Assembly (NCBI GenBank): GCA_018223435.1
Contig: JAGTTO010000001.1
Location: 682,001 to 746,000 of the forward strand
DNA: 64,000 bases
Source: Lachnospiraceae bacterium Marseille-Q4251
GTDB lineage: Bacteria > Bacillota > Clostridia > Lachnospirales > Lachnospiraceae
Direction of reading: 5' to 3'
A program made the position numbers and the translations under genes. The notes beneath the pieces were generated by a model. It worked only from the letters and a program-made list of their open reading frames with translations. It was not told the origin of the DNA and did not search any database. Every line of letters starts with the position of its first letter. Positions within the stretch are counted from its first letter, which is position 1. This document shows positions 1-64,000 of the stretch, piece after piece.

Positions 1-496
1 CCACAGCGAAGGCCAGGGAGGTGTCTTTTACCAGCGTAATGACCTCGTTGGTGACGCTGGGAAGAATCCGTTTCACCACCTGTGGGAAAATGATCCGGAA
101 AAAGGTCTGGCTTCGGCTGTAGCCCAGAAGCTTCGCCGCCTCGTACTGGCCCACCGGCATGGACTCAATGCCGGAACGATAGATCTCCGCAAAATAAGCC
201 GCATAGTTTAAGGAAAAGGAAAGGATGATGGCTGTAAAGCGCCAGTTTCCTCCGATGTTCATTTTAAACAGATAATAGGGGCCAAAGTAGAACACCATAA
301 GCTGAAGCATCAGCGGCGTTCCTCTCATGACGGAAATGTAGATTTTAAACAGGTTCTTCAGCACCGGATTTTTCGCCATCCGGCCAAAAGAAATCACAAG
401 GCCCAGAGGCAGAGAAAAGATCAGCGTCAGGAAAAAAATCCCGACGGTCCGCACCATGCCTCCGGAAAGCTGTGACAGAATCTGGGGTAAGCTCAT
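1..496 (-). CDS. amino-acid ABC transporter permease (partial)
   Basis: Inner subunit of a polar amino-acid importer of the HisM/GlnP type; it works with the binding protein encoded just upstream. The gene runs off the window at base 1, so only about 165 N-terminal residues are seen. They hold hydrophobic membrane segments and the EAA loop (EAAKLLGYSRSQ) that contacts the ATPase. The start is the ATG at 496 with GGAGG eight bases upstream. The ATPase gene presumably follows outside the window. Substrate cannot be told from the permease. Confidence 0.93.
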   Translation of the reverse strand, partial: MSLPQILSQLSGGMVRTVGIFFLTLIFSLPLGLVISFGRMAKNPVLKNLFKIYISVMRGTPLMLQLMVFYFGPYYLFKMNIGGNWRFTAIILSFSLNYAAYFAEIYRSGIESMPVGQYEAAKLLGYSRSQTFFRIIFPQVVKRILPSVTNEVITLVKDTSLAFAV

Positions 497-522
497 ATGA
501 TATCCTCCATAAACACTTATAA

Positions 523-548
523 CCCCCGGAAGCACAGGCTCCCGGGGG
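523..548 (-). other. intercistronic stem-loop between binding protein and permease
   Basis: CCCCCGG (523-529) pairs with CCGGGGG (542-548), continued by AGC/GCT around an ACAG loop. There is no U-run after it, so it is more likely an mRNA-stabilising or processing hairpin that keeps binding-protein mRNA in excess than a full terminator. Confidence 0.6.
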
Positions 549-571
549 CCGTAAGGTTTTTGTATTTTTAT

Positions 572-1444
572 TTACTCTGCTGCGCTCTCAGTTTCGGTCT
601 CAGCAGTTTCCGCAGCGGTCTCGCTCTCAGCCTCGGAGGAAGCTTCCTCCTTATCCTGGCCTAAGCATACCATATCGGTGAGCTCGTATTTCTCAGCCAG
701 TTTGTCGAAGGTGCCGTCTTCCAGAAGCTTATCAAGATCAGCATCAACGATGTCGCGAAGCTCGGTGTTGCCTTTCTTGAAGCCGATGGCATATTTCTCA
801 GAATTGAGGTGCTCATCCAGGATCTCGTAATCATCGCCGTTGTCACGGCTCTCGATCTGATATTTGGCTACGCCGATATCCATGGCGATGGCATCCACAG
901 CTCCTGCCTGGAGCTCCACGAAAGCGCTGTTGTAATCGGCAAACTCCTGAAGGGTTCCGAAGGTGTCTGCAAGAGCTTTCTGCTGGTCCTCATCCTGAAG
1001 AACCTGAAGGGCTGCGCTGGCTGCCTGCACGCCTACGGTCTTCCCTGCAAGATCAGAAAGAGCGCTGATGCCGGCATCTTTCTTCACCACCATCACCTGG
1101 CTGTTATCCACATAGGGCTGGGACCAGGTATAGTCATCCTCTCTTCCGGTCATCGTGAAACCGTTCCAGATGCAATCAATGGAACCGGAATCCAGCTCCA
1201 TATCCTTGGACTCCCAGTTTATCGGGGTCTTCACAAGCTCCCAGCCTTCCAGATCACAGACTGCCTGAGCCAGCTCCAGATCAAAGCCGGTGTACTCTCC
1301 GTCGTCTCCCATGTAACCGTAAGGCGGATACTCCGCATCAAAACCTACGGTAAATGTTTTTGTCTCATCTGCAAAAGCAACGGTTCCCAGAAGGGAAGCT
1401 GCCATCATTCCACAAAGGATCGCGCTGATCACTCTTTTTTTCAT
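572..1444 (-). CDS. amino-acid ABC transporter substrate-binding protein
   Basis: Family 3 extracellular solute-binding protein, 290 residues, that captures an amino acid outside the cell for the adjacent permease. A signal peptide (about 1-25) ends in AFA-DE; there is no lipobox cysteine at the cleavage site, unlike most Gram-positive binding proteins. The two-lobe domain starts at FTVGFDAEYPPYGY and ends near residue 265. It is followed by an acidic Ser/Glu/Thr/Ala-rich tail of about 22 residues. The ribosome site AGGAGG precedes the ATG at 1444. First gene of the uptake operon. Confidence 0.93.
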   Translation of the reverse strand: MKKRVISAILCGMMAASLLGTVAFADETKTFTVGFDAEYPPYGYMGDDGEYTGFDLELAQAVCDLEGWELVKTPINWESKDMELDSGSIDCIWNGFTMTGREDDYTWSQPYVDNSQVMVVKKDAGISALSDLAGKTVGVQAASAALQVLQDEDQQKALADTFGTLQEFADYNSAFVELQAGAVDAIAMDIGVAKYQIESRDNGDDYEILDEHLNSEKYAIGFKKGNTELRDIVDADLDKLLEDGTFDKLAEKYELTDMVCLGQDKEEASSEAESETAAETAETETESAAE

Positions 1445-1512
1445 AATTATTTATCCTCCTTTAGTATATTAGCAGTTGACCACTCTACTATGCTAAATCA
1501 AAACCTGCCGTT

Positions 1513-1541
1513 ATACTAACACAGCGCGTCTGCTCTGTCAA
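1513..1541 (-). promoter_or_regulatory. sigma-A promoter of the amino-acid ABC operon
   Basis: On the minus strand TTGACA (1541-1536), a 17-base spacer and TAGTAT (1518-1513) lie about 70 bases upstream of the binding-protein ATG. It is a good match to the housekeeping consensus. Confidence 0.65.
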
Positions 1542-1550
1542 GGAAAAAGT

Positions 1551-1693
1551 GTAACTATTCAGAGCCCATCTCGATTCCGCTTTGCTTCATCTCGATGTGC
1601 CTGCTCGCCAAATAGATTTTTGGTCAAAATCGTTCGTTCATGCAAGCATGACTCACACTTTTAACAGAAAATCTGCTTGACTCTGAATATTAC
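1551..1693. repeat. MITE-like palindromic intergenic element
   Basis: A 143-bp block bounded by inverted ends: GTAACTATTCAGAG at 1551-1564 and CTCTGAATATTAC at 1681-1693. It contains the perfect hairpin CATGCAAGCATG (1639-1650). No open reading frame. A single end of the same type (GTAACTATTCGGAGC, minus strand) recurs near 22.58 kb in front of mraY. It sits just outside the -35 box of the ABC operon. Confidence 0.55.
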
Positions 1694-1719
1694 AAAAAAC
1701 CGACCGTTTTCGCGATCGG
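1694..1719 (-). terminator. rho-independent terminator after the unknown three-gene operon
   Basis: On the minus strand CCGATC and GGTCGG form a stem (1719-1714 with 1705-1700), followed by a run of six T. It begins eight bases past the stop of the gene at 1727-2527. Confidence 0.7.
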
Positions 1720-1726
1720 CTTTTCG

Positions 1727-2527
1727 TTATGACGCACAGGTACTTTTGTGATAGGCGAGTTTCTCTTCCTCCAGGAAGGTCTGGACCGCTTTCCAGCGCT
1801 CTTTCTCGTCGGTCTCTGGCTCCTCCGGAAGCTGCCGGCTCTCCTTGAGCCAGGCCTCGATCTTCTCCCGCTGGACCTTCGGCACTTTTAGCTCATCCAG
1901 GCGCTTTTCGTAGTCCTCTCTCGAGAGGAAAAGGGAGAGCGTCGCCAGATATCTCCGGTAGATCTCATTGGAACGGACGGTCTCGTAGGATTTCCAGAGG
2001 CAGTCCGCCGCCTCCTCAAAGAGGAAGAGACGAGCATAGGCGGAGGCCAGGTTCGCATAAACCGCCGCATAGAACTGAACGCCCATTTTTCCCGGGTTCC
2101 GCTTCTTTAAGAGGGTGGAATATTCCTGGATAGCATTGTTGTACATATGGTACTCCACCAAGTAGTCCGCCTTTATTTTTCGCCGGAGATCCTCGGGCTG
2201 GATCTCAATCGTGCGGATCTTCTCCTGGAGCTCCCGGAACTCATCGTGGGAGAGATAGCCAATCTCCTTGAAAATCGGCAAAATAAAATTTCCGATCGTC
2301 TCCTCGTTTTCCAGCTGCTCATAAAGCTTCCGGTAAAGACGGACGAGACCCAGCTCGTCCCGAATCCAGTCCAGAAGCTTCTCATTGATGATGGTCTGAT
2401 CCAGAAGATAAATATTTTTCTCCAGATAAAAACAGAGCTCCTCAATCGTAAAAATGTTTGTGCTGATACTCTCGATAAAATAGGGGTGTCGGGCTTTTTT
2501 CACCTGACAAAGATGGTAGCCGCTCAT
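1727..2527 (-). CDS. unknown helical protein, third gene of the trio
   Basis: 266 residues, soluble, rich in Glu, Leu and Tyr, with a helical, TPR-like look in the middle (YAAVYANLASAYARLFLFEE). No catalytic motif is recognised. Its ATG overlaps the stop of the actin-like gene by four bases (ATGA), so the two are translationally coupled and probably work together. It ends the operon, with a terminator directly after. Function unknown. Confidence 0.8.
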   Translation of the reverse strand: MSGYHLCQVKKARHPYFIESISTNIFTIEELCFYLEKNIYLLDQTIINEKLLDWIRDELGLVRLYRKLYEQLENEETIGNFILPIFKEIGYLSHDEFRELQEKIRTIEIQPEDLRRKIKADYLVEYHMYNNAIQEYSTLLKKRNPGKMGVQFYAAVYANLASAYARLFLFEEAADCLWKSYETVRSNEIYRRYLATLSLFLSREDYEKRLDELKVPKVQREKIEAWLKESRQLPEEPETDEKERWKAVQTFLEEEKLAYHKSTCAS

Positions 2528-3723
2528 GCTTCTCCCTCCTTTCCCGGAGTCTTCTCCGCCGCAAAGGTGATAACTGCATCCCAGCGCTTACCGGAGGCAG
2601 GATAGAGATTTCCAAGCCCCAGGTCTGTCACCCGGACGCGACATTTCCTTTTCCCAATGAAGGAAAGATCCAGATGCAGCCTCGTCGCCCGGTTCGGCCG
2701 GTCGGGAAGGCCCGGCAGCCGCACCGTATGGGAGAGTTCCTCCCCCGCCATACTCTTGGAGTAGAGAATCACCTCGCTGGTATCGTCCAGGACGAACTCA
2801 CATTCCGCCCGGGCCATGTACCAGTTGACACCGGCGCTGATCATCGGATAAAACTCCTGATGACCGCGGATGATCATTTCCATGCCCATGTTCTGCTCGA
2901 TCATATCGGGACCCGCGTAGAGATAATCCCCCACCCGGTTCATCCGGGCATACTCCATGGCTGCATAGCAGGCGCCCTTGGTGTAAAGATTCTGTCCCAT
3001 GAAGACCTTTCTCCTGTTGCAGAGGAAGGCCAGAGAATTGCCCATCCAGCTTTTATCGAACTCCTCGCCCACGAGGTAAACGCTGGAAAAGGTCCGTTTC
3101 CCGAACATTTTCGTGGCAAGCTCCAGGAATTTCTGGTCTTTGACTTCCAGCCAGAGCTTGTCGGGTCGGCCCTCTCTTGCCAGCTCATCGAGATAGAGCA
3201 TGCCTTTCTCCTCGATGGAGACGAGGGCCGGCCGGGTTTTCCGTTCCACGGAAAACTCAAAAGCCGTGACTTTTCCATTTTCACAGGAGAAAAGGGCCAC
3301 CTGGTAGGTCCAGAGATCCTTGCGCTGGTTCAGCATATACCAGTAGAAACTCTCCCGGTAATCCTGAAGAAATACATGATCCTTCGGAACGCCCACCCGC
3401 TCAAAGGCTGCGCGGATGCCGTCGGCCCAGGTGCCATTCATTTTCCGCATCGTCACCACAGCCAGGATAGAATCCGGCTTTCCGGCGGTGGCCAGAAGCT
3501 CCAGGCACTGAGCGAAAAAGTCCGCCAGCAGGGCCACACCCTCCTCTAAGCGCTGTTCCATGAGAGAAAACAGCTCTGCCGGCGTGGCGATCTGGTAATT
3601 TTCCTCCCCCGGCACGACGCTCACGGTCCTGGGACCGGAGTTCTGCCGGTTATAAAAGGTAAGCTGGGAATTTACCGGCCCCAGATCGATTCCCAGCGCC
3701 AATTCATTGATTTCACTGATCAT
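2524..3723 (-). CDS. actin/Hsp70-fold protein of unknown function (DUF5716-like)
   Basis: 399 residues. The N-terminus (LALGIDLGPVNSQLTFYN) looks like the first phosphate-binding strand of the actin/Hsp70/sugar-kinase ATPase fold. A middle region with YLVGEEFDKSWM and a beta-rich C-terminus (about 290-390) follow. I recall similar Lachnospiraceae proteins listed under DUF5716, but could not check. It lies between a 1189-residue repeat-like protein and a small helical protein with overlapping or very short spacers. This suggests one complex. Substrate and role are unknown. Confidence 0.75.
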   Translation of the reverse strand: MISEINELALGIDLGPVNSQLTFYNRQNSGPRTVSVVPGEENYQIATPAELFSLMEQRLEEGVALLADFFAQCLELLATAGKPDSILAVVTMRKMNGTWADGIRAAFERVGVPKDHVFLQDYRESFYWYMLNQRKDLWTYQVALFSCENGKVTAFEFSVERKTRPALVSIEEKGMLYLDELAREGRPDKLWLEVKDQKFLELATKMFGKRTFSSVYLVGEEFDKSWMGNSLAFLCNRRKVFMGQNLYTKGACYAAMEYARMNRVGDYLYAGPDMIEQNMGMEMIIRGHQEFYPMISAGVNWYMARAECEFVLDDTSEVILYSKSMAGEELSHTVRLPGLPDRPNRATRLHLDLSFIGKRKCRVRVTDLGLGNLYPASGKRWDAVITFAAEKTPGKEGEA

Positions 3724-3734
3724 TTATCTTCTCC

Positions 3735-6700
3735 TCACAACAGCTTGAAAATATGGTCCGCCAGAGCCTCCTGCTCTTTAAACTGCAGTACCGCAAACTC
3801 CGCATCCTCCAGATTTTTTTCCAGGAAGGCTTTGGACATCTGGTTCAGAAGATCGTACCGGCTGCTGCGGGAAAGATTGATATCCTGATAGTTCTTTTCC
3901 AGCATTTCGCTTTCTTTTGTCTTCTGATTCCACTCTTCGATGACCTGATATTTCAGATGATCCCCGTAAAACAGGGTAAATTCTTTCACGAAGATTCCCT
4001 CGTAGACCATGGTCATGGGCTCTGTAATGACGCGGCCGCCCTTGTCTTTTCCGTCTGTGATCTGGTAACGGATGTTCACCAGAGCTCCGGGATTGGCCCG
4101 GTACTCCACGAAGATCTTGTCGTAAAGCTGGCAGGCTCTCTGATCCTCCGCCGGGAAGTTCTTGAAAAAGGCCATCCGAAGACCGCGGTTTGTAAAGTTC
4201 TGAAGCAGCTCCCGGGAAAGGGCTCTTCTCTTCTCGTCAGGCTCCTTCAGCTCCCCGTAGAAGCGAAGGAGGGCCAGAAGGCAGACATCCTCATTATTTT
4301 TTCCCTTGATATAGCCCCGCTCGATGTAGCGGAACACAGGCTCCTTCACGGGCTGATCTTTCACCAGATAATCGTAGGCCCGGTACATAACATAGGCCTG
4401 CAGAAGCATTTTTCTTCCGAGGGCTTTCCGGTAGGAATCGAAGATCTCCTCGGTGTTCTCAGCTCCGCTCCTGGTAAACATGACCATGACGAGGATTTTT
4501 TCCTCCAGGACAAAAGTGTCCGCCTCAAAATCCTTTCCGGCCTGCCAGAGCTCTTTCATGCGCTCCACCGGGCCGTCGTAATAACGGAGCAGATAGGCCA
4601 GAATCACCTCGTCATATTTTTCATGGACAAAACAGTAATGGCAGAGGGCCAGAAGCATCTCGTCCTCGCCATATTCCATCGTGAGTACCATCCGGTGGCA
4701 GAGGCTCACGAGAGAAAGAAGGTTCACCTTTTCCGGCCCGTAAATTCCCGCCAGGGAAAAGGCCTCCCTGCTCATGCCTTCGGAGATCAGAAGCTCTGTG
4801 AGATGATAGCGGTCTGTCTTGGCAAAGGCGGTAAGGTTGATCTCGTGAAGAAACTCATAGAGGCTTTCCTCCCCCGGATTCTGGCAGTAGAAATCCAGAA
4901 GCTCCTGGCGAAGTTTTTTCCGGTAGGTCTCGCGAATTTCCTCCATCTCCAGAAGAGCGGCATATTTCGGCACGGTTTCCCGGTCAGGCTTCTCGCTGCT
5001 GCAGATATTCAAGAGAAGACCTGCGCTGTCCGGAGCCAGTCTCAGGCAGTATTCCCGGAAACGGATATCCGTCAGCATATTTTTGATTGTATAGGGAACG
5101 GAGGACTCGTAGCGGTTTCCATTCTCGTCCTCCAGGAAAATCCGATGATTCTCCGTATAGATCTGAACGTTGGCCCGGCCGCTTTTCAGCGGGCATTTTT
5201 CCTCTTTCTTGAGCTCCTCATGGTAGACCAGCACATAGCGGATCGACGGGTCCTCCACCTGAATCCGGTAGGTGAAAAGAAGCCGGGAAAGGTTCTCCGC
5301 CATTCTCCGGTTTAAGAGAGACTCCGTGATAAAGATCTCATAGAGGAAGGCCAGGTCGTCGTTGATATGGCCGAGCATAAGCTCGTCCACCATAAATTTT
5401 TCCATGGCGGGCCGGTAGCTCTGGTAGGCCTTCGGGTCCTTGTCTTTGTTTCGGATCACGTTGGCGTAGACGAAGGCTTTTTTCCGGTAATCGAGGGTAT
5501 TATTATAGGAAAAATACATGCGGATGATCTGGGGAAGCGGCTTCTCGATGGGATCCTCCATGGACTCAATGTAATACTCGTAAAGCCCGGTGATCCGAAG
5601 ATCCTGCTCCACGCCCCGCTCATACCAGACAAAACACTCTCTGTCTTTTCTCCTGCCTTTGAGCAGAAGGCTGATGATCGCGCGAAGAAGGCTCTTGGTG
5701 GGATTTTTCGCATAAATTTTTTCCAGCGTGTCCACAAGGCCCGGATGGTACTCCCGGTAACGGCCGGCCAGCTCCACGATCTGCATGATCAGCTCCGCAT
5801 TCAGAAGATCTTCCTTCACCATAAAGCTTAAAACGCGGATCTCGAAATCTTCCAGCCGTTTCAGAAGAAGCGGCGATTTCTGCAGAACCAGAGCCGCCTC
5901 CAGATACATGATCCGGCTCGCGCAGCCGTAGATATACTGCTGCCGGATTGCATCCAGCTTCTGTCCCGGATGGCGGAGATAGTTCTCACGGATATAGAGG
6001 AGAAACCAGGTGAGCTTCCAGTTCTCGGGATTCCGTAAACTCAGCTCCCCAAGCTTTTCCTCCACATAGTCGATATATTTTTTATCCTTATTATAAAAGG
6101 TCGTGAGATACAGAAAATATCCCTGCTGCTCCGGTGCTGTCAGATGGTTTCTCTGCTGCTCGATCCGATCCAGAAGGAAGCAGGCCTCCTCCTCTTTTCC
6201 CGCGGAAAATAAAAGGTGAATGTGGATGAGTTCCATCATGGTTCCGGTGCCGCCGGCCTTCGTGTACTCATCCCAGGCCCTAATGGAGCGCTCCACCCAG
6301 GTCTCCGCCTGGATCCGTTTCAGCCGGAAATCCATATAGCAGTCGTAGAGAGCCGCCAGCTCCCGATGCTGCTCCTTGAGGTTTCCGTCCTTCTTTCGCA
6401 AAATTCCGCCGTGGACTCGCACCTCAAAGGTCAGATTCGTTCCCACGCCGTGAATGTGGATCCTGCCGAAATTCCGTCCGGCATGAAGTTCCTCCCGGTC
6501 GATGAGATAATTCAGAGTGTAGGTGCTTCCGATAAACTCATCGGTGGTGACAACGGGCTTCTCCACCTTGAGGAAGGGTGCGTCAGAAGTCACCTCCAGT
6601 TTGAAAAATCCCCAAGTGCTCTTCGTGAGAGTCAGGCTCTCCCGGATGGTCTGGGGCATTGTATCGTAGGAAGCTTCCGTCTTATCTGCCTGAATCACCA

Positions 6701-7304
6701 CGGGTTCCTTTAAGCCCGCGGAAACCAGAAATTCTTCCATGCTCCGATAGCTCATGGCTTCATTCTGGAAGCCTTCGTAGAGAAGCCTGAGTTTTGGCGC
6801 TTTCTCTTTTAAAAATTCCCCAAAGCTCCCGGATGCAAAGAACACATAGGCTTTCTGGAAATCCTTCTGAGCCAGGGTCACAAAATCCTCTAGGCTCTCG
6901 CAGGGCTTCTCAAGCTCCTTCACCTCCGGAGCCTCGATCTCGATGCGATAAGGAATGGCATACTCGCCCAGACTGGAGGCCACAGTCAGTTTTCCCTCCA
7001 GCACATCTCCTTTTTCCATGCCTGTGGTGTCGATCTCGTAGATCACCTTCTCGCTGATGGCAGAAAAAGCCGCCGGCTCAAAGGCAACTCTGGGGCTCTC
7101 CGCATAAAGAAAGCCCTTCACCTTCTTCTGGGCCGGATTTTCCAGGCTGAAACTTCCCCTCACCTGCTTGCCTTCCCGCACTTTTGCCTCTATTTTATCC
7201 TCGGATATCTGAAGCTTCGGAGTCTCATATTCAAAAATTCCGTTTAACAGCTGTTCGATTCTTCTTTTCAAAACTTTCACCTGCACTTTTTCATTGGCTT
7301 TCAT
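3735..7304 (-). CDS. large helical-repeat protein of unknown function (DUF5717-like)
   Basis: 1189 residues, no signal peptide and no membrane segment. Residues 1-320 hold two beta-rich, Ig/cadherin-like stretches (for example VRGSFSLENPAQKKVKGFLY). From about 330 onward the protein is almost wholly alpha-helical, like a solenoid. The ATG at 7304 is preferred because AGGAG lies 11 bases upstream; a GTG at 7334 would precede that site. It is first in the trio, 11 bases before the actin-like gene. Proteins of this shape in Lachnospiraceae are, from memory, DUF5717. A scaffold role is only a guess. Confidence 0.75.
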   Translation of the reverse strand: MKANEKVQVKVLKRRIEQLLNGIFEYETPKLQISEDKIEAKVREGKQVRGSFSLENPAQKKVKGFLYAESPRVAFEPAAFSAISEKVIYEIDTTGMEKGDVLEGKLTVASSLGEYAIPYRIEIEAPEVKELEKPCESLEDFVTLAQKDFQKAYVFFASGSFGEFLKEKAPKLRLLYEGFQNEAMSYRSMEEFLVSAGLKEPVVIQADKTEASYDTMPQTIRESLTLTKSTWGFFKLEVTSDAPFLKVEKPVVTTDEFIGSTYTLNYLIDREELHAGRNFGRIHIHGVGTNLTFEVRVHGGILRKKDGNLKEQHRELAALYDCYMDFRLKRIQAETWVERSIRAWDEYTKAGGTGTMMELIHIHLLFSAGKEEEACFLLDRIEQQRNHLTAPEQQGYFLYLTTFYNKDKKYIDYVEEKLGELSLRNPENWKLTWFLLYIRENYLRHPGQKLDAIRQQYIYGCASRIMYLEAALVLQKSPLLLKRLEDFEIRVLSFMVKEDLLNAELIMQIVELAGRYREYHPGLVDTLEKIYAKNPTKSLLRAIISLLLKGRRKDRECFVWYERGVEQDLRITGLYEYYIESMEDPIEKPLPQIIRMYFSYNNTLDYRKKAFVYANVIRNKDKDPKAYQSYRPAMEKFMVDELMLGHINDDLAFLYEIFITESLLNRRMAENLSRLLFTYRIQVEDPSIRYVLVYHEELKKEEKCPLKSGRANVQIYTENHRIFLEDENGNRYESSVPYTIKNMLTDIRFREYCLRLAPDSAGLLLNICSSEKPDRETVPKYAALLEMEEIRETYRKKLRQELLDFYCQNPGEESLYEFLHEINLTAFAKTDRYHLTELLISEGMSREAFSLAGIYGPEKVNLLSLVSLCHRMVLTMEYGEDEMLLALCHYCFVHEKYDEVILAYLLRYYDGPVERMKELWQAGKDFEADTFVLEEKILVMVMFTRSGAENTEEIFDSYRKALGRKMLLQAYVMYRAYDYLVKDQPVKEPVFRYIERGYIKGKNNEDVCLLALLRFYGELKEPDEKRRALSRELLQNFTNRGLRMAFFKNFPAEDQRACQLYDKIFVEYRANPGALVNIRYQITDGKDKGGRVITEPMTMVYEGIFVKEFTLFYGDHLKYQVIEEWNQKTKESEMLEKNYQDINLSRSSRYDLLNQMSKAFLEKNLEDAEFAVLQFKEQEALADHIFKLL

Positions 7305-7371
7305 TGATATACATACTCCTAGGAAGTATAACACTAACCCGAGGGGTTCCGCAAGGTTTGTTTTGTGTGAT

Positions 7372-7506
7372 ATAATAAGCGAATCGAAACAGGGAAATCA
7401 CTATTTTTCAGTCCTTCATGATCACCTGTTATATGGATTCTTCTGTATCAAAGAAGATGATGATCACATAGAAATTGGCCTGGGTATGAAACCAGAATAT
7501 ACAGGT
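7372..7506 (+). pseudogene. GNAT acetyltransferase remnant
   Basis: In one plus-strand frame the stretch reads YFSVLHDHLLYGFFCI and then IEIGLGMKPEYTG. This matches the middle of GNAT acetyltransferases, where acetyl-CoA-binding motif A should follow. The homology stops right after the TG, next to a GC hairpin, and upstream sequence is missing. It is a broken fragment of perhaps a quarter of a gene, on the opposite strand from its neighbours. Confidence 0.45.
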
Positions 7507-7518
7507 ATCCACCACACA

Positions 7519-7545
7519 GCCCCGCCCACTGCTTCCCGGCGGGGC
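7519..7545. other. GC-rich hairpin
   Basis: Perfect 8-bp stem GCCCCGCC/GGCGGGGC with an 11-base loop and no U-run on either side. It sits where the GNAT remnant breaks off and may mark the edge of a deleted element. Confidence 0.45.
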
Positions 7546-7591
7546 ATCCGTCTGGACCTGACATTGACCGCATATCGTAAAATCTCAAAAT

Positions 7592-7680
7592 GAGTCAAAC
7601 ATACCCCCAAAATCGCATGACTGCAATCCTAAAAATTCCAAAACAAGTCAAATGCACACCAAATCGCATGAACGCAAATC
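7592..7680. repeat. two imperfect direct repeats, period 53 bp
   Basis: About 37 bp starting AGTCAAAY and centred on AAATCGCATGA occur at 7592-7629 and 7645-7680. The rest of 7550-7850 is A-rich with no supported gene. Confidence 0.45.
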
Positions 7681-7858
7681 AAAAAAAGCTCAACGCAGTC
7701 AATTCTACAGCCAGTAACTCCGAAACACACCGCGTCTCAGACAGAAATTTTCCAAAAATAAAATACACTGCACAAATCTCACTCTGATTCGCAGTTGTTA
7801 AATATACCTGTACGGGTACATGCATTTTCCTCATCGCTATAGCAACAACTATAAATAG

Positions 7859-7894
7859 AAACAGGCAGGAGCCTTCCCCAGCTCCTGCCTGTTT
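7859..7894 (-). terminator. terminator of glpK
   Basis: A 14-bp perfect stem AAACAGGCAGGAGC/GCTCCTGCCTGTTT with an 8-base loop, 14 bases past the glpK stop. Weak T-rich stretches lie on both sides, so it may act in both directions. Confidence 0.8.
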
Positions 7895-7907
7895 CTTATC
7901 TTACTCT

Positions 7908-9407
7908 TTATTCCTCATCCTTCGCCCAATGTAGCGCGTATTTCACAGCCTTATTCCAGCCTTTGAGCTTCTTTGCCCGCTCTTCCTCGGTGATGGCCGG
8001 GGTAAAGGTCCGGTCGATAGCCCAGTTCTTGCGGATCTCGTCCTGATCCTTCCAGTAGCCTACGGCGAGGCCGGCGAGGTAGGCTGCTCCCATAGCGGTG
8101 GTCTCCACACATTTCGGGCGGTTCACCGGCGCGTTGATGATGTCTGCCTGGGACTGCATCAGGAAATTGTTGGCGCTGGCGCCGCCGTCCACCTTAAGCT
8201 CGCTCAAGGAAATACCGGAGTCTGCCCGCATGGCATCCAGCACGTCATGCACCTGGTAGGCGATGGATTCCAGTGTGGCCCGGGTGATGTGGTACTTGTT
8301 CACGCCACGGGTGATGCCGACGATCGTTCCTCTCGCGTACTGATCCCAGTGGGGCGCTCCAAGACCGGTGAAAGCAGGCACCACATAACAGCCGTGGGTA
8401 TCCTTCACCTTACGGGCCAGATACTCGGAATCCTCAGCGGAATCGATGAGACGCATCTCATCCCGGAGCCACTGGATAGCCGCTCCGGCCACGAAAATCG
8501 AACCCTCCAGCGCATAGTTCACCTTTCCGTCGATGCCCCAGGCGATCGTCGTGACAAGGCCGTTGCTCGAAAAGACCGGCTTCTCGCCTGTATTCATCAG
8601 AAGGAAACAGCCTGTACCGTAAGTATTTTTCGCATCTCCTGCCTGGAAACAGGTCTGGCCAAAAAGCGCCGCCTGCTGGTCTCCTGCCGCTCCGCCCAAC
8701 GGAATCGGCGCGCCGAAAAACTCCGGAGCCGTCTCCCCGTAGATGCAGCTTGAGGGCTTCACCTCCGGCAGCATACAGACAGGAATGTTCAGTTCCTTTA
8801 AGATATCCTCATCCCAGGCCAGCGTATTGATATTAAGCAGCATAGTTCGGGAGGCGTTGGAATAATCCGTCACATGGATCTGCCCCCTGGTCAGCTTGTA
8901 GATGAGCCAGGTCTCCACGGTTCCGAAAAGAAGCTCTCCCCGTTCTGCCCGCTCCCGCACGCCGGGCACCTCATCCAGAATCCATTTTAGCTTCGTCGCC
9001 GAAAAGTAAGCATCAATGACAAGGCCTGTCTTCTGGCGGAAACTCTCCGTCAGTCCTTTTTCCATCAGGGAATCACAATATCTCGAGGTTCTCCGGCACT
9101 GCCAGACAATGGCGTGATAGACCGGCTCTCCGGTATTTTTGTCCCAGACGATGGTCGTCTCTCTCTGGTTTGTGATGCCGATGGAAGCGATATCCACAGC
9201 CTCGGCCCCGGCCTTTTGCATAGCCTCCACAGCCACGCCCAGCATCGTGGACCAGATCTCCCCCGCGTCATGCTCCACCCAGCCGGGCTTCGGAAAATAC
9301 TGGGTAAATTCCTTCTGAGCCACGCTCACCATGTTTCCTTCCCTGTCAAATAAGATACAGCGGTTGCTCGTCGTTCCCGCATCCAGCGCCATTACATATT
9401 TCCCCAT
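7908..9407 (-). CDS. glpK: glycerol kinase
   Basis: ATP-dependent phosphorylation of glycerol to glycerol 3-phosphate in the cytoplasm; FGGY carbohydrate kinase family. The 499 residues match the usual length. The N-terminal phosphate loop is [11 protein letters not shown], and [14 protein letters not shown] and the adenosine motif [14 protein letters not shown] follow. The ATG at 9407 is chosen over an upstream in-frame start because GGAGGAG lies just before it and family similarity begins there. It is a single-gene unit with its own promoter and terminator. No glpF or glpD is nearby. Confidence 0.97.
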
Positions 9408-9449
9408 CGTAAGCTCCTCCTTAGTTACAGAAAGTCTGTCTTTACGACC

Positions 9450-9478
9450 AGTGTAACGCGGCAAAAGTCATCTGTCAA
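9450..9478 (-). promoter_or_regulatory. glpK promoter
   Basis: On the minus strand TTGACA (9478-9473), 17 bases, TACACT (9455-9450). The -35 boxes of this promoter and the divergent one at 9502 are 23 bp apart, so one regulator could affect both. Confidence 0.65.
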
Positions 9479-9501
9479 CGACGGTTTTTGCTCTGCTTCT
9501 C

Positions 9502-9530
9502 TTGACAAATGAAAGTCTATTCTTTAGGAT
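9502..9530 (+). promoter_or_regulatory. promoter of the BMP-domain/phosphoesterase pair
   Basis: TTGACA (9502-9507), 17-base spacer, TAGGAT (9525-9530); the ribosome site GGAGG follows and the ATG is at 9560. Confidence 0.65.
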
Positions 9531-9559
9531 AAACATAAGAAAACTTTTGGAGGTATACT

Positions 9560-11470
9560 ATGGCTAGAGAAGATTACCACAACGCGCGTGTGGCAGGCCG
9601 CAAGGCGTACCGGGCCGATGTACAGGCCGGCCGCTATCCCTACCTGCCCGCCCTGGATGATATGATATCTTATTCCGAAACCCAGGGAGAATACCCCTTA
9701 GGCCGGGTGGACATTCCCTTAAATCTTATTGTCGGAACAAAAACCGCCGGCCGGCAGAAAGCCTTTGCCAGCAACTTCATGCCCCTTCTGGGAGAAAATA
9801 CCGAGTTCGGCATGAAATGGGCTACCCTCTACGACTCCCAGTTAAACGAGGGCATCCGGGACCCCATCAAAGCCTACGAATTCATGAATAAATTCTATGT
9901 AGAGGAAGGAAACAAGCGTGTCAGCGTCATGCGGGCCGTAGACGCCGCCTATATCCCGGCTATCGTTACCCGGATCCTTCCCAAACGGACCGAGGAAAAA
10001 GACAACCTGATTTATTACGAATTTGTCGATTTCTATAATGTAGCCCACACCAACGAGATCTGGTTCAGCCAGTTGGGAAGCTTTCCTGCTCTCATCCAGG
10101 CCATCGGAAAGAAGCCCGGAGAGCCCTGGTCCGATGAGTTCCGCCGGGATTTCTTTTCCCTCTATAATACCTTCTCCGAATATTTCCTGGCAAAGGGCGG
10201 CGAAAAGCTCCCTGTGACCATCGCCGATGCCTTCCTCAAATATCTGGAAATCTACGATTACGAGGATATCCTGAAAAAGAGTCCCGCTGAGGTCAAGGAA
10301 GATGTCAACCGGCTCTGGGATGAGTTTTCCGTTACCGGTGATGAAGGCTCTGCCCTGGTAAAAGACACCGGGGACGCCACCACCACCTCGAAGGGTCTCT
10401 TAAGCCTGACCCGCCTCTTCTCCGGCAGAACCCAGAAAGTCAAGATTGCTTTCTTAAACGAGAAGACCAGCGAGACTTCCAGCTGGACCTACAGCCATGA
10501 GCTGGGCCGCCTGTATCTCGAAGAGACCTATCCCAACAACGTAGAGACCTTCCACATCGACAACCTGGAGGAGGGCGAGAGCGCCGAGAAAGCCATCGAG
10601 TCCGCGATCCAGCTGGGCAGCGATATCATTTTCACCACCTCCCCCTGCCTCATCAAATCCAGTGTCCGGGCAGCTGTGGCTCACCCCAACGTGATTATCC
10701 TGAACTGCTCCCTGAATCAGTTCTACCACTCGCTTCGCACCTACTACGGCAGAATGTACGAAGCCAAATTCCTCATGGGCGCCATCGCCGCCGCCATGTC
10801 CCAGACGGACCACATCGGCTACCTGGCAGATTACCCCATCTACGGAACCATCGCCAACATCAACGCCTTCGCCATGGGTGCAAAAATGATCAATCCCCGG
10901 GCCATGATCCATTTGGAATGGTCCCGCATCAACCACTGGAGCGGCCGTCACCTCTCCGAGATGGAGGAGGTTCAGGTCATCTCTGGCCAGGATATGATCC
11001 GCCCCGACGCTCCTTCCCGGGAGTTCGGTATTTACAAAAAAGGAAAAGACGGCATCGAGAACATCGCCTCTCCGATGTGGCACTGGGGTAAATTCTACGA
11101 GCAGATCGTCCAGAACGTACTGGACGGCACCTGGAAAAAGACAAAGACAGCCATGAACTACTGGCTTGGCCTTTCCTCCGACGTCATTGATATCGTTTAT
11201 TCCAACAATCTGCCTGTAGGCACCCGCCGGCTTCTGAAATTTCTGGAAGCCTCCATCATCAAAGGCACTCTGGAGCCTTTCTACGGCGTTCTCTATTCCC
11301 AGGACGGCATCGTGCAGAAATCTGAGGATGAAAGCATGACACCGGAGCAGATCGTGACCATGGACTGGCTGGCTGACAACGTTCTCGGAGTGATTCCTAC
11401 CTTCAGCGACCTGACCGATGAGGCCAGGGAACTGGTACTGCTGCAGGGACCCCTGAATACAGAGGAGTAA
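9560..11470 (+). CDS. cytosolic BMP/PnrA-type ligand-binding protein with ParB-like N-terminus
   Basis: 636 residues. The C-terminal half (about 295-600) resembles BMP/PnrA nucleoside-binding proteins of ABC importers (KIAFLNEKTSETSSWTYSHE ... FLMGAIAAAMSQTDHIGYLA). The N-terminal half contains YVEEGNKRVSVMRAVDAAYI, which recalls the ParB/sulfiredoxin fold, and a helical linker. No signal peptide or lipobox is present and no permease is nearby, so the protein should stay in the cytoplasm. It is co-transcribed with the phosphoesterase five bases downstream. A nucleoside sensor is one possibility; this is inference. Confidence 0.75.
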   Translation: MAREDYHNARVAGRKAYRADVQAGRYPYLPALDDMISYSETQGEYPLGRVDIPLNLIVGTKTAGRQKAFASNFMPLLGENTEFGMKWATLYDSQLNEGIRDPIKAYEFMNKFYVEEGNKRVSVMRAVDAAYIPAIVTRILPKRTEEKDNLIYYEFVDFYNVAHTNEIWFSQLGSFPALIQAIGKKPGEPWSDEFRRDFFSLYNTFSEYFLAKGGEKLPVTIADAFLKYLEIYDYEDILKKSPAEVKEDVNRLWDEFSVTGDEGSALVKDTGDATTTSKGLLSLTRLFSGRTQKVKIAFLNEKTSETSSWTYSHELGRLYLEETYPNNVETFHIDNLEEGESAEKAIESAIQLGSDIIFTTSPCLIKSSVRAAVAHPNVIILNCSLNQFYHSLRTYYGRMYEAKFLMGAIAAAMSQTDHIGYLADYPIYGTIANINAFAMGAKMINPRAMIHLEWSRINHWSGRHLSEMEEVQVISGQDMIRPDAPSREFGIYKKGKDGIENIASPMWHWGKFYEQIVQNVLDGTWKKTKTAMNYWLGLSSDVIDIVYSNNLPVGTRRLLKFLEASIIKGTLEPFYGVLYSQDGIVQKSEDESMTPEQIVTMDWLADNVLGVIPTFSDLTDEARELVLLQGPLNTEE

Positions 11471-11475
11471 AATAC

Positions 11476-12120
11476 ATGAGAATTTTAGTGATCGGCGATC
11501 ATGAATCCAAATCCCTCTGGGATTTCTACGAACCTTCCAAACTGGAGGATATCGACCTTATCATCTCCTGCGGAGACTTAAGCCCCCGATACCTTTCTTT
11601 CCTCGTGACAATGGCTCACGCCCCGGTACTCTACATCCACGGAAACCATGACGACAAGTATGAGATGACCCCGCCCGAGGGCTGTATCTGCGTGGACGAT
11701 GATCTCTACGTCTACAATGGAATCCGCATTCTGGGCCTGGGCGGCTCCATGCGTTACCGCTACGGCACACACCAGTACACGGAAAAAGAAATGCGGACCC
11801 GCATCCGGAAGCTCTGGATGAAACTGATCCGCTACAAGGGTTTCGATATCCTCCTGACCCACTCTCCGGCCAAGGATATCAACGACGGCGAGGATCTGCC
11901 CCACCAGGGCTTCGAGTGTTTCCGGACCCTGCTGGAAAAATATAAGCCCAAATATTTTATCCACGGCCATGTTCATATGAGCTACGGTCGAAAGTACAAG
12001 AGAATCGACCATTATCAGGACACCGTGATCATCAATGGTTATGATCAGTATGTCTTTGATTATGAAAATCCTGATTTCTCCTCCGACGTCAGCCGGGCCG
12101 GAACCCATATGAGTAAATAG
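11476..12120 (+). CDS. calcineurin-like metallophosphoesterase
   Basis: 214 residues with the metal-binding motifs of the family in order: GDHE near residue 7, GDLS near 33, GNHD near 56, and HGHVH near 175. It hydrolyses an unknown phosphoester in the cytoplasm. The gene follows the BMP-domain gene by five bases and ends only two bases from the convergent sigE stop, without a visible terminator. Confidence 0.85.
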   Translation: MRILVIGDHESKSLWDFYEPSKLEDIDLIISCGDLSPRYLSFLVTMAHAPVLYIHGNHDDKYEMTPPEGCICVDDDLYVYNGIRILGLGGSMRYRYGTHQYTEKEMRTRIRKLWMKLIRYKGFDILLTHSPAKDINDGEDLPHQGFECFRTLLEKYKPKYFIHGHVHMSYGRKYKRIDHYQDTVIINGYDQYVFDYENPDFSSDVSRAGTHMSK

Positions 12121-12122
12121 TA

Positions 12123-12863
12123 TTAAGAAAAACGGACCATCTCTTTCCGGAGCCGCTTCATGATCTTTTTCTCCAGGCGGGAAATGTAAGACTGTGAGAT
12201 CCCCAGGATATCTGCCACTTCTTTCTGGGTCTTCTCCTCCCCGTCCAGGGAATTGATCCCGAAGCGCAGGGAAACGATGGTCTGTTCTCTTTTGCTGAGC
12301 TTTCTTATGGCCCGGTTCAGAAGACGGTACTCTGCCTCCGTCTCCATATCTTTGTAAATCACATCTTCATCCGTTCCCAGAATATCCGATAAAAGCAGCT
12401 CATTTCCGTCCCAGTCCACATTCAGGGGCTCGTCGATGGAGACCTCCATCCGGGTCTTGCTGTTCCGCCGAAGGTACATGAGGATCTCATTCTCGATGCA
12501 GCGGGAGGCGTATGTGGCAAGCTTGATCTTTTTCTCCGGCACAAAGGTATTGATGGCCTTGATGAGGCCGATCGTCCCGATGGAAATCAGATCCTCCACA
12601 CCCACTCCCGTATTGTCGAATTTTTTCGCTATGTATACCACCAGTCTTAAGTTGTGCTCGATAAGGAGGGATTTGGCTTCCTCGCTGCCTGTCTTTCCCA
12701 GCCGCTCGATGGCGGAGGCTTCCTCGTCCGGCAAAAGAGGCGGAGGCAGGACTTCGCTTCCCCCGATATAGTGGATCTCATTTTCCTTCTGAAAAAGCAC
12801 GGTCTGAAAAGCGGGAACCATGCGAAACTGAAATTTACCCGGCATTGCTACTTTTATCACCAT
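12123..12863 (-). CDS. sigE: sporulation sigma factor E, pro-protein
   Basis: Mother-cell sigma factor, 246 residues. The pro-sequence is visible: the mature start in Bacillus follows a Tyr, and here [12 protein letters not shown] puts the likely SpoIIGA cut near residue 32. Region 2 ([36 protein letters not shown]) and region 4 ([32 protein letters not shown]) are complete. The start ATG has GGAGG nine bases upstream. It follows spoIIGA by 13 bases. The usual next gene, sigG, is not adjacent; a convergent phosphoesterase occupies that place. Confidence 0.97.
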
Positions 12864-12876
12864 TCTCTATTCCCTC

Positions 12877-13659
12877 CTAATCATCGGTCAGCGCGCTGGG
12901 CAGGATCATCTGATATCTGCCTTTGGCGCTCAGCGTTTCTTTACACACTGCCACGATGGGACGGTCGATCTTCTTTTCTTCCCCATCCCTGCTGATAAAA
13001 AGACAGTCCAGACAGATCCCCGGCAGGCAGCCGCTCTGCTTTCCCACCGTCTGATAAGGAATCCACAGGACCTTCGTTTTCTGATTAAAAAGCTCTTTCA
13101 CCGCCTGGTACTCTACCACGGCCACCGGTTTTCCAAAGTATGGGTCCACCAGCCGGTTTCCCGTATCCCGAAGAGCGAAAAGTTTCTTCTGTCTCCCATT
13201 CCAGAAAAGCGTGACTTCCGTAAGATTCTCCGTCTCGTATTTCCACTTCTCCTTCAGGCGCAGGGCAGCGTAAATCAGAGCCGTACCGGCGATGCCGGAA
13301 AGGATCACCGGAAGGGTGAGTCCCAGGCGCAGCACCGGAAGCACTCCTCCCAGGAGAAACGCCATTCCGAAAAAGACAGCCGTACTTCTCAAAAGCCGTT
13401 TTCTCTGCCCGAAGGGAATTTGATAGCTTCCCTTCACCATGAGGAGCGCCATCGCCAGTGCCGCCGGAAAAAGAAGTCCCCCTTCCCCCGGAAAAAGAAA
13501 AAGCAGCAGGCAGCTGCACAGGCCTCCGAAGGCTGCCCCCACCGCCATGCGTCCAAAGCGTATTGGAAGTTTCGCCGCGATTCCCGTCAGGAACAGCAGC
13601 AGAAAATCCAGGCAGAAGTTTTCCAGAAAGAACTCATCCATATAAAGCTCGTAATACAC
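12877..13659 (-). CDS. spoIIGA: sigma-E processing peptidase
   Basis: Membrane aspartic protease that cuts pro-sigma-E. About 260 residues with five hydrophobic segments in the first 140, then a cytosolic domain containing the DTGN catalytic motif (LRDTGNRLVDPY). The start is taken as GTG at 13659, giving MYYELYMDEFFLENF, because AGGGGG lies just upstream and homologues begin this way. That ribosome site lies in one arm of a 12-bp inverted repeat. It forms an operon with sigE, and a Spo0A-type promoter region precedes it. Confidence 0.93.
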   Translation of the reverse strand: MYYELYMDEFFLENFCLDFLLLFLTGIAAKLPIRFGRMAVGAAFGGLCSCLLLFLFPGEGGLLFPAALAMALLMVKGSYQIPFGQRKRLLRSTAVFFGMAFLLGGVLPVLRLGLTLPVILSGIAGTALIYAALRLKEKWKYETENLTEVTLFWNGRQKKLFALRDTGNRLVDPYFGKPVAVVEYQAVKELFNQKTKVLWIPYQTVGKQSGCLPGICLDCLFISRDGEEKKIDRPIVAVCKETLSAKGRYQMILPSALTDD

Positions 13660-13663
13660 AAAA

Positions 13664-13728
13664 CACCCCCTGTATCCCACTGGGCCTTTGCTCTTTCAAG
13701 CAAGATCCATTATAGAATACAGGGGGTG
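13664..13728 (-). promoter_or_regulatory. inverted repeat hiding the spoIIGA ribosome site
   Basis: Arms CACCCCCTGTAT (13664-13675) and ATACAGGGGGTG (13717-13728) are perfect over 12 bp, 41 bases apart. On the minus strand the downstream arm contains the AGGGGG ribosome site of spoIIGA. The upstream arm lies in the -35/-10 spacer of the local promoter, so only RNA reading through from galE would contain both arms and fold. Confidence 0.7.
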
Positions 13729-13741
13729 CATATTTTGTCAT
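13709..13741 (-). promoter_or_regulatory. spoIIGA promoter with 21-bp spacer
   Basis: On the minus strand ATGACA (13741-13736), a 21-base gap and a perfect TATAAT (13714-13709). The Bacillus spoIIG promoter also has an over-long spacer and needs Spo0A~P. The predicted start near 13702 lies between the two arms of the inverted repeat. Confidence 0.6.
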
Positions 13742-13767
13742 AATCAGAAAGCGAATCTGCCATTTTC

Positions 13768-13784
13768 ATCGACAGGATTCGACA
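13768..13784 (-). promoter_or_regulatory. tandem Spo0A boxes upstream of spoIIGA
   Basis: On the minus strand TGTCGAA (13784-13778, perfect 0A box, consensus TGNCGAA) and TGTCGAT (13774-13768, one mismatch) are 10 bp apart, about 27 bp upstream of the -35 box. Confidence 0.6.
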
Positions 13785-13801
13785 GCACTTTGGTATGTAA
13801 A

Positions 13802-14818
13802 TCAGCCAGCGTAACCGTTGGGGTTGTTGCTCTGCCATCTCCAGGAATCGACACACATGCGGTCGATACCGAACTCAGCCTTCCAGCCCAGCTCTCTCTC
13901 TGCCTTGGAAGCGTCGCAGTAGCAGGTAGCGATATCGCCTGCACGGCGCGGTTTAATTTCGTAAGGAAGGGTCTTTCCACAGGCTTTCTCAAATGCATGA
14001 AGCACATCCAGAACGCTGTAGCCCTTACCGGTACCCAGGTTGTAGACGTTGACGCCGCTGCCCGGTGCCAGTTTCTTCAGAGCCTTCACATGGCCTTTTG
14101 CCAGGTCTACGACATGGATATAGTCACGCACACCCGTTCCGTCCGGTGTATTGTAATCGTCACCGAAAACGCCCAGACATTTCAGTTTACCCACAGCTAC
14201 CTGTGCAATGTAGGGAACCAGGTTGTTCGGGATACCCTTCGGATCCTCGCCGATGAGGCCGCTCTCATGAGCACCAATGGGGTTGAAATAGCGGAGAAGC
14301 AGGATGTTCCACTCCGGATCTGCGGTATGAAGATCGGTCAGAACCTGCTCCAGCATGCTCTTGGTACGGCCGTAGGGGTTTGTCACCTCACCCTTCGGAC
14401 ACTCTTCGGTGATGGGTACAAAAGCCGGATCGCCGTATACGGTTGCGGAGGAACTGAAGATCAGGTTCTTCACACCATGATTTCTCATAACATCACAGAG
14501 GTTGAAGGTTCCGGTCATGTTGTTGTGGTAATATTCCAAGGGCTTTGACACGGACTCGCCTACGGCCTTCAGACCCGCAAAATGAATAACAGCGTCAATC
14601 TTCTGCTCGTCAAAGATCTTGTTCATGCCTTCTTTATTCAGCATGTCTTCTTTGTAAAAAATAACTTTCTTGCCGGTGATCTTTTCCACCCGCTCCAGAG
14701 CCTTCTCGCTGGCATTGTAAAGGTTGTCCATGACAACGACCTCATGACCCTCGTTTAAAAGCTCGATGCAGGTATGGCTGCCGATATAACCGGCTCCGCC
14801 TGTTACTAAGATTTTCAT
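13802..14818 (-). CDS. galE: UDP-glucose 4-epimerase
   Basis: Interconverts UDP-glucose and UDP-galactose, NAD-dependent, cytoplasmic. 338 residues, extended SDR fold: [10 protein letters not shown] at 6-15 binds NAD, SSS 132-134 and Y149-x3-K153 form the catalytic set. AGGAGG precedes the ATG. A short hairpin (AAAACGC/GCGTTTT, 14840-14857) lies in its leader. It sits between the ftsZ terminator and the spoIIGA promoter with no terminator of its own, so its transcript probably runs into spoIIGA. Confidence 0.96.
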
Positions 14819-14869
14819 AGCTGTGTCCTCCTTTTTATAAAAACGCTGCTGCGTTTTGAGCTGTTTACA

Positions 14870-14902
14870 AAAGATGGGACCACAAAATCGGGTCCCATCT
14901 TT
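14870..14902 (-). terminator. terminator of ftsZ
   Basis: A perfect 12-bp stem AAAGATGGGACC/GGTCCCATCTTT with a 9-base loop, eight bases past the ftsZ stop; the minus-strand 3' side continues TTTTG. Confidence 0.8.
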
Positions 14903-14909
14903 CTATTAC

Positions 14910-16118
14910 TTATCTCTTTCTCAGGAAATCCGGGATCTGGATATCTTTCTCCTGGATCTTGCTTTCCGGAGTTCTCAGTCTGTTAAGACCGGGAGCTGCC
15001 GGGGCCGGATTCACGGAAGGTCTCGGCTGGCTGTAGGAAGGAGCCGGGCTCTTTTTCGGGAAAGCGCTGACATTGGCTCTCTCACGGCTCTGGAACGGAT
15101 TGCTGAAGGAAGAAGCGGTGGAAGTACTGTTCACTTTTTGTGTCTCCACACCGGCATTCTGGGCCTCCTCTGTGTGAAGGCCTGTAGCAATAACGGTAAT
15201 GCTTGCTTCATCGGCGTATGTATCATCATACATAGCACCAAAGATGATGTTCGCATCCTCTCCTACCAGTTCCTCTACATAGCTGGCTGCATCGTTGGCA
15301 TCCATCAGGGAGATATCACCGGAAATATTGATGATGACATCGGTAGCGCCCTCGATCGTGGTCTCAAGAAGCGGGCTGGATACGGCCTGTTTCACGGCCT
15401 CCATAGCCTTGTCGTCGCCCTTGGCCTGTCCGATACCGATATGAGCGATACCCTTGTTGGTCATAACGGTCTGTACGTCTGCGAAGTCCAGATTGATAAG
15501 AGCCGGCATATTGATCAGGTCTGTGATACCCTGAACGGCCTGCTGCAGGACTTCGTCTGCTTTCTTTAATGCCTCCGGCATTGTAGTCCGGCGGTCCACG
15601 ATCTCAAGAAGCTTGTCATTGGGGATCACAATCAGAGTGTCCACGTTGGCTTTCAGTCTCTCGATACCTGCAAGAGCATTGCTCATACGGGTCTTTGCCT
15701 CGAAACGGAAGGGCTTGGTCACAACGCCGACGGTCAGGATACCCATATCCTTGGCAAGTCCTGCCACTACCGGAGCAGCTCCGGTTCCGGTTCCGCCGCC
15801 CATACCGCAGGTAACGAATACCATATCGGCACCCTGCATCACCTGTTTGATATCCTCTGTGCTCTCCTGGGCAGCCTGCTCGCCTACTTCCGGCTTTGCT
15901 CCTGCGCCCAGTCCCTTGGTCAGCTTCTCACCGATCTGGATGGTGGTAGGAGCCTTACAGAGCTGAAGTGCCTGCTTATCGGTATTGATTCCGACGAACT
16001 CTACGCCGCCGATGGTCTCGTCAACCATTCTATTTACAGCATTATTGCCTGCTCCGCCGACACCGATGACGATAATCTTAGCAGCAGACTCAGTTTCATT
16101 TGTCATAATTTCTAACAA
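14910..16118 (-). CDS. ftsZ: cell division GTPase FtsZ
   Basis: Tubulin homologue that builds the Z-ring. 402 residues, with the signature [10 protein letters not shown] at 107-116, a GTPase core to about 320, a variable Pro/Ser-rich linker and a conserved C-terminal peptide ending IPDFLRKR. The start is TTG at 16118: AGGAGG lies eight bases before it, while the next ATG (16106) would be 20 bases away. It has its own promoter and terminator. No ftsA is seen between ftsQ and ftsZ. Confidence 0.97.
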
Positions 16119-16236
16119 GGGTATTTCCTCCTTCTCGCGTCTATATACGACCTTTCAGTCTCCTCGCGAACACTGAACAGCATCTTTCTTTCCCGATTAC
16201 AGCATACTACACCCATTGCCGCAATCTTTATCATAT

Positions 16237-16265
16237 ATCATATAGGTTTTTCCCGAAATTATCAA
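16237..16265 (-). promoter_or_regulatory. ftsZ promoter
   Basis: On the minus strand TTGATA (16265-16260), 17 bases, TATGAT (16242-16237). It lies in the 171-base gap after ftsQ and leaves a leader of about 110 bases. Confidence 0.6.
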
Positions 16266-16289
16266 GTATATATTTGAAAAAATTTTTAT

Positions 16290-17324
16290 TTACTGAATGT
16301 AGGCTCCCGTGTAGGGGTCGATATAGCCATAGCCGTCGGTGATGATGTCTCCGTTGCTGTCCACATAATTATAGGAATCCACGTTGTAAGTGACATTTCC
16401 GTTTTTGTCCGTGTAGTAGCGGTTTCCGTCGGCGTCCTCGGCGAAGGTGCCATCAGACTCCTGATAGGTCAGAGCACCGCTGGCCTGGGTGGTATGGGTC
16501 TCCTCGCTGTCGGAATTGTCGGAGCTTCCGGCGATCACATTTCCGTTCTCGTCCGTCTCCGTCTCTCCCGCGGTCTCTGTCTCCGTCTCGGGCGTATCCC
16601 GGTAAGTGACAGACTGGGACTGGCTGGAATAGCTCTCCATATTGAGGTTGCCACTCTTGTCCGCCACGGTGGGAAGAATGGAGGAAAGGACGGAAATCTT
16701 ATCCTCGATCGAGGACTCGTCTCCCATGAGCACATTCAGTTTTCCGAAAATCAGGATCAGCTCGTCCTTCGTGGAATAGCGGATCTCGTCCGGCGTCAGG
16801 CCTTCCTGGTTTAAAAGGTCCGCCACCCGGATCACCGTGTCAAGTTTGTCCGGATCGGTGGCCGTCAGGTTTTTGTAGAGCGTCACCTTATCCAACGTAA
16901 GACCTGTGACTTCCGGCACATTCTCATGAAGCTTCTGGGAATTTTCGATAATAAGGCCTGTCCGGTCAAAATAAACATATTTTCCCTGGGTCCGCACATA
17001 ACCCACGGCCTGTTTCTCATAGACGTGGACCTGAACCTTGAAGGGACTTTCCATCTTCACTTCCACGCTGCTCAAAAAGGGCAGGGCCTTCTCCGCTCTC
17101 GTCTTATCGCTGTATTTCCACATGAGATAAAGGGTGTTCTGGCACAGGCCATCCTGAAGGATAGCCTGCTGGATCTGGGCTGAAGTAAAGGTGTTGTTTC
17201 CGGAAACCGAAATCTCATTTACCCGGAAAAGTCCGAAGACGATCGCTGCCGTCAGGACCAGTACCCCGATGAACCCCCATATCACTTTGCCTTTTCTCTT
17301 CCGTCTTTTATGACTGTTCTTCAT
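16290..17324 (-). CDS. ftsQ: division protein FtsQ/DivIB with long acidic tail
   Basis: Bitopic divisome protein: short basic cytosolic end, one membrane helix (about 14-36), then a POTRA domain (VNEISVSGNNTFTSAQIQQA) and beta domain outside. 344 residues. The tail from about 240 is low-complexity and acidic, with TDENGNVI at 257-264, and ends in Gly/Asn/Asp/Tyr-rich units. The same TDENGNVI string is in the tail of PBP2B in this cluster. GGGGG precedes the ATG. A MITE separates it from murA. Confidence 0.9.
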   Translation of the reverse strand: MKNSHKRRKRKGKVIWGFIGVLVLTAAIVFGLFRVNEISVSGNNTFTSAQIQQAILQDGLCQNTLYLMWKYSDKTRAEKALPFLSSVEVKMESPFKVQVHVYEKQAVGYVRTQGKYVYFDRTGLIIENSQKLHENVPEVTGLTLDKVTLYKNLTATDPDKLDTVIRVADLLNQEGLTPDEIRYSTKDELILIFGKLNVLMGDESSIEDKISVLSSILPTVADKSGNLNMESYSSQSQSVTYRDTPETETETAGETETDENGNVIAGSSDNSDSEETHTTQASGALTYQESDGTFAEDADGNRYYTDKNGNVTYNVDSYNYVDSNGDIITDGYGYIDPYTGAYIQ

Positions 17325-17347
17325 TCTGTCCCCCGTAAGTTTTGCTA

Positions 17348-17500
17348 CAGTGAAAATTAAGTTGCTGATACATTGACAATGGATGCTTTCTTCATCTGCA
17401 AGACGGAGTAATGAGGCGTAGCGGTGGCTATGTCGATTGACGACAACGCAGCAGATAAAAAATCAGACAAGTCAAGGTGTCAGTTACTTAGTTTTCACTG
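17348..17500. mobile_element. MITE, copy 1, in the murA 3' end
   Basis: 153 bp with imperfect inverted ends of about 30 bp: CAGTGAAAATTAAGTTGCTG at the left, and CAGTGAAAACTAAGTAACTG on the other strand at the right. The core (GAGGCGTAGCGGTGGC, then CAACGCAG) is shared with the element inside the HEPN pseudogene at 46.1 kb. It encodes no protein. The right end supplies the last codons and stop of murA. Confidence 0.7.
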
Positions 17501-18749
17501 TGCTGCTCTGCATGCAGGCACCCAGAGCGCCAAGATCTCTCAAAAGATCCTCGTAGCCTCTCTCAATATACCCGTCATCCTGAATCAGTGTGGTTCCCTC
17601 CGCTCCCAGAGCGGCCAGAACCAGAGCAGCCCCTCCCCGGAGCTCTTTCGCCCGGACAAAGGTGCCGTGAAGGGAAGAAACGCCCCGGATCAGGGCCCTG
17701 TTCCCTTTTATCTCAAGATCCGCTCCCATCCGGCGAAGCTGAGCCGCCGTCTGGAAACGTGCTTCAAAAATATTTTCCTCAATCTCGCTTTTTCCCCGGG
17801 CCACGGTCATGGCCGAGAGCAGGGCCGACTGAAGGTCCGTCGGAAAGCCCGGATAAGGGCTGGTTTCCACTCTTCCCGCAGGAAGGAAGGCCTCCCTGGC
17901 ATCGAGAAAAATCCCTCTGGGACTCGTGTGAACCACCGCCCCTGTCTTTTCTATAACCTTCAGGACCTCTGTAAGCGTCCCGGTTTCCGCTCCTTCCAGG
18001 AATACCCGGCCTCTGGTGAGCACTCCTCCGAAAAGATAAGTCCCCGCCACAATCCGGTCCGATGAAAAAATAAATTCGCTGTCCTCCAGGCTGGAAACGC
18101 CCTCGATCCGGATCGTCTCCGTCCCGTCCCCTTCGATCCGCGCTCCTTTTCCCCGAAGGAAACGGCAGAGTTCTGAAATCTCCGGCTCTCTCGCCGCTCC
18201 GGAAAGGACCGTTACGCCCTCCGCCAGTACGGCCGCGAGGATCACATTTTCCGTGGCCCCCACGCTTGGAAAAGGAAGGGAAAACTCCGCCCCGGAAAGC
18301 CTCCTGCAGCTGGCCTTAAGCCCCCGCTCCTCCTCCGTAAAGGTCACTCCCATCTCTGAGAGCATTTTTAAATGAAGGTCGATGGGACGTTTTCCGATGG
18401 TGCAGCCTCCGGGATAGGGAAGACAGGCTTCCCCAAACCTTCCGAGCAGACTTCCCAGAAGGATCACTGAGGAGCGCATCTTTTCCCCGAGGCTTTCCGG
18501 AACCCGGTTTCTGTCAAGTCCCGCGGCATCCAGAATCAGAGCATCTTTTTCCACGGTGACACTGCAGCCCAGGCTTCTCAGTATCTCAAGGGTATAACCC
18601 ACGTCTGTGATCCCCGGACAGTTGTGGAGCACCGTCCTTCCTCTGTGGAGCAATGCTCCGGCCAGAACAGGCAGGGCTCCATTCTTGGAACCCTGGATTT
18701 TCACTGCCCCGTCTAAGGGCCTGCCGCCCCTTACCTCATACCATACCAA
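17484..18749 (-). CDS. murA: UDP-GlcNAc 1-carboxyvinyltransferase
   Basis: First committed step of peptidoglycan synthesis: transfers enolpyruvate from PEP to UDP-GlcNAc in the cytoplasm. 421 residues with SKN at 21-23 and the catalytic Cys116 in GGCTIGKRPIDLH, the fosfomycin target. The start is TTG at 18749 with GGGGG seven bases before it. The last codons (STVKTK and stop) come from the inverted end of a MITE, so the native C-terminus has been replaced. The fold is otherwise complete. Repeat elements lie on both sides, in the middle of the division operon. Confidence 0.94.
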   Translation of the reverse strand: MVWYEVRGGRPLDGAVKIQGSKNGALPVLAGALLHRGRTVLHNCPGITDVGYTLEILRSLGCSVTVEKDALILDAAGLDRNRVPESLGEKMRSSVILLGSLLGRFGEACLPYPGGCTIGKRPIDLHLKMLSEMGVTFTEEERGLKASCRRLSGAEFSLPFPSVGATENVILAAVLAEGVTVLSGAAREPEISELCRFLRGKGARIEGDGTETIRIEGVSSLEDSEFIFSSDRIVAGTYLFGGVLTRGRVFLEGAETGTLTEVLKVIEKTGAVVHTSPRGIFLDAREAFLPAGRVETSPYPGFPTDLQSALLSAMTVARGKSEIEENIFEARFQTAAQLRRMGADLEIKGNRALIRGVSSLHGTFVRAKELRGGAALVLAALGAEGTTLIQDDGYIERGYEDLLRDLGALGACMQSSTVKTK

Positions 18750-18773
18750 AGAACGTCCCCCGCTTTCTTTCCT

Positions 18774-19046
18774 TGATACCTACGAATTGCTCCGCTGCGA
18801 AGCAGCTTACGCAAGGTCTCCGCTCCGCTTCGGTCGGTGCTAAACGTGTGCCACTGGCACACAGCACCTACAAACATTCGAAATCCGCTGATTTACTGCG
18901 TAAATCGCTACTGTCTACGCTCCGCTTCGGTCGGTGCAAAACGAACATCCACTGGATGTTCTGCACCTCATGTTTGGCGGGTCCCAAGTTCAAAAGCCTT
19001 ATCGTGCAAGCACGAACAGCTTTTTGACCTTTTGACCCTGGTATCA
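18774..19046 (-). repeat. modular structured repeat, long copy A
   Basis: 273 bp closed by TGATACC (18774-18780) and GGTATCA (19040-19046), read in the orientation opposite to copy B at 45.3 kb. It contains a long hairpin with apex CGTGCTTGCACG, the string CTTGGGACCCGCC, and two hairpin modules absent from copy B. Each module has an outer stem GGTGC/GCACC and a different inner stem: GTGTGCC/GGCACAC (18846-18862) and GAACATCC/GGATGTTC (18943-18961). It fills the ftsW-murA gap. No gene is supported inside. Confidence 0.75.
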
Positions 19047-19077
19047 TAAGGTATGCAGAAAGCAAAGATTCCGTGCA

Positions 19078-20154
19078 TCAGCATTTCCGGCTGATCCCCA
19101 GGACCAGCCCCATCTCAGCCAGAAGGAAAAGAATCGAGGTTCCTCCGTAGCTGACGAAAGGAAGGGTGATGCCCGTATTCGGTATGGTGTTCGTGACCAC
19201 GGCCACGTTTAAGATCACCTGGATTGAAATATGGCCCATGACCCCCGCGGCAATGAGGGAACCAAAAAGATCCGGCGCATGGACGGAGACCAGGAAAAAA
19301 CGCCAGATCAGCACCAGAAAGAGAAGAAGCAGAATCCCTGCCCCCACAAGCCCCAGCTCCTCACAGATGATGGAAAAAATCATATCATTCTGTGCCTCCG
19401 GGACAAAGCCCAGCTTCTGGATACTTCCGCCAAGACCCGTGCCAAAAAGGCCGCCGGAGCCGATGGCATAGAGCCCCTGGATCGTCTGAAATCCTTTCTC
19501 GTAGCTCTCCGGGTCCCGCCAGATCGCAATGCGTTCAAGACGGTAGCTCTCAAGCCCCAGAAAGATTCCCATAAAGCCTGCTCCCGCCCCAAAAAGCCCC
19601 ACGAAGGGAAGATAGAACGGACTGGAGACAAAGACCAGAATCACGGCGATGCCAAGGATAATGACGGCAGTGCTGAGATTACTGGTTCCCACGAGACCAA
19701 CGATGGGCAGAATCAGAACCAGGGTCCGGAAAAGCTCCAGCATCCCCTTTTTCTTCTTCTCTCTTCTGCTGATGGTCCGGGCCAGAAATAAAATCACCGC
19801 CGGTTTCGCAAACTCCGATGGCTGGAAGGATAAGGGCCCGAGGCTCAGCCATCGTCTGGAGCCGTTGATCGAAGCTCCCACAAAAAGCACCAGAGTGGAA
19901 AGGACCAGGGACAGAAGATACGCCGCCCCTGCCCATTTTTCCAGATCATGGTAATCCATTTCCGCCACCACATACATGGCAACAACGCCTAAAATGGTAG
20001 CAAAAAACTGTTTTTTAAAATAACTGGCAGGATCGGAGAACTTCACCTGCCCGTTGTATGCACTTGTGCTTAAAAGGACGGTCAGTCCGAAAACAATCAG
20101 AATGACCACCAGTATCAGGAGTGTGTGATCCATCGTACCCTTTTTCCGGTCCAT
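19078..20154 (-). CDS. ftsW: SEDS glycosyltransferase FtsW
   Basis: Polymerises lipid II glycan strands at the septum with the class B PBP. 358 residues with about ten membrane helices. SEDS signatures are visible: GSRRWLSLGPLSFQPSEFAK and, near the end, PNTGITLPFVSYGGTS. It lies between murD (18 bases) and the structured repeat. Confidence 0.95.
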   Translation of the reverse strand: MDRKKGTMDHTLLILVVILIVFGLTVLLSTSAYNGQVKFSDPASYFKKQFFATILGVVAMYVVAEMDYHDLEKWAGAAYLLSLVLSTLVLFVGASINGSRRWLSLGPLSFQPSEFAKPAVILFLARTISRREKKKKGMLELFRTLVLILPIVGLVGTSNLSTAVIILGIAVILVFVSSPFYLPFVGLFGAGAGFMGIFLGLESYRLERIAIWRDPESYEKGFQTIQGLYAIGSGGLFGTGLGGSIQKLGFVPEAQNDMIFSIICEELGLVGAGILLLLFLVLIWRFFLVSVHAPDLFGSLIAAGVMGHISIQVILNVAVVTNTIPNTGITLPFVSYGGTSILFLLAEMGLVLGISRKC

Positions 20155-20172
20155 GGCACCCCCTGTTTCCTG

Positions 20173-21537
20173 TTACAGCTGATTTACAAACTCTTTGAAC
20201 TCTTTTCCGCGAACCTCATAGCTCGGGAACATATCCCAGCTCGCGCAGGCCGGTGAGAGCAGGACTGCCTCTCCGCTTACGGCATGGGACGCGCAGAACT
20301 CCACTGCTTCCTTGAGGGAATCCACGAAATATACCGGCTCAAAGCCGCATTTTTTTGCGGTCTCGGCGATCTTCTCTCTCGTTGCTCCGAGAAGAACCAG
20401 GCCTTTTACTTTTCCGTCGAAGGCATTGATCCACTCTTCATAGGAAGAACCTTTGTCGTAGCCGCCGCCGATGAGCCAGGTGGGCCGGTTCATGGCCTGA
20501 ATGCCCTTGATAGCTGCATCCGGGTTGGTTCCCTTGGAATCGTTATAGTAGGCAACACCATTTTTTTCCGTCACATACTCGATCCGGTGCTCCACCGCAT
20601 GGAAGCGAACCAGTGCATAGCGGATCTCCTCCAGGCTGACGCCGTAGGCAAGCGCCATGGCAACTGCCGCCATGACATTCTCGAAGTTATGAAGGCCCAG
20701 AAGGTTCAGCTCGTCGGTATCGCAGATCTTTATGGTTTCTTTGCCGTCATTGTAGAAAATCGCGCCGTTTTCGTAGTACATTCCCTGATCTAACTTACGC
20801 GCACTGGAGAAAAATATGACTTTCGTCTTCAGGGTCTCTCCGAATTTTCTTAAGACTTCGTCCTCATAGTTCAGGACGCAGGTATCTTCCGCCGTCTGAT
20901 TGGCGGTGATCAGCTCTTTCACCCTTATGTACTCTTCCATGGTATGATGGCGGTTCAGATGATCCGGCGTGATGTTCAGGATCGCGCTCACCTTCGGGTG
21001 AAAATGCTCGATAGTCTCCAGCTGGAAGCTGCTGATTTCCGCCACCGTAACGGAATCCTCATTCATCTGCTCCACAGCTTCCGTGTAGGGATTTCCGATG
21101 TTTCCTACAACGAAAACGGAGTTTCTCGCATGCTCCATGATGGCTCCCAGAAGGCTGGTGGTTGTCGTTTTTCCATTGGTTCCCGTGATGGCCAGCACGT
21201 CGCCTTTTCCAAAAGCGTAGGCCAGCTCCACCTCGCCCCAGATCTTCAGTCCTTTTTCCTTAAAATGAAGGACCAGCGGAAGGTCCGTGGGAACACCGGG
21301 ACTTAATACAACCAAGGAGAGTTTATCGATCTCTTTCTCCGGCAGATTTCCAATAAAGACCTCGGCCTTTGTGCCCTCTTTCAGGCGGCTTTTCACCTCC
21401 GCCGGGTCTGTTTTTTCATTTCCGTCGTAGAGAACGGGGATGCTTCCCATGTCCTCCAGAAGTTCAGCGGCTCCAATACCGCTCTTTCCCGTGCCGAATA
21501 CCAGCACGCGCTTTTCTTTCAAATCCATGACAATCAT
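20173..21537 (-). CDS. murD: UDP-MurNAc-L-alanine:D-glutamate ligase
   Basis: ATP-dependent Mur ligase adding D-Glu to the cell-wall precursor in the cytoplasm. 454 residues, Rossmann-like N-domain (VLVFGTGKSGIGAAELL), P-loop GTNGKTTTT at 119-127, central ITPDHLNRHHTMEEYI and C-terminal domain (YYNDSKGTNPDA). It is 12 bases downstream of mraY in the division operon. Confidence 0.97.
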   Translation of the reverse strand: MIVMDLKEKRVLVFGTGKSGIGAAELLEDMGSIPVLYDGNEKTDPAEVKSRLKEGTKAEVFIGNLPEKEIDKLSLVVLSPGVPTDLPLVLHFKEKGLKIWGEVELAYAFGKGDVLAITGTNGKTTTTSLLGAIMEHARNSVFVVGNIGNPYTEAVEQMNEDSVTVAEISSFQLETIEHFHPKVSAILNITPDHLNRHHTMEEYIRVKELITANQTAEDTCVLNYEDEVLRKFGETLKTKVIFFSSARKLDQGMYYENGAIFYNDGKETIKICDTDELNLLGLHNFENVMAAVAMALAYGVSLEEIRYALVRFHAVEHRIEYVTEKNGVAYYNDSKGTNPDAAIKGIQAMNRPTWLIGGGYDKGSSYEEWINAFDGKVKGLVLLGATREKIAETAKKCGFEPVYFVDSLKEAVEFCASHAVSGEAVLLSPACASWDMFPSYEVRGKEFKEFVNQL

Positions 21538-21549
21538 GTCCTCCTGAGT

Positions 21550-22524
21550 TTATCGAATAAGCAGAAGCCCTGCGATGCAGAGCAGCATGGTAACAGTGGA
21601 AAATACGGCAACGATCCTTGTCTCGGACCAGCCGCAAAGCTCAAAATGATGGTGAATAGGCGCCATCTTGAAGAAACGTTTTCCTCCGGTCTTCTTGAAA
21701 TAAGTGACCTGAATGATAACGGAAAGAACCTCGATGAGGTAAATCAGACCCACCACCAGAATGATCCAGGGCATGCGGAGCATATAGGCAGAACCTGCCA
21801 CGAAACCGCCCAGTGCCAGAGAACCGGTGTCACCCATAAATACCTGGGCCGGATGCACATTAAAGAGCAGGAAGCCCAAAAGTGCGCCTGCCACAGCTGC
21901 GGTCACAGGCTCGATGCCGCCGCCCAGCGCCAGGGAAGCGATCGTGAAGAAAACAGCTACCACAGCTGTCACGCTGGAAGCCAGGCCGTCCAGACCGTCG
22001 GTAAAGTTGACACCGTTGTCGGTACCCAGAATCGCGAAATAGGCCAGCGGAACCGTGATCCATTTGATATCCAGCACATAGTCCGTGAAAGGAAGGACCA
22101 TCGTCAGACCGCTTTCATCCTTAAAAATCAGATAAACCACAAAAACAGTGGTCACTGCCAGCTGACAGAACAGCTTCTGTTTGGGAAGAAGTCCGTCGGA
22201 ACGCTTCAGCACCACTTTCAGATAGTCATCCAGAAAACCGATGATTCCAAAGCCCAGGGTCAGAAACAGAACCGGAATGATCCGGGGATAACGGCCCACA
22301 AAAAACAGGCAGGTCACCAGGACGCTGATAAGAATGATCGTTCCACCCATTGTGGGGGTTCCCGCTTTCTTCAGATGGGACTGAACGCCCTCGACTCTCT
22401 CTGTCTGTCCGACCTTGAGTCTCCGAAGGAAGGGAATGACGAAAGGACTTAACGCCACGCTGATCGCAAACGCAACGAGCAGCGGGATCATCACGGATTG
22501 AATGATTTCTGTACTTATAACCAT
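21550..22524 (-). CDS. mraY: phospho-MurNAc-pentapeptide transferase
   Basis: Integral membrane enzyme that makes lipid I from UDP-MurNAc-pentapeptide and undecaprenyl phosphate. 324 residues, ten hydrophobic helices, with the acidic motifs GFLDDYLKV and NFTDGLDGLASS and the histidine cluster MAPIHHHFEL. A separate promoter and hairpin precede it. Confidence 0.97.
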   Translation of the reverse strand: MVISTEIIQSVMIPLLVAFAISVALSPFVIPFLRRLKVGQTERVEGVQSHLKKAGTPTMGGTIILISVLVTCLFFVGRYPRIIPVLFLTLGFGIIGFLDDYLKVVLKRSDGLLPKQKLFCQLAVTTVFVVYLIFKDESGLTMVLPFTDYVLDIKWITVPLAYFAILGTDNGVNFTDGLDGLASSVTAVVAVFFTIASLALGGGIEPVTAAVAGALLGFLLFNVHPAQVFMGDTGSLALGGFVAGSAYMLRMPWIILVVGLIYLIEVLSVIIQVTYFKKTGGKRFFKMAPIHHHFELCGWSETRIVAVFSTVTMLLCIAGLLLIR

Positions 22525-22554
22525 TTTGCACCTCTTTGTTATTTAATTCTATTT

Positions 22555-22622
22555 GGAGCTACAGCCCAATTCTGCTTAGCTCCGAATAGTTACAGTATAA
22601 TTCTTTTTTCCCCATTACGCAA
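22555..22622 (-). promoter_or_regulatory. internal promoter and leader hairpin before mraY
   Basis: On the minus strand TTGCGT (22622-22617), 17 bases and TATACT (22599-22594). Downstream GGAGCTA and TAGCTCC (22583-22577 with 22561-22555) form a hairpin in the leader. The sequence GTAACTATTCGGAGC here matches one end of the element at 1551-1693. Confidence 0.45.
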
Positions 22623-22629
22623 GGTTTTC

Positions 22630-24384
22630 TTAACCCGCCTCTGTTTCCGTACTGACCGTTTCCGTTCGTTCCACTCCAAGATAAGGGAGAATATTTGCAA
22701 AAATATCCCGGATCACCGGGGCGGCCACGGTGCCTCCATAGTAGACGCCCTGGGGATTGTGGATCACACAGATTCCCAGAACCGTGGGATTTTCCGCCGG
22801 AGTAAAGCCTAAAAAAGACGAAATATAGCGATGGGCGCTTCTCGGGATCGTCTCCGAAGTGGCGGTCTTTCCGCCGATGGAATACCCCTCAATGGCCGCA
22901 TTTTTCCCCGAACCGGCGCTCACCACCTCCTTTAAAATCCCCCGCACGGTTTCCGAAGTTTTCTCCGAAAGAATCCGCTCCCCCAAGGGGTATTCGAGCA
23001 CTTTTAAGAGGGCTCCGTCCCGGTCCCGTACCTGGATACCGAAATGCGGCGTAACTCTCCTGCCGCCGTTGATGAGGGAACTCACCGTGGCCGCCAGCTG
23101 CACCGGCGTCACCTGGAACGACTGGCCGAAGGAAACCGTCGCCAGCTCCACGAGCCCCATGTTTTCCTTTTTATGCATGATCGTTCCGGCCTCTCCCGGA
23201 AGGTCAATGCCCGTCTTTTTCAGGAGGCCAAACTGCTGAAAATACCGGTAATAGGCATCGATGCCCAGCCTTAAACCCACCGTGATAAAGACCGGGTTGC
23301 AGGAGTTCATGGCCCCATGGACGAAATCCTCGCTCCCGTGACCTCCCACCTTATGACAGCGGATCCTCCGGTCCTCCACGATGCAGTAGCCAGGACAGTA
23401 AAACGAATCCGAAGGATGGACCACGCCCTCTTCCAGCCCCGCGGACATCGTGATGATCTTAAAAACCGACCCGGGCTCGTAGGTATCGTTGATGCAGCCG
23501 TTCCGCCACATCTGGTTTCTGGCATCCTGGATCTCCTGCTCCGACAGCCCCGAGGTATCCATTTCCCCGAGATCAAAGGGATGGTTAAGATCAAACTCCG
23601 GCACATTGACACAGGCGTAAATCTCCCCGTTCCGGGGATTCATCAGGAGAATCGAAACCTTTTCCGCCTGTTTCTCCTCCATGACTTTCAGGGCCGCCTG
23701 CTCCGCGTACTCCTGGATATTCCGGTCCAGGCTGATGATGAGATCCTTCCCCGGAACAGCCTCCTGCCGCGACTCACCGGCATCAGAGAGCTCCACGCCC
23801 CTGGCGTCGGTGAGGGTCAGAATCTTTCCGTTGGTTCCTTTTAAGACCTCCTCGTACTCCGCCTCCAGACCGATGATGCCCTGGTTATCGCTTCCCGTAA
23901 AGCCCAGGACCCGGGAGGCCAGCGTCCCGTATGGATAATAGCGCTTGAAATCTTCATCCACCTTCACCCCGGGCAGATTGTATTCCCGGATCTTATCTCC
24001 TGTCTCCTTCGGCACGTTGGTGCGGATGCGCTCCAGGGCGCTGACCTTTTCCACCCGTTTTCGCACCTGCTCCCCGGGAAGTTCCAGTTCCTCTGTGAGA
24101 ACATGTATCACTTCCTCCTTATCTTTCAACTGATTGTGGACCACAGAAACCGTACAGACCGGCTGATTGTCCGCCAGCACCGTGCCGTTGACATCCAGAA
24201 TCCGCCCTCTAGCCGCCTTGATATCCCGTTCCCTCTCGTGAAGGTCCGTAGCCTTTTTGTGGTAATATTCTGACTGAAAAAGCATGAGATAGCCCAGACG
24301 CCCCACCAGTCCCACCAGCATGGCCGCGCAGAGGAGAAAGACCAGAAGGATCTTTTTCTTGTGAAAAATCTTCAGCGTGGACAT
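22630..24384 (-). CDS. spoVD: class B penicillin-binding protein, SpoVD-like
   Basis: Membrane-anchored transpeptidase; the gene order after pbpB is that of the sporulation PBP SpoVD, which makes spore cortex. 584 residues: one N-terminal helix (about 12-36), a dimerisation domain, and the penicillin-binding domain with SVFK at 306-309 and SCN at 361-363. The third motif reads KTAT at 506-509 instead of KTGT. No PASTA domain is present. Its ribosome site lies in a strong hairpin. Assignment to SpoVD rather than another PBP2 rests on position. Confidence 0.82.
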   Translation of the reverse strand: MSTLKIFHKKKILLVFLLCAAMLVGLVGRLGYLMLFQSEYYHKKATDLHERERDIKAARGRILDVNGTVLADNQPVCTVSVVHNQLKDKEEVIHVLTEELELPGEQVRKRVEKVSALERIRTNVPKETGDKIREYNLPGVKVDEDFKRYYPYGTLASRVLGFTGSDNQGIIGLEAEYEEVLKGTNGKILTLTDARGVELSDAGESRQEAVPGKDLIISLDRNIQEYAEQAALKVMEEKQAEKVSILLMNPRNGEIYACVNVPEFDLNHPFDLGEMDTSGLSEQEIQDARNQMWRNGCINDTYEPGSVFKIITMSAGLEEGVVHPSDSFYCPGYCIVEDRRIRCHKVGGHGSEDFVHGAMNSCNPVFITVGLRLGIDAYYRYFQQFGLLKKTGIDLPGEAGTIMHKKENMGLVELATVSFGQSFQVTPVQLAATVSSLINGGRRVTPHFGIQVRDRDGALLKVLEYPLGERILSEKTSETVRGILKEVVSAGSGKNAAIEGYSIGGKTATSETIPRSAHRYISSFLGFTPAENPTVLGICVIHNPQGVYYGGTVAAPVIRDIFANILPYLGVERTETVSTETEAG

Positions 24385-24390
24385 AGAAAA

Positions 24391-24436
24391 ACCTCCGGAA
24401 AAGCTTTCTATTATGTATAGTCGCTTTTCCGAAGGT
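24391..24436 (-). promoter_or_regulatory. hairpin hiding the spoVD ribosome site / attenuator
   Basis: ACCTTCGGAAAAGC and GCTTTTCCGGAGGT pair over 14 bp with one wobble. The 3' arm contains the GGAGG ribosome site (24396-24392), and five T follow, so it could also stop transcription. The 18-base loop holds TATACATAAT, a possible -10. No convincing -35 was found. Confidence 0.6.
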
Positions 24437-24447
24437 CTATGTGTTTT

Positions 24448-26562
24448 TTATTCTGCCGCGAGATCTTCTCTCGTGATGCCGGCGTTGTCCGGCAGGCCTT
24501 CCTGCTGCTCCTCGTCAGTCTTTTCCGCAGGAGGATTGGAAATGTTGGGGTTGTCTGCCACCTGACTGTCGGCGCTCTGGATGACGTTTCCGTTCTCATC
24601 CGTTTCCGGTGTCTCGGTCTCGGTGATTCGTCCGGCCTCCGCCTCCTCCCGGGTGATGCCGTGTTCTGCCAGCTCCTCGTCGGTGTACTCCTCGGTAGCG
24701 GGAATGTTGAGATACGGCAGAATCTCCATCAGGATCTTTCGGGACATGATGTGGGGATAGCCGCCCTGGGTCTGATCCTCCACGTTGGGCTCATCCACTA
24801 CGGAATAAACCACCACTTCCGGATCGTCGATGGGGGCTGCACCGATAAAGGAAACGATGTATCGTCCTGACCAGCGCTGTCCGGTTTCCGGATTGATTTT
24901 CTCCGCAGTACCTGTCTTACCTCCGATACGGTAGCCCGGAACCCAGGCTTTCTTTCCGGTTCCGTAAAGGACACCCATCTCAAGGGCTTCCTGAAGAACC
25001 TTGGAGGTTGACTCGGAAATCGGCTGGCGAAGAAGAATCGGATCGTTGGTTTTCACCACGCCACTCTGATCGTTGATGATCTGCTTCACCATATGGGGCT
25101 GATAGTAATAACCACCGTTGACTACCGCACTGAAAGCGGCAATCTCCTGGATCATCGTACTGGTAAAACCCTGACCAAAAGTATTGGTGGCCAGTTCTAC
25201 CTCGTGCATGTTCTCCGTCGTATAGAGGCTTCCGATATTCTCATTGGGAAGATCGATGCCTGTCCGGCTTCCGAAATTGAAAAGCCGCTGGTATTTACAG
25301 AATTTCTCCACACCCAGACGATAACCGATCTGCATCAGGGCATCGTTGCAGGAGTTCTGAATGGCCTCCCGTACGGTCTCCATGCCATGACCATTGACAT
25401 TATCGCAGTTGATCCGGGTATCAGTGATAAACTCATAACCATCACAGTAAAACGTGTCATCCGGATTGATGGAACCGGTCTCAAGGGCCGCGGATACGGT
25501 AATCGGTTTGAAGGTAGAACCAAGCTCAAAGGCGTAGGAAACGCAGAAGTTACTCCACATATCGTTGTAAACCACTGCCTGCTCCTCTTCGCTCAAAGCA
25601 TCCACCTCATCCTGATCGTACCAGGAACTCACATTGTAGGGATCGGAAAGGTCATAGCCGTGGTTCGTGGCCATGGCATAGATCTCGCCGGTCTTCGGAT
25701 TCATGACGATGACCGCGATATTCTTGGCTCCGTGGCCGTTCAGCTCCTGGTTGGAGCCGTCGCTGAGTTCTTCATCCAGCTGCTTGATGTATTTCTCCAC
25801 GATCTGCTGGATATTGACATCCAGCGTGGAAACCAGACTGTAACCGTTCTCCGGCTCAATGACGGTCCGCTGCAACTCGGAATCCTCGTTGAGGTAGCCG
25901 AACTCCCGGCCGTTCACGCCATTGAGAACATCGGTATAGTAGGATTCCAGCCCCACAATACCGTCGCTTAAGTCATTGGAGAAGCCCACCACGGTACTGG
26001 CCAGAGATTTCATCGGATATTCCCGGACATAACTCTCTTCAAACCAGATGCCCTTGACATTATTTCTCTGGTTGATCTCCTCTTTCGTGAGATTCTCATC
26101 CGAGGTGGAAATGGAAGCCTCATAGGCGTCCTTCTCTTCCTGGGTGACTTTTTTCTTCAGAACCTGGTACTGGCTGTTCTTTGTGTCCTCCGCTGTGATA
26201 AGGCTTCGTAGCTTCACCGCATCGAGGCCGAAGGAGGAGGCCAGAGCCTGTACCGTCGGCTCCAGATAGGCTTCTTTCTCGTTGACCGCCTTGCAATCCA
26301 GGATCACGGTGTAAACCTTTTCGCTCCGGGCCAGAACATTGCCGTTCCGGTCCTGGATCTCGCCCCGCCGGTAAGGAATCGTCCGGCTGTCGTACTCCTT
26401 CTGGGAGAGCACCTGCTTGGCATATTTATCGCCGCTCTTGATGTTGATATAGGCAATTTTTAAATTTAATATCACTAAAACCAACAAAACAAATGCAAAA
26501 ACGCCCAAGAGCTTTTTTTGCATTTGTTTATCAAATTTCTGCTTTCTTCTTCTTTTTTTCAA
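24448..26562 (-). CDS. pbpB: class B penicillin-binding protein 2B (FtsI type)
   Basis: Septal transpeptidase that cross-links new peptidoglycan with FtsW. 704 residues: basic cytosolic start, one membrane helix (about 18-38), dimerisation domain, then the catalytic domain with STFK 349-352, SCN 404-406 and KTGT 549-552. An extracytoplasmic acidic tail follows from about 635; it includes TDENGNVI at 654-661, also present in FtsQ. It is 17 bases downstream of ftsL. There are no PASTA domains. Confidence 0.92.
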   Translation of the reverse strand: MKKRRRKQKFDKQMQKKLLGVFAFVLLVLVILNLKIAYINIKSGDKYAKQVLSQKEYDSRTIPYRRGEIQDRNGNVLARSEKVYTVILDCKAVNEKEAYLEPTVQALASSFGLDAVKLRSLITAEDTKNSQYQVLKKKVTQEEKDAYEASISTSDENLTKEEINQRNNVKGIWFEESYVREYPMKSLASTVVGFSNDLSDGIVGLESYYTDVLNGVNGREFGYLNEDSELQRTVIEPENGYSLVSTLDVNIQQIVEKYIKQLDEELSDGSNQELNGHGAKNIAVIVMNPKTGEIYAMATNHGYDLSDPYNVSSWYDQDEVDALSEEEQAVVYNDMWSNFCVSYAFELGSTFKPITVSAALETGSINPDDTFYCDGYEFITDTRINCDNVNGHGMETVREAIQNSCNDALMQIGYRLGVEKFCKYQRLFNFGSRTGIDLPNENIGSLYTTENMHEVELATNTFGQGFTSTMIQEIAAFSAVVNGGYYYQPHMVKQIINDQSGVVKTNDPILLRQPISESTSKVLQEALEMGVLYGTGKKAWVPGYRIGGKTGTAEKINPETGQRWSGRYIVSFIGAAPIDDPEVVVYSVVDEPNVEDQTQGGYPHIMSRKILMEILPYLNIPATEEYTDEELAEHGITREEAEAGRITETETPETDENGNVIQSADSQVADNPNISNPPAEKTDEEQQEGLPDNAGITREDLAAE

Positions 26563-26578
26563 TCAAACCACCTGTGTA

Positions 26579-27127
26579 CTATTCCTTCGGTACTTCCTCG
26601 TACTGACGGACATAGTCTTTGTCCTGCTTTTCATAAGTAACGATCTGATCCTGATTGGCATATACCATACCCAGCTCATTGATCGCAATGTCACGGATCT
26701 TATCCAGGTCCACAGAAGAAACGGCCTTGGAATAAGCCGCATCGTTGGACAGCTTCAGATCGCTGTAGGAACTCTCCATGCGGGAAATCTGTTTTCTGGA
26801 TTCCGTCACCTGAGCCTGCAACTTCAGATAATTGACACAGATAAACAGACAGGCTACGGCTACGATACTTAAGAAGGTCACATATCCCTTATTCATCTGA
26901 AAAGCTCTTGCTCTGGCCCTGCGTCTGGCGACGGCCTTCTGCCGGGTCTTCGGACGACTCTGGCTGGTCTTGCGCTTCGGTGTCTGCTGTCTCTTCTCAG
27001 GTGCATGATGCCGCCCGGGCATCTCCTCCGGCACTGCCTGCTCATACTGTGAAAGTTTTCTCACGGCGGTACCTTCGATATAAGCTCCGCTGTTCAATTT
27101 TTTGCGAGTGTTCATCTGGCTCCCCAT
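26579..27127 (-). CDS. ftsL: FtsL/DivIC-like division protein
   Basis: 182 residues: a basic, Gln/Arg/Lys-rich cytosolic part of about 80, one membrane helix (YVTFLSIVAVACLFICVNYL) and an extracellular coiled coil (VTESRKQISRMESSYSDLKL). Size, topology and position between rsmH and pbpB are typical of FtsL, a small divisome protein that stabilises the FtsW-PBP2B complex. The sequence itself is poorly conserved. Confidence 0.85.
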   Translation of the reverse strand: MGSQMNTRKKLNSGAYIEGTAVRKLSQYEQAVPEEMPGRHHAPEKRQQTPKRKTSQSRPKTRQKAVARRRARARAFQMNKGYVTFLSIVAVACLFICVNYLKLQAQVTESRKQISRMESSYSDLKLSNDAAYSKAVSSVDLDKIRDIAINELGMVYANQDQIVTYEKQDKDYVRQYEEVPKE

Positions 27128-27165
27128 GATAACTCCCCTTTCACCCGGTCATTACCTCCGCTAGC

Positions 27166-28110
27166 TCAGAGAATGATCTTCCGTTCAAAAACTCTGAGCT
27201 TGGAACTCTTGGAACGCTTGTTTTCCAGAAGCTCCTCCTCACTCGGAACAATCGGTTTTCTTGTTATAACTTTTCCCTTTGATTTCCGTCCGCAGACGCA
27301 GACAGGAAACTCTTTGGGACAGATACAAGGATCTTCGTTTTCTTTAAAAATATTCTTAACGATCCGGTCCTCCAGAGAGTGGAAGGTGATCACTGCAATC
27401 CTGCCTCCGTCATCCAGAAGATCGATCATATCTCCAAGGGAATCTTTCAGCACATCCAGTTCCCTGTTCAGTTCGATCCGAATCGCCTGAAAGGTTCTTT
27501 TGGCCGGGTGTCCGCCTACGGCACGGACTTTCATCGGAATCGCCGCTTTTATCACTTGAATTAACTCCCCAGTTGTTTCCAATGGTTTTTCACTTCTCGC
27601 GCTGACGATGTGCTTCGCGATATTCTTCGCAAATTTGTCCTCTCCGTAATCACGGATGATCCGATACAGGTCACTCTCGCTGTAGCCATTGACGATATCT
27701 CTGGCCGTCATTTCCTGTCTCTGATCCATCCGCATATCCAGTGGGGCATCCTCCCGGTAAGTGAAACCGCGTTCCGCGTTATCCAGCTGATAGGATGAGA
27801 CCCCCAGGTCCAAAAGAATTCCGTCCACTGCTGTAATGTGTAATTTTGTCAGTTCTGCCTTCATGTTGCAGTAATTACTGCGAATGATGGTCACTTTATC
27901 CTTAAACTCCCCTAAGCGCGCCCGTGCAGCTTCTATGGCAGCTTCGTCCTGGTCGATCCCGATGAGCCGGCCTTTGTCCGAAAGCCTGCGGCAGATCTCG
28001 TATGAATGACCGCCGCCGCCCAGTGTACCATCAACGTAGATACCGTCCGGTCGGATGTTCAGTGACTCCATGCACTCACTGAGCAGTACAGATTGATGTT
28101 TAAATTCCAT
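27166..28110 (-). CDS. rsmH: 16S rRNA (cytosine1402-N4)-methyltransferase
   Basis: Methylates C1402 in the ribosomal P site using S-adenosylmethionine. 314 residues; SAM-binding [14 protein letters not shown] at the start, [29 protein letters not shown], and a C-terminal [11 protein letters not shown]. It is 15 bases downstream of mraZ, the conserved dcw order. Confidence 0.97.
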
Positions 28111-28125
28111 ATTGTCCTCCCCTGA

Positions 28126-28563
28126 CTATATGCCAAAACCTAAATCTGTCATCTGTTCGGCGATCTCGTCCATTGCCACATCGTCCAGGGAATTGTTTTC
28201 ATTCCACTTTTCTTTGCTCCAGATCTCGATTCTGTTCAGCATACCGGTCAGCACTACATCTTTTTCCAGACCTGCAAATTCTCTTAACGTCGCCGGTAAG
28301 AGGATTCTCCCCTGCTTGTCCAGTTCACAGGGCGTCGCACCCGCCACGAAAAAGCGTGCAAACTGCCTGGCGTTCTTATTGGTAAGTGGTAATGATTTCA
28401 GTTTGATCTCAAAGGCCTTCCATTCCTCATCAGAGAACACAAACAAGCAGCCGTCCAGTCCCTTCGTGACAACGAATGTCTCTCCGAGTTCCTCGCGGAA
28501 CTTGGAAGGGATGATCAGCCTGCCCTTGGTATCAATCGTATGACTGTATTCTCCCATGAACAT
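28126..28563 (-). CDS. mraZ: transcriptional regulator MraZ
   Basis: DNA-binding regulator of the dcw operon, AbrB-like double fold. 145 residues with two repeats, each carrying the DxxGR motif ([14 protein letters not shown] and [14 protein letters not shown]). The ATG at 28563 is chosen because AGGTGG lies five bases upstream and homologues start MFMGEYSH. It is first in the division operon and probably binds the repeats 80-120 bases upstream of it. Confidence 0.96.
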
Positions 28564-28645
28564 GGTGGCCACCTACTTTCTAACGACACAGATTACGTCC
28601 ACATCTGTGCCCTGTGGAAAAACGCTATCCTGTGAGCCACATGCC

Positions 28646-28682
28646 ACACTTTCCAACCACTTTCCTCCACTTTCTACCACTT
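28646..28682 (-). promoter_or_regulatory. MraZ operator: four 10-bp-spaced boxes
   Basis: On the minus strand AAGTGG, AAAGTGG, AAAGTGG and AAAGTGT follow each other every 10 bases. Clustered AAAGTGG-type repeats are the MraZ site reported in low-GC bacteria. They lie upstream of mraZ, which supports autoregulation. A further hairpin (CACAGAT/ATCTGTG) lies between the boxes and the gene. Confidence 0.75.
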
Positions 28683-28784
28683 ATGGGTTAATAATAGCTC
28701 ATTTCTCCCTAAAAAGCAATGGGAAATTCGGATTATTTTTGTCTTTTCCTCAATACTGCCGTACGGGATTTTATATTGAATATA

Positions 28785-28816
28785 AAATATCCCCCCATTT
28801 TTGTGGGGGGATATTT
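28785..28816. terminator. terminator of the ychF-lgt-spo0E unit
   Basis: A perfect 12-bp stem AAATATCCCCCC/GGGGGGATATTT with an 8-base loop, 16 bases past the Spo0E-like stop. It insulates this unit from mraZ downstream. Confidence 0.85.
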
Positions 28817-28832
28817 ACGGTTTCTTCTCTTT

Positions 28833-28985
28833 TCAGGCACTCTGCCAGTCCAGATATTCCTCGACCAACCGGTCCAGTACGAGACTCTGGCGGTAAGTCG
28901 CCTCCAGATCGTCGCCCAGGGCCAGGCGGTTTAGTTTTTCTCTTTCTTCCTCAATGCGTTCCTTTAATGTTTCCATCTGATTCAT
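28833..28985 (-). CDS. Spo0E-like aspartyl-phosphate phosphatase (50 aa)
   Basis: Small protein of 50 residues starting MNQMETLKERIEEER and ending LVEEYLDWQSA. Two helices with the S-x-x-L-D pattern (QSLVLDRLVEEYL) match the Spo0E family, which dephosphorylates Spo0A~P and so delays sporulation. AAGGAG lies 12 bases before the ATG. The start overlaps the lgt 3' end by 35 bases and a terminator follows, so it is the last gene of ychF-lgt. Family assignment rests on a short motif. Confidence 0.75.
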   Translation of the reverse strand: MNQMETLKERIEEEREKLNRLALGDDLEATYRQSLVLDRLVEEYLDWQSA

Positions 28986-29859
28986 AGCGTCTGTTTTCTC
29001 CTTTCGGTGTATCTCCTCTTCTTCTCAAAAGCACGATTAAAAGTATAGAAATGACAACCATCACACCGGCCAGCAGCTGTGATACGGGCCAGTGTACCAC
29101 GGGAAGCAGAAGCTGATCGGTACGGAGTCCTTCAATCCAGGCTCTGCCGAGGCCATAACCTCCCAGATAACACAAGAACACTTCGCCATTAAATTTCCGG
29201 CGCTTTATCTTATAAAGTAAAAAAATGAGTACGCCTACATTCCACAGAGATTCGTAAAGGAACGTGGGATGCACCTGGATGAACTGCACTCCGCCGATGA
29301 CCTGAAGGTGCGCCATCATCTGATCCGTCACCTCGCCGGAACGGACAGCGTCCAGCGGGAGCTGCATAGCCAGGAGATTATCGGTATAGCCTCCGAAGGC
29401 CTCCCGGTTGAAAAAATTCCCCCAGCGGCCGATGATCTGGCCGAGAACGATGCCGCAGCTCGCGGTATCTCCCAGAAGTCCGAAGGGAATCTTCTTTTTC
29501 CGGTTGAAATAGACCATCGTGAGGATCGCTCCGATGACGCCTCCGTAGATCGCCAGCCCTCCCTCCCGGGTGTTCAGGATGCTTAAGAGATCATCCTTAT
29601 ACTGATCCCAGGAGAAGATCACATAGTAGAGCCGGGCGCAGATGACACAAACAATGATACCGGCAATCGCCATATCAAAATAGTCATCCGGGTTCTGGCC
29701 TGTGATCTTCGCCACATGGAGCGCCAGAAAAATCCCGGCCAGCATGGCGACGGCAATGGTCACGCCGTAATAAGCGATCTCAATGCCGAAGACGGAAAAG
29801 CTCTTTCCCACATGATCGAGGTAGATGCCCAGGTGTGGAAAATTGATCGCTTCACTCAT
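28951..29859 (-). CDS. lgt: prolipoprotein diacylglyceryl transferase
   Basis: Membrane enzyme that moves diacylglycerol from phosphatidylglycerol to the lipobox cysteine. 302 residues, about seven helices, with the Lgt signature GRWGNFFNREAFGG and the HPTFLYESLWN motif. The C-terminus is hydrophilic and overlaps the Spo0E-like gene. It is 16 bases downstream of ychF. Confidence 0.96.
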   Translation of the reverse strand: MSEAINFPHLGIYLDHVGKSFSVFGIEIAYYGVTIAVAMLAGIFLALHVAKITGQNPDDYFDMAIAGIIVCVICARLYYVIFSWDQYKDDLLSILNTREGGLAIYGGVIGAILTMVYFNRKKKIPFGLLGDTASCGIVLGQIIGRWGNFFNREAFGGYTDNLLAMQLPLDAVRSGEVTDQMMAHLQVIGGVQFIQVHPTFLYESLWNVGVLIFLLYKIKRRKFNGEVFLCYLGGYGLGRAWIEGLRTDQLLLPVVHWPVSQLLAGVMVVISILLIVLLRRRGDTPKGENRRYESDGNIKGTH

Positions 29860-29875
29860 AAAAGGCTTCCTTTCA

Positions 29876-30973
29876 TCAAACGTTGAAGCGGAATAGAATG
29901 ACGTCTCCGTCCTGCACTACATAATCCTTTCCTTCCAGGCGAACCAGACCTTTTTCCTTGGCTGCCGCATAGGTCTTGGAATCCAGAAGCTCCTGATAAT
30001 TGATGACCTCGGCACGAATGAATCCTCTCTCGAAATCGGAGTGAATCTTTCCTGCTGCCTGAGGTGCCTTGGTACCCTTCGTAATGGTCCAGGCTCTGGT
30101 TTCCTTCTCGCCTGCGGTGAGATAACTTAAAAGTCCAAGAAGGCTGTAGCTTGCGCGGATCAGTTTTTCGAGGCCGGACTCGGAAAGCCCCAAGTCCTCC
30201 AGGAACATGGACTTCTCATCGTCGTCCAACTCGGAAATCTCTTCCTCGATCTTGGCGCAAATCACGAAGACCTCGCTGCCGGATTTCTTCGCATACTCCC
30301 GAACCTCCTGAACGTACGGATTTTTCGCTCCGTCGTCTGCCAGATCATCCTCAGCCACGTTAGCGGCGAAAATCACTGGTTTGGCGGTCAGAAGGTTGTA
30401 TGTGGGAATCCAGGCCAGCTCGTCCTCATCTTCGGTCTCGTAGGAGATAGCCAGGTTGCCGTCCTCGAGATGAGCCTTCAGCTTGTTCAGAAGCTCCAGC
30501 TCTTTGGCAAGGGTTTTGTCATTTCTCGCTCCTCTGGTAGTCTTTGCAATTCTTCTCTCCAATATTTCAAGATCGGAGAAAATCAGCTCCAGATTGATCG
30601 TCTCGATGTCACGGACCGGATCAACGCTGCCGTCCACATGGATGACGTTGGGATCCTCAAAGCAGCGCACCACATGAACGATGGCGTCCACCTCACGGAT
30701 GTTGGCCAGGAACTGGTTTCCCAGGCCTTCTCCTTTGGATGCACCCTTTACGAGACCGGCGATATCCACAAACTCAATGACGGCCGGCGTTACCTTCTCG
30801 GAATTGTAGAGGTCAGCCAGGAGCTTCAGTCTTTTATCCGGTACTGCCACAACGCCCACGTTCGGGTCGATGGTACAGAAGGGATAGTTGGCTGACTCCG
30901 CTCCTGCCTTGGTGAGAGAGTTAAAGAGAGTACTTTTTCCTACATTCGGTAATCCGACGATTCCTAACTTCAT
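29876..30973 (-). CDS. ychF: ribosome-binding ATPase YchF
   Basis: Obg-family P-loop protein that prefers ATP and binds ribosomes. 365 residues: [12 protein letters not shown] at 6-17, switch region [20 protein letters not shown], then coiled-coil and TGS domains ([20 protein letters not shown]). AGGAAG precedes the ATG. First gene of ychF-lgt-spo0E, behind tandem Spo0A boxes. Confidence 0.97.
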
Positions 30974-31057
30974 CTATTAAAACTTCCTTTCTTATTCTTA
31001 TCTTTTGTTTTATGATTCAGGGCAAACACTTCTATACAAGTTTCCTGCTCATGAGAC

Positions 31058-31123
31058 AGTTTAGCACAGGAACTGACAGAAATGCAAGCGCTTTGCGGGA
31101 GAAGTCTTCGACAGGATTCGTCA
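31058..31123 (-). promoter_or_regulatory. ychF promoter with tandem Spo0A boxes
   Basis: On the minus strand TGACGAA (31123-31117) and TGTCGAA (31113-31107) are two perfect 0A boxes 10 bp apart. A weak promoter follows: TTGCAT (31087-31082), 18 bases, TAAACT (31063-31058). The same box pair with the same spacing lies before spoIIGA. The upstream box overlaps the thiN stop. Confidence 0.5.
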
Positions 31124-31771
31124 ATCCTTCGATTCCATGACGAGAAGCATTCCCGACGAAAAGGAAATCTCCCCATTTTCCGCTGTTATCTCGTTGCTGA
31201 CGCCGATGGGATTCTCCGGAGTCATGTCGTATTCTGTCAACGGATAAAAGAAACCCCGGAGGGTCAGGCCTGTCACCTGTCCGCCAAAGGCGAACAAAGA
31301 GACGTACTTGCCGTACTGTTCCGTTTTTCTGATCTTCATCGGCTGATCCGTGAGGCGGATCCGGTTGTGCTCATCGAGGAGAATACATTCCTTTCCCTGC
31401 TCGAGGGCCATGGCCAGAAGCTTGATATTTGCCACCACATGATCCAGTCGGGTGCCGGTGCCGCCAAGGATAAAAATCCGCTCTGCACCAAGCTCGATTG
31501 CAAGGTTCATCGCAATCTCTGTGTCCGTCAGATCCTTCACCGGATTGAATTTCCGGATCGGAATCTCCGGAAACCGCCTGAAATACTCCAGGGCGTCCCC
31601 GGAAGCCGAGTCGAAATCTCCCACGATATGGGTGGGGCGGATTCCTTTGTCCCTTAAAAAGCAGATCCCTCTGTCCGCTCCAATGAGGATCTCCGGCTCT
31701 TCTTTTCTCAAAAAAGCAAGGGCAAAGTCCGGATTCAGACTGCCCCCGCTGATAATAACGGCTGTTTTCAT
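31121..31771 (-). CDS. thiN: thiamine pyrophosphokinase
   Basis: Transfers pyrophosphate from ATP to thiamine. 216 residues: GADRGICFL, GDFDSAS and DLTDTEIAM in the catalytic domain, GGTGTRLDHVVAN, then a beta-rich thiamine-binding C-terminal domain. Its start overlaps the rpe stop (ATGA). It ends a long housekeeping operon beginning with murE. Confidence 0.93.
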   Translation of the reverse strand: MKTAVIISGGSLNPDFALAFLRKEEPEILIGADRGICFLRDKGIRPTHIVGDFDSASGDALEYFRRFPEIPIRKFNPVKDLTDTEIAMNLAIELGAERIFILGGTGTRLDHVVANIKLLAMALEQGKECILLDEHNRIRLTDQPMKIRKTEQYGKYVSLFAFGGQVTGLTLRGFFYPLTEYDMTPENPIGVSNEITAENGEISFSSGMLLVMESKD

Positions 31772-32436
31772 TTCTTTTCCTCGTAAGCCCTCATGGCTTC
31801 CAAAAATGCCCGGACATTGGCCGCCGCATCCCCTTTGAAGACGCTGCTGCCTGCCACGATGACATTGGCTCCCGCATCCAGGATCTCAGAGAGATTCTTT
31901 AAATTGATGCCGCCATCCACCTCAATATCCGTATCTTTTCCAGCTGCCGTCAGTTTTTCCCGAAGATCACGGATTTTTCCCGTCACCGCCGGAATGTAGG
32001 GCTGCCCGCCGAAGCCCGGGTTTACGGACATGAGGAGAATCATATCCGCCTCGTCGAGGACATAGTCCAGAACGGAAAGCGGGGTAGCGGGATTCAAAGC
32101 CACGCCGGCCTTTTTTCCAAGGGAACGGATATGTTGGAGGGTCCGGTGAAGATGGGTGCAGGCCTCTGCATGTACCGTGATGATATCGGCGCCGCAGTCT
32201 GCGAACTCTGCGACGTAACGATCCGGCTCCTCCACCATCAGGTGAACGTCCAGAACCTTGTCTGTCATTTTCCGGAAAGCCCGGACCACGGGCATTCCGA
32301 AATTGATGCTCGGGACGAAGTTTCCGTCCATGATATCCACATGAATATAGGGAGTTCCCGCCTCGTCAATGGTGCGAATCTCCTCTCCCAGTCTGCTGTA
32401 ATCGGAAGCCAGCATTGATGGTGATAAAAAGTACAT
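31768..32436 (-). CDS. rpe: ribulose-phosphate 3-epimerase
   Basis: Pentose-phosphate TIM-barrel enzyme, 222 residues. Visible motifs are PSMLASDYSRLGEE, the metal ligands in HVDIMDGNFVPSINFG, VHLMVEEPD, MSVNPGFGGQ and EVDGGINLKN. It starts one base after the rsgA stop. Confidence 0.96.
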   Translation of the reverse strand: MYFLSPSMLASDYSRLGEEIRTIDEAGTPYIHVDIMDGNFVPSINFGMPVVRAFRKMTDKVLDVHLMVEEPDRYVAEFADCGADIITVHAEACTHLHRTLQHIRSLGKKAGVALNPATPLSVLDYVLDEADMILLMSVNPGFGGQPYIPAVTGKIRDLREKLTAAGKDTDIEVDGGINLKNLSEILDAGANVIVAGSSVFKGDAAANVRAFLEAMRAYEEKK

Positions 32437-32437
32437 C

Positions 32438-33319
32438 TCAGTATTTCCTCCTGTCCTTTAACTCTTCCAGCATTTCCAGATAGCTCTGATACCGTCTCTC
32501 ACTGATCTTTCCCTCCGCAAGCGCTTCCTTAATGCCGCAGTCAGGCTCCTTGTCGTGAAGGCAGCCCTGGAAGCGGCAGAAGGGCTCAAAAGGAGTGAAA
32601 TCCGGAAAATAATTCTGCAAGTCTTCTTTTTCCATCTCAGGAAGCATCAGGGAACTGAACCCCGGCGTATCCATAAGATAAGTGTCCTCTTCCACATAGA
32701 AAAGCTCGGAATGGCGGGTGGTATGTTTTCCGCGGTCGATCTTCCGGCTGATCTCCCCGGTCTCCATGGAGGCCTGGGGGCAGATCCGGTTGATGAGGGT
32801 GGATTTTCCCACACCGGAGGGCCCGGCCACAGTCGTGGTCTTTCCTTTCAGGATCTCATGGACTGCTTCCATGCCTTTTTCCTGGCCGGCACTGACGAAA
32901 AGCACCTGGCTTTCACAGCCCGCGTAGATCCTTTGAAGCTCTTCCAGCTCTTCCTTTGTGGAAAGATCTTCCTTATTAAAACAGATCACGGTCTTCACCT
33001 TCTGGTATTCCATCATGACCAGAAAATGATCCAGAAGGTTGAAGTTGGGCTTCGGCCGGTTCACGGCGAAGATCACCAACGCCTGATCCACGTTGGCCAC
33101 GGCCGGGCGGATCAGGGTATTTTTCCTGGGAAGGATCTCCATGAGATTTCCTGTCTTCTCTTTCTCATCCAGGATCTCAATGCCCACATCATCCCCCACC
33201 AGGGGCTTGATGCCGTTTTTCCGGAAGATTCCCTTAGCACGGCACTCGTAAATCACATTGTCACGGGTGTGCACATAGTAGAAGCCTCCGATTCCCTTGA
33301 TAATCTTTCCTTTTTGCAT
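32438..33319 (-). CDS. rsgA: small ribosomal subunit biogenesis GTPase RsgA
   Basis: Circularly permuted GTPase that checks 30S assembly. 293 residues: OB-fold start, FNKEDL (G4), GPSGVGKSTLINR (G1), DTPGF (G3), and a C-terminal zinc site with CRFQGCLHDKEPDC. The ATG at 33319 is used because AGGAAG precedes it and the upstream in-frame stretch is repeat sequence. A repeat separates it from prkC. Confidence 0.94.
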   Translation of the reverse strand: MQKGKIIKGIGGFYYVHTRDNVIYECRAKGIFRKNGIKPLVGDDVGIEILDEKEKTGNLMEILPRKNTLIRPAVANVDQALVIFAVNRPKPNFNLLDHFLVMMEYQKVKTVICFNKEDLSTKEELEELQRIYAGCESQVLFVSAGQEKGMEAVHEILKGKTTTVAGPSGVGKSTLINRICPQASMETGEISRKIDRGKHTTRHSELFYVEEDTYLMDTPGFSSLMLPEMEKEDLQNYFPDFTPFEPFCRFQGCLHDKEPDCGIKEALAEGKISERRYQSYLEMLEELKDRRKY

Positions 33320-33346
33320 AAAGTCTTCCTTAATATCATTAAATAT

Positions 33347-33486
33347 AAGGATTGTTCCGTGCTTCGCACTCTCACAATCCTTCCCGGCATTCGCACATCG
33401 CGGAGCGTCCACCCCGCTTTTATGCTCATCCCGGGGCGTGTCCCAAGATCATATATACGCTTTTGTGCAAGCACAAGCGTATATAT
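33347..33486 (-). repeat. structured intergenic repeat, variant C
   Basis: Two hairpins frame this gap: AAGGATTGT/ACAATCCTT (33347-33382), and a 12-bp stem ATATATACGCTT/AAGCGTATATAT (33451-33486) with the inner apex GTGC-AA-GCAC. The long hairpin is flanked by CTTGGGACACGCC on the minus strand, close to CTTGGGACCCGCC in copies A and B. The remaining sequence differs, so it is a related but distinct element. Confidence 0.5.
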
Positions 33487-33498
33487 GACTTTGGTTCA

Positions 33499-35823
33499 CT
33501 ATTTAAAGGGCACGTTATTGTAGTCGTACTGATACTTCACCTCACCGGAACCCGGGTCCAGGATGTAGACGGTGATGGTTCCGCTGCTGTTGGACTCGCT
33601 GCTCCATTTCACGGAGTAGGGGAAGGTGATGACCTCGCCGTTCACCAGAGTCGTGGAACGGCCGTCCTGGGTGATGACCAGCTGTACGGGCTCACCCGCA
33701 TAGACATCCGGAGCCTGGAGGCTCACGTTACAGGAGTACTCTGCGGTTGTGTTTCCTGCCTCTGTGGCGGCCTCGGAGGACGTGGTATTCGTCGTTCCGG
33801 AGCTGGTTCCGTTTCCGGATTCTGCCGGATCTCCGGCTCCCACGCTGACAGTCAGGGTGACGGTACTTCCCGCTGCCGGGGTTTCGTCGATCGGATTCTG
33901 ACTGATAACTGTTCCTGCCGGGATATCAGCGCTGACCTGCTCGGTGATCTGCACCACATAACCGGCAGCCTCAAGGCCTGACTGGGCGTCGATGACACTC
34001 TGGCCAGTGTAGTTTTTAAGCGTCTGCGTGGTGGCGGAACTGGTATCTCCGTCCGCAGGCTGGCTCACCCAGAGTTCAATCGTATCTCCGGCTTTTACCG
34101 TACTTCCTGCCTCGGGGTTCGCGTAAATGACATGATTGCCTTCCACGTTGGGGTTCGTCGTATATTTCACATTGTATTTGATGCCAACCTTGTCGCAGGC
34201 ACTCTGTACGTCGCTTAAGAGAAGACCTGCCACCTCAGGAACGGTGACATCGGTCACACCGCTGCTCACCACATAGTAAACCGTGGTATTTTTCTCCACA
34301 GAGGTTCCTTCTGTCGGGGTCTGGGAGATGATCTGGCCTGCCGCATAATCTGCAGAGGGCTGCTCGCCGCTCTTCACGCCGCCGATGCTTAAGGCATTCA
34401 ATGCCTCCAGAGCCTCTTTTTCAGTTTTTCCGGTCAGGGACGGTACGGTGACAGGAGTGTTTGCCGCCTCCGTTACCTGCTGCAGGTTGTCGCTCTCAGT
34501 CTCGCTGCCTGTCTCGGTTTCCGTGGAGACCTCCGTCGTAGTCTGGTTGAGTTTCGTCTTGTTTCCCTTGAAGTTGAAAAGACCTGCCGCATTTCCCACC
34601 AGCGCCAGGAAAATGCAGAGGATAATCAGACCGATGATGATGCTTCCGATGGTCATAAATTTTTCCAGCTTCGGGCTGATGCCATCCTCATCCTCGTCCT
34701 CATCGGGATCGAAATAATTCTCCTGATAGGGATTTCTCTGGGGCGGGTAGGCGCTTCCCTGACCTGCCGGACGGCCGCCCTGGGGCGGATAAGCGTTTCC
34801 GTAGCCGCCGCCATAACCGGGATTTCCATTTCCCGGAGCTCCTGCCGTGGCCTTATGTACCGGCGGTATGTTAGGCACGCTGTTTCTCTGTGGACTGACC
34901 GGTGTCTCGCCGTAGCTCTGCTTGATCTTGTTCAGCTCATCTCCGGAGATCACCACGGTACGGGCGTTGTTATTAATCGTAGCCAGCTGGACAAAATCTC
35001 CCTCGGGGTTTACCAGGGATTCCTTGAGGTCCCGGATCAGCTCCGTCATATCGTTATAACGGCGGTCGGGACTCTTCTGGGTACATTTGTAAATGATCTG
35101 CACCGTGCTCTTTGGTAGATCCGGCACATATTTTCTCGGGGAGGGAAGCTCCTCCTGAAGATGTTTGATGGCAATCGCCACAGTGCTGTCCCCGTCAAAA
35201 GGCACGGTTCCTGTCAGCATCTCGTAAAGCGTGATGCCCAGGGAATAGATATCACTCTTATAGTCACTGTATCCGCCTCTGGCCTGCTCCGGTGAGCTGT
35301 AATGGACGGAACCCATGACGCTGGAATTGATCGTGTTGGAGCTGGCTGCTCTCGCGATTCCAAAGTCTGTGACTTTTACTTTTCCATCTGTGGAAATGAT
35401 GATATTCTGAGGCTTCACATCCCGGTGAACGATGCCGTTCCGGTGGGCCGCCTCGAGCCCCATGGAGACCTGGATCGCGATGCTGGTGGCCTCGCGGACT
35501 GCAAGCCGTCCCTTCTTGTCAATGTATTCCTTCAGGGTGATGCCTTCCACCAGCTCCATGACAATGTAGCTGATGCCGTGATCCTCCCCGACATCGTACA
35601 CATTGACGATGTTGGGATGGGCGAGTCCTGCCGCCGACTGGGCTTCCACCCGGAATTTGGAGATAAAGGCCTTATCTTCCCGGAACTCCTGCTTCAGCAC
35701 CTTCACCGCCACAAAACGGTTCAGCTTGTGGTCTTTTGCCTTATAGACATCAGCCATTCCGCCGGAACCGATCCGTCCGATGATCTCATATCGTTCCTGT
35801 ATAAACATTCCTTCTTTTAACAT
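33499..35823 (-). CDS. prkC: PASTA-domain Ser/Thr protein kinase
   Basis: Membrane kinase that senses muropeptides or lipid II. 774 residues: kinase domain with G-loop IGSGGMADVY, K41, HRDVKPQN (133-140) and DFG 153-155; a Pro/Gly/Tyr-rich linker; one membrane helix near 395-415; an acidic Thr/Glu stretch; three PASTA domains (about 440-650); and an extra beta-rich C-terminal domain of about 85 residues. The start overlaps prpC by seven bases. Confidence 0.95.
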   Translation of the reverse strand: MLKEGMFIQERYEIIGRIGSGGMADVYKAKDHKLNRFVAVKVLKQEFREDKAFISKFRVEAQSAAGLAHPNIVNVYDVGEDHGISYIVMELVEGITLKEYIDKKGRLAVREATSIAIQVSMGLEAAHRNGIVHRDVKPQNIIISTDGKVKVTDFGIARAASSNTINSSVMGSVHYSSPEQARGGYSDYKSDIYSLGITLYEMLTGTVPFDGDSTVAIAIKHLQEELPSPRKYVPDLPKSTVQIIYKCTQKSPDRRYNDMTELIRDLKESLVNPEGDFVQLATINNNARTVVISGDELNKIKQSYGETPVSPQRNSVPNIPPVHKATAGAPGNGNPGYGGGYGNAYPPQGGRPAGQGSAYPPQRNPYQENYFDPDEDEDEDGISPKLEKFMTIGSIIIGLIILCIFLALVGNAAGLFNFKGNKTKLNQTTTEVSTETETGSETESDNLQQVTEAANTPVTVPSLTGKTEKEALEALNALSIGGVKSGEQPSADYAAGQIISQTPTEGTSVEKNTTVYYVVSSGVTDVTVPEVAGLLLSDVQSACDKVGIKYNVKYTTNPNVEGNHVIYANPEAGSTVKAGDTIELWVSQPADGDTSSATTQTLKNYTGQSVIDAQSGLEAAGYVVQITEQVSADIPAGTVISQNPIDETPAAGSTVTLTVSVGAGDPAESGNGTSSGTTNTTSSEAATEAGNTTAEYSCNVSLQAPDVYAGEPVQLVITQDGRSTTLVNGEVITFPYSVKWSSESNSSGTITVYILDPGSGEVKYQYDYNNVPFK

Positions 35824-36560
35824 TCTTTCACCTCACCTGATAGTGGCTCCACCAGCACTACGGAGATGTTGTCTTTTCCTCCGTTCTGGTTTGCCGCTGT
35901 AATGAGTTTCCTGGCTCTTTCTTCCACATCTCCCCCACTTTTTACGATCGCGCAGATCTCGCTGTCCTCCAGCATATTGCTGAGGCCGTCGGAACAGAGC
36001 AGTATTTTATCGCCTTTCCGTACCCGCAGATCAAAGAAATCGATGTTGACTTCCCTTTCCACGCCCACGGCTCTTGTGATCACATTTTTGTTGGGATGTT
36101 TTCTCGCTTCCTCTTTCTTAAGCTTGCCGCTTCGTACCATCTCCTCCACCAGGGAATGATCCTTGGTGATCTGACGGATGTCGTCGCGGATCAGATAGAG
36201 ACGGCTGTCTCCCACATTGGCCACATAGAGATAACGGCCTTCGATGACAGCCACTACCACGGTGGTCCCCATGCCAGCCAGATTTTCATCCTCCCGAGAT
36301 TTCTCGTATACCCGGCGGTTGGCTTCCTCCACTGCAGTACGGATGATTTTGATGGGATTGGTCTCGCGGCTCTTGCGGACGCTCTCAATCAGCGTCCCTA
36401 CCGTATCTCTCGACGCGGTGTCACCGGCTCTGTGGCCTCCCATTCCGTCTGCAACCACAAAGAGGTTCGGAAGATTACCCACCGGTGTCTCAGAGGCGAA
36501 CACAAAATCCTGATTCATGGACCGGTTCTGGCCTACATCAGTGATGCAAAACGCCTTCAT
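35817..36560 (-). CDS. prpC: PP2C-type protein phosphatase
   Basis: Removes phosphate from targets of the adjacent PASTA kinase. 247 residues with PP2C metal motifs FVVADGMGGHRAGD, VGDSRLYLI, LLCSDGLSNML and GGKDNISVVLV. The start overlaps the rlmN stop by four bases. Confidence 0.95.
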   Translation of the reverse strand: MKAFCITDVGQNRSMNQDFVFASETPVGNLPNLFVVADGMGGHRAGDTASRDTVGTLIESVRKSRETNPIKIIRTAVEEANRRVYEKSREDENLAGMGTTVVVAVIEGRYLYVANVGDSRLYLIRDDIRQITKDHSLVEEMVRSGKLKKEEARKHPNKNVITRAVGVEREVNIDFFDLRVRKGDKILLCSDGLSNMLEDSEICAIVKSGGDVEERARKLITAANQNGGKDNISVVLVEPLSGEVKEC

Positions 36561-37615
36561 ATTTCTTCCTCTCCTTTGTTCTTCTCCATATAACTTCTTC
36601 GAAGCTGTCCACAGGCCCCATTAATATCCCGGCCCATTTCCCTTCTTATAGTAACATTTATTCCGTATTTTTCAAGTTTATTTTTGAATGCCTGGGTCAC
36701 AGCGCTGGTCGGCTGGACAAAATCCCGCTCCTTGATGGGGTTTACCGGAATCAGGTTTACATGGCCGTTCAGCCCTTTCAAAAGCCCGGCCAGTTCCCTG
36801 GCATCTTCGGTGTGATCGTTGACGCCGCCCACAAGACTGTACTCAAAGGTCAGTCTCCGTCCGGTTTTATCATGATAATACCGGCAGGCGTCCATGACCT
36901 CGGAAAGCTCATACTGCTTCGCAATAGGCATAAGTTTTTCCCTTTTCTCCTGGCTCGACGCGTGAAGAGAGAGCGCCAGCGTGATCTGAAGCTCCTCGTC
37001 GGCCAGCCGCCGGATGTTCGGTACAATGCCGCAGGTGGAAAGGGTGACGTTTCTCTGGCTGATATGTAGGCCGTTCTCGTCGGTAAGCAGCTCGATGAAT
37101 TTCCGCACGTTGTCATAATTGTCCAGCGGCTCTCCCGTTCCCATCAGGACCAGGTTGGAAACCCGCTCGCCGGAGATCTTCTGGATCTCATAGACCTCCT
37201 CCAGCATCTCCGATGCGGTCAGATCCCGCTTCTTTCCCCCGATCGTGGAGGCGCAGAAGCGGCAGCCCATACGACAGCCCACCTGGGAAGAAATGCACAC
37301 GGAATTTCCATGGTGATATTTCATGAGAACGCTCTCGATCACGTTCCCGTCTTTCAGCTCAAAAAGATATTTCTGCGTGCCGTCGATCTCGGAAGTCAGG
37401 ATCTCCACTGGCTTTAAGACTGTGTACTCCGTCTCCCCGGCCAGCTTTTCTCTTAAGCCTTTGGAAAGATTTGTCATCTCGTCAAAGCTTCCCGCGAGCT
37501 TCTGGTGCATCCACTGATAGAGCTGGCCGGCCCGGAAGGGCTTTTCCCCCCGTTCCTTGAACCAGGCCTTCAGTTCTTCCAGATTCAGCGATCTGATATC
37601 TGTTTTTTCCATCAT
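36557..37615 (-). CDS. rlmN: 23S rRNA / tRNA adenine C2-methyltransferase
   Basis: Radical SAM enzyme methylating A2503 of 23S rRNA and A37 of some tRNAs. 352 residues; the iron-sulfur cluster motif is C114-x3-C118-x2-C121 (GCRMGCRFCAS). VLMGTGEPLDNYDNV binds SAM, and the methyl-carrying Cys lies in MGRDINGACGQL. The start overlaps the rsmB stop by four bases. Confidence 0.96.
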   Translation of the reverse strand: MMEKTDIRSLNLEELKAWFKERGEKPFRAGQLYQWMHQKLAGSFDEMTNLSKGLREKLAGETEYTVLKPVEILTSEIDGTQKYLFELKDGNVIESVLMKYHHGNSVCISSQVGCRMGCRFCASTIGGKKRDLTASEMLEEVYEIQKISGERVSNLVLMGTGEPLDNYDNVRKFIELLTDENGLHISQRNVTLSTCGIVPNIRRLADEELQITLALSLHASSQEKREKLMPIAKQYELSEVMDACRYYHDKTGRRLTFEYSLVGGVNDHTEDARELAGLLKGLNGHVNLIPVNPIKERDFVQPTSAVTQAFKNKLEKYGINVTIRREMGRDINGACGQLRRSYMEKNKGEEEI

Positions 37616-38970
37616 TCTGATACCCTCTTTAATCTGGCCAGGAAAAAGCCGTCGCTCTCATGAATGCCCGGCAGGAGCTGTAGGTAGCCCGCCCGGGTGG
37701 TTTTTCCCTGTAATTCCTCTGGAAGGTAGGGATCGATGCTTTCCAGCTTGAAGGGATAATTATCCAGGAACCATTTGAGGTTGTACTGGTTCTCCTCCGC
37801 TCCGATCGTGCAGGTGCTGTAGACAAGCGTGCCTCCCACCTTCACATATTTCCAGACCGTATCCAGAATCTGGCGCTGGAGTTTCACGATATCTTCCTGT
37901 TTTTTCTCTGTCATTTTATAACGGATATCCGGCTTTCTGCCGATGACGCCAAGACCGGAGCAGGGAACGTCCGCCAGAAGGATATCTGCCTTCTCCTCGG
38001 AAGCCGGTAAGAATACCGTGGCATCCGCCACAACAGCGTTCATATTGATGAGAGCCGTCCGCTCGATGTTGTCCTGCATGAGTTTTACTTTGGACTCGGT
38101 AATATCCCGGGCCTCCACGAAACCGCTGCCCTCCAGCTTGTCCGCCAGATGAAGGGATTTTCCTCCAGGAGCGGCGCAGACGTCGATGCAGTAATCTCCC
38201 CATTTGGGAGCCGCCACCTCCGCCACCAGCATGGAGCTCACATCCTGTACCTGGATCCAGCCATTCCGGAAAGCATCCAGCGCTTTGAGGTAATTATAAT
38301 CGAAAAGATTCAGTGCATAATCAAGGTACGGATGCTCCGTCACGGTAACGCCCTGGTTCCTCAGACTCTCCATGATATCCTTCTTGGAAGCCTTGTTGAG
38401 GTTGCAGCGCACCGTGGTCACATGATCTTTATGGATGCCCTTGCAGATGGTCTCCACGGTCTCAAAATCATAGAGGCGGAGCCAGCTGTTGAGAATCCAT
38501 TCCGGCATGGAATAGGTGACGGAAAGATAGGGCACCGGCATCTCCTTCGGATCCGGATATTTTACCTTGTCCAGATTTCTTGCCACACTTCTTAAGACAC
38601 CGTTCACGAAACCTTTCAGATTGAAAAAGCCCTTTCTCTGGGCCAGCTTCACGCCCTCGTTGCAGACGGCGGAATCCGGTACTGAATCCATATATTTCAG
38701 CTGATAAACCGACATCCGTAAAATATTGCGGATAGCAGGCTTCATACGGGAAACCTTCACGCTGGAAAACTGGGAGATGATATAGTCCATCTCGATGAGG
38801 TTTTCCAGGGTTCCTTCTGCCACTCTCGTAATGAAGGAGCGGTCTCTTTTTTCCAGATACTGGTATTTTTCCAGCACTTCGCGAAGAACGATATGGCTGT
38901 ATTTGTCCTCCTCCAGAACCTCGTTCAGAACGGCGAGGACAATCTCTCTTGTATTGATCACATCAGTCAC
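37612..38970 (-). CDS. rsmB: 16S rRNA (cytosine967-C5)-methyltransferase
   Basis: SAM-dependent m5C methyltransferase. 452 residues: N-terminal NusB-like RNA-binding domain (1-140), then the Rossmann domain with VCAAPGGKSLHLAD, ADVPCSGLGVIGRKP and the catalytic cysteine in VYSTCTI. It overlaps the upstream peptidase gene by eight bases. Confidence 0.95.
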   Translation of the reverse strand: MTDVINTREIVLAVLNEVLEEDKYSHIVLREVLEKYQYLEKRDRSFITRVAEGTLENLIEMDYIISQFSSVKVSRMKPAIRNILRMSVYQLKYMDSVPDSAVCNEGVKLAQRKGFFNLKGFVNGVLRSVARNLDKVKYPDPKEMPVPYLSVTYSMPEWILNSWLRLYDFETVETICKGIHKDHVTTVRCNLNKASKKDIMESLRNQGVTVTEHPYLDYALNLFDYNYLKALDAFRNGWIQVQDVSSMLVAEVAAPKWGDYCIDVCAAPGGKSLHLADKLEGSGFVEARDITESKVKLMQDNIERTALINMNAVVADATVFLPASEEKADILLADVPCSGLGVIGRKPDIRYKMTEKKQEDIVKLQRQILDTVWKYVKVGGTLVYSTCTIGAEENQYNLKWFLDNYPFKLESIDPYLPEELQGKTTRAGYLQLLPGIHESDGFFLARLKRVSE

Positions 38971-39685
38971 GGTCTCTTCTTCCTCCTGCCAGAATAATCA
39001 GTCTTAAAAGCTGTAAAACAGAAGCTGCCAGGCTTGCCACATAGGTCATGGCTGCTGCCCGCAGCACTTTTTTCGCCCCGTCGATCTCGGTGGAACCCAG
39101 CATGCCGGTGCTCTCCAGCACTTTGATGGCTCTCGCGGAAGCGTTGAACTCCACGGGAAGCGTCACCAGCTGGAAAAGGACAGCCAGGGTGAAAAGCACG
39201 ATGCCGGCCATCACCAGCGGGCGAAGGGACATGATAAGGCCCAGAATAAATACCGGCCAGGCAGCCGTGGACCCAAAGTTTGCCAGCGGCACCAGCGTAC
39301 TCCGGAGCACCAGCGGACCATACTGCTTCTGGTCCTGGATCGCATGACCGCACTCATGAGCTGCCACGCAGACGGCAGCCACAGACCTTGAAGCATAGGT
39401 GCTGTCCGACAATCGCAGGACCTTGCTTCTCGGATCGTAATGGTCCGTCAGTTTTCCGGAAATGTGCTCGATGGACACATTATAAAGGCCGCAGCTGTCC
39501 AGCACTTTTCTCGCGGCCTCAGCCCCGGAAAGATTGGACATGCAGCGCACTTTAGAATATTTGTTGAAGGTACTGTTTACCACGCTGGAAGCCCAGAGCG
39601 ACAACAGAAGTCCAATGACTACAAGGAAATACGTCGGATCAAAGTAAAAACCGTAACCGCCGTATCGATAAGCTGCTAACAGCAT
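38963..39685 (-). CDS. membrane zinc metallopeptidase, YugP family
   Basis: 240 residues with membrane segments at both ends and the zinc-protease signature HECGH in CVAAHECGHAIQDQ. Substrate unknown; relatives are often found among fmt, def and rsmB as here. It overlaps fmt by ten bases and rsmB by eight. Confidence 0.9.
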   Translation of the reverse strand: MLLAAYRYGGYGFYFDPTYFLVVIGLLLSLWASSVVNSTFNKYSKVRCMSNLSGAEAARKVLDSCGLYNVSIEHISGKLTDHYDPRSKVLRLSDSTYASRSVAAVCVAAHECGHAIQDQKQYGPLVLRSTLVPLANFGSTAAWPVFILGLIMSLRPLVMAGIVLFTLAVLFQLVTLPVEFNASARAIKVLESTGMLGSTEIDGAKKVLRAAAMTYVASLAASVLQLLRLIILAGGRRDRD

Positions 39686-40608
39686 AAATTGGTTCCCTCC
39701 TCAATCGTGTAGCCGCGAAGAAAAGCTGCAGTGTCCATGCGTTTCTTTCCTTCCAGCTGAAGCTCGGTAATCTTTAATGCGTCTTTTCCGGTCTGGACGA
39801 GAAGTTCTCCTTTCCCTCCGGGAAGGACGGTGCCGGGAGCCTTTGTCTCATCTCCGGCCACTACCTCTGCCCGCCAGATTTTTAAAGTCTTGCCGTGAAC
39901 ATGGGTGTAGGCGCTGGGCCAGGGGTTTAAGCCACGGATCAGCCGCTCGATGGAGACGGCATCCTTATTCCAGTCGATGGCTCCCATCTCCTTCGTGAGC
40001 ATTTTCGCATAGGCCGTGGGGCTCTCGCCCTGTTTTTCCGGCGTTACCGTACCTTTTTCCAGGGCGGTAAGGGTCGCCAGAAGTAGTTCTGCCCCGGCAG
40101 CACTCAGTTTGTCGAAAAGGCTGCCTCCGGTCTCCTCTTTTTCCAGGGAAATAACTTTCTTAAGAAGCATATCTCCGGTGTCCAGGCCCTCATCCATCTG
40201 CATCGTCGTGATGCCGGACTCTTTTTCTCCGTCGATGACAGCCCACTGGATCGGCGCTGCTCCGCGGTATTTCGGAAGCAGGGAGCCGTGGACGTTGATG
40301 CAGCCGTACTTTGTCAGCTCCAGAATGGTCTTCGGGATGATCTGGCCAAAAGCCACCACCACGATGACATCGGCATTTAATTTACTTAATTCTTCTACCA
40401 CTTCCGGCTCCCGCACCTTTTTCGGCTGAAGCACCGGAATGTTTTCCCGGAGAGCCACCTCTTTGACCGGCGTGGGCTGCATGGCCTTGCCTCTCCCTTT
40501 TGGTTTATCAGGCTGTGTAACGACAGCCACCACTTCATGCTCGGATTTCACGAGGGCTTCCAGAGTCCCTACCGCAAAGTCCGGCGTTCCCATAAAAATG
40601 ACTCTCAC
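39676..40608 (-). CDS. fmt: methionyl-tRNA formyltransferase
   Basis: Formylates initiator Met-tRNA. 310 residues: VIFMGTPDFAV start, HGSLLPKYRGAAPIQWAV with the catalytic Asn/His set, and a C-terminal OB domain. The start is GTG at 40608, overlapping the def stop as GTGA, with GGAGGA upstream; the longer in-frame reading lies inside def. Confidence 0.96.
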   Translation of the reverse strand: MRVIFMGTPDFAVGTLEALVKSEHEVVAVVTQPDKPKGRGKAMQPTPVKEVALRENIPVLQPKKVREPEVVEELSKLNADVIVVVAFGQIIPKTILELTKYGCINVHGSLLPKYRGAAPIQWAVIDGEKESGITTMQMDEGLDTGDMLLKKVISLEKEETGGSLFDKLSAAGAELLLATLTALEKGTVTPEKQGESPTAYAKMLTKEMGAIDWNKDAVSIERLIRGLNPWPSAYTHVHGKTLKIWRAEVVAGDETKAPGTVLPGGKGELLVQTGKDALKITELQLEGKKRMDTAAFLRGYTIEEGTNLCC

Positions 40609-41096
40609 TCCAGTTCCTCCTCTTCTTCCTCGATGGGCTCCACATCCATGAGTTCTCCTTCCACTTTGGAAACGTACATCAGACCGTCCAGATGGTCGCA
40701 CTCGTGGCAGATTGCTCTTGCCAGAAGGCCGTCACCCTCCAGAACGAACTCTTCCATGTTTTCATCCAGGGCTTTCACCTTCACATGATCCGGACGGGTC
40801 ACAATACCGGCTTTTCCTGGGAGGCTTAAACAGCCCTCCTGCCCGGTCTGGGAACCGGAGGTCTCGAGGATTTCCGGATTGATGAGCACATAGGGATCTT
40901 CCCCTGTAGTGTCGATGACCACGATCCGTTTCAGGATACCCACCTGGTTTGCTGCCAGACCTACGCCGCAGCCGTCGTACATCGTATCAAACATATCGTC
41001 GATGAGCTGCCGGGTCCGCGGGGTCATCTTTTTCACCGGTTTGCAGATCTTACCCAGCACTTCGTCACCCATAATTCTTATATTTCTGATTGCCAT
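40605..41096 (-). CDS. def: peptide deformylase
   Basis: Removes the N-formyl group from new proteins. 163 residues with the three motifs GVGLAANQVG, EGCLSLPG and HECDHLDG. The last ~20 residues are almost all Glu, Leu or Asp. It is directly upstream of fmt and downstream of priA. Confidence 0.97.
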   Translation of the reverse strand: MAIRNIRIMGDEVLGKICKPVKKMTPRTRQLIDDMFDTMYDGCGVGLAANQVGILKRIVVIDTTGEDPYVLINPEILETSGSQTGQEGCLSLPGKAGIVTRPDHVKVKALDENMEEFVLEGDGLLARAICHECDHLDGLMYVSKVEGELMDVEPIEEEEEELE

Positions 41097-41113
41097 TTTC
41101 TTAATCCTCCTTA

Positions 41114-43330
41114 TTAAGCCCTTTCGTATTGTATGTGAATCTTCTGATAGCCTTCATTCATTTCAATATATTGTTCCACTTTTTCTTTCACCATAGTCAG
41201 CCGGTTTTCGTTTGGATGACGGACGTAGAGCACCTTCCGGTAGACGTCCTGAATCCGGGCGATGGTCTCATCCCCGGGGCCGATAACCTGGATTCCGGTC
41301 TTGCTTTCCAGGAGATCCAGAAATTTCTTCAGATATTCCATCGCCATGGAAAGGTAGGCCTCATCTTCTGAGGAAGCATGGATCGCCAGCATGCCTCCCG
41401 CCGGCGGATAGCCTCCGATCGCCCGAAAAGCGATCTCCTGGCGGTAAAAGGCTTCGTAATCCTGCTCTGACGCGGCCTGGATGCTGTAGTGCTCCGGGTC
41501 GTAGGTCTGGATCACAACTCTGCCGGGCAAATCGCCCCGGCCCGCTCTTCCCGCGGCCTGGGTCAGAAGCTGGAAGGTCCGCTCCGCCGCCCGGAAATCG
41601 CTGGCGTGAAGGGAAAGGTCCGCCGCCAGAATCCCCACCAGGGTCACATTTGGAAAATCATGGCCTTTGACGATCATCTGGGTCCCGATGAGAATGTCCG
41701 CCTCGCCGTTTGCAAAGGCGGAAAGAATTTTCTCGTGGCCGTCCTTTTCCCGGGTCGTGTCAAGATCCATCCGAAGAATCCTGGCCTCCGGAAATTCCCT
41801 TGCCACCACCGTCTCCACCTGTTGGGTCCCAATGCCGAAATCCCGCAGAAAAGGACTTCCGCAGGAGGGACAGGTCTTCGGGACCGTCGTCTCGTAACCG
41901 CAGTAGTGACAGATGAGCCGCCCGCCCCGGTGAAGGGAGAGAGACACATCGCAGTGGGGGCACTCGATAACCTGGCCGCAGGAACGGCAAGACAGGAAGC
42001 CCGCATAGCCTCTCCGGTTCAGGAAAAGCATCATCTGATGGCCGGCGGCCAGGCACTGGGCCATCTCATCTTTCAGGGTATTGCTCAGAACGGAGCGGTT
42101 CCCTTTTTTCAGCTCTTCCCGGAGATCAACGATGGAAACCTCGGGGAGAGCGGCCGTTTTCACCCGCTTCCGGATCGTGAAGAGGCGGTACTCTCCTTTT
42201 TCCGCCTTATAATAGGCATCCACGGAAGGCGTGGCCGTTCCGAAAACCACATGGGCCCCTTCCAGCTCGCCACGCTTCACCGCGGTCTCCCGGGTCAGAT
42301 AGCGGGGCACCGTCTCACTCTGGTAAGAGGTCTCGTGCTCCTCATCCTGAATGATAATCCCCAAATTTGGAAAAGGAGTAAAAAGAGCCGACCGGGGGCC
42401 GATCATCACGTCAATGAGGCCTTTTCTCGCCCGCTCGTACTGATCGAAACGTTCTCCCGGGGAAAGCCGGGAATTCATAACAGAAATCCGCTCCCCGAAA
42501 CGCCGGTAAAAACGCATGACCGTCTGATAGGTCAGGGCGATCTCCGGAATCAGAACGATGGCCTGTTTTCCTTCTTTCAGGACTCCGGCGATGAGCTCCA
42601 TATAGATCTCCGTCTTGCCGCAGCCCGTGACGCCGTGGATCAGGCAGGGGCGGGGCGTTTCTTTTTCCCACTCCTCGCGGATTCCCTCCACCGCATGCTG
42701 CTGCTCCGGGTTGAGCGTCACGGCCTGTTGTCTCGATGCCTTGACATGGACGGGATTTCGATAAACCGTGTCCACCTGAATCTTCAAAAGCTCCATGTTT
42801 TCCAGGCTACGGATCACCGCGGGCGGAATGTTGAGCTTCGCCGTCACCAGCTCCCAGGGAAGGCTTCCCTCCTCCAGAAGGGCATTGAGGAGCCGGTAGC
42901 GGGCGGTCTGATGTTTCTTTTCAAAAAAGGCAAGGCGCTCCCTGGCCTCTTCCTCAGATACCGCCAGCAGTACCTGCTTTTTCTCTTTTGGTTTTTCCTT
43001 TTTTCGTACCGGAATTACGGTTTTCAGAGCCTGGATCATCGTGGCGCCGTAGTAATCCCGTATCCAGGCCGCCAGAGCGATAAGCCGGGACTCCACGCCC
43101 ACGCCGTCGGTGGAGACGGCATGAATGGACTTGATACGCTCCGGAGCGATCTCCGCCCGGTCCGTGGTTCCAATCACATAGCCCTTGATGAGGCGGTCGC
43201 CCCGGCCAAAGGGAATCTCGACCACCATTCCAGGAAGGAGTTTCCCCTCAAGTTCTTCGGGAATCCGGTACTGAAAGGGTTTATCCAGCTTTTCGTGGGA
43301 AATATCCACGATGATATTGGCATAAGTCAA
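41114..43330 (-). CDS. priA: primosomal helicase PriA
   Basis: Restarts stalled replication forks by loading the replicative helicase. 738 residues: 3' DNA-binding domain, Walker A HGVTGCGKTEI, DEEH box, paired zinc sites (CRSCGQVIECPHC and CHYCG ... CPSCG), and helicase motif QAAGRAGRGDLPG. The start overlaps the murE stop by four bases. Confidence 0.97.
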   Translation of the reverse strand: MTYANIIVDISHEKLDKPFQYRIPEELEGKLLPGMVVEIPFGRGDRLIKGYVIGTTDRAEIAPERIKSIHAVSTDGVGVESRLIALAAWIRDYYGATMIQALKTVIPVRKKEKPKEKKQVLLAVSEEEARERLAFFEKKHQTARYRLLNALLEEGSLPWELVTAKLNIPPAVIRSLENMELLKIQVDTVYRNPVHVKASRQQAVTLNPEQQHAVEGIREEWEKETPRPCLIHGVTGCGKTEIYMELIAGVLKEGKQAIVLIPEIALTYQTVMRFYRRFGERISVMNSRLSPGERFDQYERARKGLIDVMIGPRSALFTPFPNLGIIIQDEEHETSYQSETVPRYLTRETAVKRGELEGAHVVFGTATPSVDAYYKAEKGEYRLFTIRKRVKTAALPEVSIVDLREELKKGNRSVLSNTLKDEMAQCLAAGHQMMLFLNRRGYAGFLSCRSCGQVIECPHCDVSLSLHRGGRLICHYCGYETTVPKTCPSCGSPFLRDFGIGTQQVETVVAREFPEARILRMDLDTTREKDGHEKILSAFANGEADILIGTQMIVKGHDFPNVTLVGILAADLSLHASDFRAAERTFQLLTQAAGRAGRGDLPGRVVIQTYDPEHYSIQAASEQDYEAFYRQEIAFRAIGGYPPAGGMLAIHASSEDEAYLSMAMEYLKKFLDLLESKTGIQVIGPGDETIARIQDVYRKVLYVRHPNENRLTMVKEKVEQYIEMNEGYQKIHIQYERA

Positions 43331-44793
43331 CGTAAGTTCTCTTCCTCCAGGATCTCCTGAATCAGTTCTCTTTCATCCATGTGATACTTTTTGCCCTCGA
43401 TCTCCTGATAGTCCTCGTGGCCTTTTCCTGCCAGGACGATGACATCTCCGGGCTGGCCGTGAAGGATGGCGTAACGGATTGCTTCTTTTCGATCGGCGAT
43501 CTTGACATATTTTCCGTCGGTCTTCTTGATGCCGTTCTCAATGTCATCCAGGATGTCCTCCGGCTTCTCAAAACGCGGATTATCGGAAGTGATGATCGTG
43601 AAATCAGCCAGTCTTCCGGAGACCTCCGCCATCTCGAAACGGCGGGCTTTGGAGCGGTTTCCGCCGCAGCCAAAGAGGCAGACCAGTCTGCCCGGTTCAT
43701 ACTCTCTCAAGGTGGTAAGAAGACTTTCGAGGCTCATGGCATTGTGAGCGTAATCGATCATCAGAGTAAAATCATCAGAAATTTTCACAAGCTCCACTCT
43801 TCCTTTGACCTTCGCCTGTTTGAGAGCGGTCTTGATGTCAGCCTCTCTCACCTTGAAATGCAGGCAGACTGCAATGGCTGCCAGAGAATTGTAAACGCTG
43901 AATTTTCCCGGAATATCAATCTCCACATCCATGTCTATCATTCCTGCGGCATGATAGGAAATGCCGAGGTAGCCGGGTTTGTGAACCATCTTGAGATTCT
44001 CTGCCCGGAGATCGTTTTCCTCGGAGAGACCGAAGGTCTCCACCTTGCAGGTATGGCCCGCAAGCACCTGATCAAGATGCTCGTCATCGCCGTTCACGAT
44101 ACCGATGCGGCACTGGCGGAACAGGAGACCTTTGCAGTGCATGTAGTCTTCAAAGCTCTTGTGCTCCGCGGGTCCGATGTGATCCGGCTCGATGTTGGTA
44201 AAAATACCGATCTCAAAAGGGATACCTGCGGTACGGTTCAGCATGAGACCCTGGGAGGAAACCTCCATGACAGCCATATCGCAGCCGTCCTCCAGCATCC
44301 GGTGGAAATATTCCTGAATTTTCACAGATTCCGGCGTGGTGTTGCTGGACGGGATATGAGTCTCACCGATGATGGTCTCGATGGTTCCGATGAGGCCTAC
44401 CTTGTGGCCCGCGGATTCGAGAATGGATTTGATCATATAAGTAGTTGTTGTTTTTCCCTTGGTTCCGGTAATACCGATGACTTTCAGCTTCTCCGCCGGG
44501 TAATCGTACCAGGCTGCGGAAACCAGGGCCATCGCGTAGCGGGTATCTTTGACCTGGATCACGGTAACGGACTCCGGTACCTCCACCGGCTCCTCCACCA
44601 GAAGAGCGACAGCGCCTTTCTCTGCCACTTCAGCGGCATATGTGTGTCCATCCGTCACAGCTCCCCGGATGCTGAAAAAAAGCGTCCCGGGAACTACCTG
44701 TCTGGAATCATTGGCGATACCTGAGATCTCCCTGTCCAGACTTCCCTGCACGCAGGTATATTCCAAACGTTCCAATAACTGTTCAAGCTTCAT
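43327..44793 (-). CDS. murE: UDP-MurNAc-tripeptide ligase, meso-DAP type
   Basis: Adds the third residue of the peptidoglycan stem peptide. 489 residues: GITGTKGKTTTTYM P-loop, a carbamylated-Lys region, and SDNPRFEKPEDI. The DNPR motif indicates meso-diaminopimelate as substrate. The ATG at 44793 has GGAGG upstream. It is first in the long murE-to-thiN operon, placed away from the main dcw cluster. Confidence 0.95.
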   Translation of the reverse strand: MKLEQLLERLEYTCVQGSLDREISGIANDSRQVVPGTLFFSIRGAVTDGHTYAAEVAEKGAVALLVEEPVEVPESVTVIQVKDTRYAMALVSAAWYDYPAEKLKVIGITGTKGKTTTTYMIKSILESAGHKVGLIGTIETIIGETHIPSSNTTPESVKIQEYFHRMLEDGCDMAVMEVSSQGLMLNRTAGIPFEIGIFTNIEPDHIGPAEHKSFEDYMHCKGLLFRQCRIGIVNGDDEHLDQVLAGHTCKVETFGLSEENDLRAENLKMVHKPGYLGISYHAAGMIDMDVEIDIPGKFSVYNSLAAIAVCLHFKVREADIKTALKQAKVKGRVELVKISDDFTLMIDYAHNAMSLESLLTTLREYEPGRLVCLFGCGGNRSKARRFEMAEVSGRLADFTIITSDNPRFEKPEDILDDIENGIKKTDGKYVKIADRKEAIRYAILHGQPGDVIVLAGKGHEDYQEIEGKKYHMDERELIQEILEEENLR

Positions 44794-44928
44794 ATATATT
44801 CCTCCATATCGTGCCTGTTTTGAGGCAGGCGGGTGAAATCGCTTCTTTATAGAATAACATATGGGGGAGGATTTTTCAAGAATTTGGGGGAGGGTGTTTC
44901 TGGCTTTTTGCAGGGCCACTGCAGAATA

Positions 44929-45068
44929 GGCGGCTTTGGAAGCCAGGAGGAAGCTTTTGTTGAGGGGCGGCTTTGAGAAGCCGTGGGAACTTTTGTTGTG
45001 GGGCGGCTTTGGAAGCCGGCAGGGAACGTAAATGCGAGGGGGACGGCTCCAGGGCCGCCCTCCCCCTC
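44929..45068. repeat. three ~37-bp GC-rich tandem repeats and a strong hairpin
   Basis: GGCGGCTTTGGAAGCC or a near copy starts at 44929, 44966 and 45002, each forming a small hairpin. A large hairpin follows at 45035-45068: GAGGGGGA-CGGC against GCCG-x3-TCCCCCTC. It lies upstream of murE. The murE promoter should be in or near here, but no clear -35/-10 pair was found. No gene is supported. Confidence 0.55.
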
Positions 45069-45095
45069 AGCCTCCCCCTTGTGGCCCTTCAAGTT

Positions 45096-45250
45096 CAAAA
45101 AATATGGGGCTTACGGCAACAGGTAGACATTGTACGTCGGTTGTGGTGTGACAACAGGAAGGATGTGTGGTATGGTAAGTAGCGCAAGCATGATTTATGG
45201 ATGTTTTTCGAAGAATATACAGCCAGCCACCTGACTTGCTACTCACTCAA
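45096..45250 (+). repeat. partial copy of the GGGGCTTACG element
   Basis: Begins with GGGGCTTACGGCAACAGG and continues with CGTCGG and TGTGACAACAGG, matching in order the left part of the element at 46552-46775. The matching right end is missing; copy B of the structured repeat starts just after. Confidence 0.5.
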
Positions 45251-45272
45251 AATAAAAAGTTTCATTATATGA

Positions 45273-45442
45273 TGATGCCAGGGTCAAAAGGTCAAAAAGC
45301 CGTTCATGCTTGCATGATAAGGCTTTTGAACTTGGGACCCGCCAAACATGAGAAAGCAGCGATTTACGCAGTAAATCAGCGGATTTCGAATGTTTATAGA
45401 ATTGCGGGAGCTGCTTTGCAGCGGAGCAATTCGTAGGCATCA
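45273..45442 (+). repeat. modular structured repeat, short copy B
   Basis: 170 bp closed by TGATGCC (45273-45279) and GGCATCA (45436-45442). It has the long hairpin AAAAAGCC ... GGCTTTT with apex CATGCTTGCATG, then CTTGGGACCCGCC, GATTTAC/GTAAATC, and GAATTGC/GCAATTC around GCTGC/GCAGC. It matches copy A throughout but lacks its two hairpin modules. Stem bases that differ from copy A change in pairs. Confidence 0.75.
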
Positions 45443-45517
45443 GTTGGGGGCAAAAGACCTTTTGACCCCAACATCATATGATATGAGTGTCAAAAGACCT
45501 TTTGACATTCATATCAT
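45443..45517. repeat. two adjacent hairpins with CAAAAGACCTTTTG core
   Basis: 45443-45472 (GTTGGGG-x-CAAAA, loop GACC, TTTTG-x-CCCCAAC) and 45478-45517 (ATGATATGA-x-TGTCAAAA, loop GACC, then the complement). The apex is the same while the lower stems differ. The second hairpin overlaps the only usable start of the MNT gene. Confidence 0.6.
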
Positions 45518-45818
45518 TATATATAAATTTTCCCAGGAACTGAAACAAATACTGGGCGATAATCTGGCAAAGGTTATTGTCTACGGTTCGTATGCCAGAA
45601 GCGATTATCGTGATAATTCCGATGTTGATATTATGATCTTGGTCAAAATGTCCGACGAAGAGATCAAAGCTGTAAAAAATGATATTTATGATCTTGCTTT
45701 CGATGTGGAAATGAGTACCGGGATAGAATTATCCCCCATTATCAAAAATGAAAAGCAGTATGAATACTGGGTAGACACTTTACCTTTTTATCGCAATGTA
45801 AGGAATGAGGGGATGTAA
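45483..45818 (+). CDS. MNT nucleotidyltransferase, likely 5'-damaged
   Basis: About 111 residues with the minimal nucleotidyltransferase signature GSYARSDYRDNSDVDIMIL. In MNT/HEPN toxin-antitoxin pairs this protein is the antitoxin that AMPylates the HEPN toxin. The first 13 residues come from a hairpin repeat rather than family sequence, and no ribosome site is seen, so the native 5' end is probably lost. The HEPN partner follows four bases later and is broken. Confidence 0.7.
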   Translation: MSVKRPFDIHIIIYKFSQELKQILGDNLAKVIVYGSYARSDYRDNSDVDIMILVKMSDEEIKAVKNDIYDLAFDVEMSTGIELSPIIKNEKQYEYWVDTLPFYRNVRNEGM

Positions 45819-45821
45819 TCA

Positions 45822-46406
45822 GTGAGTGAAAAGAAAATAGATTTGTGTATATATCGTATTGCAAATGCAATAGAGACTTTAGGAGTCGCTACATTATGCC
45901 TATTACAAAGACTCCATAAACCGCAGTTATTATGCTTCCTTTTATGCCATAAAAGCAGTATTAGCCTTAGATGAAGTAGATTTTAAGCGTCATAAAGATG
46001 CTGTTGCATATTTTAATAAGACCTATGTGGCAACAAGTATTTTTCCAAGAGAACTTGGCAAAAAGCTTGGAAGACTGAAACAAGAGCGTGAAACTAGTGT
46101 GCTGTCTCATTGACTTTCAGTTAAATAACGCAGAATGTTTTTTCATCGACAAGGCGACTGAACGAGGCGATGCGGTGGCATCGTTGAGCGAAGTCAACGC
46201 AGTTCGATGGGAAAACAGGCAAGTTATTTAGCGAAATGTCAATGATACAGTACACTAGCGATTACGATAATTTCTATATCACATCTTTAACAGACGCAAT
46301 GGAACAATATGCAGCAGCAGAGTTTATTATTACCGAAATCAGACAATATTTAAATACCAAAAATATCCCATACATCACGGAGAACTCTTATGAAAAAAAG
46401 AATTAA
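45822..46406 (+). pseudogene. HEPN toxin pseudogene (frameshift plus MITE)
   Basis: Begins VSEKKIDLCIYRIANA. A frameshift near 45890 moves the HEPN motif to another frame (YYKDSINRSYYASFYAIKAV). The frame then runs to KQERETS, where a 157-bp MITE interrupts it. Joining across the element at the duplicated CTAG restores RETSDYDNFYITS and the usual C-terminus to a stop at 46406. Two independent lesions mean the ribonuclease toxin is dead. Confidence 0.85.
46098..46254. mobile_element. MITE, copy 2, inside the HEPN gene
   Basis: 157 bp between duplicated CTAG (46094-46097 and 46255-46258). Ends are inverted: TGTGCTGTCTCATTGAC at the left, TGTACTGTATCATTGAC on the other strand at the right. The core (GAGGCGATGCGGTGGC, then CAACGCAG) matches the copy at 17.4 kb. 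No coding capacity; a transposase elsewhere would be needed. Confidence 0.8.
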
Positions 46407-46605
46407 ATTACTGCTGACGCTCATCGTAGGATTTGCTGTTGCAATGCTGATTATGGGGATTTTTATTTATTTTGGTTATACAAAGGTGTATGAGACGGAT
46501 GTGGAATTGTTTACTGTAAAAATTCTTGGATTGCCTATTTACCAATTGACAAAAATAGGGGGCTTACGTCAACAAGATAATCTCTGTTCGCCGGATAGTG
46601 TATGA
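46390..46605 (+). pseudogene. small membrane protein truncated by a repeat
   Basis: Starts inside the HEPN 3' end (17-base overlap). It encodes a signal-anchor protein (LLLTLIVGFAVAMLIMGIFI) and then YETDVELFTVKILGLPIYQL. From about residue 55 the frame runs into the inverted end of the element at 46552 and soon stops. The native C-terminus is missing. Family not recognised. Confidence 0.55.
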
Positions 46606-46775
46606 CAACAAGTGGCATAGCACGACGAATGCTTTTCAGAGAATATAATATAGGCCTAAACAACCTCTTGATCCTGTTACTCCCAGAACCAAATAGAAAT
46701 TCTTCCTATATAATATGAATCCACACCCACCCGTCATTTCACACACTATTTGCATGACGTAAGCCCCCCTATTTT
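46552..46775. mobile_element. MITE-like element with GGGGGCTTACGTCA ends
   Basis: 224 bp with inverted ends of about 20 bp: AAAATAGGGGGCTTACGTCA (46552-46571) and TGACGTAAGCCCCCCTATTTT (46755-46775). The inside is AT-rich without an open frame. A partial relative lies at 45096-45250. It truncates the preceding membrane-protein gene. Confidence 0.65.
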
Positions 46776-46797
46776 CTAGCGTGCCCTGGAAGGGGGT

Positions 46798-46842
46798 GCA
46801 GGGGGAAACCAGGACTTCGCAACTCCGATGGTTTCCCCCTGC
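46798..46842 (-). terminator. hairpin after ridA
   Basis: A perfect 14-bp stem GCAGGGGGAAACCA/TGGTTTCCCCCTGC with a 17-base loop, seven bases past the ridA stop. The U-run is missing, so termination may be weak or the hairpin may protect the mRNA end. Confidence 0.6.
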
Positions 46843-46848
46843 AATATT

Positions 46849-47235
46849 TCAGCGGATTAACCCAACAGTTGCGATGAGCTCCACTTCGCACAGCACGTTC
46901 TTCGGCAAAGTCTTAACTGCCACACAGGACCGCGCCGGTTTTGACACGAAATATTTTGCGTAAACTTCGTTGAAAGCTGCGAAATCGTTCATATCTGCCA
47001 GGAAGCAGGTGGTCTTGATGACACTGTCGAAGCTTGCGTGAGCCTCTTTCAGGATCGCGCCCAGGTTCTTGCAGACCTGCTCAGCCTGTGCTTTAATGTC
47101 GCCGTCTACCAGCTCTCCGGTCTCCGGGATGATGGGGATCTGTCCGGAAGTATACAGGGTGTCGTTGGCAACGATGGCCTGGGAATAGGGTCCGATTGCT
47201 CCGGGTGCTTTATCAGTGGAAATTACTTTGTTCAT
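46849..47235 (-). CDS. ridA: RidA family enamine/imine deaminase
   Basis: Hydrolyses reactive 2-aminoacrylate and similar imines made by PLP enzymes. 128 residues, the usual length, with IGPYSQAI, YTSGQIP and the active-site Arg in KPARSCVAV. AGGAGG precedes the ATG, and a small hairpin (GCCGGAT/ATCCGGC) lies in the leader. Confidence 0.93.
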   Translation of the reverse strand: MNKVISTDKAPGAIGPYSQAIVANDTLYTSGQIPIIPETGELVDGDIKAQAEQVCKNLGAILKEAHASFDSVIKTTCFLADMNDFAAFNEVYAKYFVSKPARSCVAVKTLPKNVLCEVELIATVGLIR

Positions 47236-47392
47236 GGTATCTTCCTCCTCTTATGCCGGATGAATCCGGCTGTGATTTTTCGTATAGTGCCATTGTACCA
47301 CAACTTGCCCCCCTTTTCCACTGCAATTCTGCAAACCTGGCTATCTGTTTCATTGCCTCTCAAAAACATGCAGTGCCGAAGGGGAACAGCGA

Positions 47393-47548
47393 TCATTTTT
47401 CCTTAAGTCTGCTTCCGCAGCCGCTCTTCCCGGAACAGCCGCTGCAACCGCAGCCACAGCCGCCGTTCTTGATATCCTTATGTTTCTTCCGGATCACGAA
47501 AAACGCATACAAAACAATCAAAAGAACAATCACAATTCCTGCTATCAT
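47393..47548 (-). CDS. FeoB-associated Cys-rich membrane protein
   Basis: 51 residues: one membrane helix (IAGIVIVLLIVLYAFFVI), a basic stretch, then GGCGCGCSGCSGKSGC. This layout is typical of the small protein encoded after feoB in Firmicutes; its role in ferrous iron uptake is unclear. The ATG at 47548 is used because the longer reading lies inside feoB. Confidence 0.85.
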   Translation of the reverse strand: MIAGIVIVLLIVLYAFFVIRKKHKDIKNGGCGCGCSGCSGKSGCGSRLKEK

Positions 47549-47562
47549 ATCTTTATCCTTTC

Positions 47563-49608
47563 TCAGCCCACAAAGAGTCTTCCAATCTGATACACCAGCA
47601 GCGTCACAACCCAGGCGGTCCCCAGCTGAAACAGCGCTGCCTTCAGCGCCCATTTCCAACCGCCCATCTCTTTTTTAATCGTAACAAGGGTTGCCGCGCA
47701 GGGGATGTAGAGCAGACAGAAAATCATCAGGCAGTAGGCGTTCAGTCCGCCAAAGCCCATGGCAGCAAGCTGTCCCTGAAGGAGCTCCATACCCGCCAGG
47801 GAATTGATGTTGGAGATTCCGAACAGCACGGCACAGCTGGTGACAACCACCTCTTTGGCGGAGATTCCCGCGATGAGCGCCATGGCGATCTGCCAGTAGC
47901 CCAGGCCCAGAGGCTGGAAAAAGGGCACGATCACTTTTCCAAGAACCGCTCCGAAGCTTGCTTCCATTTCCGTGGTGTAGCCGCCGGGGCCGAAATTCAG
48001 AATGAACCACATGATAACGGACGCCAGAAAAATCGTAGTGCCCGCTTTGGTGACGAAATCCTTGACTTTTTCCCAGACATAAATGGCCACAGTCCTGGCG
48101 CTGGGCGCTTTGTATTCCGGAAGCTCAATCAGAAGAATGTTTGGATTTTCCCCTTTATCCGCCAGATGAAGGATCGCCGCAATGCCGATGGCTACGAAAA
48201 GGCCGATGACATACATGGAATAAGCCGCAATCATGGCTTTTTTTCCAAAAAACATCTCCGAAAACAGAATATAAATCGGAAGTCTCGCGCTACAGGACAT
48301 AAACGGTGTCACCAGCATGACCCGGTAACGGTCTTTCTGATTTTCCAGCACCCTTGAGGCCATCAGCGCCGGAACGCTGCAGCCAAATCCCAGAATCATG
48401 GGGATAAAAGCCCGGCCGGAAAGTCCCAGCCTTCCCATGATGCCGTCCATGACATAGGCCACTCTCGCCATATAGCCGCTGTCCTCCAGAAAAGCCAGGG
48501 CCAGAAACAGGATGAAAATATTCGGAAGGAAGGTCAGCATGCCGCCCACTCCGGCAATGATGCCATCCGTCACCAGAGAAATGATCTCCGGCCGGACATG
48601 AAGGGCCGTAAGCCCATCTCCCGCGGCCCCGGAAATCAGCTCCATCAAAAGCTCCACATAGCCCTTCAGCCAGTCTCCCACAGTAAAGGTCAGAAGAAAC
48701 ACCAGTGCCATGATACAGAGGAAAATGGGAATGCCCAGAATCCGGTGGGTCAGAAAACGGTCCACATGATCGGTCAGCTCCGCTTTCTGGGCCTTGTTTA
48801 CCACGACCTCCTCCACGATCTCCTGGATAAAATCATATTTCTGGTTGATGATATCCGTCTCATAGCTCCGGTCCAGTACCTCTGGAAGATTCACCGGATA
48901 TTTTGCCGTGATCTCCGGGTCCTGCTCCAGAAGTTTCAACGCCACCCAGCGGTGGTTTGTAATTTCCGGATAGTTTACCTTCAGCACATCCTTGATCTGA
49001 TCGATCTTGTCCTCGATCTCGTCGGAATACACCATGGCGTAGTCCTTGTGGTGATTATGTTTGTGGTGAGTCACGCCGGAATGGTTGTGCTCCAGCCCCT
49101 CCGGGTGCGAAGAATCCTTATGATGCTCCGCCGCATGGATCAGAATGTCAAGGCCTGCCCTTTTTCTCGCAGAAACAGGAATCACAGGAATTCCGAGCAT
49201 CTCCGGAAAACGATGAAGGTCGATCTCCATGCCTCTTTTTTCCACAATATCCATCATATTCAGCGCCATGATCACCGGCTTGCCCAGCTCCAAAAGCTGC
49301 AGCGTCAGATAAAGATTTCGCTCCAGCGCCGAAGCGTCCACCACATCGATGATCACATCCACCTCATCACTCAGAATATACTGCCTGGACACCTGTTCCT
49401 CCATCGTATAGGAAGTCAGGCTGTAGGTGCCCGGAAGGTCCACCAGTTTAAATTCATGGCCATGGTACTTCATGGCTCCTTCCACCTTTTCCACCGTCAC
49501 ACCCGGCCAGTTGGCCACTTTCAGTTTCGCGCCGGTGAAAGCATTAAAAAGTGTTGTCTTTCCACAGTTCGGATTTCCGATAAATCCAATTCTCAAGTCT
49601 TCTCTCAT
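47563..49608 (-). CDS. feoB: ferrous iron transporter B
   Basis: Membrane Fe(II) permease with an N-terminal GTPase. 681 residues: GNPNCGKTT at 11-18, DLPGTYSL (G3), NMMD (G4), a helical domain, and gate/core membrane segments from about 285. A His-rich loop (HNHSGVTHHKHNHHKDY) lies between G domain and helical domain and may bind metal. It is six bases after feoA. Confidence 0.96.
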   Translation of the reverse strand: MREDLRIGFIGNPNCGKTTLFNAFTGAKLKVANWPGVTVEKVEGAMKYHGHEFKLVDLPGTYSLTSYTMEEQVSRQYILSDEVDVIIDVVDASALERNLYLTLQLLELGKPVIMALNMMDIVEKRGMEIDLHRFPEMLGIPVIPVSARKRAGLDILIHAAEHHKDSSHPEGLEHNHSGVTHHKHNHHKDYAMVYSDEIEDKIDQIKDVLKVNYPEITNHRWVALKLLEQDPEITAKYPVNLPEVLDRSYETDIINQKYDFIQEIVEEVVVNKAQKAELTDHVDRFLTHRILGIPIFLCIMALVFLLTFTVGDWLKGYVELLMELISGAAGDGLTALHVRPEIISLVTDGIIAGVGGMLTFLPNIFILFLALAFLEDSGYMARVAYVMDGIMGRLGLSGRAFIPMILGFGCSVPALMASRVLENQKDRYRVMLVTPFMSCSARLPIYILFSEMFFGKKAMIAAYSMYVIGLFVAIGIAAILHLADKGENPNILLIELPEYKAPSARTVAIYVWEKVKDFVTKAGTTIFLASVIMWFILNFGPGGYTTEMEASFGAVLGKVIVPFFQPLGLGYWQIAMALIAGISAKEVVVTSCAVLFGISNINSLAGMELLQGQLAAMGFGGLNAYCLMIFCLLYIPCAATLVTIKKEMGGWKWALKAALFQLGTAWVVTLLVYQIGRLFVG

Positions 49609-49614
49609 GCTCTT

Positions 49615-49830
49615 TTACCTCACCGTAATCTGTTTTGTGATCCCTCTTCCCAGGGCGAACCTGGTTCCCCTGACGTTGACGATCAGCGTTCCCCGGCTCT
49701 TGGCATTGAGAACCAGGATGGAAGTTCCCTCCGTCATCCCCAGGGCCTCCAGCCGTTTTTCCAACTTCAGCGGAAGATCGATCTTTTCAATGGTGTAGGT
49801 CTCATTGATCTTTCCAGTATCGAGAGTCAT
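49615..49830 (-). CDS. feoA: ferrous iron transport protein A
   Basis: 71-residue SH3-like cytosolic protein needed for FeoB activity. Visible features are KRLEALGMTEGTSILVL and GTRFALGRGITKQI. GGAGGG precedes the ATG. First gene of feoA-feoB. Confidence 0.93.
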   Translation of the reverse strand: MTLDTGKINETYTIEKIDLPLKLEKRLEALGMTEGTSILVLNAKSRGTLIVNVRGTRFALGRGITKQITVR

Positions 49831-49862
49831 AAAAAATTGCCCTCCTTTTACATACTAGAGCT

Positions 49863-49891
49863 ATGATAGACTTATTGAGAATTTTTGTCAA
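49863..49891 (-). promoter_or_regulatory. feoAB promoter overlapped by a Fur-like box
   Basis: On the minus strand TTGACA (49891-49886), 17 bases, TATCAT (49868-49863). TGACAAAAATTCTCA (49890-49876) matches 11 of 14 fixed bases of the 7-1-7 Fur box and overlaps the -35, as expected for iron repression. Confidence 0.6.
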
Positions 49892-49930
49892 CAAAAAGAT
49901 GGCAACAGAAAAGCAGCAGGCAAAAAAGAC

Positions 49931-51070
49931 CTACTGCTCTGTCATCTCTCTTAAGGCCGCCGCCGCCCGGCGCACCTCCTCCTCTGTGTTTCCATGAGAA
50001 AAGCTGAACCGCACCATGCCCTGGCGCTCCGTGTGGAAAAATTCATGCATCAGCGGCGCACAGTGACCGCCGGGGCGGGTGCAGATCCCGTACTCATGAA
50101 AAAGCCAGTCGCTGACCTCGCCGGAATCCTCTTCCCTAAGATTCAGGGAAATGACCGGCACGCGAAGTCCCCCCGCCGGATCCCCATAAAAAATGAATTT
50201 CGGACAGTCTTTCAGTTCCCTGTAAAAAAGCTCCGCGAGACGCAATTCTTTCTCCTGAAAATTCTTCCAGCGTTCCTCTTCCATGAGATACCGGACACCG
50301 GCCAGAAGCCCGGCGATCCCGTGAGTGTTCAAAGTTCCCGCCTCCAGCCGCACCGGCATGGCGGAAGGGTGCTCTTTTTCAAAGGTAAGAATTCCGCTTC
50401 CGCCGGAAAGCAACGGCCGGATCTCCACACCTTTCCGCACGCACAAGCCCCCGGTTCCCTGGGGACCCATCAGACTTTTGTGGCCCGTAAAGCAGACCAC
50501 GTCGATATTGTCCTCCTTCATGGAAATCGGGAAAATTCCGGCCGTCTGGGAAGCATCCACGATAAGAAGCGTCCCGGTTTCCCGGCAGATTTTCCCGATC
50601 CGCCGAAGGTCGTTCCGGTTTCCCGTCACGTTGGAGGCGTGGGTCACCACGGCAAGCTTCGCTCCCCGGCGGATCTTTTCCTCCAGATCCTCGTAGAGCA
50701 GACGCCCTTTCTCATCGCAGCCCGCCAGCAGAAGCTTCGCCCCCTGCCCTTCCATCTCATAGAGGGGCCGGAGAACACTGTTATGCTCCATCATCGTGGA
50801 AACTGCGAGCTCTCCGGGCTTTAAAAGCCCCTTGATCGCCAGGTTCAGGCTCTCCGTGGAATTGGCCGTAAAAGCCACCTGCTCCGGTCCGTCCCCGTCA
50901 AAAAGCCGGTTCAACGCTTCCCTTGCCTGAAATACCGTGCGCGAAGCCAGAAGCGAAGGGCCGCAGCCGCCTCGGGAGGGATTTCCAAAGGAAGTCATAG
51001 CCCCCGCCACCGCCTCCAGCACCTCCGGCGGCCGAAAAAAACTGGTAGCGGCACTGTCGAGATAGATCAC
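49931..51070 (-). CDS. class V PLP aminotransferase / cysteine desulfurase
   Basis: 379 residues. PLP Lys198 lies in FTGHKSLMGPQG, and the persulfide cysteine C337 in RPGGHCAPL, which favours cysteine desulfurase (or selenocysteine lyase). It is the last gene of a selenium cluster, overlapping yqeB by four bases; a CsdB-like enzyme often accompanies selD, yedF and yqeB. It could supply S or Se for a molybdenum hydroxylase. Not an Isc/Suf housekeeping gene by context. Confidence 0.88.
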   Translation of the reverse strand: MIYLDSAATSFFRPPEVLEAVAGAMTSFGNPSRGGCGPSLLASRTVFQAREALNRLFDGDGPEQVAFTANSTESLNLAIKGLLKPGELAVSTMMEHNSVLRPLYEMEGQGAKLLLAGCDEKGRLLYEDLEEKIRRGAKLAVVTHASNVTGNRNDLRRIGKICRETGTLLIVDASQTAGIFPISMKEDNIDVVCFTGHKSLMGPQGTGGLCVRKGVEIRPLLSGGSGILTFEKEHPSAMPVRLEAGTLNTHGIAGLLAGVRYLMEEERWKNFQEKELRLAELFYRELKDCPKFIFYGDPAGGLRVPVISLNLREEDSGEVSDWLFHEYGICTRPGGHCAPLMHEFFHTERQGMVRFSFSHGNTEEEVRRAAAALREMTEQ

Positions 51071-51882
51071 GCTTCTCCCTCCCTCATCAGAGAAAGGAGG
51101 CCTTCCAGCACGCCTCCGCCGATGCAGCGCGCCTTGTCGGAGATCGTGAAGCAGTTCGCGTACTCCGAAAGCCGCGGGTCCACATCCGCCATTTTCAGGC
51201 CCTTCGTCACAGCAAAGCCGTCGGGAAGGATTCCCCGGAGAAGACCGGAAAGAGGCGAAGGCACTTTCACCTCTCCGATCAGACCCAAGGGCTCTCCTTT
51301 TTCCACAGAATCCCCGATGTCATGGAGGATATGAAGCGTCCCATCCGCCGGGGCATGAACCACCCGCTCCTTTCCGTAACCGGCGATGATGCCGGGAACG
51401 CCTGTATTCGGCATCGCAGAGCCCTCCCGGATGATCCGGCCCAGGGAATGGCCGCGCATGGTCTCAATAACCAGATCCACGTCTGCCCCCGCGGTAAAGC
51501 CAGGCCCCAGCGCAAGGGTGTATTTTGCCATTTTCCGATGAGTTCCCAGATTTTTCTTCGCCAGGATCGCATCCACCAGGGCCAGCGGCTTTAAATCCTC
51601 AAGGCAGCGGCATTCCGGATCCACCAGAAGCGGAATCCGTCCTTTTTCCCATTCTTTTTCGATCTCATCCGTGCTTTCGATTCTTGCCGCCGTGAGCTCC
51701 TCCACCGTCGCAGTCCCCTCGTAAACCGCCTGGGAAAGCGCCACCTTCCGGCGGATCGCCGTGGGCCGGTCCGTCTCCAGAATCACCAGGCCAAAGCCGC
51801 TGTTCCAGAGCTTCTGAATCGTTCCGGTGGCGATATCTCCGCCGCCCCGAACAACTACCAGTGTTTCTCGTTTTCTCTGCAT
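51067..51882 (-). CDS. yqeB: YqeB, selenium-dependent molybdenum hydroxylase accessory protein
   Basis: 271 residues: Rossmann-like start (LVVVRGGGDIATGTIQKL), DAILAKKN, LGPGFTAGADVDLVIET, and a biotinyl-like C-terminal half (VHAPADGTLHIL). The family is found with selD in genomes that use labile selenium in Mo hydroxylases. The exact reaction is not established. It overlaps the desulfurase and lies 14 bases from yedF. Confidence 0.88.
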   Translation of the reverse strand: MQRKRETLVVVRGGGDIATGTIQKLWNSGFGLVILETDRPTAIRRKVALSQAVYEGTATVEELTAARIESTDEIEKEWEKGRIPLLVDPECRCLEDLKPLALVDAILAKKNLGTHRKMAKYTLALGPGFTAGADVDLVIETMRGHSLGRIIREGSAMPNTGVPGIIAGYGKERVVHAPADGTLHILHDIGDSVEKGEPLGLIGEVKVPSPLSGLLRGILPDGFAVTKGLKMADVDPRLSEYANCFTISDKARCIGGGVLEGLLSLMREGEA

Positions 51883-51896
51883 CCTCTCTCCTCCGG

Positions 51897-52520
51897 TTAC
51901 GGCTTCACGATGAGGGAAGCGTGAGTCATCCGCTCCGCGATCTCATACATGTTTGTCACCTGACCGACAGCCAGCTTGTCTGCCAGACCATAGTGGTTCA
52001 GGCAGGTACCACAGGTGAGAATTTCCACGCCGCTCTCCTCCAGGAAACGGAGATCTTCCAGGGATTCGCTGCCCTCCGTCGTCAGAAAAGCGCCGCCGTT
52101 ATAGAATAACACGGTCTGCGGAAGCTCCTCCTGCTGCGTCAGCGCATAGAGAAAGCCTTTTAAAAGGAGATGACCCAGAACCGGATCGCCCTCTCCCATA
52201 TGATCTGCACTGATGACAGCCACCATGCCTCTGCGGCGCTCATCTTTTTTCTCCGGCTCCAGAGAAGTTTCCTCCTCCAGTTTTTTCAGGGCCTCCTCCC
52301 CGGAAGCTCCGGCCACGATTTTCACCAGATATTCCCTGTCTCCGGTCTTTGTGGAACTGGACGTCAGGCCTTTGTGATTTGCCATTTTCAGCAGGTTCTG
52401 CACGGCGATCTCATTGTCCACAAGAATCTCCATGATTTCTCCCTCCGGCGCATCTTTTAAGGCATTTTTCGCCTCGATCACAGGTAACGGGCACTGTTTT
52501 CCTCTTGCATCGATCTTCAT
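51897..52520 (-). CDS. yedF: selenium metabolism protein YedF
   Basis: 207 residues: N-terminal TusA/SirA-like domain with the Cys10-Pro-x-Pro motif (GKQCPLPVIEA), then a DsrE-like domain with ADHMGEGDPVLGHLLLKGF and LTCGTCLNHYG. It is thought to carry Se or S. Position between DUF3343 and yqeB fits. Confidence 0.9.
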   Translation of the reverse strand: MKIDARGKQCPLPVIEAKNALKDAPEGEIMEILVDNEIAVQNLLKMANHKGLTSSSTKTGDREYLVKIVAGASGEEALKKLEEETSLEPEKKDERRRGMVAVISADHMGEGDPVLGHLLLKGFLYALTQQEELPQTVLFYNGGAFLTTEGSESLEDLRFLEESGVEILTCGTCLNHYGLADKLAVGQVTNMYEIAERMTHASLIVKP

Positions 52521-52535
52521 TATTCTTCCATCCTT

Positions 52536-52802
52536 TCAGTTTTCGTAGACGGCCTCGTAGGTTACGCCATTAAGGACCGCCAGTTTTTCCATCTCTTCCC
52601 GCCAGGAACGCTCTGCCATCCAGGCCAGGCCGCAGCCCGCCGTGATCTCTCCCGGCACCGGCACCAGTCTTCCCGGAAGCCCGGCCCCATGACAGGCCGC
52701 CTCCATCTTCATGGCCTCCGTCGTGTTCGGGAAGGTCATAAAGCAGCGGTTTTCCCGGTCTCTTCGCAAAAAATTCCGATGAGTCTGTTCTTCTTCTATC
52801 AT
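52536..52802 (-). CDS. DUF3343 family protein
   Basis: 88 residues; CFMTFPNTTEAMKMEAACHG, then PVPGEITAGCGLAWM, typical of the small DUF3343 proteins next to yedF and thought to bind Se or S through cysteine. The ATG at 52802 is preferred (AGAGGG upstream). First gene after the attenuator. Confidence 0.82.
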   Translation of the reverse strand: MIEEEQTHRNFLRRDRENRCFMTFPNTTEAMKMEAACHGAGLPGRLVPVPGEITAGCGLAWMAERSWREEMEKLAVLNGVTYEAVYEN

Positions 52803-52840
52803 ACGAAATCCCTCTGAAAAAAACAATCAGTAAAAAAATA

Positions 52841-52869
52841 CCCCCGGAAATGTTTTTTATTTCCAGGGG
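52841..52869 (-). terminator. terminator/attenuator between the G3E pair and the selenium genes
   Basis: An 11-bp stem with one wobble (CCCCTGGAAAT/ATTTCCGGGGG), 7-base loop, then seven T on the minus strand. It ends about 30 bases before the DUF3343 start, with no separate promoter visible, so read-through probably feeds the selenium genes. Confidence 0.7.
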
Positions 52870-52877
52870 CATATCGC

Positions 52878-53834
52878 TTAGTTAAAATATACCATCTCTT
52901 CTGTCGGTGCCTCGCAGGGAACCACCTCAGAAGCATAGAAAACAGGACCTTTGCCCCGGTACTGTTTGGAATACTCGAAGGCAACCTTTGCAGTCACCTG
53001 CACCCACTGTCCATGGCGGAGCGTTTTTGCCAGAGGAGTCTTGCAGATGTAGCCGATGACACGGGTATCATCCGCACAGCAGGTCATGGCCTTTCTGCCG
53101 GGAACGAAGTATTCTGCCTCTTCCTTCCGGCTCTTCATAGCCCGGGCTTTGAAACGCACGGTCTTGCCCACATATTTTTTCGGATTGTCTTCCATGTCAA
53201 TGTAGAAAATACCATAATCCACATCGTCGATATCGATGATATCCGCATTCATATCGTAAGGCATGCTCTCCTCGAAAAGATCGATGAGGTCGCCGTTCTC
53301 GTCCTCAAAGCTGATATCGCAGGCCGGATTGACCACCTTCAGGCCACGGCGGTAGTTTGCCAGAGACATAGATGTTTTACAGCGGTTAAAAATCACCATA
53401 TCCGCATCCTGCACCATCTCGGTGAAGACAGACTGCATGTTGTTGCGGTAGATCTCGTAACTGCCGCCGTCGATGATGACGATCTCCTGGCAGATGCCCC
53501 ATCCCGGAGGCATCTCCATGGCTCTCAGCTTATTGACGCCCCAGAGCGGATTGTACTCAATGATCACACGCTCCGGGCGGTATTTTTTCTCAAAGGCTCT
53601 CAGAGTGGAAAGAGTCAGATCCTCCGGCTCCTCGATGGTTTCGAGAACCGTATGGTATTTCAGAAGATCTTTCTCGTCGTACTCTTCCTCACCTTCTTCA
53701 CAGCTGATCAGAAGGGTGGTTCCATCCACCTGGAAATAATCCTGACGGATGGTAAAGTTCAGGAAAGACGTTTTTCCGCTCTCCAGGATTCCGTCCACCA
53801 GGTAGACCGGTGTTGAAATTTCAAAATCGTCCAT
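52878..53834 (-). CDS. G3E GTPase-like protein fused to a TIGR03943/YcgQ-type domain
   Basis: 318 residues. The N-terminus has a variant P-loop (VDGILESGKTSFLNF) and G3E layout, but no CxCC metal motif like its partner. The C-terminal ~100 residues (VRFKARAMKSRK, PGRKAMTCCADDTRVIGYIC) resemble the soluble domain of the TIGR03943/YcgQ family linked to zinc handling. It starts two bases after its G3E partner. Role in metal delivery is inferred. Confidence 0.7.
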   Translation of the reverse strand: MDDFEISTPVYLVDGILESGKTSFLNFTIRQDYFQVDGTTLLISCEEGEEEYDEKDLLKYHTVLETIEEPEDLTLSTLRAFEKKYRPERVIIEYNPLWGVNKLRAMEMPPGWGICQEIVIIDGGSYEIYRNNMQSVFTEMVQDADMVIFNRCKTSMSLANYRRGLKVVNPACDISFEDENGDLIDLFEESMPYDMNADIIDIDDVDYGIFYIDMEDNPKKYVGKTVRFKARAMKSRKEEAEYFVPGRKAMTCCADDTRVIGYICKTPLAKTLRHGQWVQVTAKVAFEYSKQYRGKGPVFYASEVVPCEAPTEEMVYFN

Positions 53835-53836
53835 AA

Positions 53837-55015
53837 TTAACCTCTTTCAAACCAGAGTTTTTCCAGTTTTGCTTCATCCATTTTAGAACCGATCACACAG
53901 ATACGGCCGGTGTACTCCGGATTGCCGTCACGGAGCTCGTACTCTTCCGGAACCATGTCAAAATAGGTCCAGGTACCGTTCTCATCCTCCAGCATACCCT
54001 TTGCACGAAGGATCACGCCGTAAGAAGAGTCCTCGGAGAGCGTCTTAAGAATCTCCTCGATCTCAGCTCTGCTGAATTTACGAACGGTCTCTTTGCCCCA
54101 GCTGGTGAAGACCTCATCGGCATGATGATGGTGGTGATGATGGTCATGATCGTGACATCCGCAGGTGCAGTTCTCGTCATGCTCATGATGGTGCTCGTGA
54201 TCATGGTCGTCATGCTCATGATGATGCTCGTGGTCATGATCGTCATGGTCGTGATGATGCTCGTGGTCATGATCATGGCAGCCGCAGGTGCAATTCTCGT
54301 CATGATCATGATGATGGTCATGATCGTGATCGTGATCCTCATCATGGTCGTGATGATGCTCGTGATCGTGGTCGCACTCATCCTCGTGCTCTTCCTCCAC
54401 ATGGGAGAGATCGATCTTTTTGCCCTCGATGGTGTCCAGAATCTTCTTGCCTTCCAGCTGCTCCACCGGAGTTGTGATGATGGTGGCATCCGGATTCAGC
54501 TCGCGGATCATGGAAATGGCAGTCTCCACTTTCTCATCGGTAGCCTTCGGAAGATCGGTACGGCTTAAGATAATGGTTCCGGCAGCCTCCACCTGATTCT
54601 TGAAGAACTCGCCGAAGTTTTTCAGATACATCTTGCATTTCAGCACATCCACAACGGTAACGGCGCTGTTCAGCACCACATCCTGGTCATGCAGACGCTC
54701 TACGGCATGGATCACGTCGGAAAGCTTGCCGACACCGGAGGGCTCGATGACGATGCGGTCCGGATGATATTTCTCTACGACCTCTTTCAGAGCGGTTCCG
54801 AAATCGCCCACCAGAGAGCAGCAGATACAGCCGGAGTTCATCTCGCGGATCTCAATTCCTGCATCCTTCAGGAAACCGCCGTCGATACCGATCTCACCAA
54901 ATTCATTTTCAATCAGAACGATCTGCTGGCCTTTGAAAGCGTCCTGCAGAAGTTTTTTAATCAGAGTTGTTTTTCCAGCTCCGAGGAAACCGGAAATAAT
55001 ATCAATCTTTGTCAT
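53837..55015 (-). CDS. CobW/G3E family GTPase with His-rich metal-binding region
   Basis: 392 residues: P-loop GFLGAGKTT 9-17, metal site C63-I-C65-C66 (GCICC), GTPase core to about 200, an extreme His/Asp/Glu segment (about 205-302) with two CTCGCHDHD units, then the CobW C-terminal domain. G3E proteins insert metals such as Zn, Ni or Co. The ATG at 55015 has AAGGAG upstream. It is between selD and the partner G3E gene, with its own promoter. Confidence 0.88.
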   Translation of the reverse strand: MTKIDIISGFLGAGKTTLIKKLLQDAFKGQQIVLIENEFGEIGIDGGFLKDAGIEIREMNSGCICCSLVGDFGTALKEVVEKYHPDRIVIEPSGVGKLSDVIHAVERLHDQDVVLNSAVTVVDVLKCKMYLKNFGEFFKNQVEAAGTIILSRTDLPKATDEKVETAISMIRELNPDATIITTPVEQLEGKKILDTIEGKKIDLSHVEEEHEDECDHDHEHHHDHDEDHDHDHDHHHDHDENCTCGCHDHDHEHHHDHDDHDHEHHHEHDDHDHEHHHEHDENCTCGCHDHDHHHHHHHADEVFTSWGKETVRKFSRAEIEEILKTLSEDSSYGVILRAKGMLEDENGTWTYFDMVPEEYELRDGNPEYTGRICVIGSKMDEAKLEKLWFERG

Positions 55016-55132
55016 TTTTATGCATCTCCTTTTACTGCAAAAGCGGACGAAGGATACCTCCGCCCGTATTATCTCTGACAGCCCGGCCACATTCCCTCCG
55101 GACTGCTGTTGCTTTTTTCTGTCCAGTAGATG

Positions 55133-55160
55133 ATTATACTACGAAAAAAATTTTCTGTAA
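55133..55160 (-). promoter_or_regulatory. promoter of the G3E pair
   Basis: On the minus strand TTACAG (55160-55155), 16 bases, TATAAT (55138-55133). A leader hairpin CAGTCCGG/CCGGGCTG follows before the gene. Confidence 0.55.
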
Positions 55161-55189
55161 ATGGCGTTATTGAAAACTTTTCCTCAAGG

Positions 55190-56212
55190 TCACTCCACGA
55201 GGATCTTTAACGGCTCTTTTTCCGTCACTTCCCCCACGATGGCCGCCGGAAGGCCCAGGTCCCGGATCTCAGAGAGAAGCCCTTCGGCATCCTCTTTTTG
55301 TACCGACAGGAGGAGGCCGCCGGAGGTCTGTGGATCAAAGAGAAGCTCCTCCATGAAAAAAGACTCCTTCTGAAATGCTACCTTTCCTTTCATGTGATTC
55401 CGGTTTCTCTGGCCTGCTGCCGTAATGTAAAATTCTTCCACATAGGCGGGACAACCCGGAATAAAGGGCACCGCGTCACTGAAAATTCGGGTGGAACAGT
55501 TTTCGCCCAGAAGCTCGTTTAAATGGACGAGGAAACCAAAGCCCGTGACGTCCGTGCAGGCGTGAGTCTCGTAGTTTCCGGCCAGAGCGGAAGCATATTT
55601 ATTGAGCGTAGTCATGGATTTTACCGCCAGTTCATAATCCGCTTCCCGCACATCCTTCATGCGGGAGGCCGTACAGACAATACCCACACCCAAAGGTTTC
55701 GTGAGGATCAACATATCCCCGGGATGGCAGTTCTGATTCGCCAGCACTTGATCCGGATGGATCACACCGGTGACAGAAAGGCCGTATTTGATATCCGCAT
55801 CCTGAATGGAATGGCCCCCGGCCAGGACGGCCTCCGCCTCCTCCACCTTTTCTGCTCCCCCGGTAAGAATTTTTCCCAGGATATTGAGATCCATACTCTC
55901 CGGAAAGCAGACAATATTGAGGGCCGTTTTCGCCGTCCCTCCCATGGCATAAATATCGCTCAGGGCATTGGCTGCGGCAATCTGCCCGAATACATGGGGA
56001 TCCTCCACCATCGGAGGAAAGAAATCCAGCGTCTGCACAATGGCCAGGTCCTCCGTCAGCCGGTAAATAGCCGCGTCATCCGCATGATCGTACCCCACCA
56101 GAAGATCCTTGTCCTGCTTTCTCGGCAGCAGCGGCAGAATCCGGTCCAGCACCTCCGGCCCCAGCTTCGCCGTACAGCCGCCGCCCTTGCAGAAAATTTT
56201 GTCTTCGCTCAT
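55190..56212 (-). CDS. selD: selenophosphate synthetase
   Basis: Makes selenophosphate from selenide and ATP. 340 residues; catalytic Cys13 and Lys16 in GGGCTAK match Cys17/Lys20 of E. coli. The codon is TGT, so this is not a selenoprotein. Also visible are [27 protein letters not shown] and [17 protein letters not shown] lies before the ATG but inside a hairpin. No selA or selB is in the window; neighbours suggest use in a Mo hydroxylase. Confidence 0.95.
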
Positions 56213-56217
56213 TGTAA

Positions 56218-56271
56218 AAACCTCCCGTTCTTTTCTATTTTTAATTATAGAGAAGAACAGGAGGTTTGCAA
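56218..56271 (-). promoter_or_regulatory. selD promoter inside a ribosome-site hairpin
   Basis: AAACCTCCTGTTCTTCTC and GAAAAGAACGGGAGGTTT pair at 17 of 18 positions (56267-56250 with 56235-56218). The 3' arm holds the ribosome site GGGAGG, followed by T5. The 14-base loop begins with TATAAT (56249-56244), and TTGCAA (56271-56266) is a -35 with a 16-base spacer. The predicted start lies in the loop. Confidence 0.7.
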
Positions 56272-56273
56272 GG

Positions 56274-56627
56274 TTATTTTTTTAACAGGTAAGCTAATTT
56301 TTTGTTAAATTCTTCTTCCTTCAATGGTCTGTTTATATACTCCGTAATTCCCATTTCTTCCAACATCCAATAATCATTTTCACAGCATGAATCTACGATT
56401 GCCAGTATTGGCGCCTTACTTTTGCAACGAATTTTTATTATAAATTCCAGTTCTCCTGCTTTTAATTTCTGATCCGGTACATCCAAAATTATCAAATCCC
56501 GCTTTTTTATTAAAGCTTCCTCTATCCTTTTCAAAGGATATATATCTACATAAGCACTTTGATGCAGCAGCTCTCTCTTTGAGCAATCCGGATACCCGAT
56601 TCTTTCCGAAAAGACTAATACTTCCAT
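56274..56627 (-). CDS. receiver-like protein with degenerate phosphorylation site
   Basis: 117 residues that follow the CheY receiver pattern: LIILDVPD carries the usual Asp, but the acidic pair near the N-terminus is replaced (VLVFSERIG) and the conserved Lys is Arg (INRPLKE). No DNA-binding output domain follows. It is downstream of agrB and overlaps its frame by 212 bases. Possibly a phosphorylation-independent adaptor; the partner is unknown. Confidence 0.55.
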
Positions 56628-57186
56628 CTCTTTTTATTCTCGCATCCTTTAGCAGTAAACTAATCAAAACAACTGCAAGCGTATACATTGTCAGAAAAAG
56701 ATATTGACCATTTTCTCTCAACTTTAAAATCACAGCCACAATAGCAATTCCCAATTCAAAGACCCGAAGCTTCTTCAAAAGGCTTTCTTTATATCTTTCT
56801 TTTACATTGGAATTTTTACACACTCCAAAACCTGAAATAATAAGAAGCAGTCCGCAAATACAGATAAAACTATATGTTTCATCACAGTGTATATACTTTG
56901 AAGAAACAAGTCCCACCACCAAGACCATCACAGAGCAAACGAAACATTTCCAGTATCGGTCCAGATGAACACCTCCGGCCCATGTTCTAAGTGGAATAAA
57001 AATACCGCCTAAAAATATCATTTCTGGAAACATTTTAAGGTATAAGGCAATGCCCACACTTGCTATTATGCTTATAAATATTTCTATACTTACCTGCCAG
57101 CCAAATTGATATATTGCAGTATCTTTTTCATTGATAAGTCCTTTTCGCATATAATAATCGGTTAATTTTTTTGCTATTTTTTCCAT
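56416..57186 (-). CDS. agrB: accessory gene regulator B-type peptide protease
   Basis: Membrane cysteine protease that processes and exports AgrD-type peptides. 256 residues, several helices, and the signature LRTWAGGVHLDRYWKCFVC; His74 and Cys81 have the same spacing as the S. aureus pair. The last ~70 residues are hydrophilic and read in a second frame through the receiver-like gene. A one-base shift would end the protein at a TAA near 56635, giving the usual AgrB length. No agrD was found beside it. Confidence 0.85.
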   Translation of the reverse strand: MEKIAKKLTDYYMRKGLINEKDTAIYQFGWQVSIEIFISIIASVGIALYLKMFPEMIFLGGIFIPLRTWAGGVHLDRYWKCFVCSVMVLVVGLVSSKYIHCDETYSFICICGLLLIISGFGVCKNSNVKERYKESLLKKLRVFELGIAIVAVILKLRENGQYLFLTMYTLAVVLISLLLKDARIKRDGSISLFGKNRVSGLLKERAAASKCLCRYISFEKDRGSFNKKAGFDNFGCTGSEIKSRRTGIYNKNSLQK

Positions 57187-57215
57187 TTTTAACACTATCT
57201 TTCTAACTTTATTTC

Positions 57216-57253
57216 AGAAGGCGCACATGCCTTTTCAGCAACGTGCGCCTTCT
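57216..57253 (-). terminator. terminator after the pseudoprotease gene
   Basis: A perfect 11-bp stem AGAAGGCGCAC/GTGCGCCTTCT, eight bases past the stop of the upstream gene. The U-run is weak. Confidence 0.65.
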
Positions 57254-57261
57254 AAATAATA

Positions 57262-58185
57262 TCATCCTTTTAGTGAAACAATTAATTCATACAAAGCTTT
57301 TGTAATATATCTTCCTTGATTTCCAATACAACTTCCATTATCATTTTTTATAGTAAGACAATTGATACCTGCAATATAATCAACTCCACCACTTCTTTTG
57401 AAAATCGGAGCTCCTTCTTGCCCAACGTTAGCAGTGTCTATGGTATATTTTAGTGTATAGCCATTAGAAGATAAAAGGACATTTCCCGTAGCACATACCT
57501 GATTATAGGCAAATGAATCCGGACCTTCTACCTCACCATTCACATATCCAGAAATCATATATGAACCTATACTTTCCCCAGCTGTACCCACTACATTATT
57601 TCTTATTCCAAAATATCCACTCTTATTTCCAATTGGTGTATTTAGTTTCAATATTGCAAAATTGTATAACGTGCCTTCATAACCTTGTGTCTTAAATTGT
57701 GATGGTATATGAATAGAAGTTACCTTGGCTTTTCCATACGGCATACTACCTTTTGAGTATCCCGGATAAAAATAAACTTCATTTGGCATACTACCTGTTT
57801 TATTTCCAGCATATCTGAATATTGCTCCCGCAGCTGTAACAACTGTATCTGGTGATACCAAAAAACCTGTACAATGCGCTGCATCTTCATTGTAGTTTGC
57901 TTCTAACATACCTATGTAGCTGTATGGTGCCGTTTTTGTATTTACCAAATTTCGATCATCTGAACCAATAATCCCTCTTCCGTTATTATTTTCTGTTTCT
58001 GTTCCTTCAAATCCCGGGCAAAAATCTGGAACTTTATTCCCTTTAAAAGTATATTCTTCTACTGTTTTAGTCTCTAAATTGTAATTCAACATTTCAAATG
58101 GAACATCTTCACTTGCAAAACTCTTTAAGGGCACTAACATAATCATACAGCTTATCATCATTATAATCTTTTTCCAACTATACAT
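57262..58185 (-). CDS. secreted trypsin/V8-fold pseudoprotease
   Basis: 307 residues with a signal peptide (about 1-25, cut near SFA-SE) and a chymotrypsin-like domain: CTGFLVSPDTVVTAAGAIF, LYNFAILKL and GQEGAPIF. These align with TAAHC, the Asp strand and GxSGxP. All three catalytic residues are changed: His to Gly120, Asp to Asn175, Ser to Glu257. The frame is intact, so it looks like a retained binding or signalling protein. It lies between a wall hydrolase and agrB. Confidence 0.8.
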   Translation of the reverse strand: MYSWKKIIMMISCMIMLVPLKSFASEDVPFEMLNYNLETKTVEEYTFKGNKVPDFCPGFEGTETENNNGRGIIGSDDRNLVNTKTAPYSYIGMLEANYNEDAAHCTGFLVSPDTVVTAAGAIFRYAGNKTGSMPNEVYFYPGYSKGSMPYGKAKVTSIHIPSQFKTQGYEGTLYNFAILKLNTPIGNKSGYFGIRNNVVGTAGESIGSYMISGYVNGEVEGPDSFAYNQVCATGNVLLSSNGYTLKYTIDTANVGQEGAPIFKRSGGVDYIAGINCLTIKNDNGSCIGNQGRYITKALYELIVSLKG

Positions 58186-58219
58186 TTTCTCTATTCTCCT
58201 TTTTTAACTTTTCAATTTT

Positions 58220-60238
58220 TTAATACCAATACCTCACACACCCATAAATATAAACGTAATCGTAGGTAGAAATCTTTATCCCTCCTTTCGGATAGGGTGC
58301 GCTGTTTGAGGCATGTACCACTTTATCATTTCCGATATAAATTCCCACATGGCTGTTTCCACTGTAATAGAAAATCAAGTCTCCTGGTTTCCGATCCTCA
58401 ATGGGGATCTGAATTGGCTGTTTGTAGCCCTTTGCTCCGTCATGCTGGGTCCAGGTAGTTCTCGGAATATTGATCCCGAAATGGCGCATTACCAGCATGG
58501 TAAACCCAGAGCAATCAACTCCCTGTTTCAGATCCTGATCGCCTTGTTCTTTATATGGATATCCTACAAATTCCTGAGCATATGCTGCTATCTGCTCGCC
58601 CAATTCCTCCTTTCCACTGTCCGGCATCTTAGGTTTCATGTGACCTTCTGTATTAAACAGATAAATCATTCCTTCTATGGATATTTCTGTATCAAGTGCC
58701 ATTGCTCCGTTCTGCTTCGGATCAAAGTAATAGGTATACTCATCGATCACTTTGAATCCCGTATATAAAGCGCCTGTTACCGTGCTGAAATAGTATTTTT
58801 TCCCTTCATATTCGATAAGTCCCTTTGCCTTGCTTCCATCTTCCAGAAACAAATAGGTCTCTCCATCAATCCAGGCCAGCTGCCCGCTGGTGCGCGTTCC
58901 ATCCTTTTTCAGATAATATCCGTCGATCCATTTTTCTCTGTCCATTTCTCCGCTGGCTTCATCAAAGTGATACCATTGTCCATCCACTTCTCTCCAGCCA
59001 GTCAGCTTCTCATAATTTTCATCCAAAAACCAAGTTTTCCCATTCTCTGAAAACAATCCGGGCGTTCTTGTTTTTCCGGTCTTCTTTCCGTCTGCTCCGA
59101 TTTCATAGGAAAGAATCCATGTATTTGTCACCATTTTTCCTTCTGCATCTACAAAATAGGTATTACCTACAAACCGATTCTTCGCCAGTTGACCGAAAGT
59201 ATTAAAGAAATATCTTTTCCCTTCTATGGAATGCCAGCCCTTATAAGCCCGTCCCGTTTTCTGGTCAAAGTAGTAGTCATTTACGCCATAGTGAACCCAG
59301 CCAGTCTTCATCTCTCCTGTTACCGGATCAAAATAATAGCAGATTCCATAATCGGTTCGCACCAGACCGGACAATTTCTGGCAGACTCCCTCTTCATCAA
59401 AATAATATACTTTCCCCGAAATTCGCAGCCAGCCGGTTACTTTTTCTTTTTTCCATTTTCTGAAATAATAGGTCTTTCCATCAATCTGCTGCCAGCCGAT
59501 CGCTAATTTCCCGTTCTCATCCAGATACTGATTTTCATTCAGCCAATAATTTCTGGCCAATGAACAATCTTCCAGGAAATAGAATTTCTGTTTATTTATG
59601 ACATACCACCCATTTTTAGCTGCTTTGCCTGTATCTGGATCTAAATAGTAGCGCTTCGTTCCCTCATCTACCCAGCCATACTGGCGTTCTCCACTTTCAT
59701 TTACATACCAGGTCTTTCCTACCATCCGTCCTTTGACCAGCTGCCCATACGCATTAAAATAATAATGCTTTCCTTTTATTTCACGCCAGCCCGTATACAT
59801 ACGGAAAGTAACCGGGTCAAAATAATAATCATTTACACCATAATGAATCCATCCGCTGGCAAGCTGTCCTCTTTTTCCTGCATAATAAGTCCGCTGAATC
59901 AAAGTATCTTTCTGTAGAACACCGTTCCGGCTAAAATAATACTGATATTTTCCAATCTTCTGTTTACCGGTCAGCGCCGCCCCATTTTTCCCAAAATAAT
60001 ACAGCTTTCCCTTAACCCTTCTCCAGCCGCTCAACCGCTCCCCTGTGTTGGGATCAAAATAGAAAGGACTGCCTTTTATAGTTACCAGGCCTTTCGCCTT
60101 TTCTCCATCCATCTGATAAAATACTTTTCCATTCTGCGAATACCAGCCCTGATCAGCAGCGCAGATATTTTTGCATGGAACGATCATCAAACAGAATGCC
60201 AGCGTAATATATAAAAATAATTTGCAGTCTTTTTTCAT
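58220..60238 (-). CDS. cell-wall-binding repeat protein with NlpC/P60 hydrolase domain
   Basis: 672 residues: signal peptide (about 1-28), some twenty aromatic cell-wall-binding repeats of the GWRxxxGKxYYF type (about 30-540), and a C-terminal NlpC/P60 endopeptidase with Cys576 (GVDCSGF), His630 (SHVGIYIG) and His642 (VVHAS). It likely cuts stem peptides at the cell surface. Codon use is more AT-rich than in the core genes. It is in line with the pseudoprotease gene 34 bases downstream. Confidence 0.93.
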   Translation of the reverse strand: MKKDCKLFLYITLAFCLMIVPCKNICAADQGWYSQNGKVFYQMDGEKAKGLVTIKGSPFYFDPNTGERLSGWRRVKGKLYYFGKNGAALTGKQKIGKYQYYFSRNGVLQKDTLIQRTYYAGKRGQLASGWIHYGVNDYYFDPVTFRMYTGWREIKGKHYYFNAYGQLVKGRMVGKTWYVNESGERQYGWVDEGTKRYYLDPDTGKAAKNGWYVINKQKFYFLEDCSLARNYWLNENQYLDENGKLAIGWQQIDGKTYYFRKWKKEKVTGWLRISGKVYYFDEEGVCQKLSGLVRTDYGICYYFDPVTGEMKTGWVHYGVNDYYFDQKTGRAYKGWHSIEGKRYFFNTFGQLAKNRFVGNTYFVDAEGKMVTNTWILSYEIGADGKKTGKTRTPGLFSENGKTWFLDENYEKLTGWREVDGQWYHFDEASGEMDREKWIDGYYLKKDGTRTSGQLAWIDGETYLFLEDGSKAKGLIEYEGKKYYFSTVTGALYTGFKVIDEYTYYFDPKQNGAMALDTEISIEGMIYLFNTEGHMKPKMPDSGKEELGEQIAAYAQEFVGYPYKEQGDQDLKQGVDCSGFTMLVMRHFGINIPRTTWTQHDGAKGYKQPIQIPIEDRKPGDLIFYYSGNSHVGIYIGNDKVVHASNSAPYPKGGIKISTYDYVYIYGCVRYWY

Positions 60239-60336
60239 TCTCTCAGACCCCTCAGTTTATTTTTCTGAATACTATCACAGAATCCCCTTCTGTGCCGGAT
60301 CATGTAATTATCCCGGCGTTTCATGTAACTTTTCCC

Positions 60337-60957
60337 TTAATCAGGAACTTTCACAAGATTCCGAACCGGCCACAAAGACACAATCAGTTGAAAAGGAAGC
60401 TTTTCCAAATCCCGGATATCTTTTCCCATACGTTCTTCATAGACACCGTATGGAAGGTAAAATTTCTTTTCTGTTCCAGGCTTCAGGGATAACGCAGGAC
60501 TTCCCTCTGCACTTCGATTGGCAAATCTATATAATTCCGGTTCAAAATCAAGCACCCGATTCTTCTCATACAGATAGAAAAAAGACCAGTTTACCCCTCT
60601 CTCGGTGCTTTCATCCTCCGATTCATTTTTCAATGTCACTGTAAGAAGATATACTTTGTCCGGTTTCCACAGGTTCTGATTCTTTACCTGTTCGTCATAT
60701 TCCGTTTTTTCTGATACTTCCGCATATAGATGCAGGTATTCCTCTGTTGATAAAATTCTTTTCTCATCAATACGGAGATAATATCCGTCCCGGTTATCGT
60801 TTTCCTCCATCTGGCTTCCACTTAAGTTTATCCATTCTCCCGCTTCATATGTTTTTTGCGGAATATCCGGATAGTTCTTATTTACCCGCCAGACCCGCAG
60901 GCCCCAGAGAAAGATCAGAAGGATTGCACCCGTAATCAATATCTTTTTCTTTTTCAT
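60337..60957 (-). CDS. membrane-anchored protein of unknown function (DUF5028-like)
   Basis: 206 residues: one N-terminal membrane helix (ILITGAILLIFLWGLRVW) and an extracytoplasmic beta-rich domain (KVYLLTVTLKNES). I recall similar proteins as DUF5028 beside ABC exporters, unverified. The ATG at 60957 has GGGGA upstream. It overlaps the ABC ATPase by 80 bases and ends the exporter operon. Confidence 0.7.
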   Translation of the reverse strand: MKKKKILITGAILLIFLWGLRVWRVNKNYPDIPQKTYEAGEWINLSGSQMEENDNRDGYYLRIDEKRILSTEEYLHLYAEVSEKTEYDEQVKNQNLWKPDKVYLLTVTLKNESEDESTERGVNWSFFYLYEKNRVLDFEPELYRFANRSAEGSPALSLKPGTEKKFYLPYGVYEERMGKDIRDLEKLPFQLIVSLWPVRNLVKVPD

Positions 60958-61600
60958 CAGATTTCCCCACAATTCTCCCTTCTGAAAGTTCCAATATCTG
61001 GTCAGAATGCATCTTCAAAATTTCATTGTCATGGCAGGAGAATATCACCAATGCTCCATTTTTCTTTTCTTCTTCCAGCAAATGAGAAACCATCTCTATT
61101 CCGGATGTATCCAATGCATTAAACGGTTCATCCAGAATAAGCAGGTCCGGTTTTTCCATAACAGCTGCCGCTATCCCAAGACGCTGTTTCATTCCCAATG
61201 AATATTTTTTATATTTTCGCTGGTCATCCGGATCAAGCCCTACCCGGAAAAGAGTATTTCTTATTTCCTTTTCCGTAATTTTTTGATTGATATCTGCAAT
61301 CATTTTTAAATTTTGCAGCCCCGTATAGGAATCCAGAAAAGAAGGATTTTCCAAAAGGATTCCAACGCCTGGCGGAAAACGAAAATCTGTCCCCAGCTTC
61401 TTTTCATCATAGAAAATCTCTCCCTCTGACGGACGAATCAAACCGCACAATAAACGCATGAACATGGTTTTTCCCGATCCATTGATCCCTTTTAAACCAT
61501 AAATTTTCCCTGATAAAAAGGTACAGGAAATATCCTGCAGCACTGTATTTCCATGTATGCGCTTTGTGGCATGATGAACTTCCAGTTTTTTCAAACTCAT
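60878..61600 (-). CDS. ABC exporter ATP-binding protein
   Basis: 240 residues: Walker A GINGSGKT 38-45, signature YSLGMKQRLG near 134, Walker B LLILDEP 154-160, H-loop FSCHD. It drives the two permeases encoded upstream. The start at 61600 overlaps the permease stop by four bases. The final ~27 residues overlap the next gene; a one-base shift would stop at TGATGA at its start codon. Substrate unknown; the layout resembles peptide or bacteriocin export/immunity pumps. Confidence 0.92.
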   Translation of the reverse strand: MSLKKLEVHHATKRIHGNTVLQDISCTFLSGKIYGLKGINGSGKTMFMRLLCGLIRPSEGEIFYDEKKLGTDFRFPPGVGILLENPSFLDSYTGLQNLKMIADINQKITEKEIRNTLFRVGLDPDDQRKYKKYSLGMKQRLGIAAAVMEKPDLLILDEPFNALDTSGIEMVSHLLEEEKKNGALVIFSCHDNEILKMHSDQILELSEGRIVGKSDEKEKDIDYGCNPSDLSLGPAGLAGK

Positions 61601-62451
61601 ATATTTTCCCTCTCTTTTGGAAGGTTTTCTTTTACACGGATTGCCAATCCCCACAAAAGCAGACTGATAACTCCCACTCCCGTAAGAACCATTAGGCCTT
61701 CCTTTCTGTTGACACCGGTTTTTACAAGAGATTGATCCCTGAACACCATTCCCTGATTCGCTATGAGAAAAACGGACGGATATACCATAGCGGCTGCTAT
61801 CTGAGAGACACTCATGCAAAAACCGCCTACTGGACCAAGCAGCTGAGACATCGCTGCCTGCAATAAAATCAAGATAAAAAACGTATTCACAGGGCTGATG
61901 ATCAAACCAAAAATCCAGAAAAATTCTGTCGGAGTCGCGCCCTGAATTGACGGATACATCCAGGCAAATATTTCCTCATTCATTTTCAGGCCGAGTGGTA
62001 CCCCGCGCCAGACACAAAATAAAAGGATCGTAAAGGTCACAGTTATCAAATAGCCGATCGCCACAAGAAATGTCCAGAAAAGTTTTTCCAGCCACCAGCC
62101 TGTTTGTGAACGTAACGCTAGAATCTGTGCAGAGCCTATTTTTTCTTTCATTTGAAAAGGAAAATCTGACAATAAATACAAGCCATAGACATATATTATG
62201 CACCAGCGCAATGGCAATTCCGGTATTCGGATTTCTGTTGAGGGAATATACTCGGTTCCCGCCAGAAGATACGCGAGTACATTCATTACGGTCCCCTTTG
62301 AGGTTATCCCCTGCTGCTGAATTCCAAATCTTATGGAAGTTTCGTATCCCCCGCACAAAAATAAGACAAGGATTACCGAGAGGCCAAGGCCTGTAAGGAT
62401 TCGTTTTTTACAACAGCGGAGATCCATTTTCAAAAGTCTAATATATTTCAT
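61597..62451 (-). CDS. ABC-2 type permease
   Basis: 284 residues with about six membrane helices (LGLSVILVLFLCGGY, FLVAIGYLITVTFTILLF, GVGVISLLLWGLAI). It pairs with the second permease encoded upstream, overlapping it by 14 bases. No motif reveals the substrate. Confidence 0.82.
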   Translation of the reverse strand: MKYIRLLKMDLRCCKKRILTGLGLSVILVLFLCGGYETSIRFGIQQQGITSKGTVMNVLAYLLAGTEYIPSTEIRIPELPLRWCIIYVYGLYLLSDFPFQMKEKIGSAQILALRSQTGWWLEKLFWTFLVAIGYLITVTFTILLFCVWRGVPLGLKMNEEIFAWMYPSIQGATPTEFFWIFGLIISPVNTFFILILLQAAMSQLLGPVGGFCMSVSQIAAAMVYPSVFLIANQGMVFRDQSLVKTGVNRKEGLMVLTGVGVISLLLWGLAIRVKENLPKERENI

Positions 62452-63280
62452 ATGTTTTTACCTGTTTTTCTACAAGTATCAGCTGAATGAGCAGGAAAAA
62501 AAGCCCTTCTCCCAGTATGATCCATCCGTTTCTCACATAGCCGGAGCCTCTTAAGAAACCATAGACCGATATTTCCTGTGCTTTTAAATTTCCTACAAAC
62601 AGGATATTTTTGATTGCTTCAGCTCCCACATAAACCAGCAAAACGATTCCGAAAGAAAGAAACTGATTCTTCACATACATGGTACAGATAAACACAAAAT
62701 TTGCAAGCAAGCCGCCAAAGATCCCCTCTATCAGAATATACATTCCTGCATAAAGAGACGGATAGCTATAAAAAAGGGCAGCCCCAAAATCGTTTTCAAG
62801 AATACTAAAATATGGATAAAAGGGCAGAGGCTTTTCCCATGGAAAACATGCAGCTGATATTGCCAGATTCACAAGCAGCGTTCCACTGATTACAGCGAAG
62901 CCGCTGAGAAAAACAGCCAGATATTTTGCCCGGAAATATTCTCTTCTCCCGGTTCTCACCAATACCAGACGAAGCTGTTTTTTCTTTTCTTCCTGATAAT
63001 AAGAAGCTGCAAAAGGAAAAGCCGCCAGAAATGGGAGCCAGAAGAAAAAGAGAACTCGTCCGATGCTCATCTGTTCATTTAACATCCAGACATTATAAAG
63101 TGTATAGGCCTGCCTGACCGGGAAACGATTTTCCCAATATTGTATATAGTCTCTCTGGCTTAACCAGGAACGGTACACCGTTAAAATACTGGATATCCCT
63201 AAAAACTGTCCTATACCAAATGCCAGCCAAAACCGGTTTCCGGTAAATGCTTTTTTCAGCTCTATTTTTATCATCTTCAT
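62438..63280 (-). CDS. ABC-2 type permease
   Basis: 280 residues, about six membrane helices (VLFFFWLPFLAAFPFAASYY, FAVISGTLLVNLAISAA). The start overlaps the upstream gene's stop (ATGA) and has GAGGA before it. It forms a heteromeric exporter with the next permease and ATPase. Confidence 0.82.
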   Translation of the reverse strand: MKMIKIELKKAFTGNRFWLAFGIGQFLGISSILTVYRSWLSQRDYIQYWENRFPVRQAYTLYNVWMLNEQMSIGRVLFFFWLPFLAAFPFAASYYQEEKKKQLRLVLVRTGRREYFRAKYLAVFLSGFAVISGTLLVNLAISAACFPWEKPLPFYPYFSILENDFGAALFYSYPSLYAGMYILIEGIFGGLLANFVFICTMYVKNQFLSFGIVLLVYVGAEAIKNILFVGNLKAQEISVYGFLRGSGYVRNGWIILGEGLFFLLIQLILVEKQVKTYEIY

Positions 63281-63963
63281 AGTAAGTCCTCTTCTGATAT
63301 CTGAAATACCAAGCCGCCGTCCATATTTCCCGGGAATAATATCAGACGGGCATCTGATTTCTTGTTCAGCCACTCCTTTCTCACCATCATTCCCATCGTA
63401 AAAATTGCTTCTTCGCCTTTTCCTAAAAATAATCGGTCCGCATTTTCCTCGATTGCTTTTTTATCCAGGTACAGCCGATTCACATCCTTTCCATCAACAC
63501 CTTCCGGCCCGCGGGGCTGCAGTAAAACAGATGGCAGAGAATCGATATTTTTGTCCAGCAACTCTTTACATTGGAAAGCCCCATTCAAAAGAAGATACCT
63601 TTCACCTGCCTGTCCCACTCCATTCTCGTTATAAATTTTAAAACGTACCAGCAGTAAAGAATTACTTCCGGTTAATTCATCAGGAATAACGTTTCCTTCC
63701 TCATCGATAACTCCGGATACCTGACAGTCTTTTTGAGAAATTCCCATCTCTTTTAAATTTTTTGTCACTTCCATATCGATAAGATCGACCGTAAAACCCT
63801 GATAAACTCCCGTTTTCTCCTCGATTAAGTTCTGTGTTTCGATTTCGATGTTTTGATCTTCATCCAGATGGTTACTTTTCTTTGGCTTCCACTTGGGATT
63901 ACTTATAACGATAAGAAGTAATAACAGCGCCACTGACGCAAAAATGTATCTCGTTTTTTTCAT
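63277..63963 (-). CDS. membrane-anchored protein of the ABC exporter operon, unknown
   Basis: 228 residues: an N-terminal helix (YIFASVALLLLLIVIS) and an extracytoplasmic domain with GVYQGFTVDLIDMEVTKNL, LLVRFKIYNENG and RLILFPGN. Its build resembles the last protein of the operon, so the exporter may be flanked by two related surface partners. No family recognised. Upstream sequence leaves the window. Confidence 0.7.
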   Translation of the reverse strand: MKKTRYIFASVALLLLLIVISNPKWKPKKSNHLDEDQNIEIETQNLIEEKTGVYQGFTVDLIDMEVTKNLKEMGISQKDCQVSGVIDEEGNVIPDELTGSNSLLLVRFKIYNENGVGQAGERYLLLNGAFQCKELLDKNIDSLPSVLLQPRGPEGVDGKDVNRLYLDKKAIEENADRLFLGKGEEAIFTMGMMVRKEWLNKKSDARLILFPGNMDGGLVFQISEEDLL

Positions 63964-64000
63964 TTTCTTAATATAGAGGCCATACCCATATTAGCGTATG

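Follow-up and report, generated by a model that had tools for sequence, protein, structure and literature searches.

Copies of the element in the window

The 64,000-nucleotide stretch of the Lachnospiraceae bacterium Marseille-Q4251 genome analysed here (the window) carries a palindromic element within its division operon. The question is what this element is, and whether its fold is selected as RNA or as DNA. An earlier note on this DNA had described two copies, A and B, with common closing arms, a long hairpin and a common sequence, and had supposed that they may be part of a known unnamed family. It turned out that such a family exists. Taking a covariance-model score at or above the gathering cut-off of 48 as the sign of membership, we found that Rfam RF01699 ("Clostridiales-1") matches three places in the window, each over the full length of the model: copy B with 128 bits (E-value 6.4e-29), copy C with 119.6 bits and copy A with 57.1 bits (E-value 7e-10). 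Copies A and B are therefore real, and a third copy, C, had been missed. The note had itself named identity to an Rfam family as a finding against its reading; this identity removes the novelty of the motif and leaves the selected fold standing. The RNA-family part is already known, and what the present analysis adds is the transposon nature of the element.

Copy A (18774..19046, minus strand) is located at the ftsW-murA junction, between murA (17484-18749) and ftsW (19078-20154). The part of copy B covered by RF01699 (45273-45442, plus strand) lies where genes are few, beside an NTP_transf_2 ORF. Copy C (33339..33506, minus strand) lies between prkC (33499-35823), whose stop codon (33499-33501) overlaps the end of the left arm of the copy, and rsgA (32438-33412 as listed), in which the Pfam RsgA_N domain begins only at residue 34. 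The closing arms and the long hairpin are indeed shared by copies A and B, CTTGGGACCCGCC is present in both, and the paired stem changes are in the sequence as described: TGATACC/GGTATCA versus TGATGCC/GGCATCA, and the hairpin TTCGTGCTTGCACGA versus TTCATGCTTGCATGA. The closing arms of copy C, TTAAATA/TATTTAA, are complementary to each other, yet unrelated to those of A and B.

Copy A is longer because two foreign modules of about 54 nt sit in its stems P3 and P4. The module, M, is a hairpin (GGTGCTG...CCAGTGG...CGTTTAGCACCGACCGAAGCGGAGCGGAGAC) and occurs on the minus strand at 18913..18967 within P3 (nhmmer 66.1 bits) and at 18815..18868 within the 5' strand of P4 (50.2 bits). It was found in 20 distinct contexts at E-values up to 1, 16 of them within 200 bp of a core match, and additionally by cmscan at locus L035. 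Most of the strong-scoring copies of the module occupy the 5' strand of P4; genomes G309, G036 and G006 are among those concerned.

Ends and target duplication

The earlier note placed the end of copy B at 45442. The element actually continues for another 34 bp to a right inverted repeat, and TATGA stands on either side of it. The complete copy B (45273..45476, plus strand) is 204 bp long and consists of the Rfam motif and a right-end hairpin. Using a TIR-pair scan and a repeat search, we located the left TIR, TGATGCCAGGGTCAAAAGG, at 45273..45291 on the plus strand, where it makes up P1 together with the outer portion of P2, and the right TIR, TGATGTTGGGGTCAAAAGG, at 45458..45476 on the minus strand, where it is the 3' arm of the extra hairpin P5. 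The inverted repeat spans 22 nt (86%). The TIR-pair scan and the sequence itself place the two target duplications at 45268..45272 and 45477..45481. The repeat search also returned a 38-bp palindrome with two TIR-like ends (45479..45516) that abuts copy B and may be a minimal derivative. In copies A and C the body is kept and no right TIR was detected; the left end of copy A is intact.

The same architecture is found in other genomes. Genome G036 holds 13 complete copies of its dominant subfamily, in which inverted ends enclose exactly 196 bp. Their flanks reveal the left end TGATACAAGCGTCAAAAGG and, past the Rfam motif, the right end TGATTAGAGCGTCAAAAGG; the duplication is 5 bp long and reads TNNNA. 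Other genomes have this layout with the ends TGATRCCAGGGTCAAAAGG and TGATGTTGGGGTCAAAAGG. Complete copies are MITEs of about 185-250 bp whose body is the Rfam motif, with TGATRCCAGGGTCAAAAGG at the left end and, beyond the motif, an extra hairpin that ends in ...CCTTTTGACCCCAACATCA. The TIRs are TGAT-type, with the end pattern TGAT...GGGTCAAAAGG.

When TIR pairs around a core were sought at 150-300 bp spacing over the fetched loci, 97 pairs were obtained, 184-281 bp in length. A perfect 5-bp duplication flanks 51 of these pairs, versus 21/582 in a shifted-register control, and is missing from 46; at least four of the five positions agree in 62 of the 97. Among the 51 perfect duplications, T is the first letter in 50 and A the last in 49, and the duplication is preceded by A in 47 and followed by T in 47. 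The target is consequently TNNNA within an ATNNNAT consensus (A-TNNNA-T). Copy B is too short for a transposase gene and contains none. The copies are numerous, dispersed and mostly intergenic: a simple ORF caller placed 128 of 143 unique flanks between ORFs and 4 inside one, and left 11 unclassified.

Some related elements have quite different ends, TAAAAGTCCC..GACTTTTA and ACAGTTCAGCC..GGCTGAACTGT, and still match the Rfam core (G036 loci L157 and L159; L106; L110). Copies no more than 80 bp apart share their orientation in all 16 pairs, which represent about 10 distinct loci (L155, L244, L326, L222, L223, L096, L157, L091, L292 and L297). At L244, two full copies are separated by 5 bp.

Distribution and insertion sites

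We searched for RF01699 in 50 of the genomes behind 80 ftsW loci of relatives. Matches were present in 31 of the 50 genomes, in 24 of them above the cut-off; 12 genomes had at least 13 matches, and one had at least 45. In the family to which G036 belongs, 161 of 299 genomes had a match (130 above the cut-off) and 138 had none, and the controls gave 0/14. Copy numbers in this survey are lower bounds, because at most nine candidates per genome were scored. The exact TIR pattern occurs in two viral contigs, and a collection of phages from human faecal samples holds 12 unannotated records with a match to part of copy B. A search of plasmids gave no match to the element.

The insertion of copy A is absent from relatives at the ftsW-murA junction. 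The gap between the two genes is 328 bp in the window and 11-240 bp in the 50 relatives, out of 80, in which it could be measured; in 46 of these 50 it does not exceed 142 bp. Across the ftsW loci of all 80 relatives, nhmmer found no match at the junction. One of the four longer gaps may hold a diverged copy, because one such copy, elsewhere in locus L035, was missed by nhmmer and found by cmscan. Comparison with four relatives suggests that copy A was inserted next to a conserved GCATATAATA, seen in three of them (L003, L004 and L005), which may be a promoter -10-like site. No exact empty site was found: the junction of G006 is without the element, but its flanks are too diverged, and there was none among 51 joined flanks.

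Between co-directional ORFs, as called by the simple ORF caller, 48 copies lie on the same strand as the genes and 28 on the opposite one (p = 0.029); a smaller first count had given 19 and 6. This bias is modest. Selection against antisense copies could produce it, and so could a bias of insertion.

Fold and covariation

The earlier note took the compensatory changes between copies A and B to mean selection for a fold. To assess covariation, we aligned 35 copies by sequence only, compared them with the Rfam structure and used 500 shuffles. This structure leaves 87.0% of cells paired, and 47 of its 60 pairs have changes on both sides. Cells with a double change number 300, versus 99.9 ± 8.8 in the shuffles, and the covariation score is 0.372 versus 0.131 for the best slid control. 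The proposal of the note is thus confirmed on many copies.

The body folds better as the sense strand. Of the two strands, the sense strand has the lower predicted minimum free energy (MFE) in 33 of 35 copies (25/26 for the RNase P control); for complete elements the count is 88 of 92. The excess of the sense strand beyond its own dinucleotide shuffles is seen in 31 of 35 copies and in 21 of 26 RNase P loci. Copy B including its right end has an RNA folding z-score of -7.33, and copy A one of -5.23. Folds in which the right TIR pairs with more than half of the left one number 1 of 92 for the sense strand and 10 of 92 for the antisense strand, which is a small difference. Conservation is complete or almost complete in the loop GCTTGC and in the internal loop TGAG/CGAA; as RNA, G(CUUG)C and UGAG/CGAA are familiar motifs.

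The kind of pair used is unusual. G-U cells are scarce, so that the two sides of a stem vary together and seldom pass through a wobble pair. The 35-copy alignment has 16 G-U cells and 8 A-C cells, versus 162 and 14 in RNase P under the same treatment (Fisher p = 0.0014), and G-U makes up 1.6% of cells in the element versus 9.1% in RNase P. This control is a single RNA family of 26 loci, which match the full model below the Rfam cut-off with a mean identity of 0.76. Covarying pairs are present as in structured RNA, and the G-U enrichment seen in RNase P is not; G-U barely above A-C is unlike ordinary structured RNA. Selection as single-stranded DNA, hairpin-templated correction or a strong intolerance of wobble pairs in RNA would each be sufficient to make G-U scarce. 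In a sequence-only alignment of 63 copies, in which part of P2 is misaligned, G-U does exceed A-C (79:42, p = 0.001). As to the control itself, the RNase P RNA was below the Rfam type B cut-off in all 26 matching genomes of the 60 searched (L261-L286) and may be an atypical form.

Search for a mobilizing enzyme

The constant 5-bp duplication and the TG...CA ends point to a DDE-type cut-and-paste transposase, which likely acts in trans. We searched for an autonomous partner of the element. No TIR-flanked transposase was found with TIR patterns in 18 genomes or with TIR-pair scans and a duplication test over the fetched loci. None of the 50 places with at most two mismatches in G272, a single contig of 3.37 Mb, was autonomous; G036 has no autonomous element with the ends of its dominant 196-bp subfamily, and neither G309, with 107 end-like places, nor G149 has an autonomous pair of ends. 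At the IS boundaries examined in G233, G272 and G149, no match to the element ends flanks a transposase.

Several pairs of facing ends were considered as autonomous elements and rejected. The pair at 1081564-1082376 in G309 proved to be two small derivatives around 0.5 kb. Three other pairs, 1.6-4.1 kb apart, enclose ordinary genes and no transposase: DUF3100 and amidohydrolase genes, and HTH, PEP-utilising enzyme and glycosyl hydrolase genes, in G309 (3261493-3264853 and 1904639-1908743), and a MatE gene in G149 (2817001-2818583). In the last case (L427 3002-4584) the MatE-family gene stands between inverted degenerate ends 1583 bp apart with the flanks TTTTA/TATTA, which agree in four of five positions; the arrangement possibly represents chance neighbours or a composite unit.

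We also searched genomes with three transposase profiles, namely PF01797 (Y1) in 50 genomes, PF00665 (rve) in 11 and PF01609 (DDE_Tnp_1) in 15, with G309 outside the PF01797 and PF00665 searches. None of these three families is consistently associated with the element: PF00665 is absent from 6 of the 11 genomes and PF01609 from 3 of the 15. Y1_Tnp is unmatched in 7 of 31 element-bearing genomes, many of them drafts, including G018 and G027 with 31 element matches each. The draft metagenome genome G002, which may be incomplete, carries 25 copies and has no Y1, rve or DDE_Tnp_1 match.

Explanations of the element and its fold

The earlier note left open whether the fold acts as RNA or as a hairpin in DNA. 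The element is a DNA transposon whose body folds strand-specifically, and the scarcity of G-U leaves room for a role of single-stranded DNA. It is conceivable, though rather unlikely, that the fold is selected as single-stranded DNA, so that one strand is a substrate or recognition site for the mobilizing enzyme or for replication-coupled transposition, and the paired changes arise by hairpin-templated correction. The GU:AC counts set against RNase P speak for this explanation, as do pair 156-177, which switches between CG and UA (14/21) without an intermediate, and the common orientation of adjacent copies. Against it, the constant duplication length of 5 bp speaks for double-strand cut-and-paste, a Y1 (HUH) transposase is unmatched in some element-bearing genomes, G-U still exceeds A-C in the 63-copy alignment, and the two conserved loops are familiar RNA motifs. 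In a quite unlikely variant, a transposase of a new kind reads the folded strand, as RNA or as single-stranded DNA, and the fold of this cross-genus transposon is itself part of the transposition machinery. Such an enzyme would explain the covariation with few G-U pairs, the tandem arrays in one orientation and the swappable hairpin module in P4, and also why the three transposase families tested are missing from the 25-copy draft genome.

Two other explanations fit the ends of the element poorly. Rfam types RF01699 as "Gene; sRNA", and strong covariation and sense-strand folding agree with an independent small-RNA gene dispersed by accidental duplication. This is very improbable, since the motif ends in TIRs and target duplications, one genome holds at least 45 matches while 138 of the 299 family genomes have none, and relatives lack the insertion at ftsW-murA. 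Moreover, a consensus scan of 45200-45560 for promoters and terminators detected none inside copy B, and one promoter-like and one terminator-like site outside it. The palindromic, intergenic and multi-copy character of the element recalls repeats of the REP/BIME type, with a RAYT (Y1) transposase as the mobilizing enzyme. REP/REPIN elements with RAYT are not known to make a target duplication. Here duplications are present and Y1_Tnp is missing from 7 of the 31 genomes, many of which are drafts and may be incomplete, so that this origin is hardly credible.

We therefore consider it probable that RF01699 is, in complete copies, the body of a MITE of about 200 bp that is moved in trans, and that this body folds into a compact RNA in host transcripts with the ends of the element kept apart. 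Cut-and-paste in trans would spread the copies into AT-rich ATNNNAT sites. On sense read-through in host transcripts, P1 and P2 are predicted to capture the left end and the P5 hairpin the right end, and the sense transcript would thus avoid one long end-to-end duplex. The host may thereby better tolerate insertions that fall between co-transcribed genes. The fold is thus predicted to matter in RNA.

Relation to known elements

Clostridiales-1 RNA is listed as a candidate RNA in a table of 2010, as far as the accessible part of that paper goes (Weinberg et al. 2010, PMC2864571). Compared with the Rfam entry, the motif here lies inside TIRs and target duplications, and the right-end hairpin lies outside the Rfam model. 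In the literature searched, which mostly left subscription journals outside, no description of RF01699 as a MITE was found, and the main text of a 2024 review of prokaryotic MITEs does not mention Clostridi-, Lachnospir- or Rfam.

In the accessible portions of the accounts, the element resembles Correia elements (CREE) and other prokaryotic MITEs in being short, TIR-bounded and intergenic, with a duplicated target and a foldable transcript (PMC10969869, PMC2649163). Correia transcripts are described there as cut by RNase III at the TIRs (PMC10969869); in contrast, the sense folds predicted here almost never pair the two TIRs. The target TNNNA and an inner fold conserved by covariation in many genomes also differ from what these portions give for Correia elements and other MITEs. 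According to the available part of PMC3049150, the pneumococcal BOX, RUP and SPRITE are likewise modular interspersed repeats with a predicted RNA structure, and the modules of BOX are optional; BOX and RUP belong to a different host and, unlike the present elements, fold with their TIRs hybridized together. The Coxiella QMITE1/2 are similar as a MITE that gives rise to small RNAs, whereas QMITE2 has duplications of 7-9 bp and a different host, and the part of the account at hand does not mention a cross-genus conserved fold for QMITE (PMC10969869).

An Rfam family of no known function thus becomes a mobile element with defined ends, a defined target and copy-number dynamics. Its Rfam matches, which occur in roughly half of the 299 genomes sampled from the family, should therefore not be read as sRNA genes. 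As RNA-grade covariation lies inside a DNA transposon, the choice between RNA and a DNA hairpin is directly testable, and so are the effects on essential operons of the insertions at the cell-division genes ftsW-murA and at prkC-rsgA.

Other repeats near copy B

Other repeats surround copy B. A second, unrelated inverted-repeat element at 46551-46775 has 36-nt arms (AAAAATAGGGGGCTTACGTCAACA...) with 153 nt between them. Its left arm recurs at 45098-45121, so the island of copy B has such unrelated ends on both sides. A hairpin-rich stretch at 46112-46243 with the imperfect ends TTGACTTTCAGTTAAATAAC / GTTATTTAGCGAAATGTCAA was noticed by eye and is unlisted by the repeat search; it is possibly a third type of MITE. 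The NTP_transf_2 (MNT-like) ORF occupies 45390-45818 and is followed by 45823-46113, with four stops in the one frame tried; the two may be remnants of an MNT/HEPN-type pair. Just before the island of copy B, at 44929-45023, there are three 22-nt repeats (GGCGGCTTTGGAAGCC...) at a spacing of 36-37 nt.
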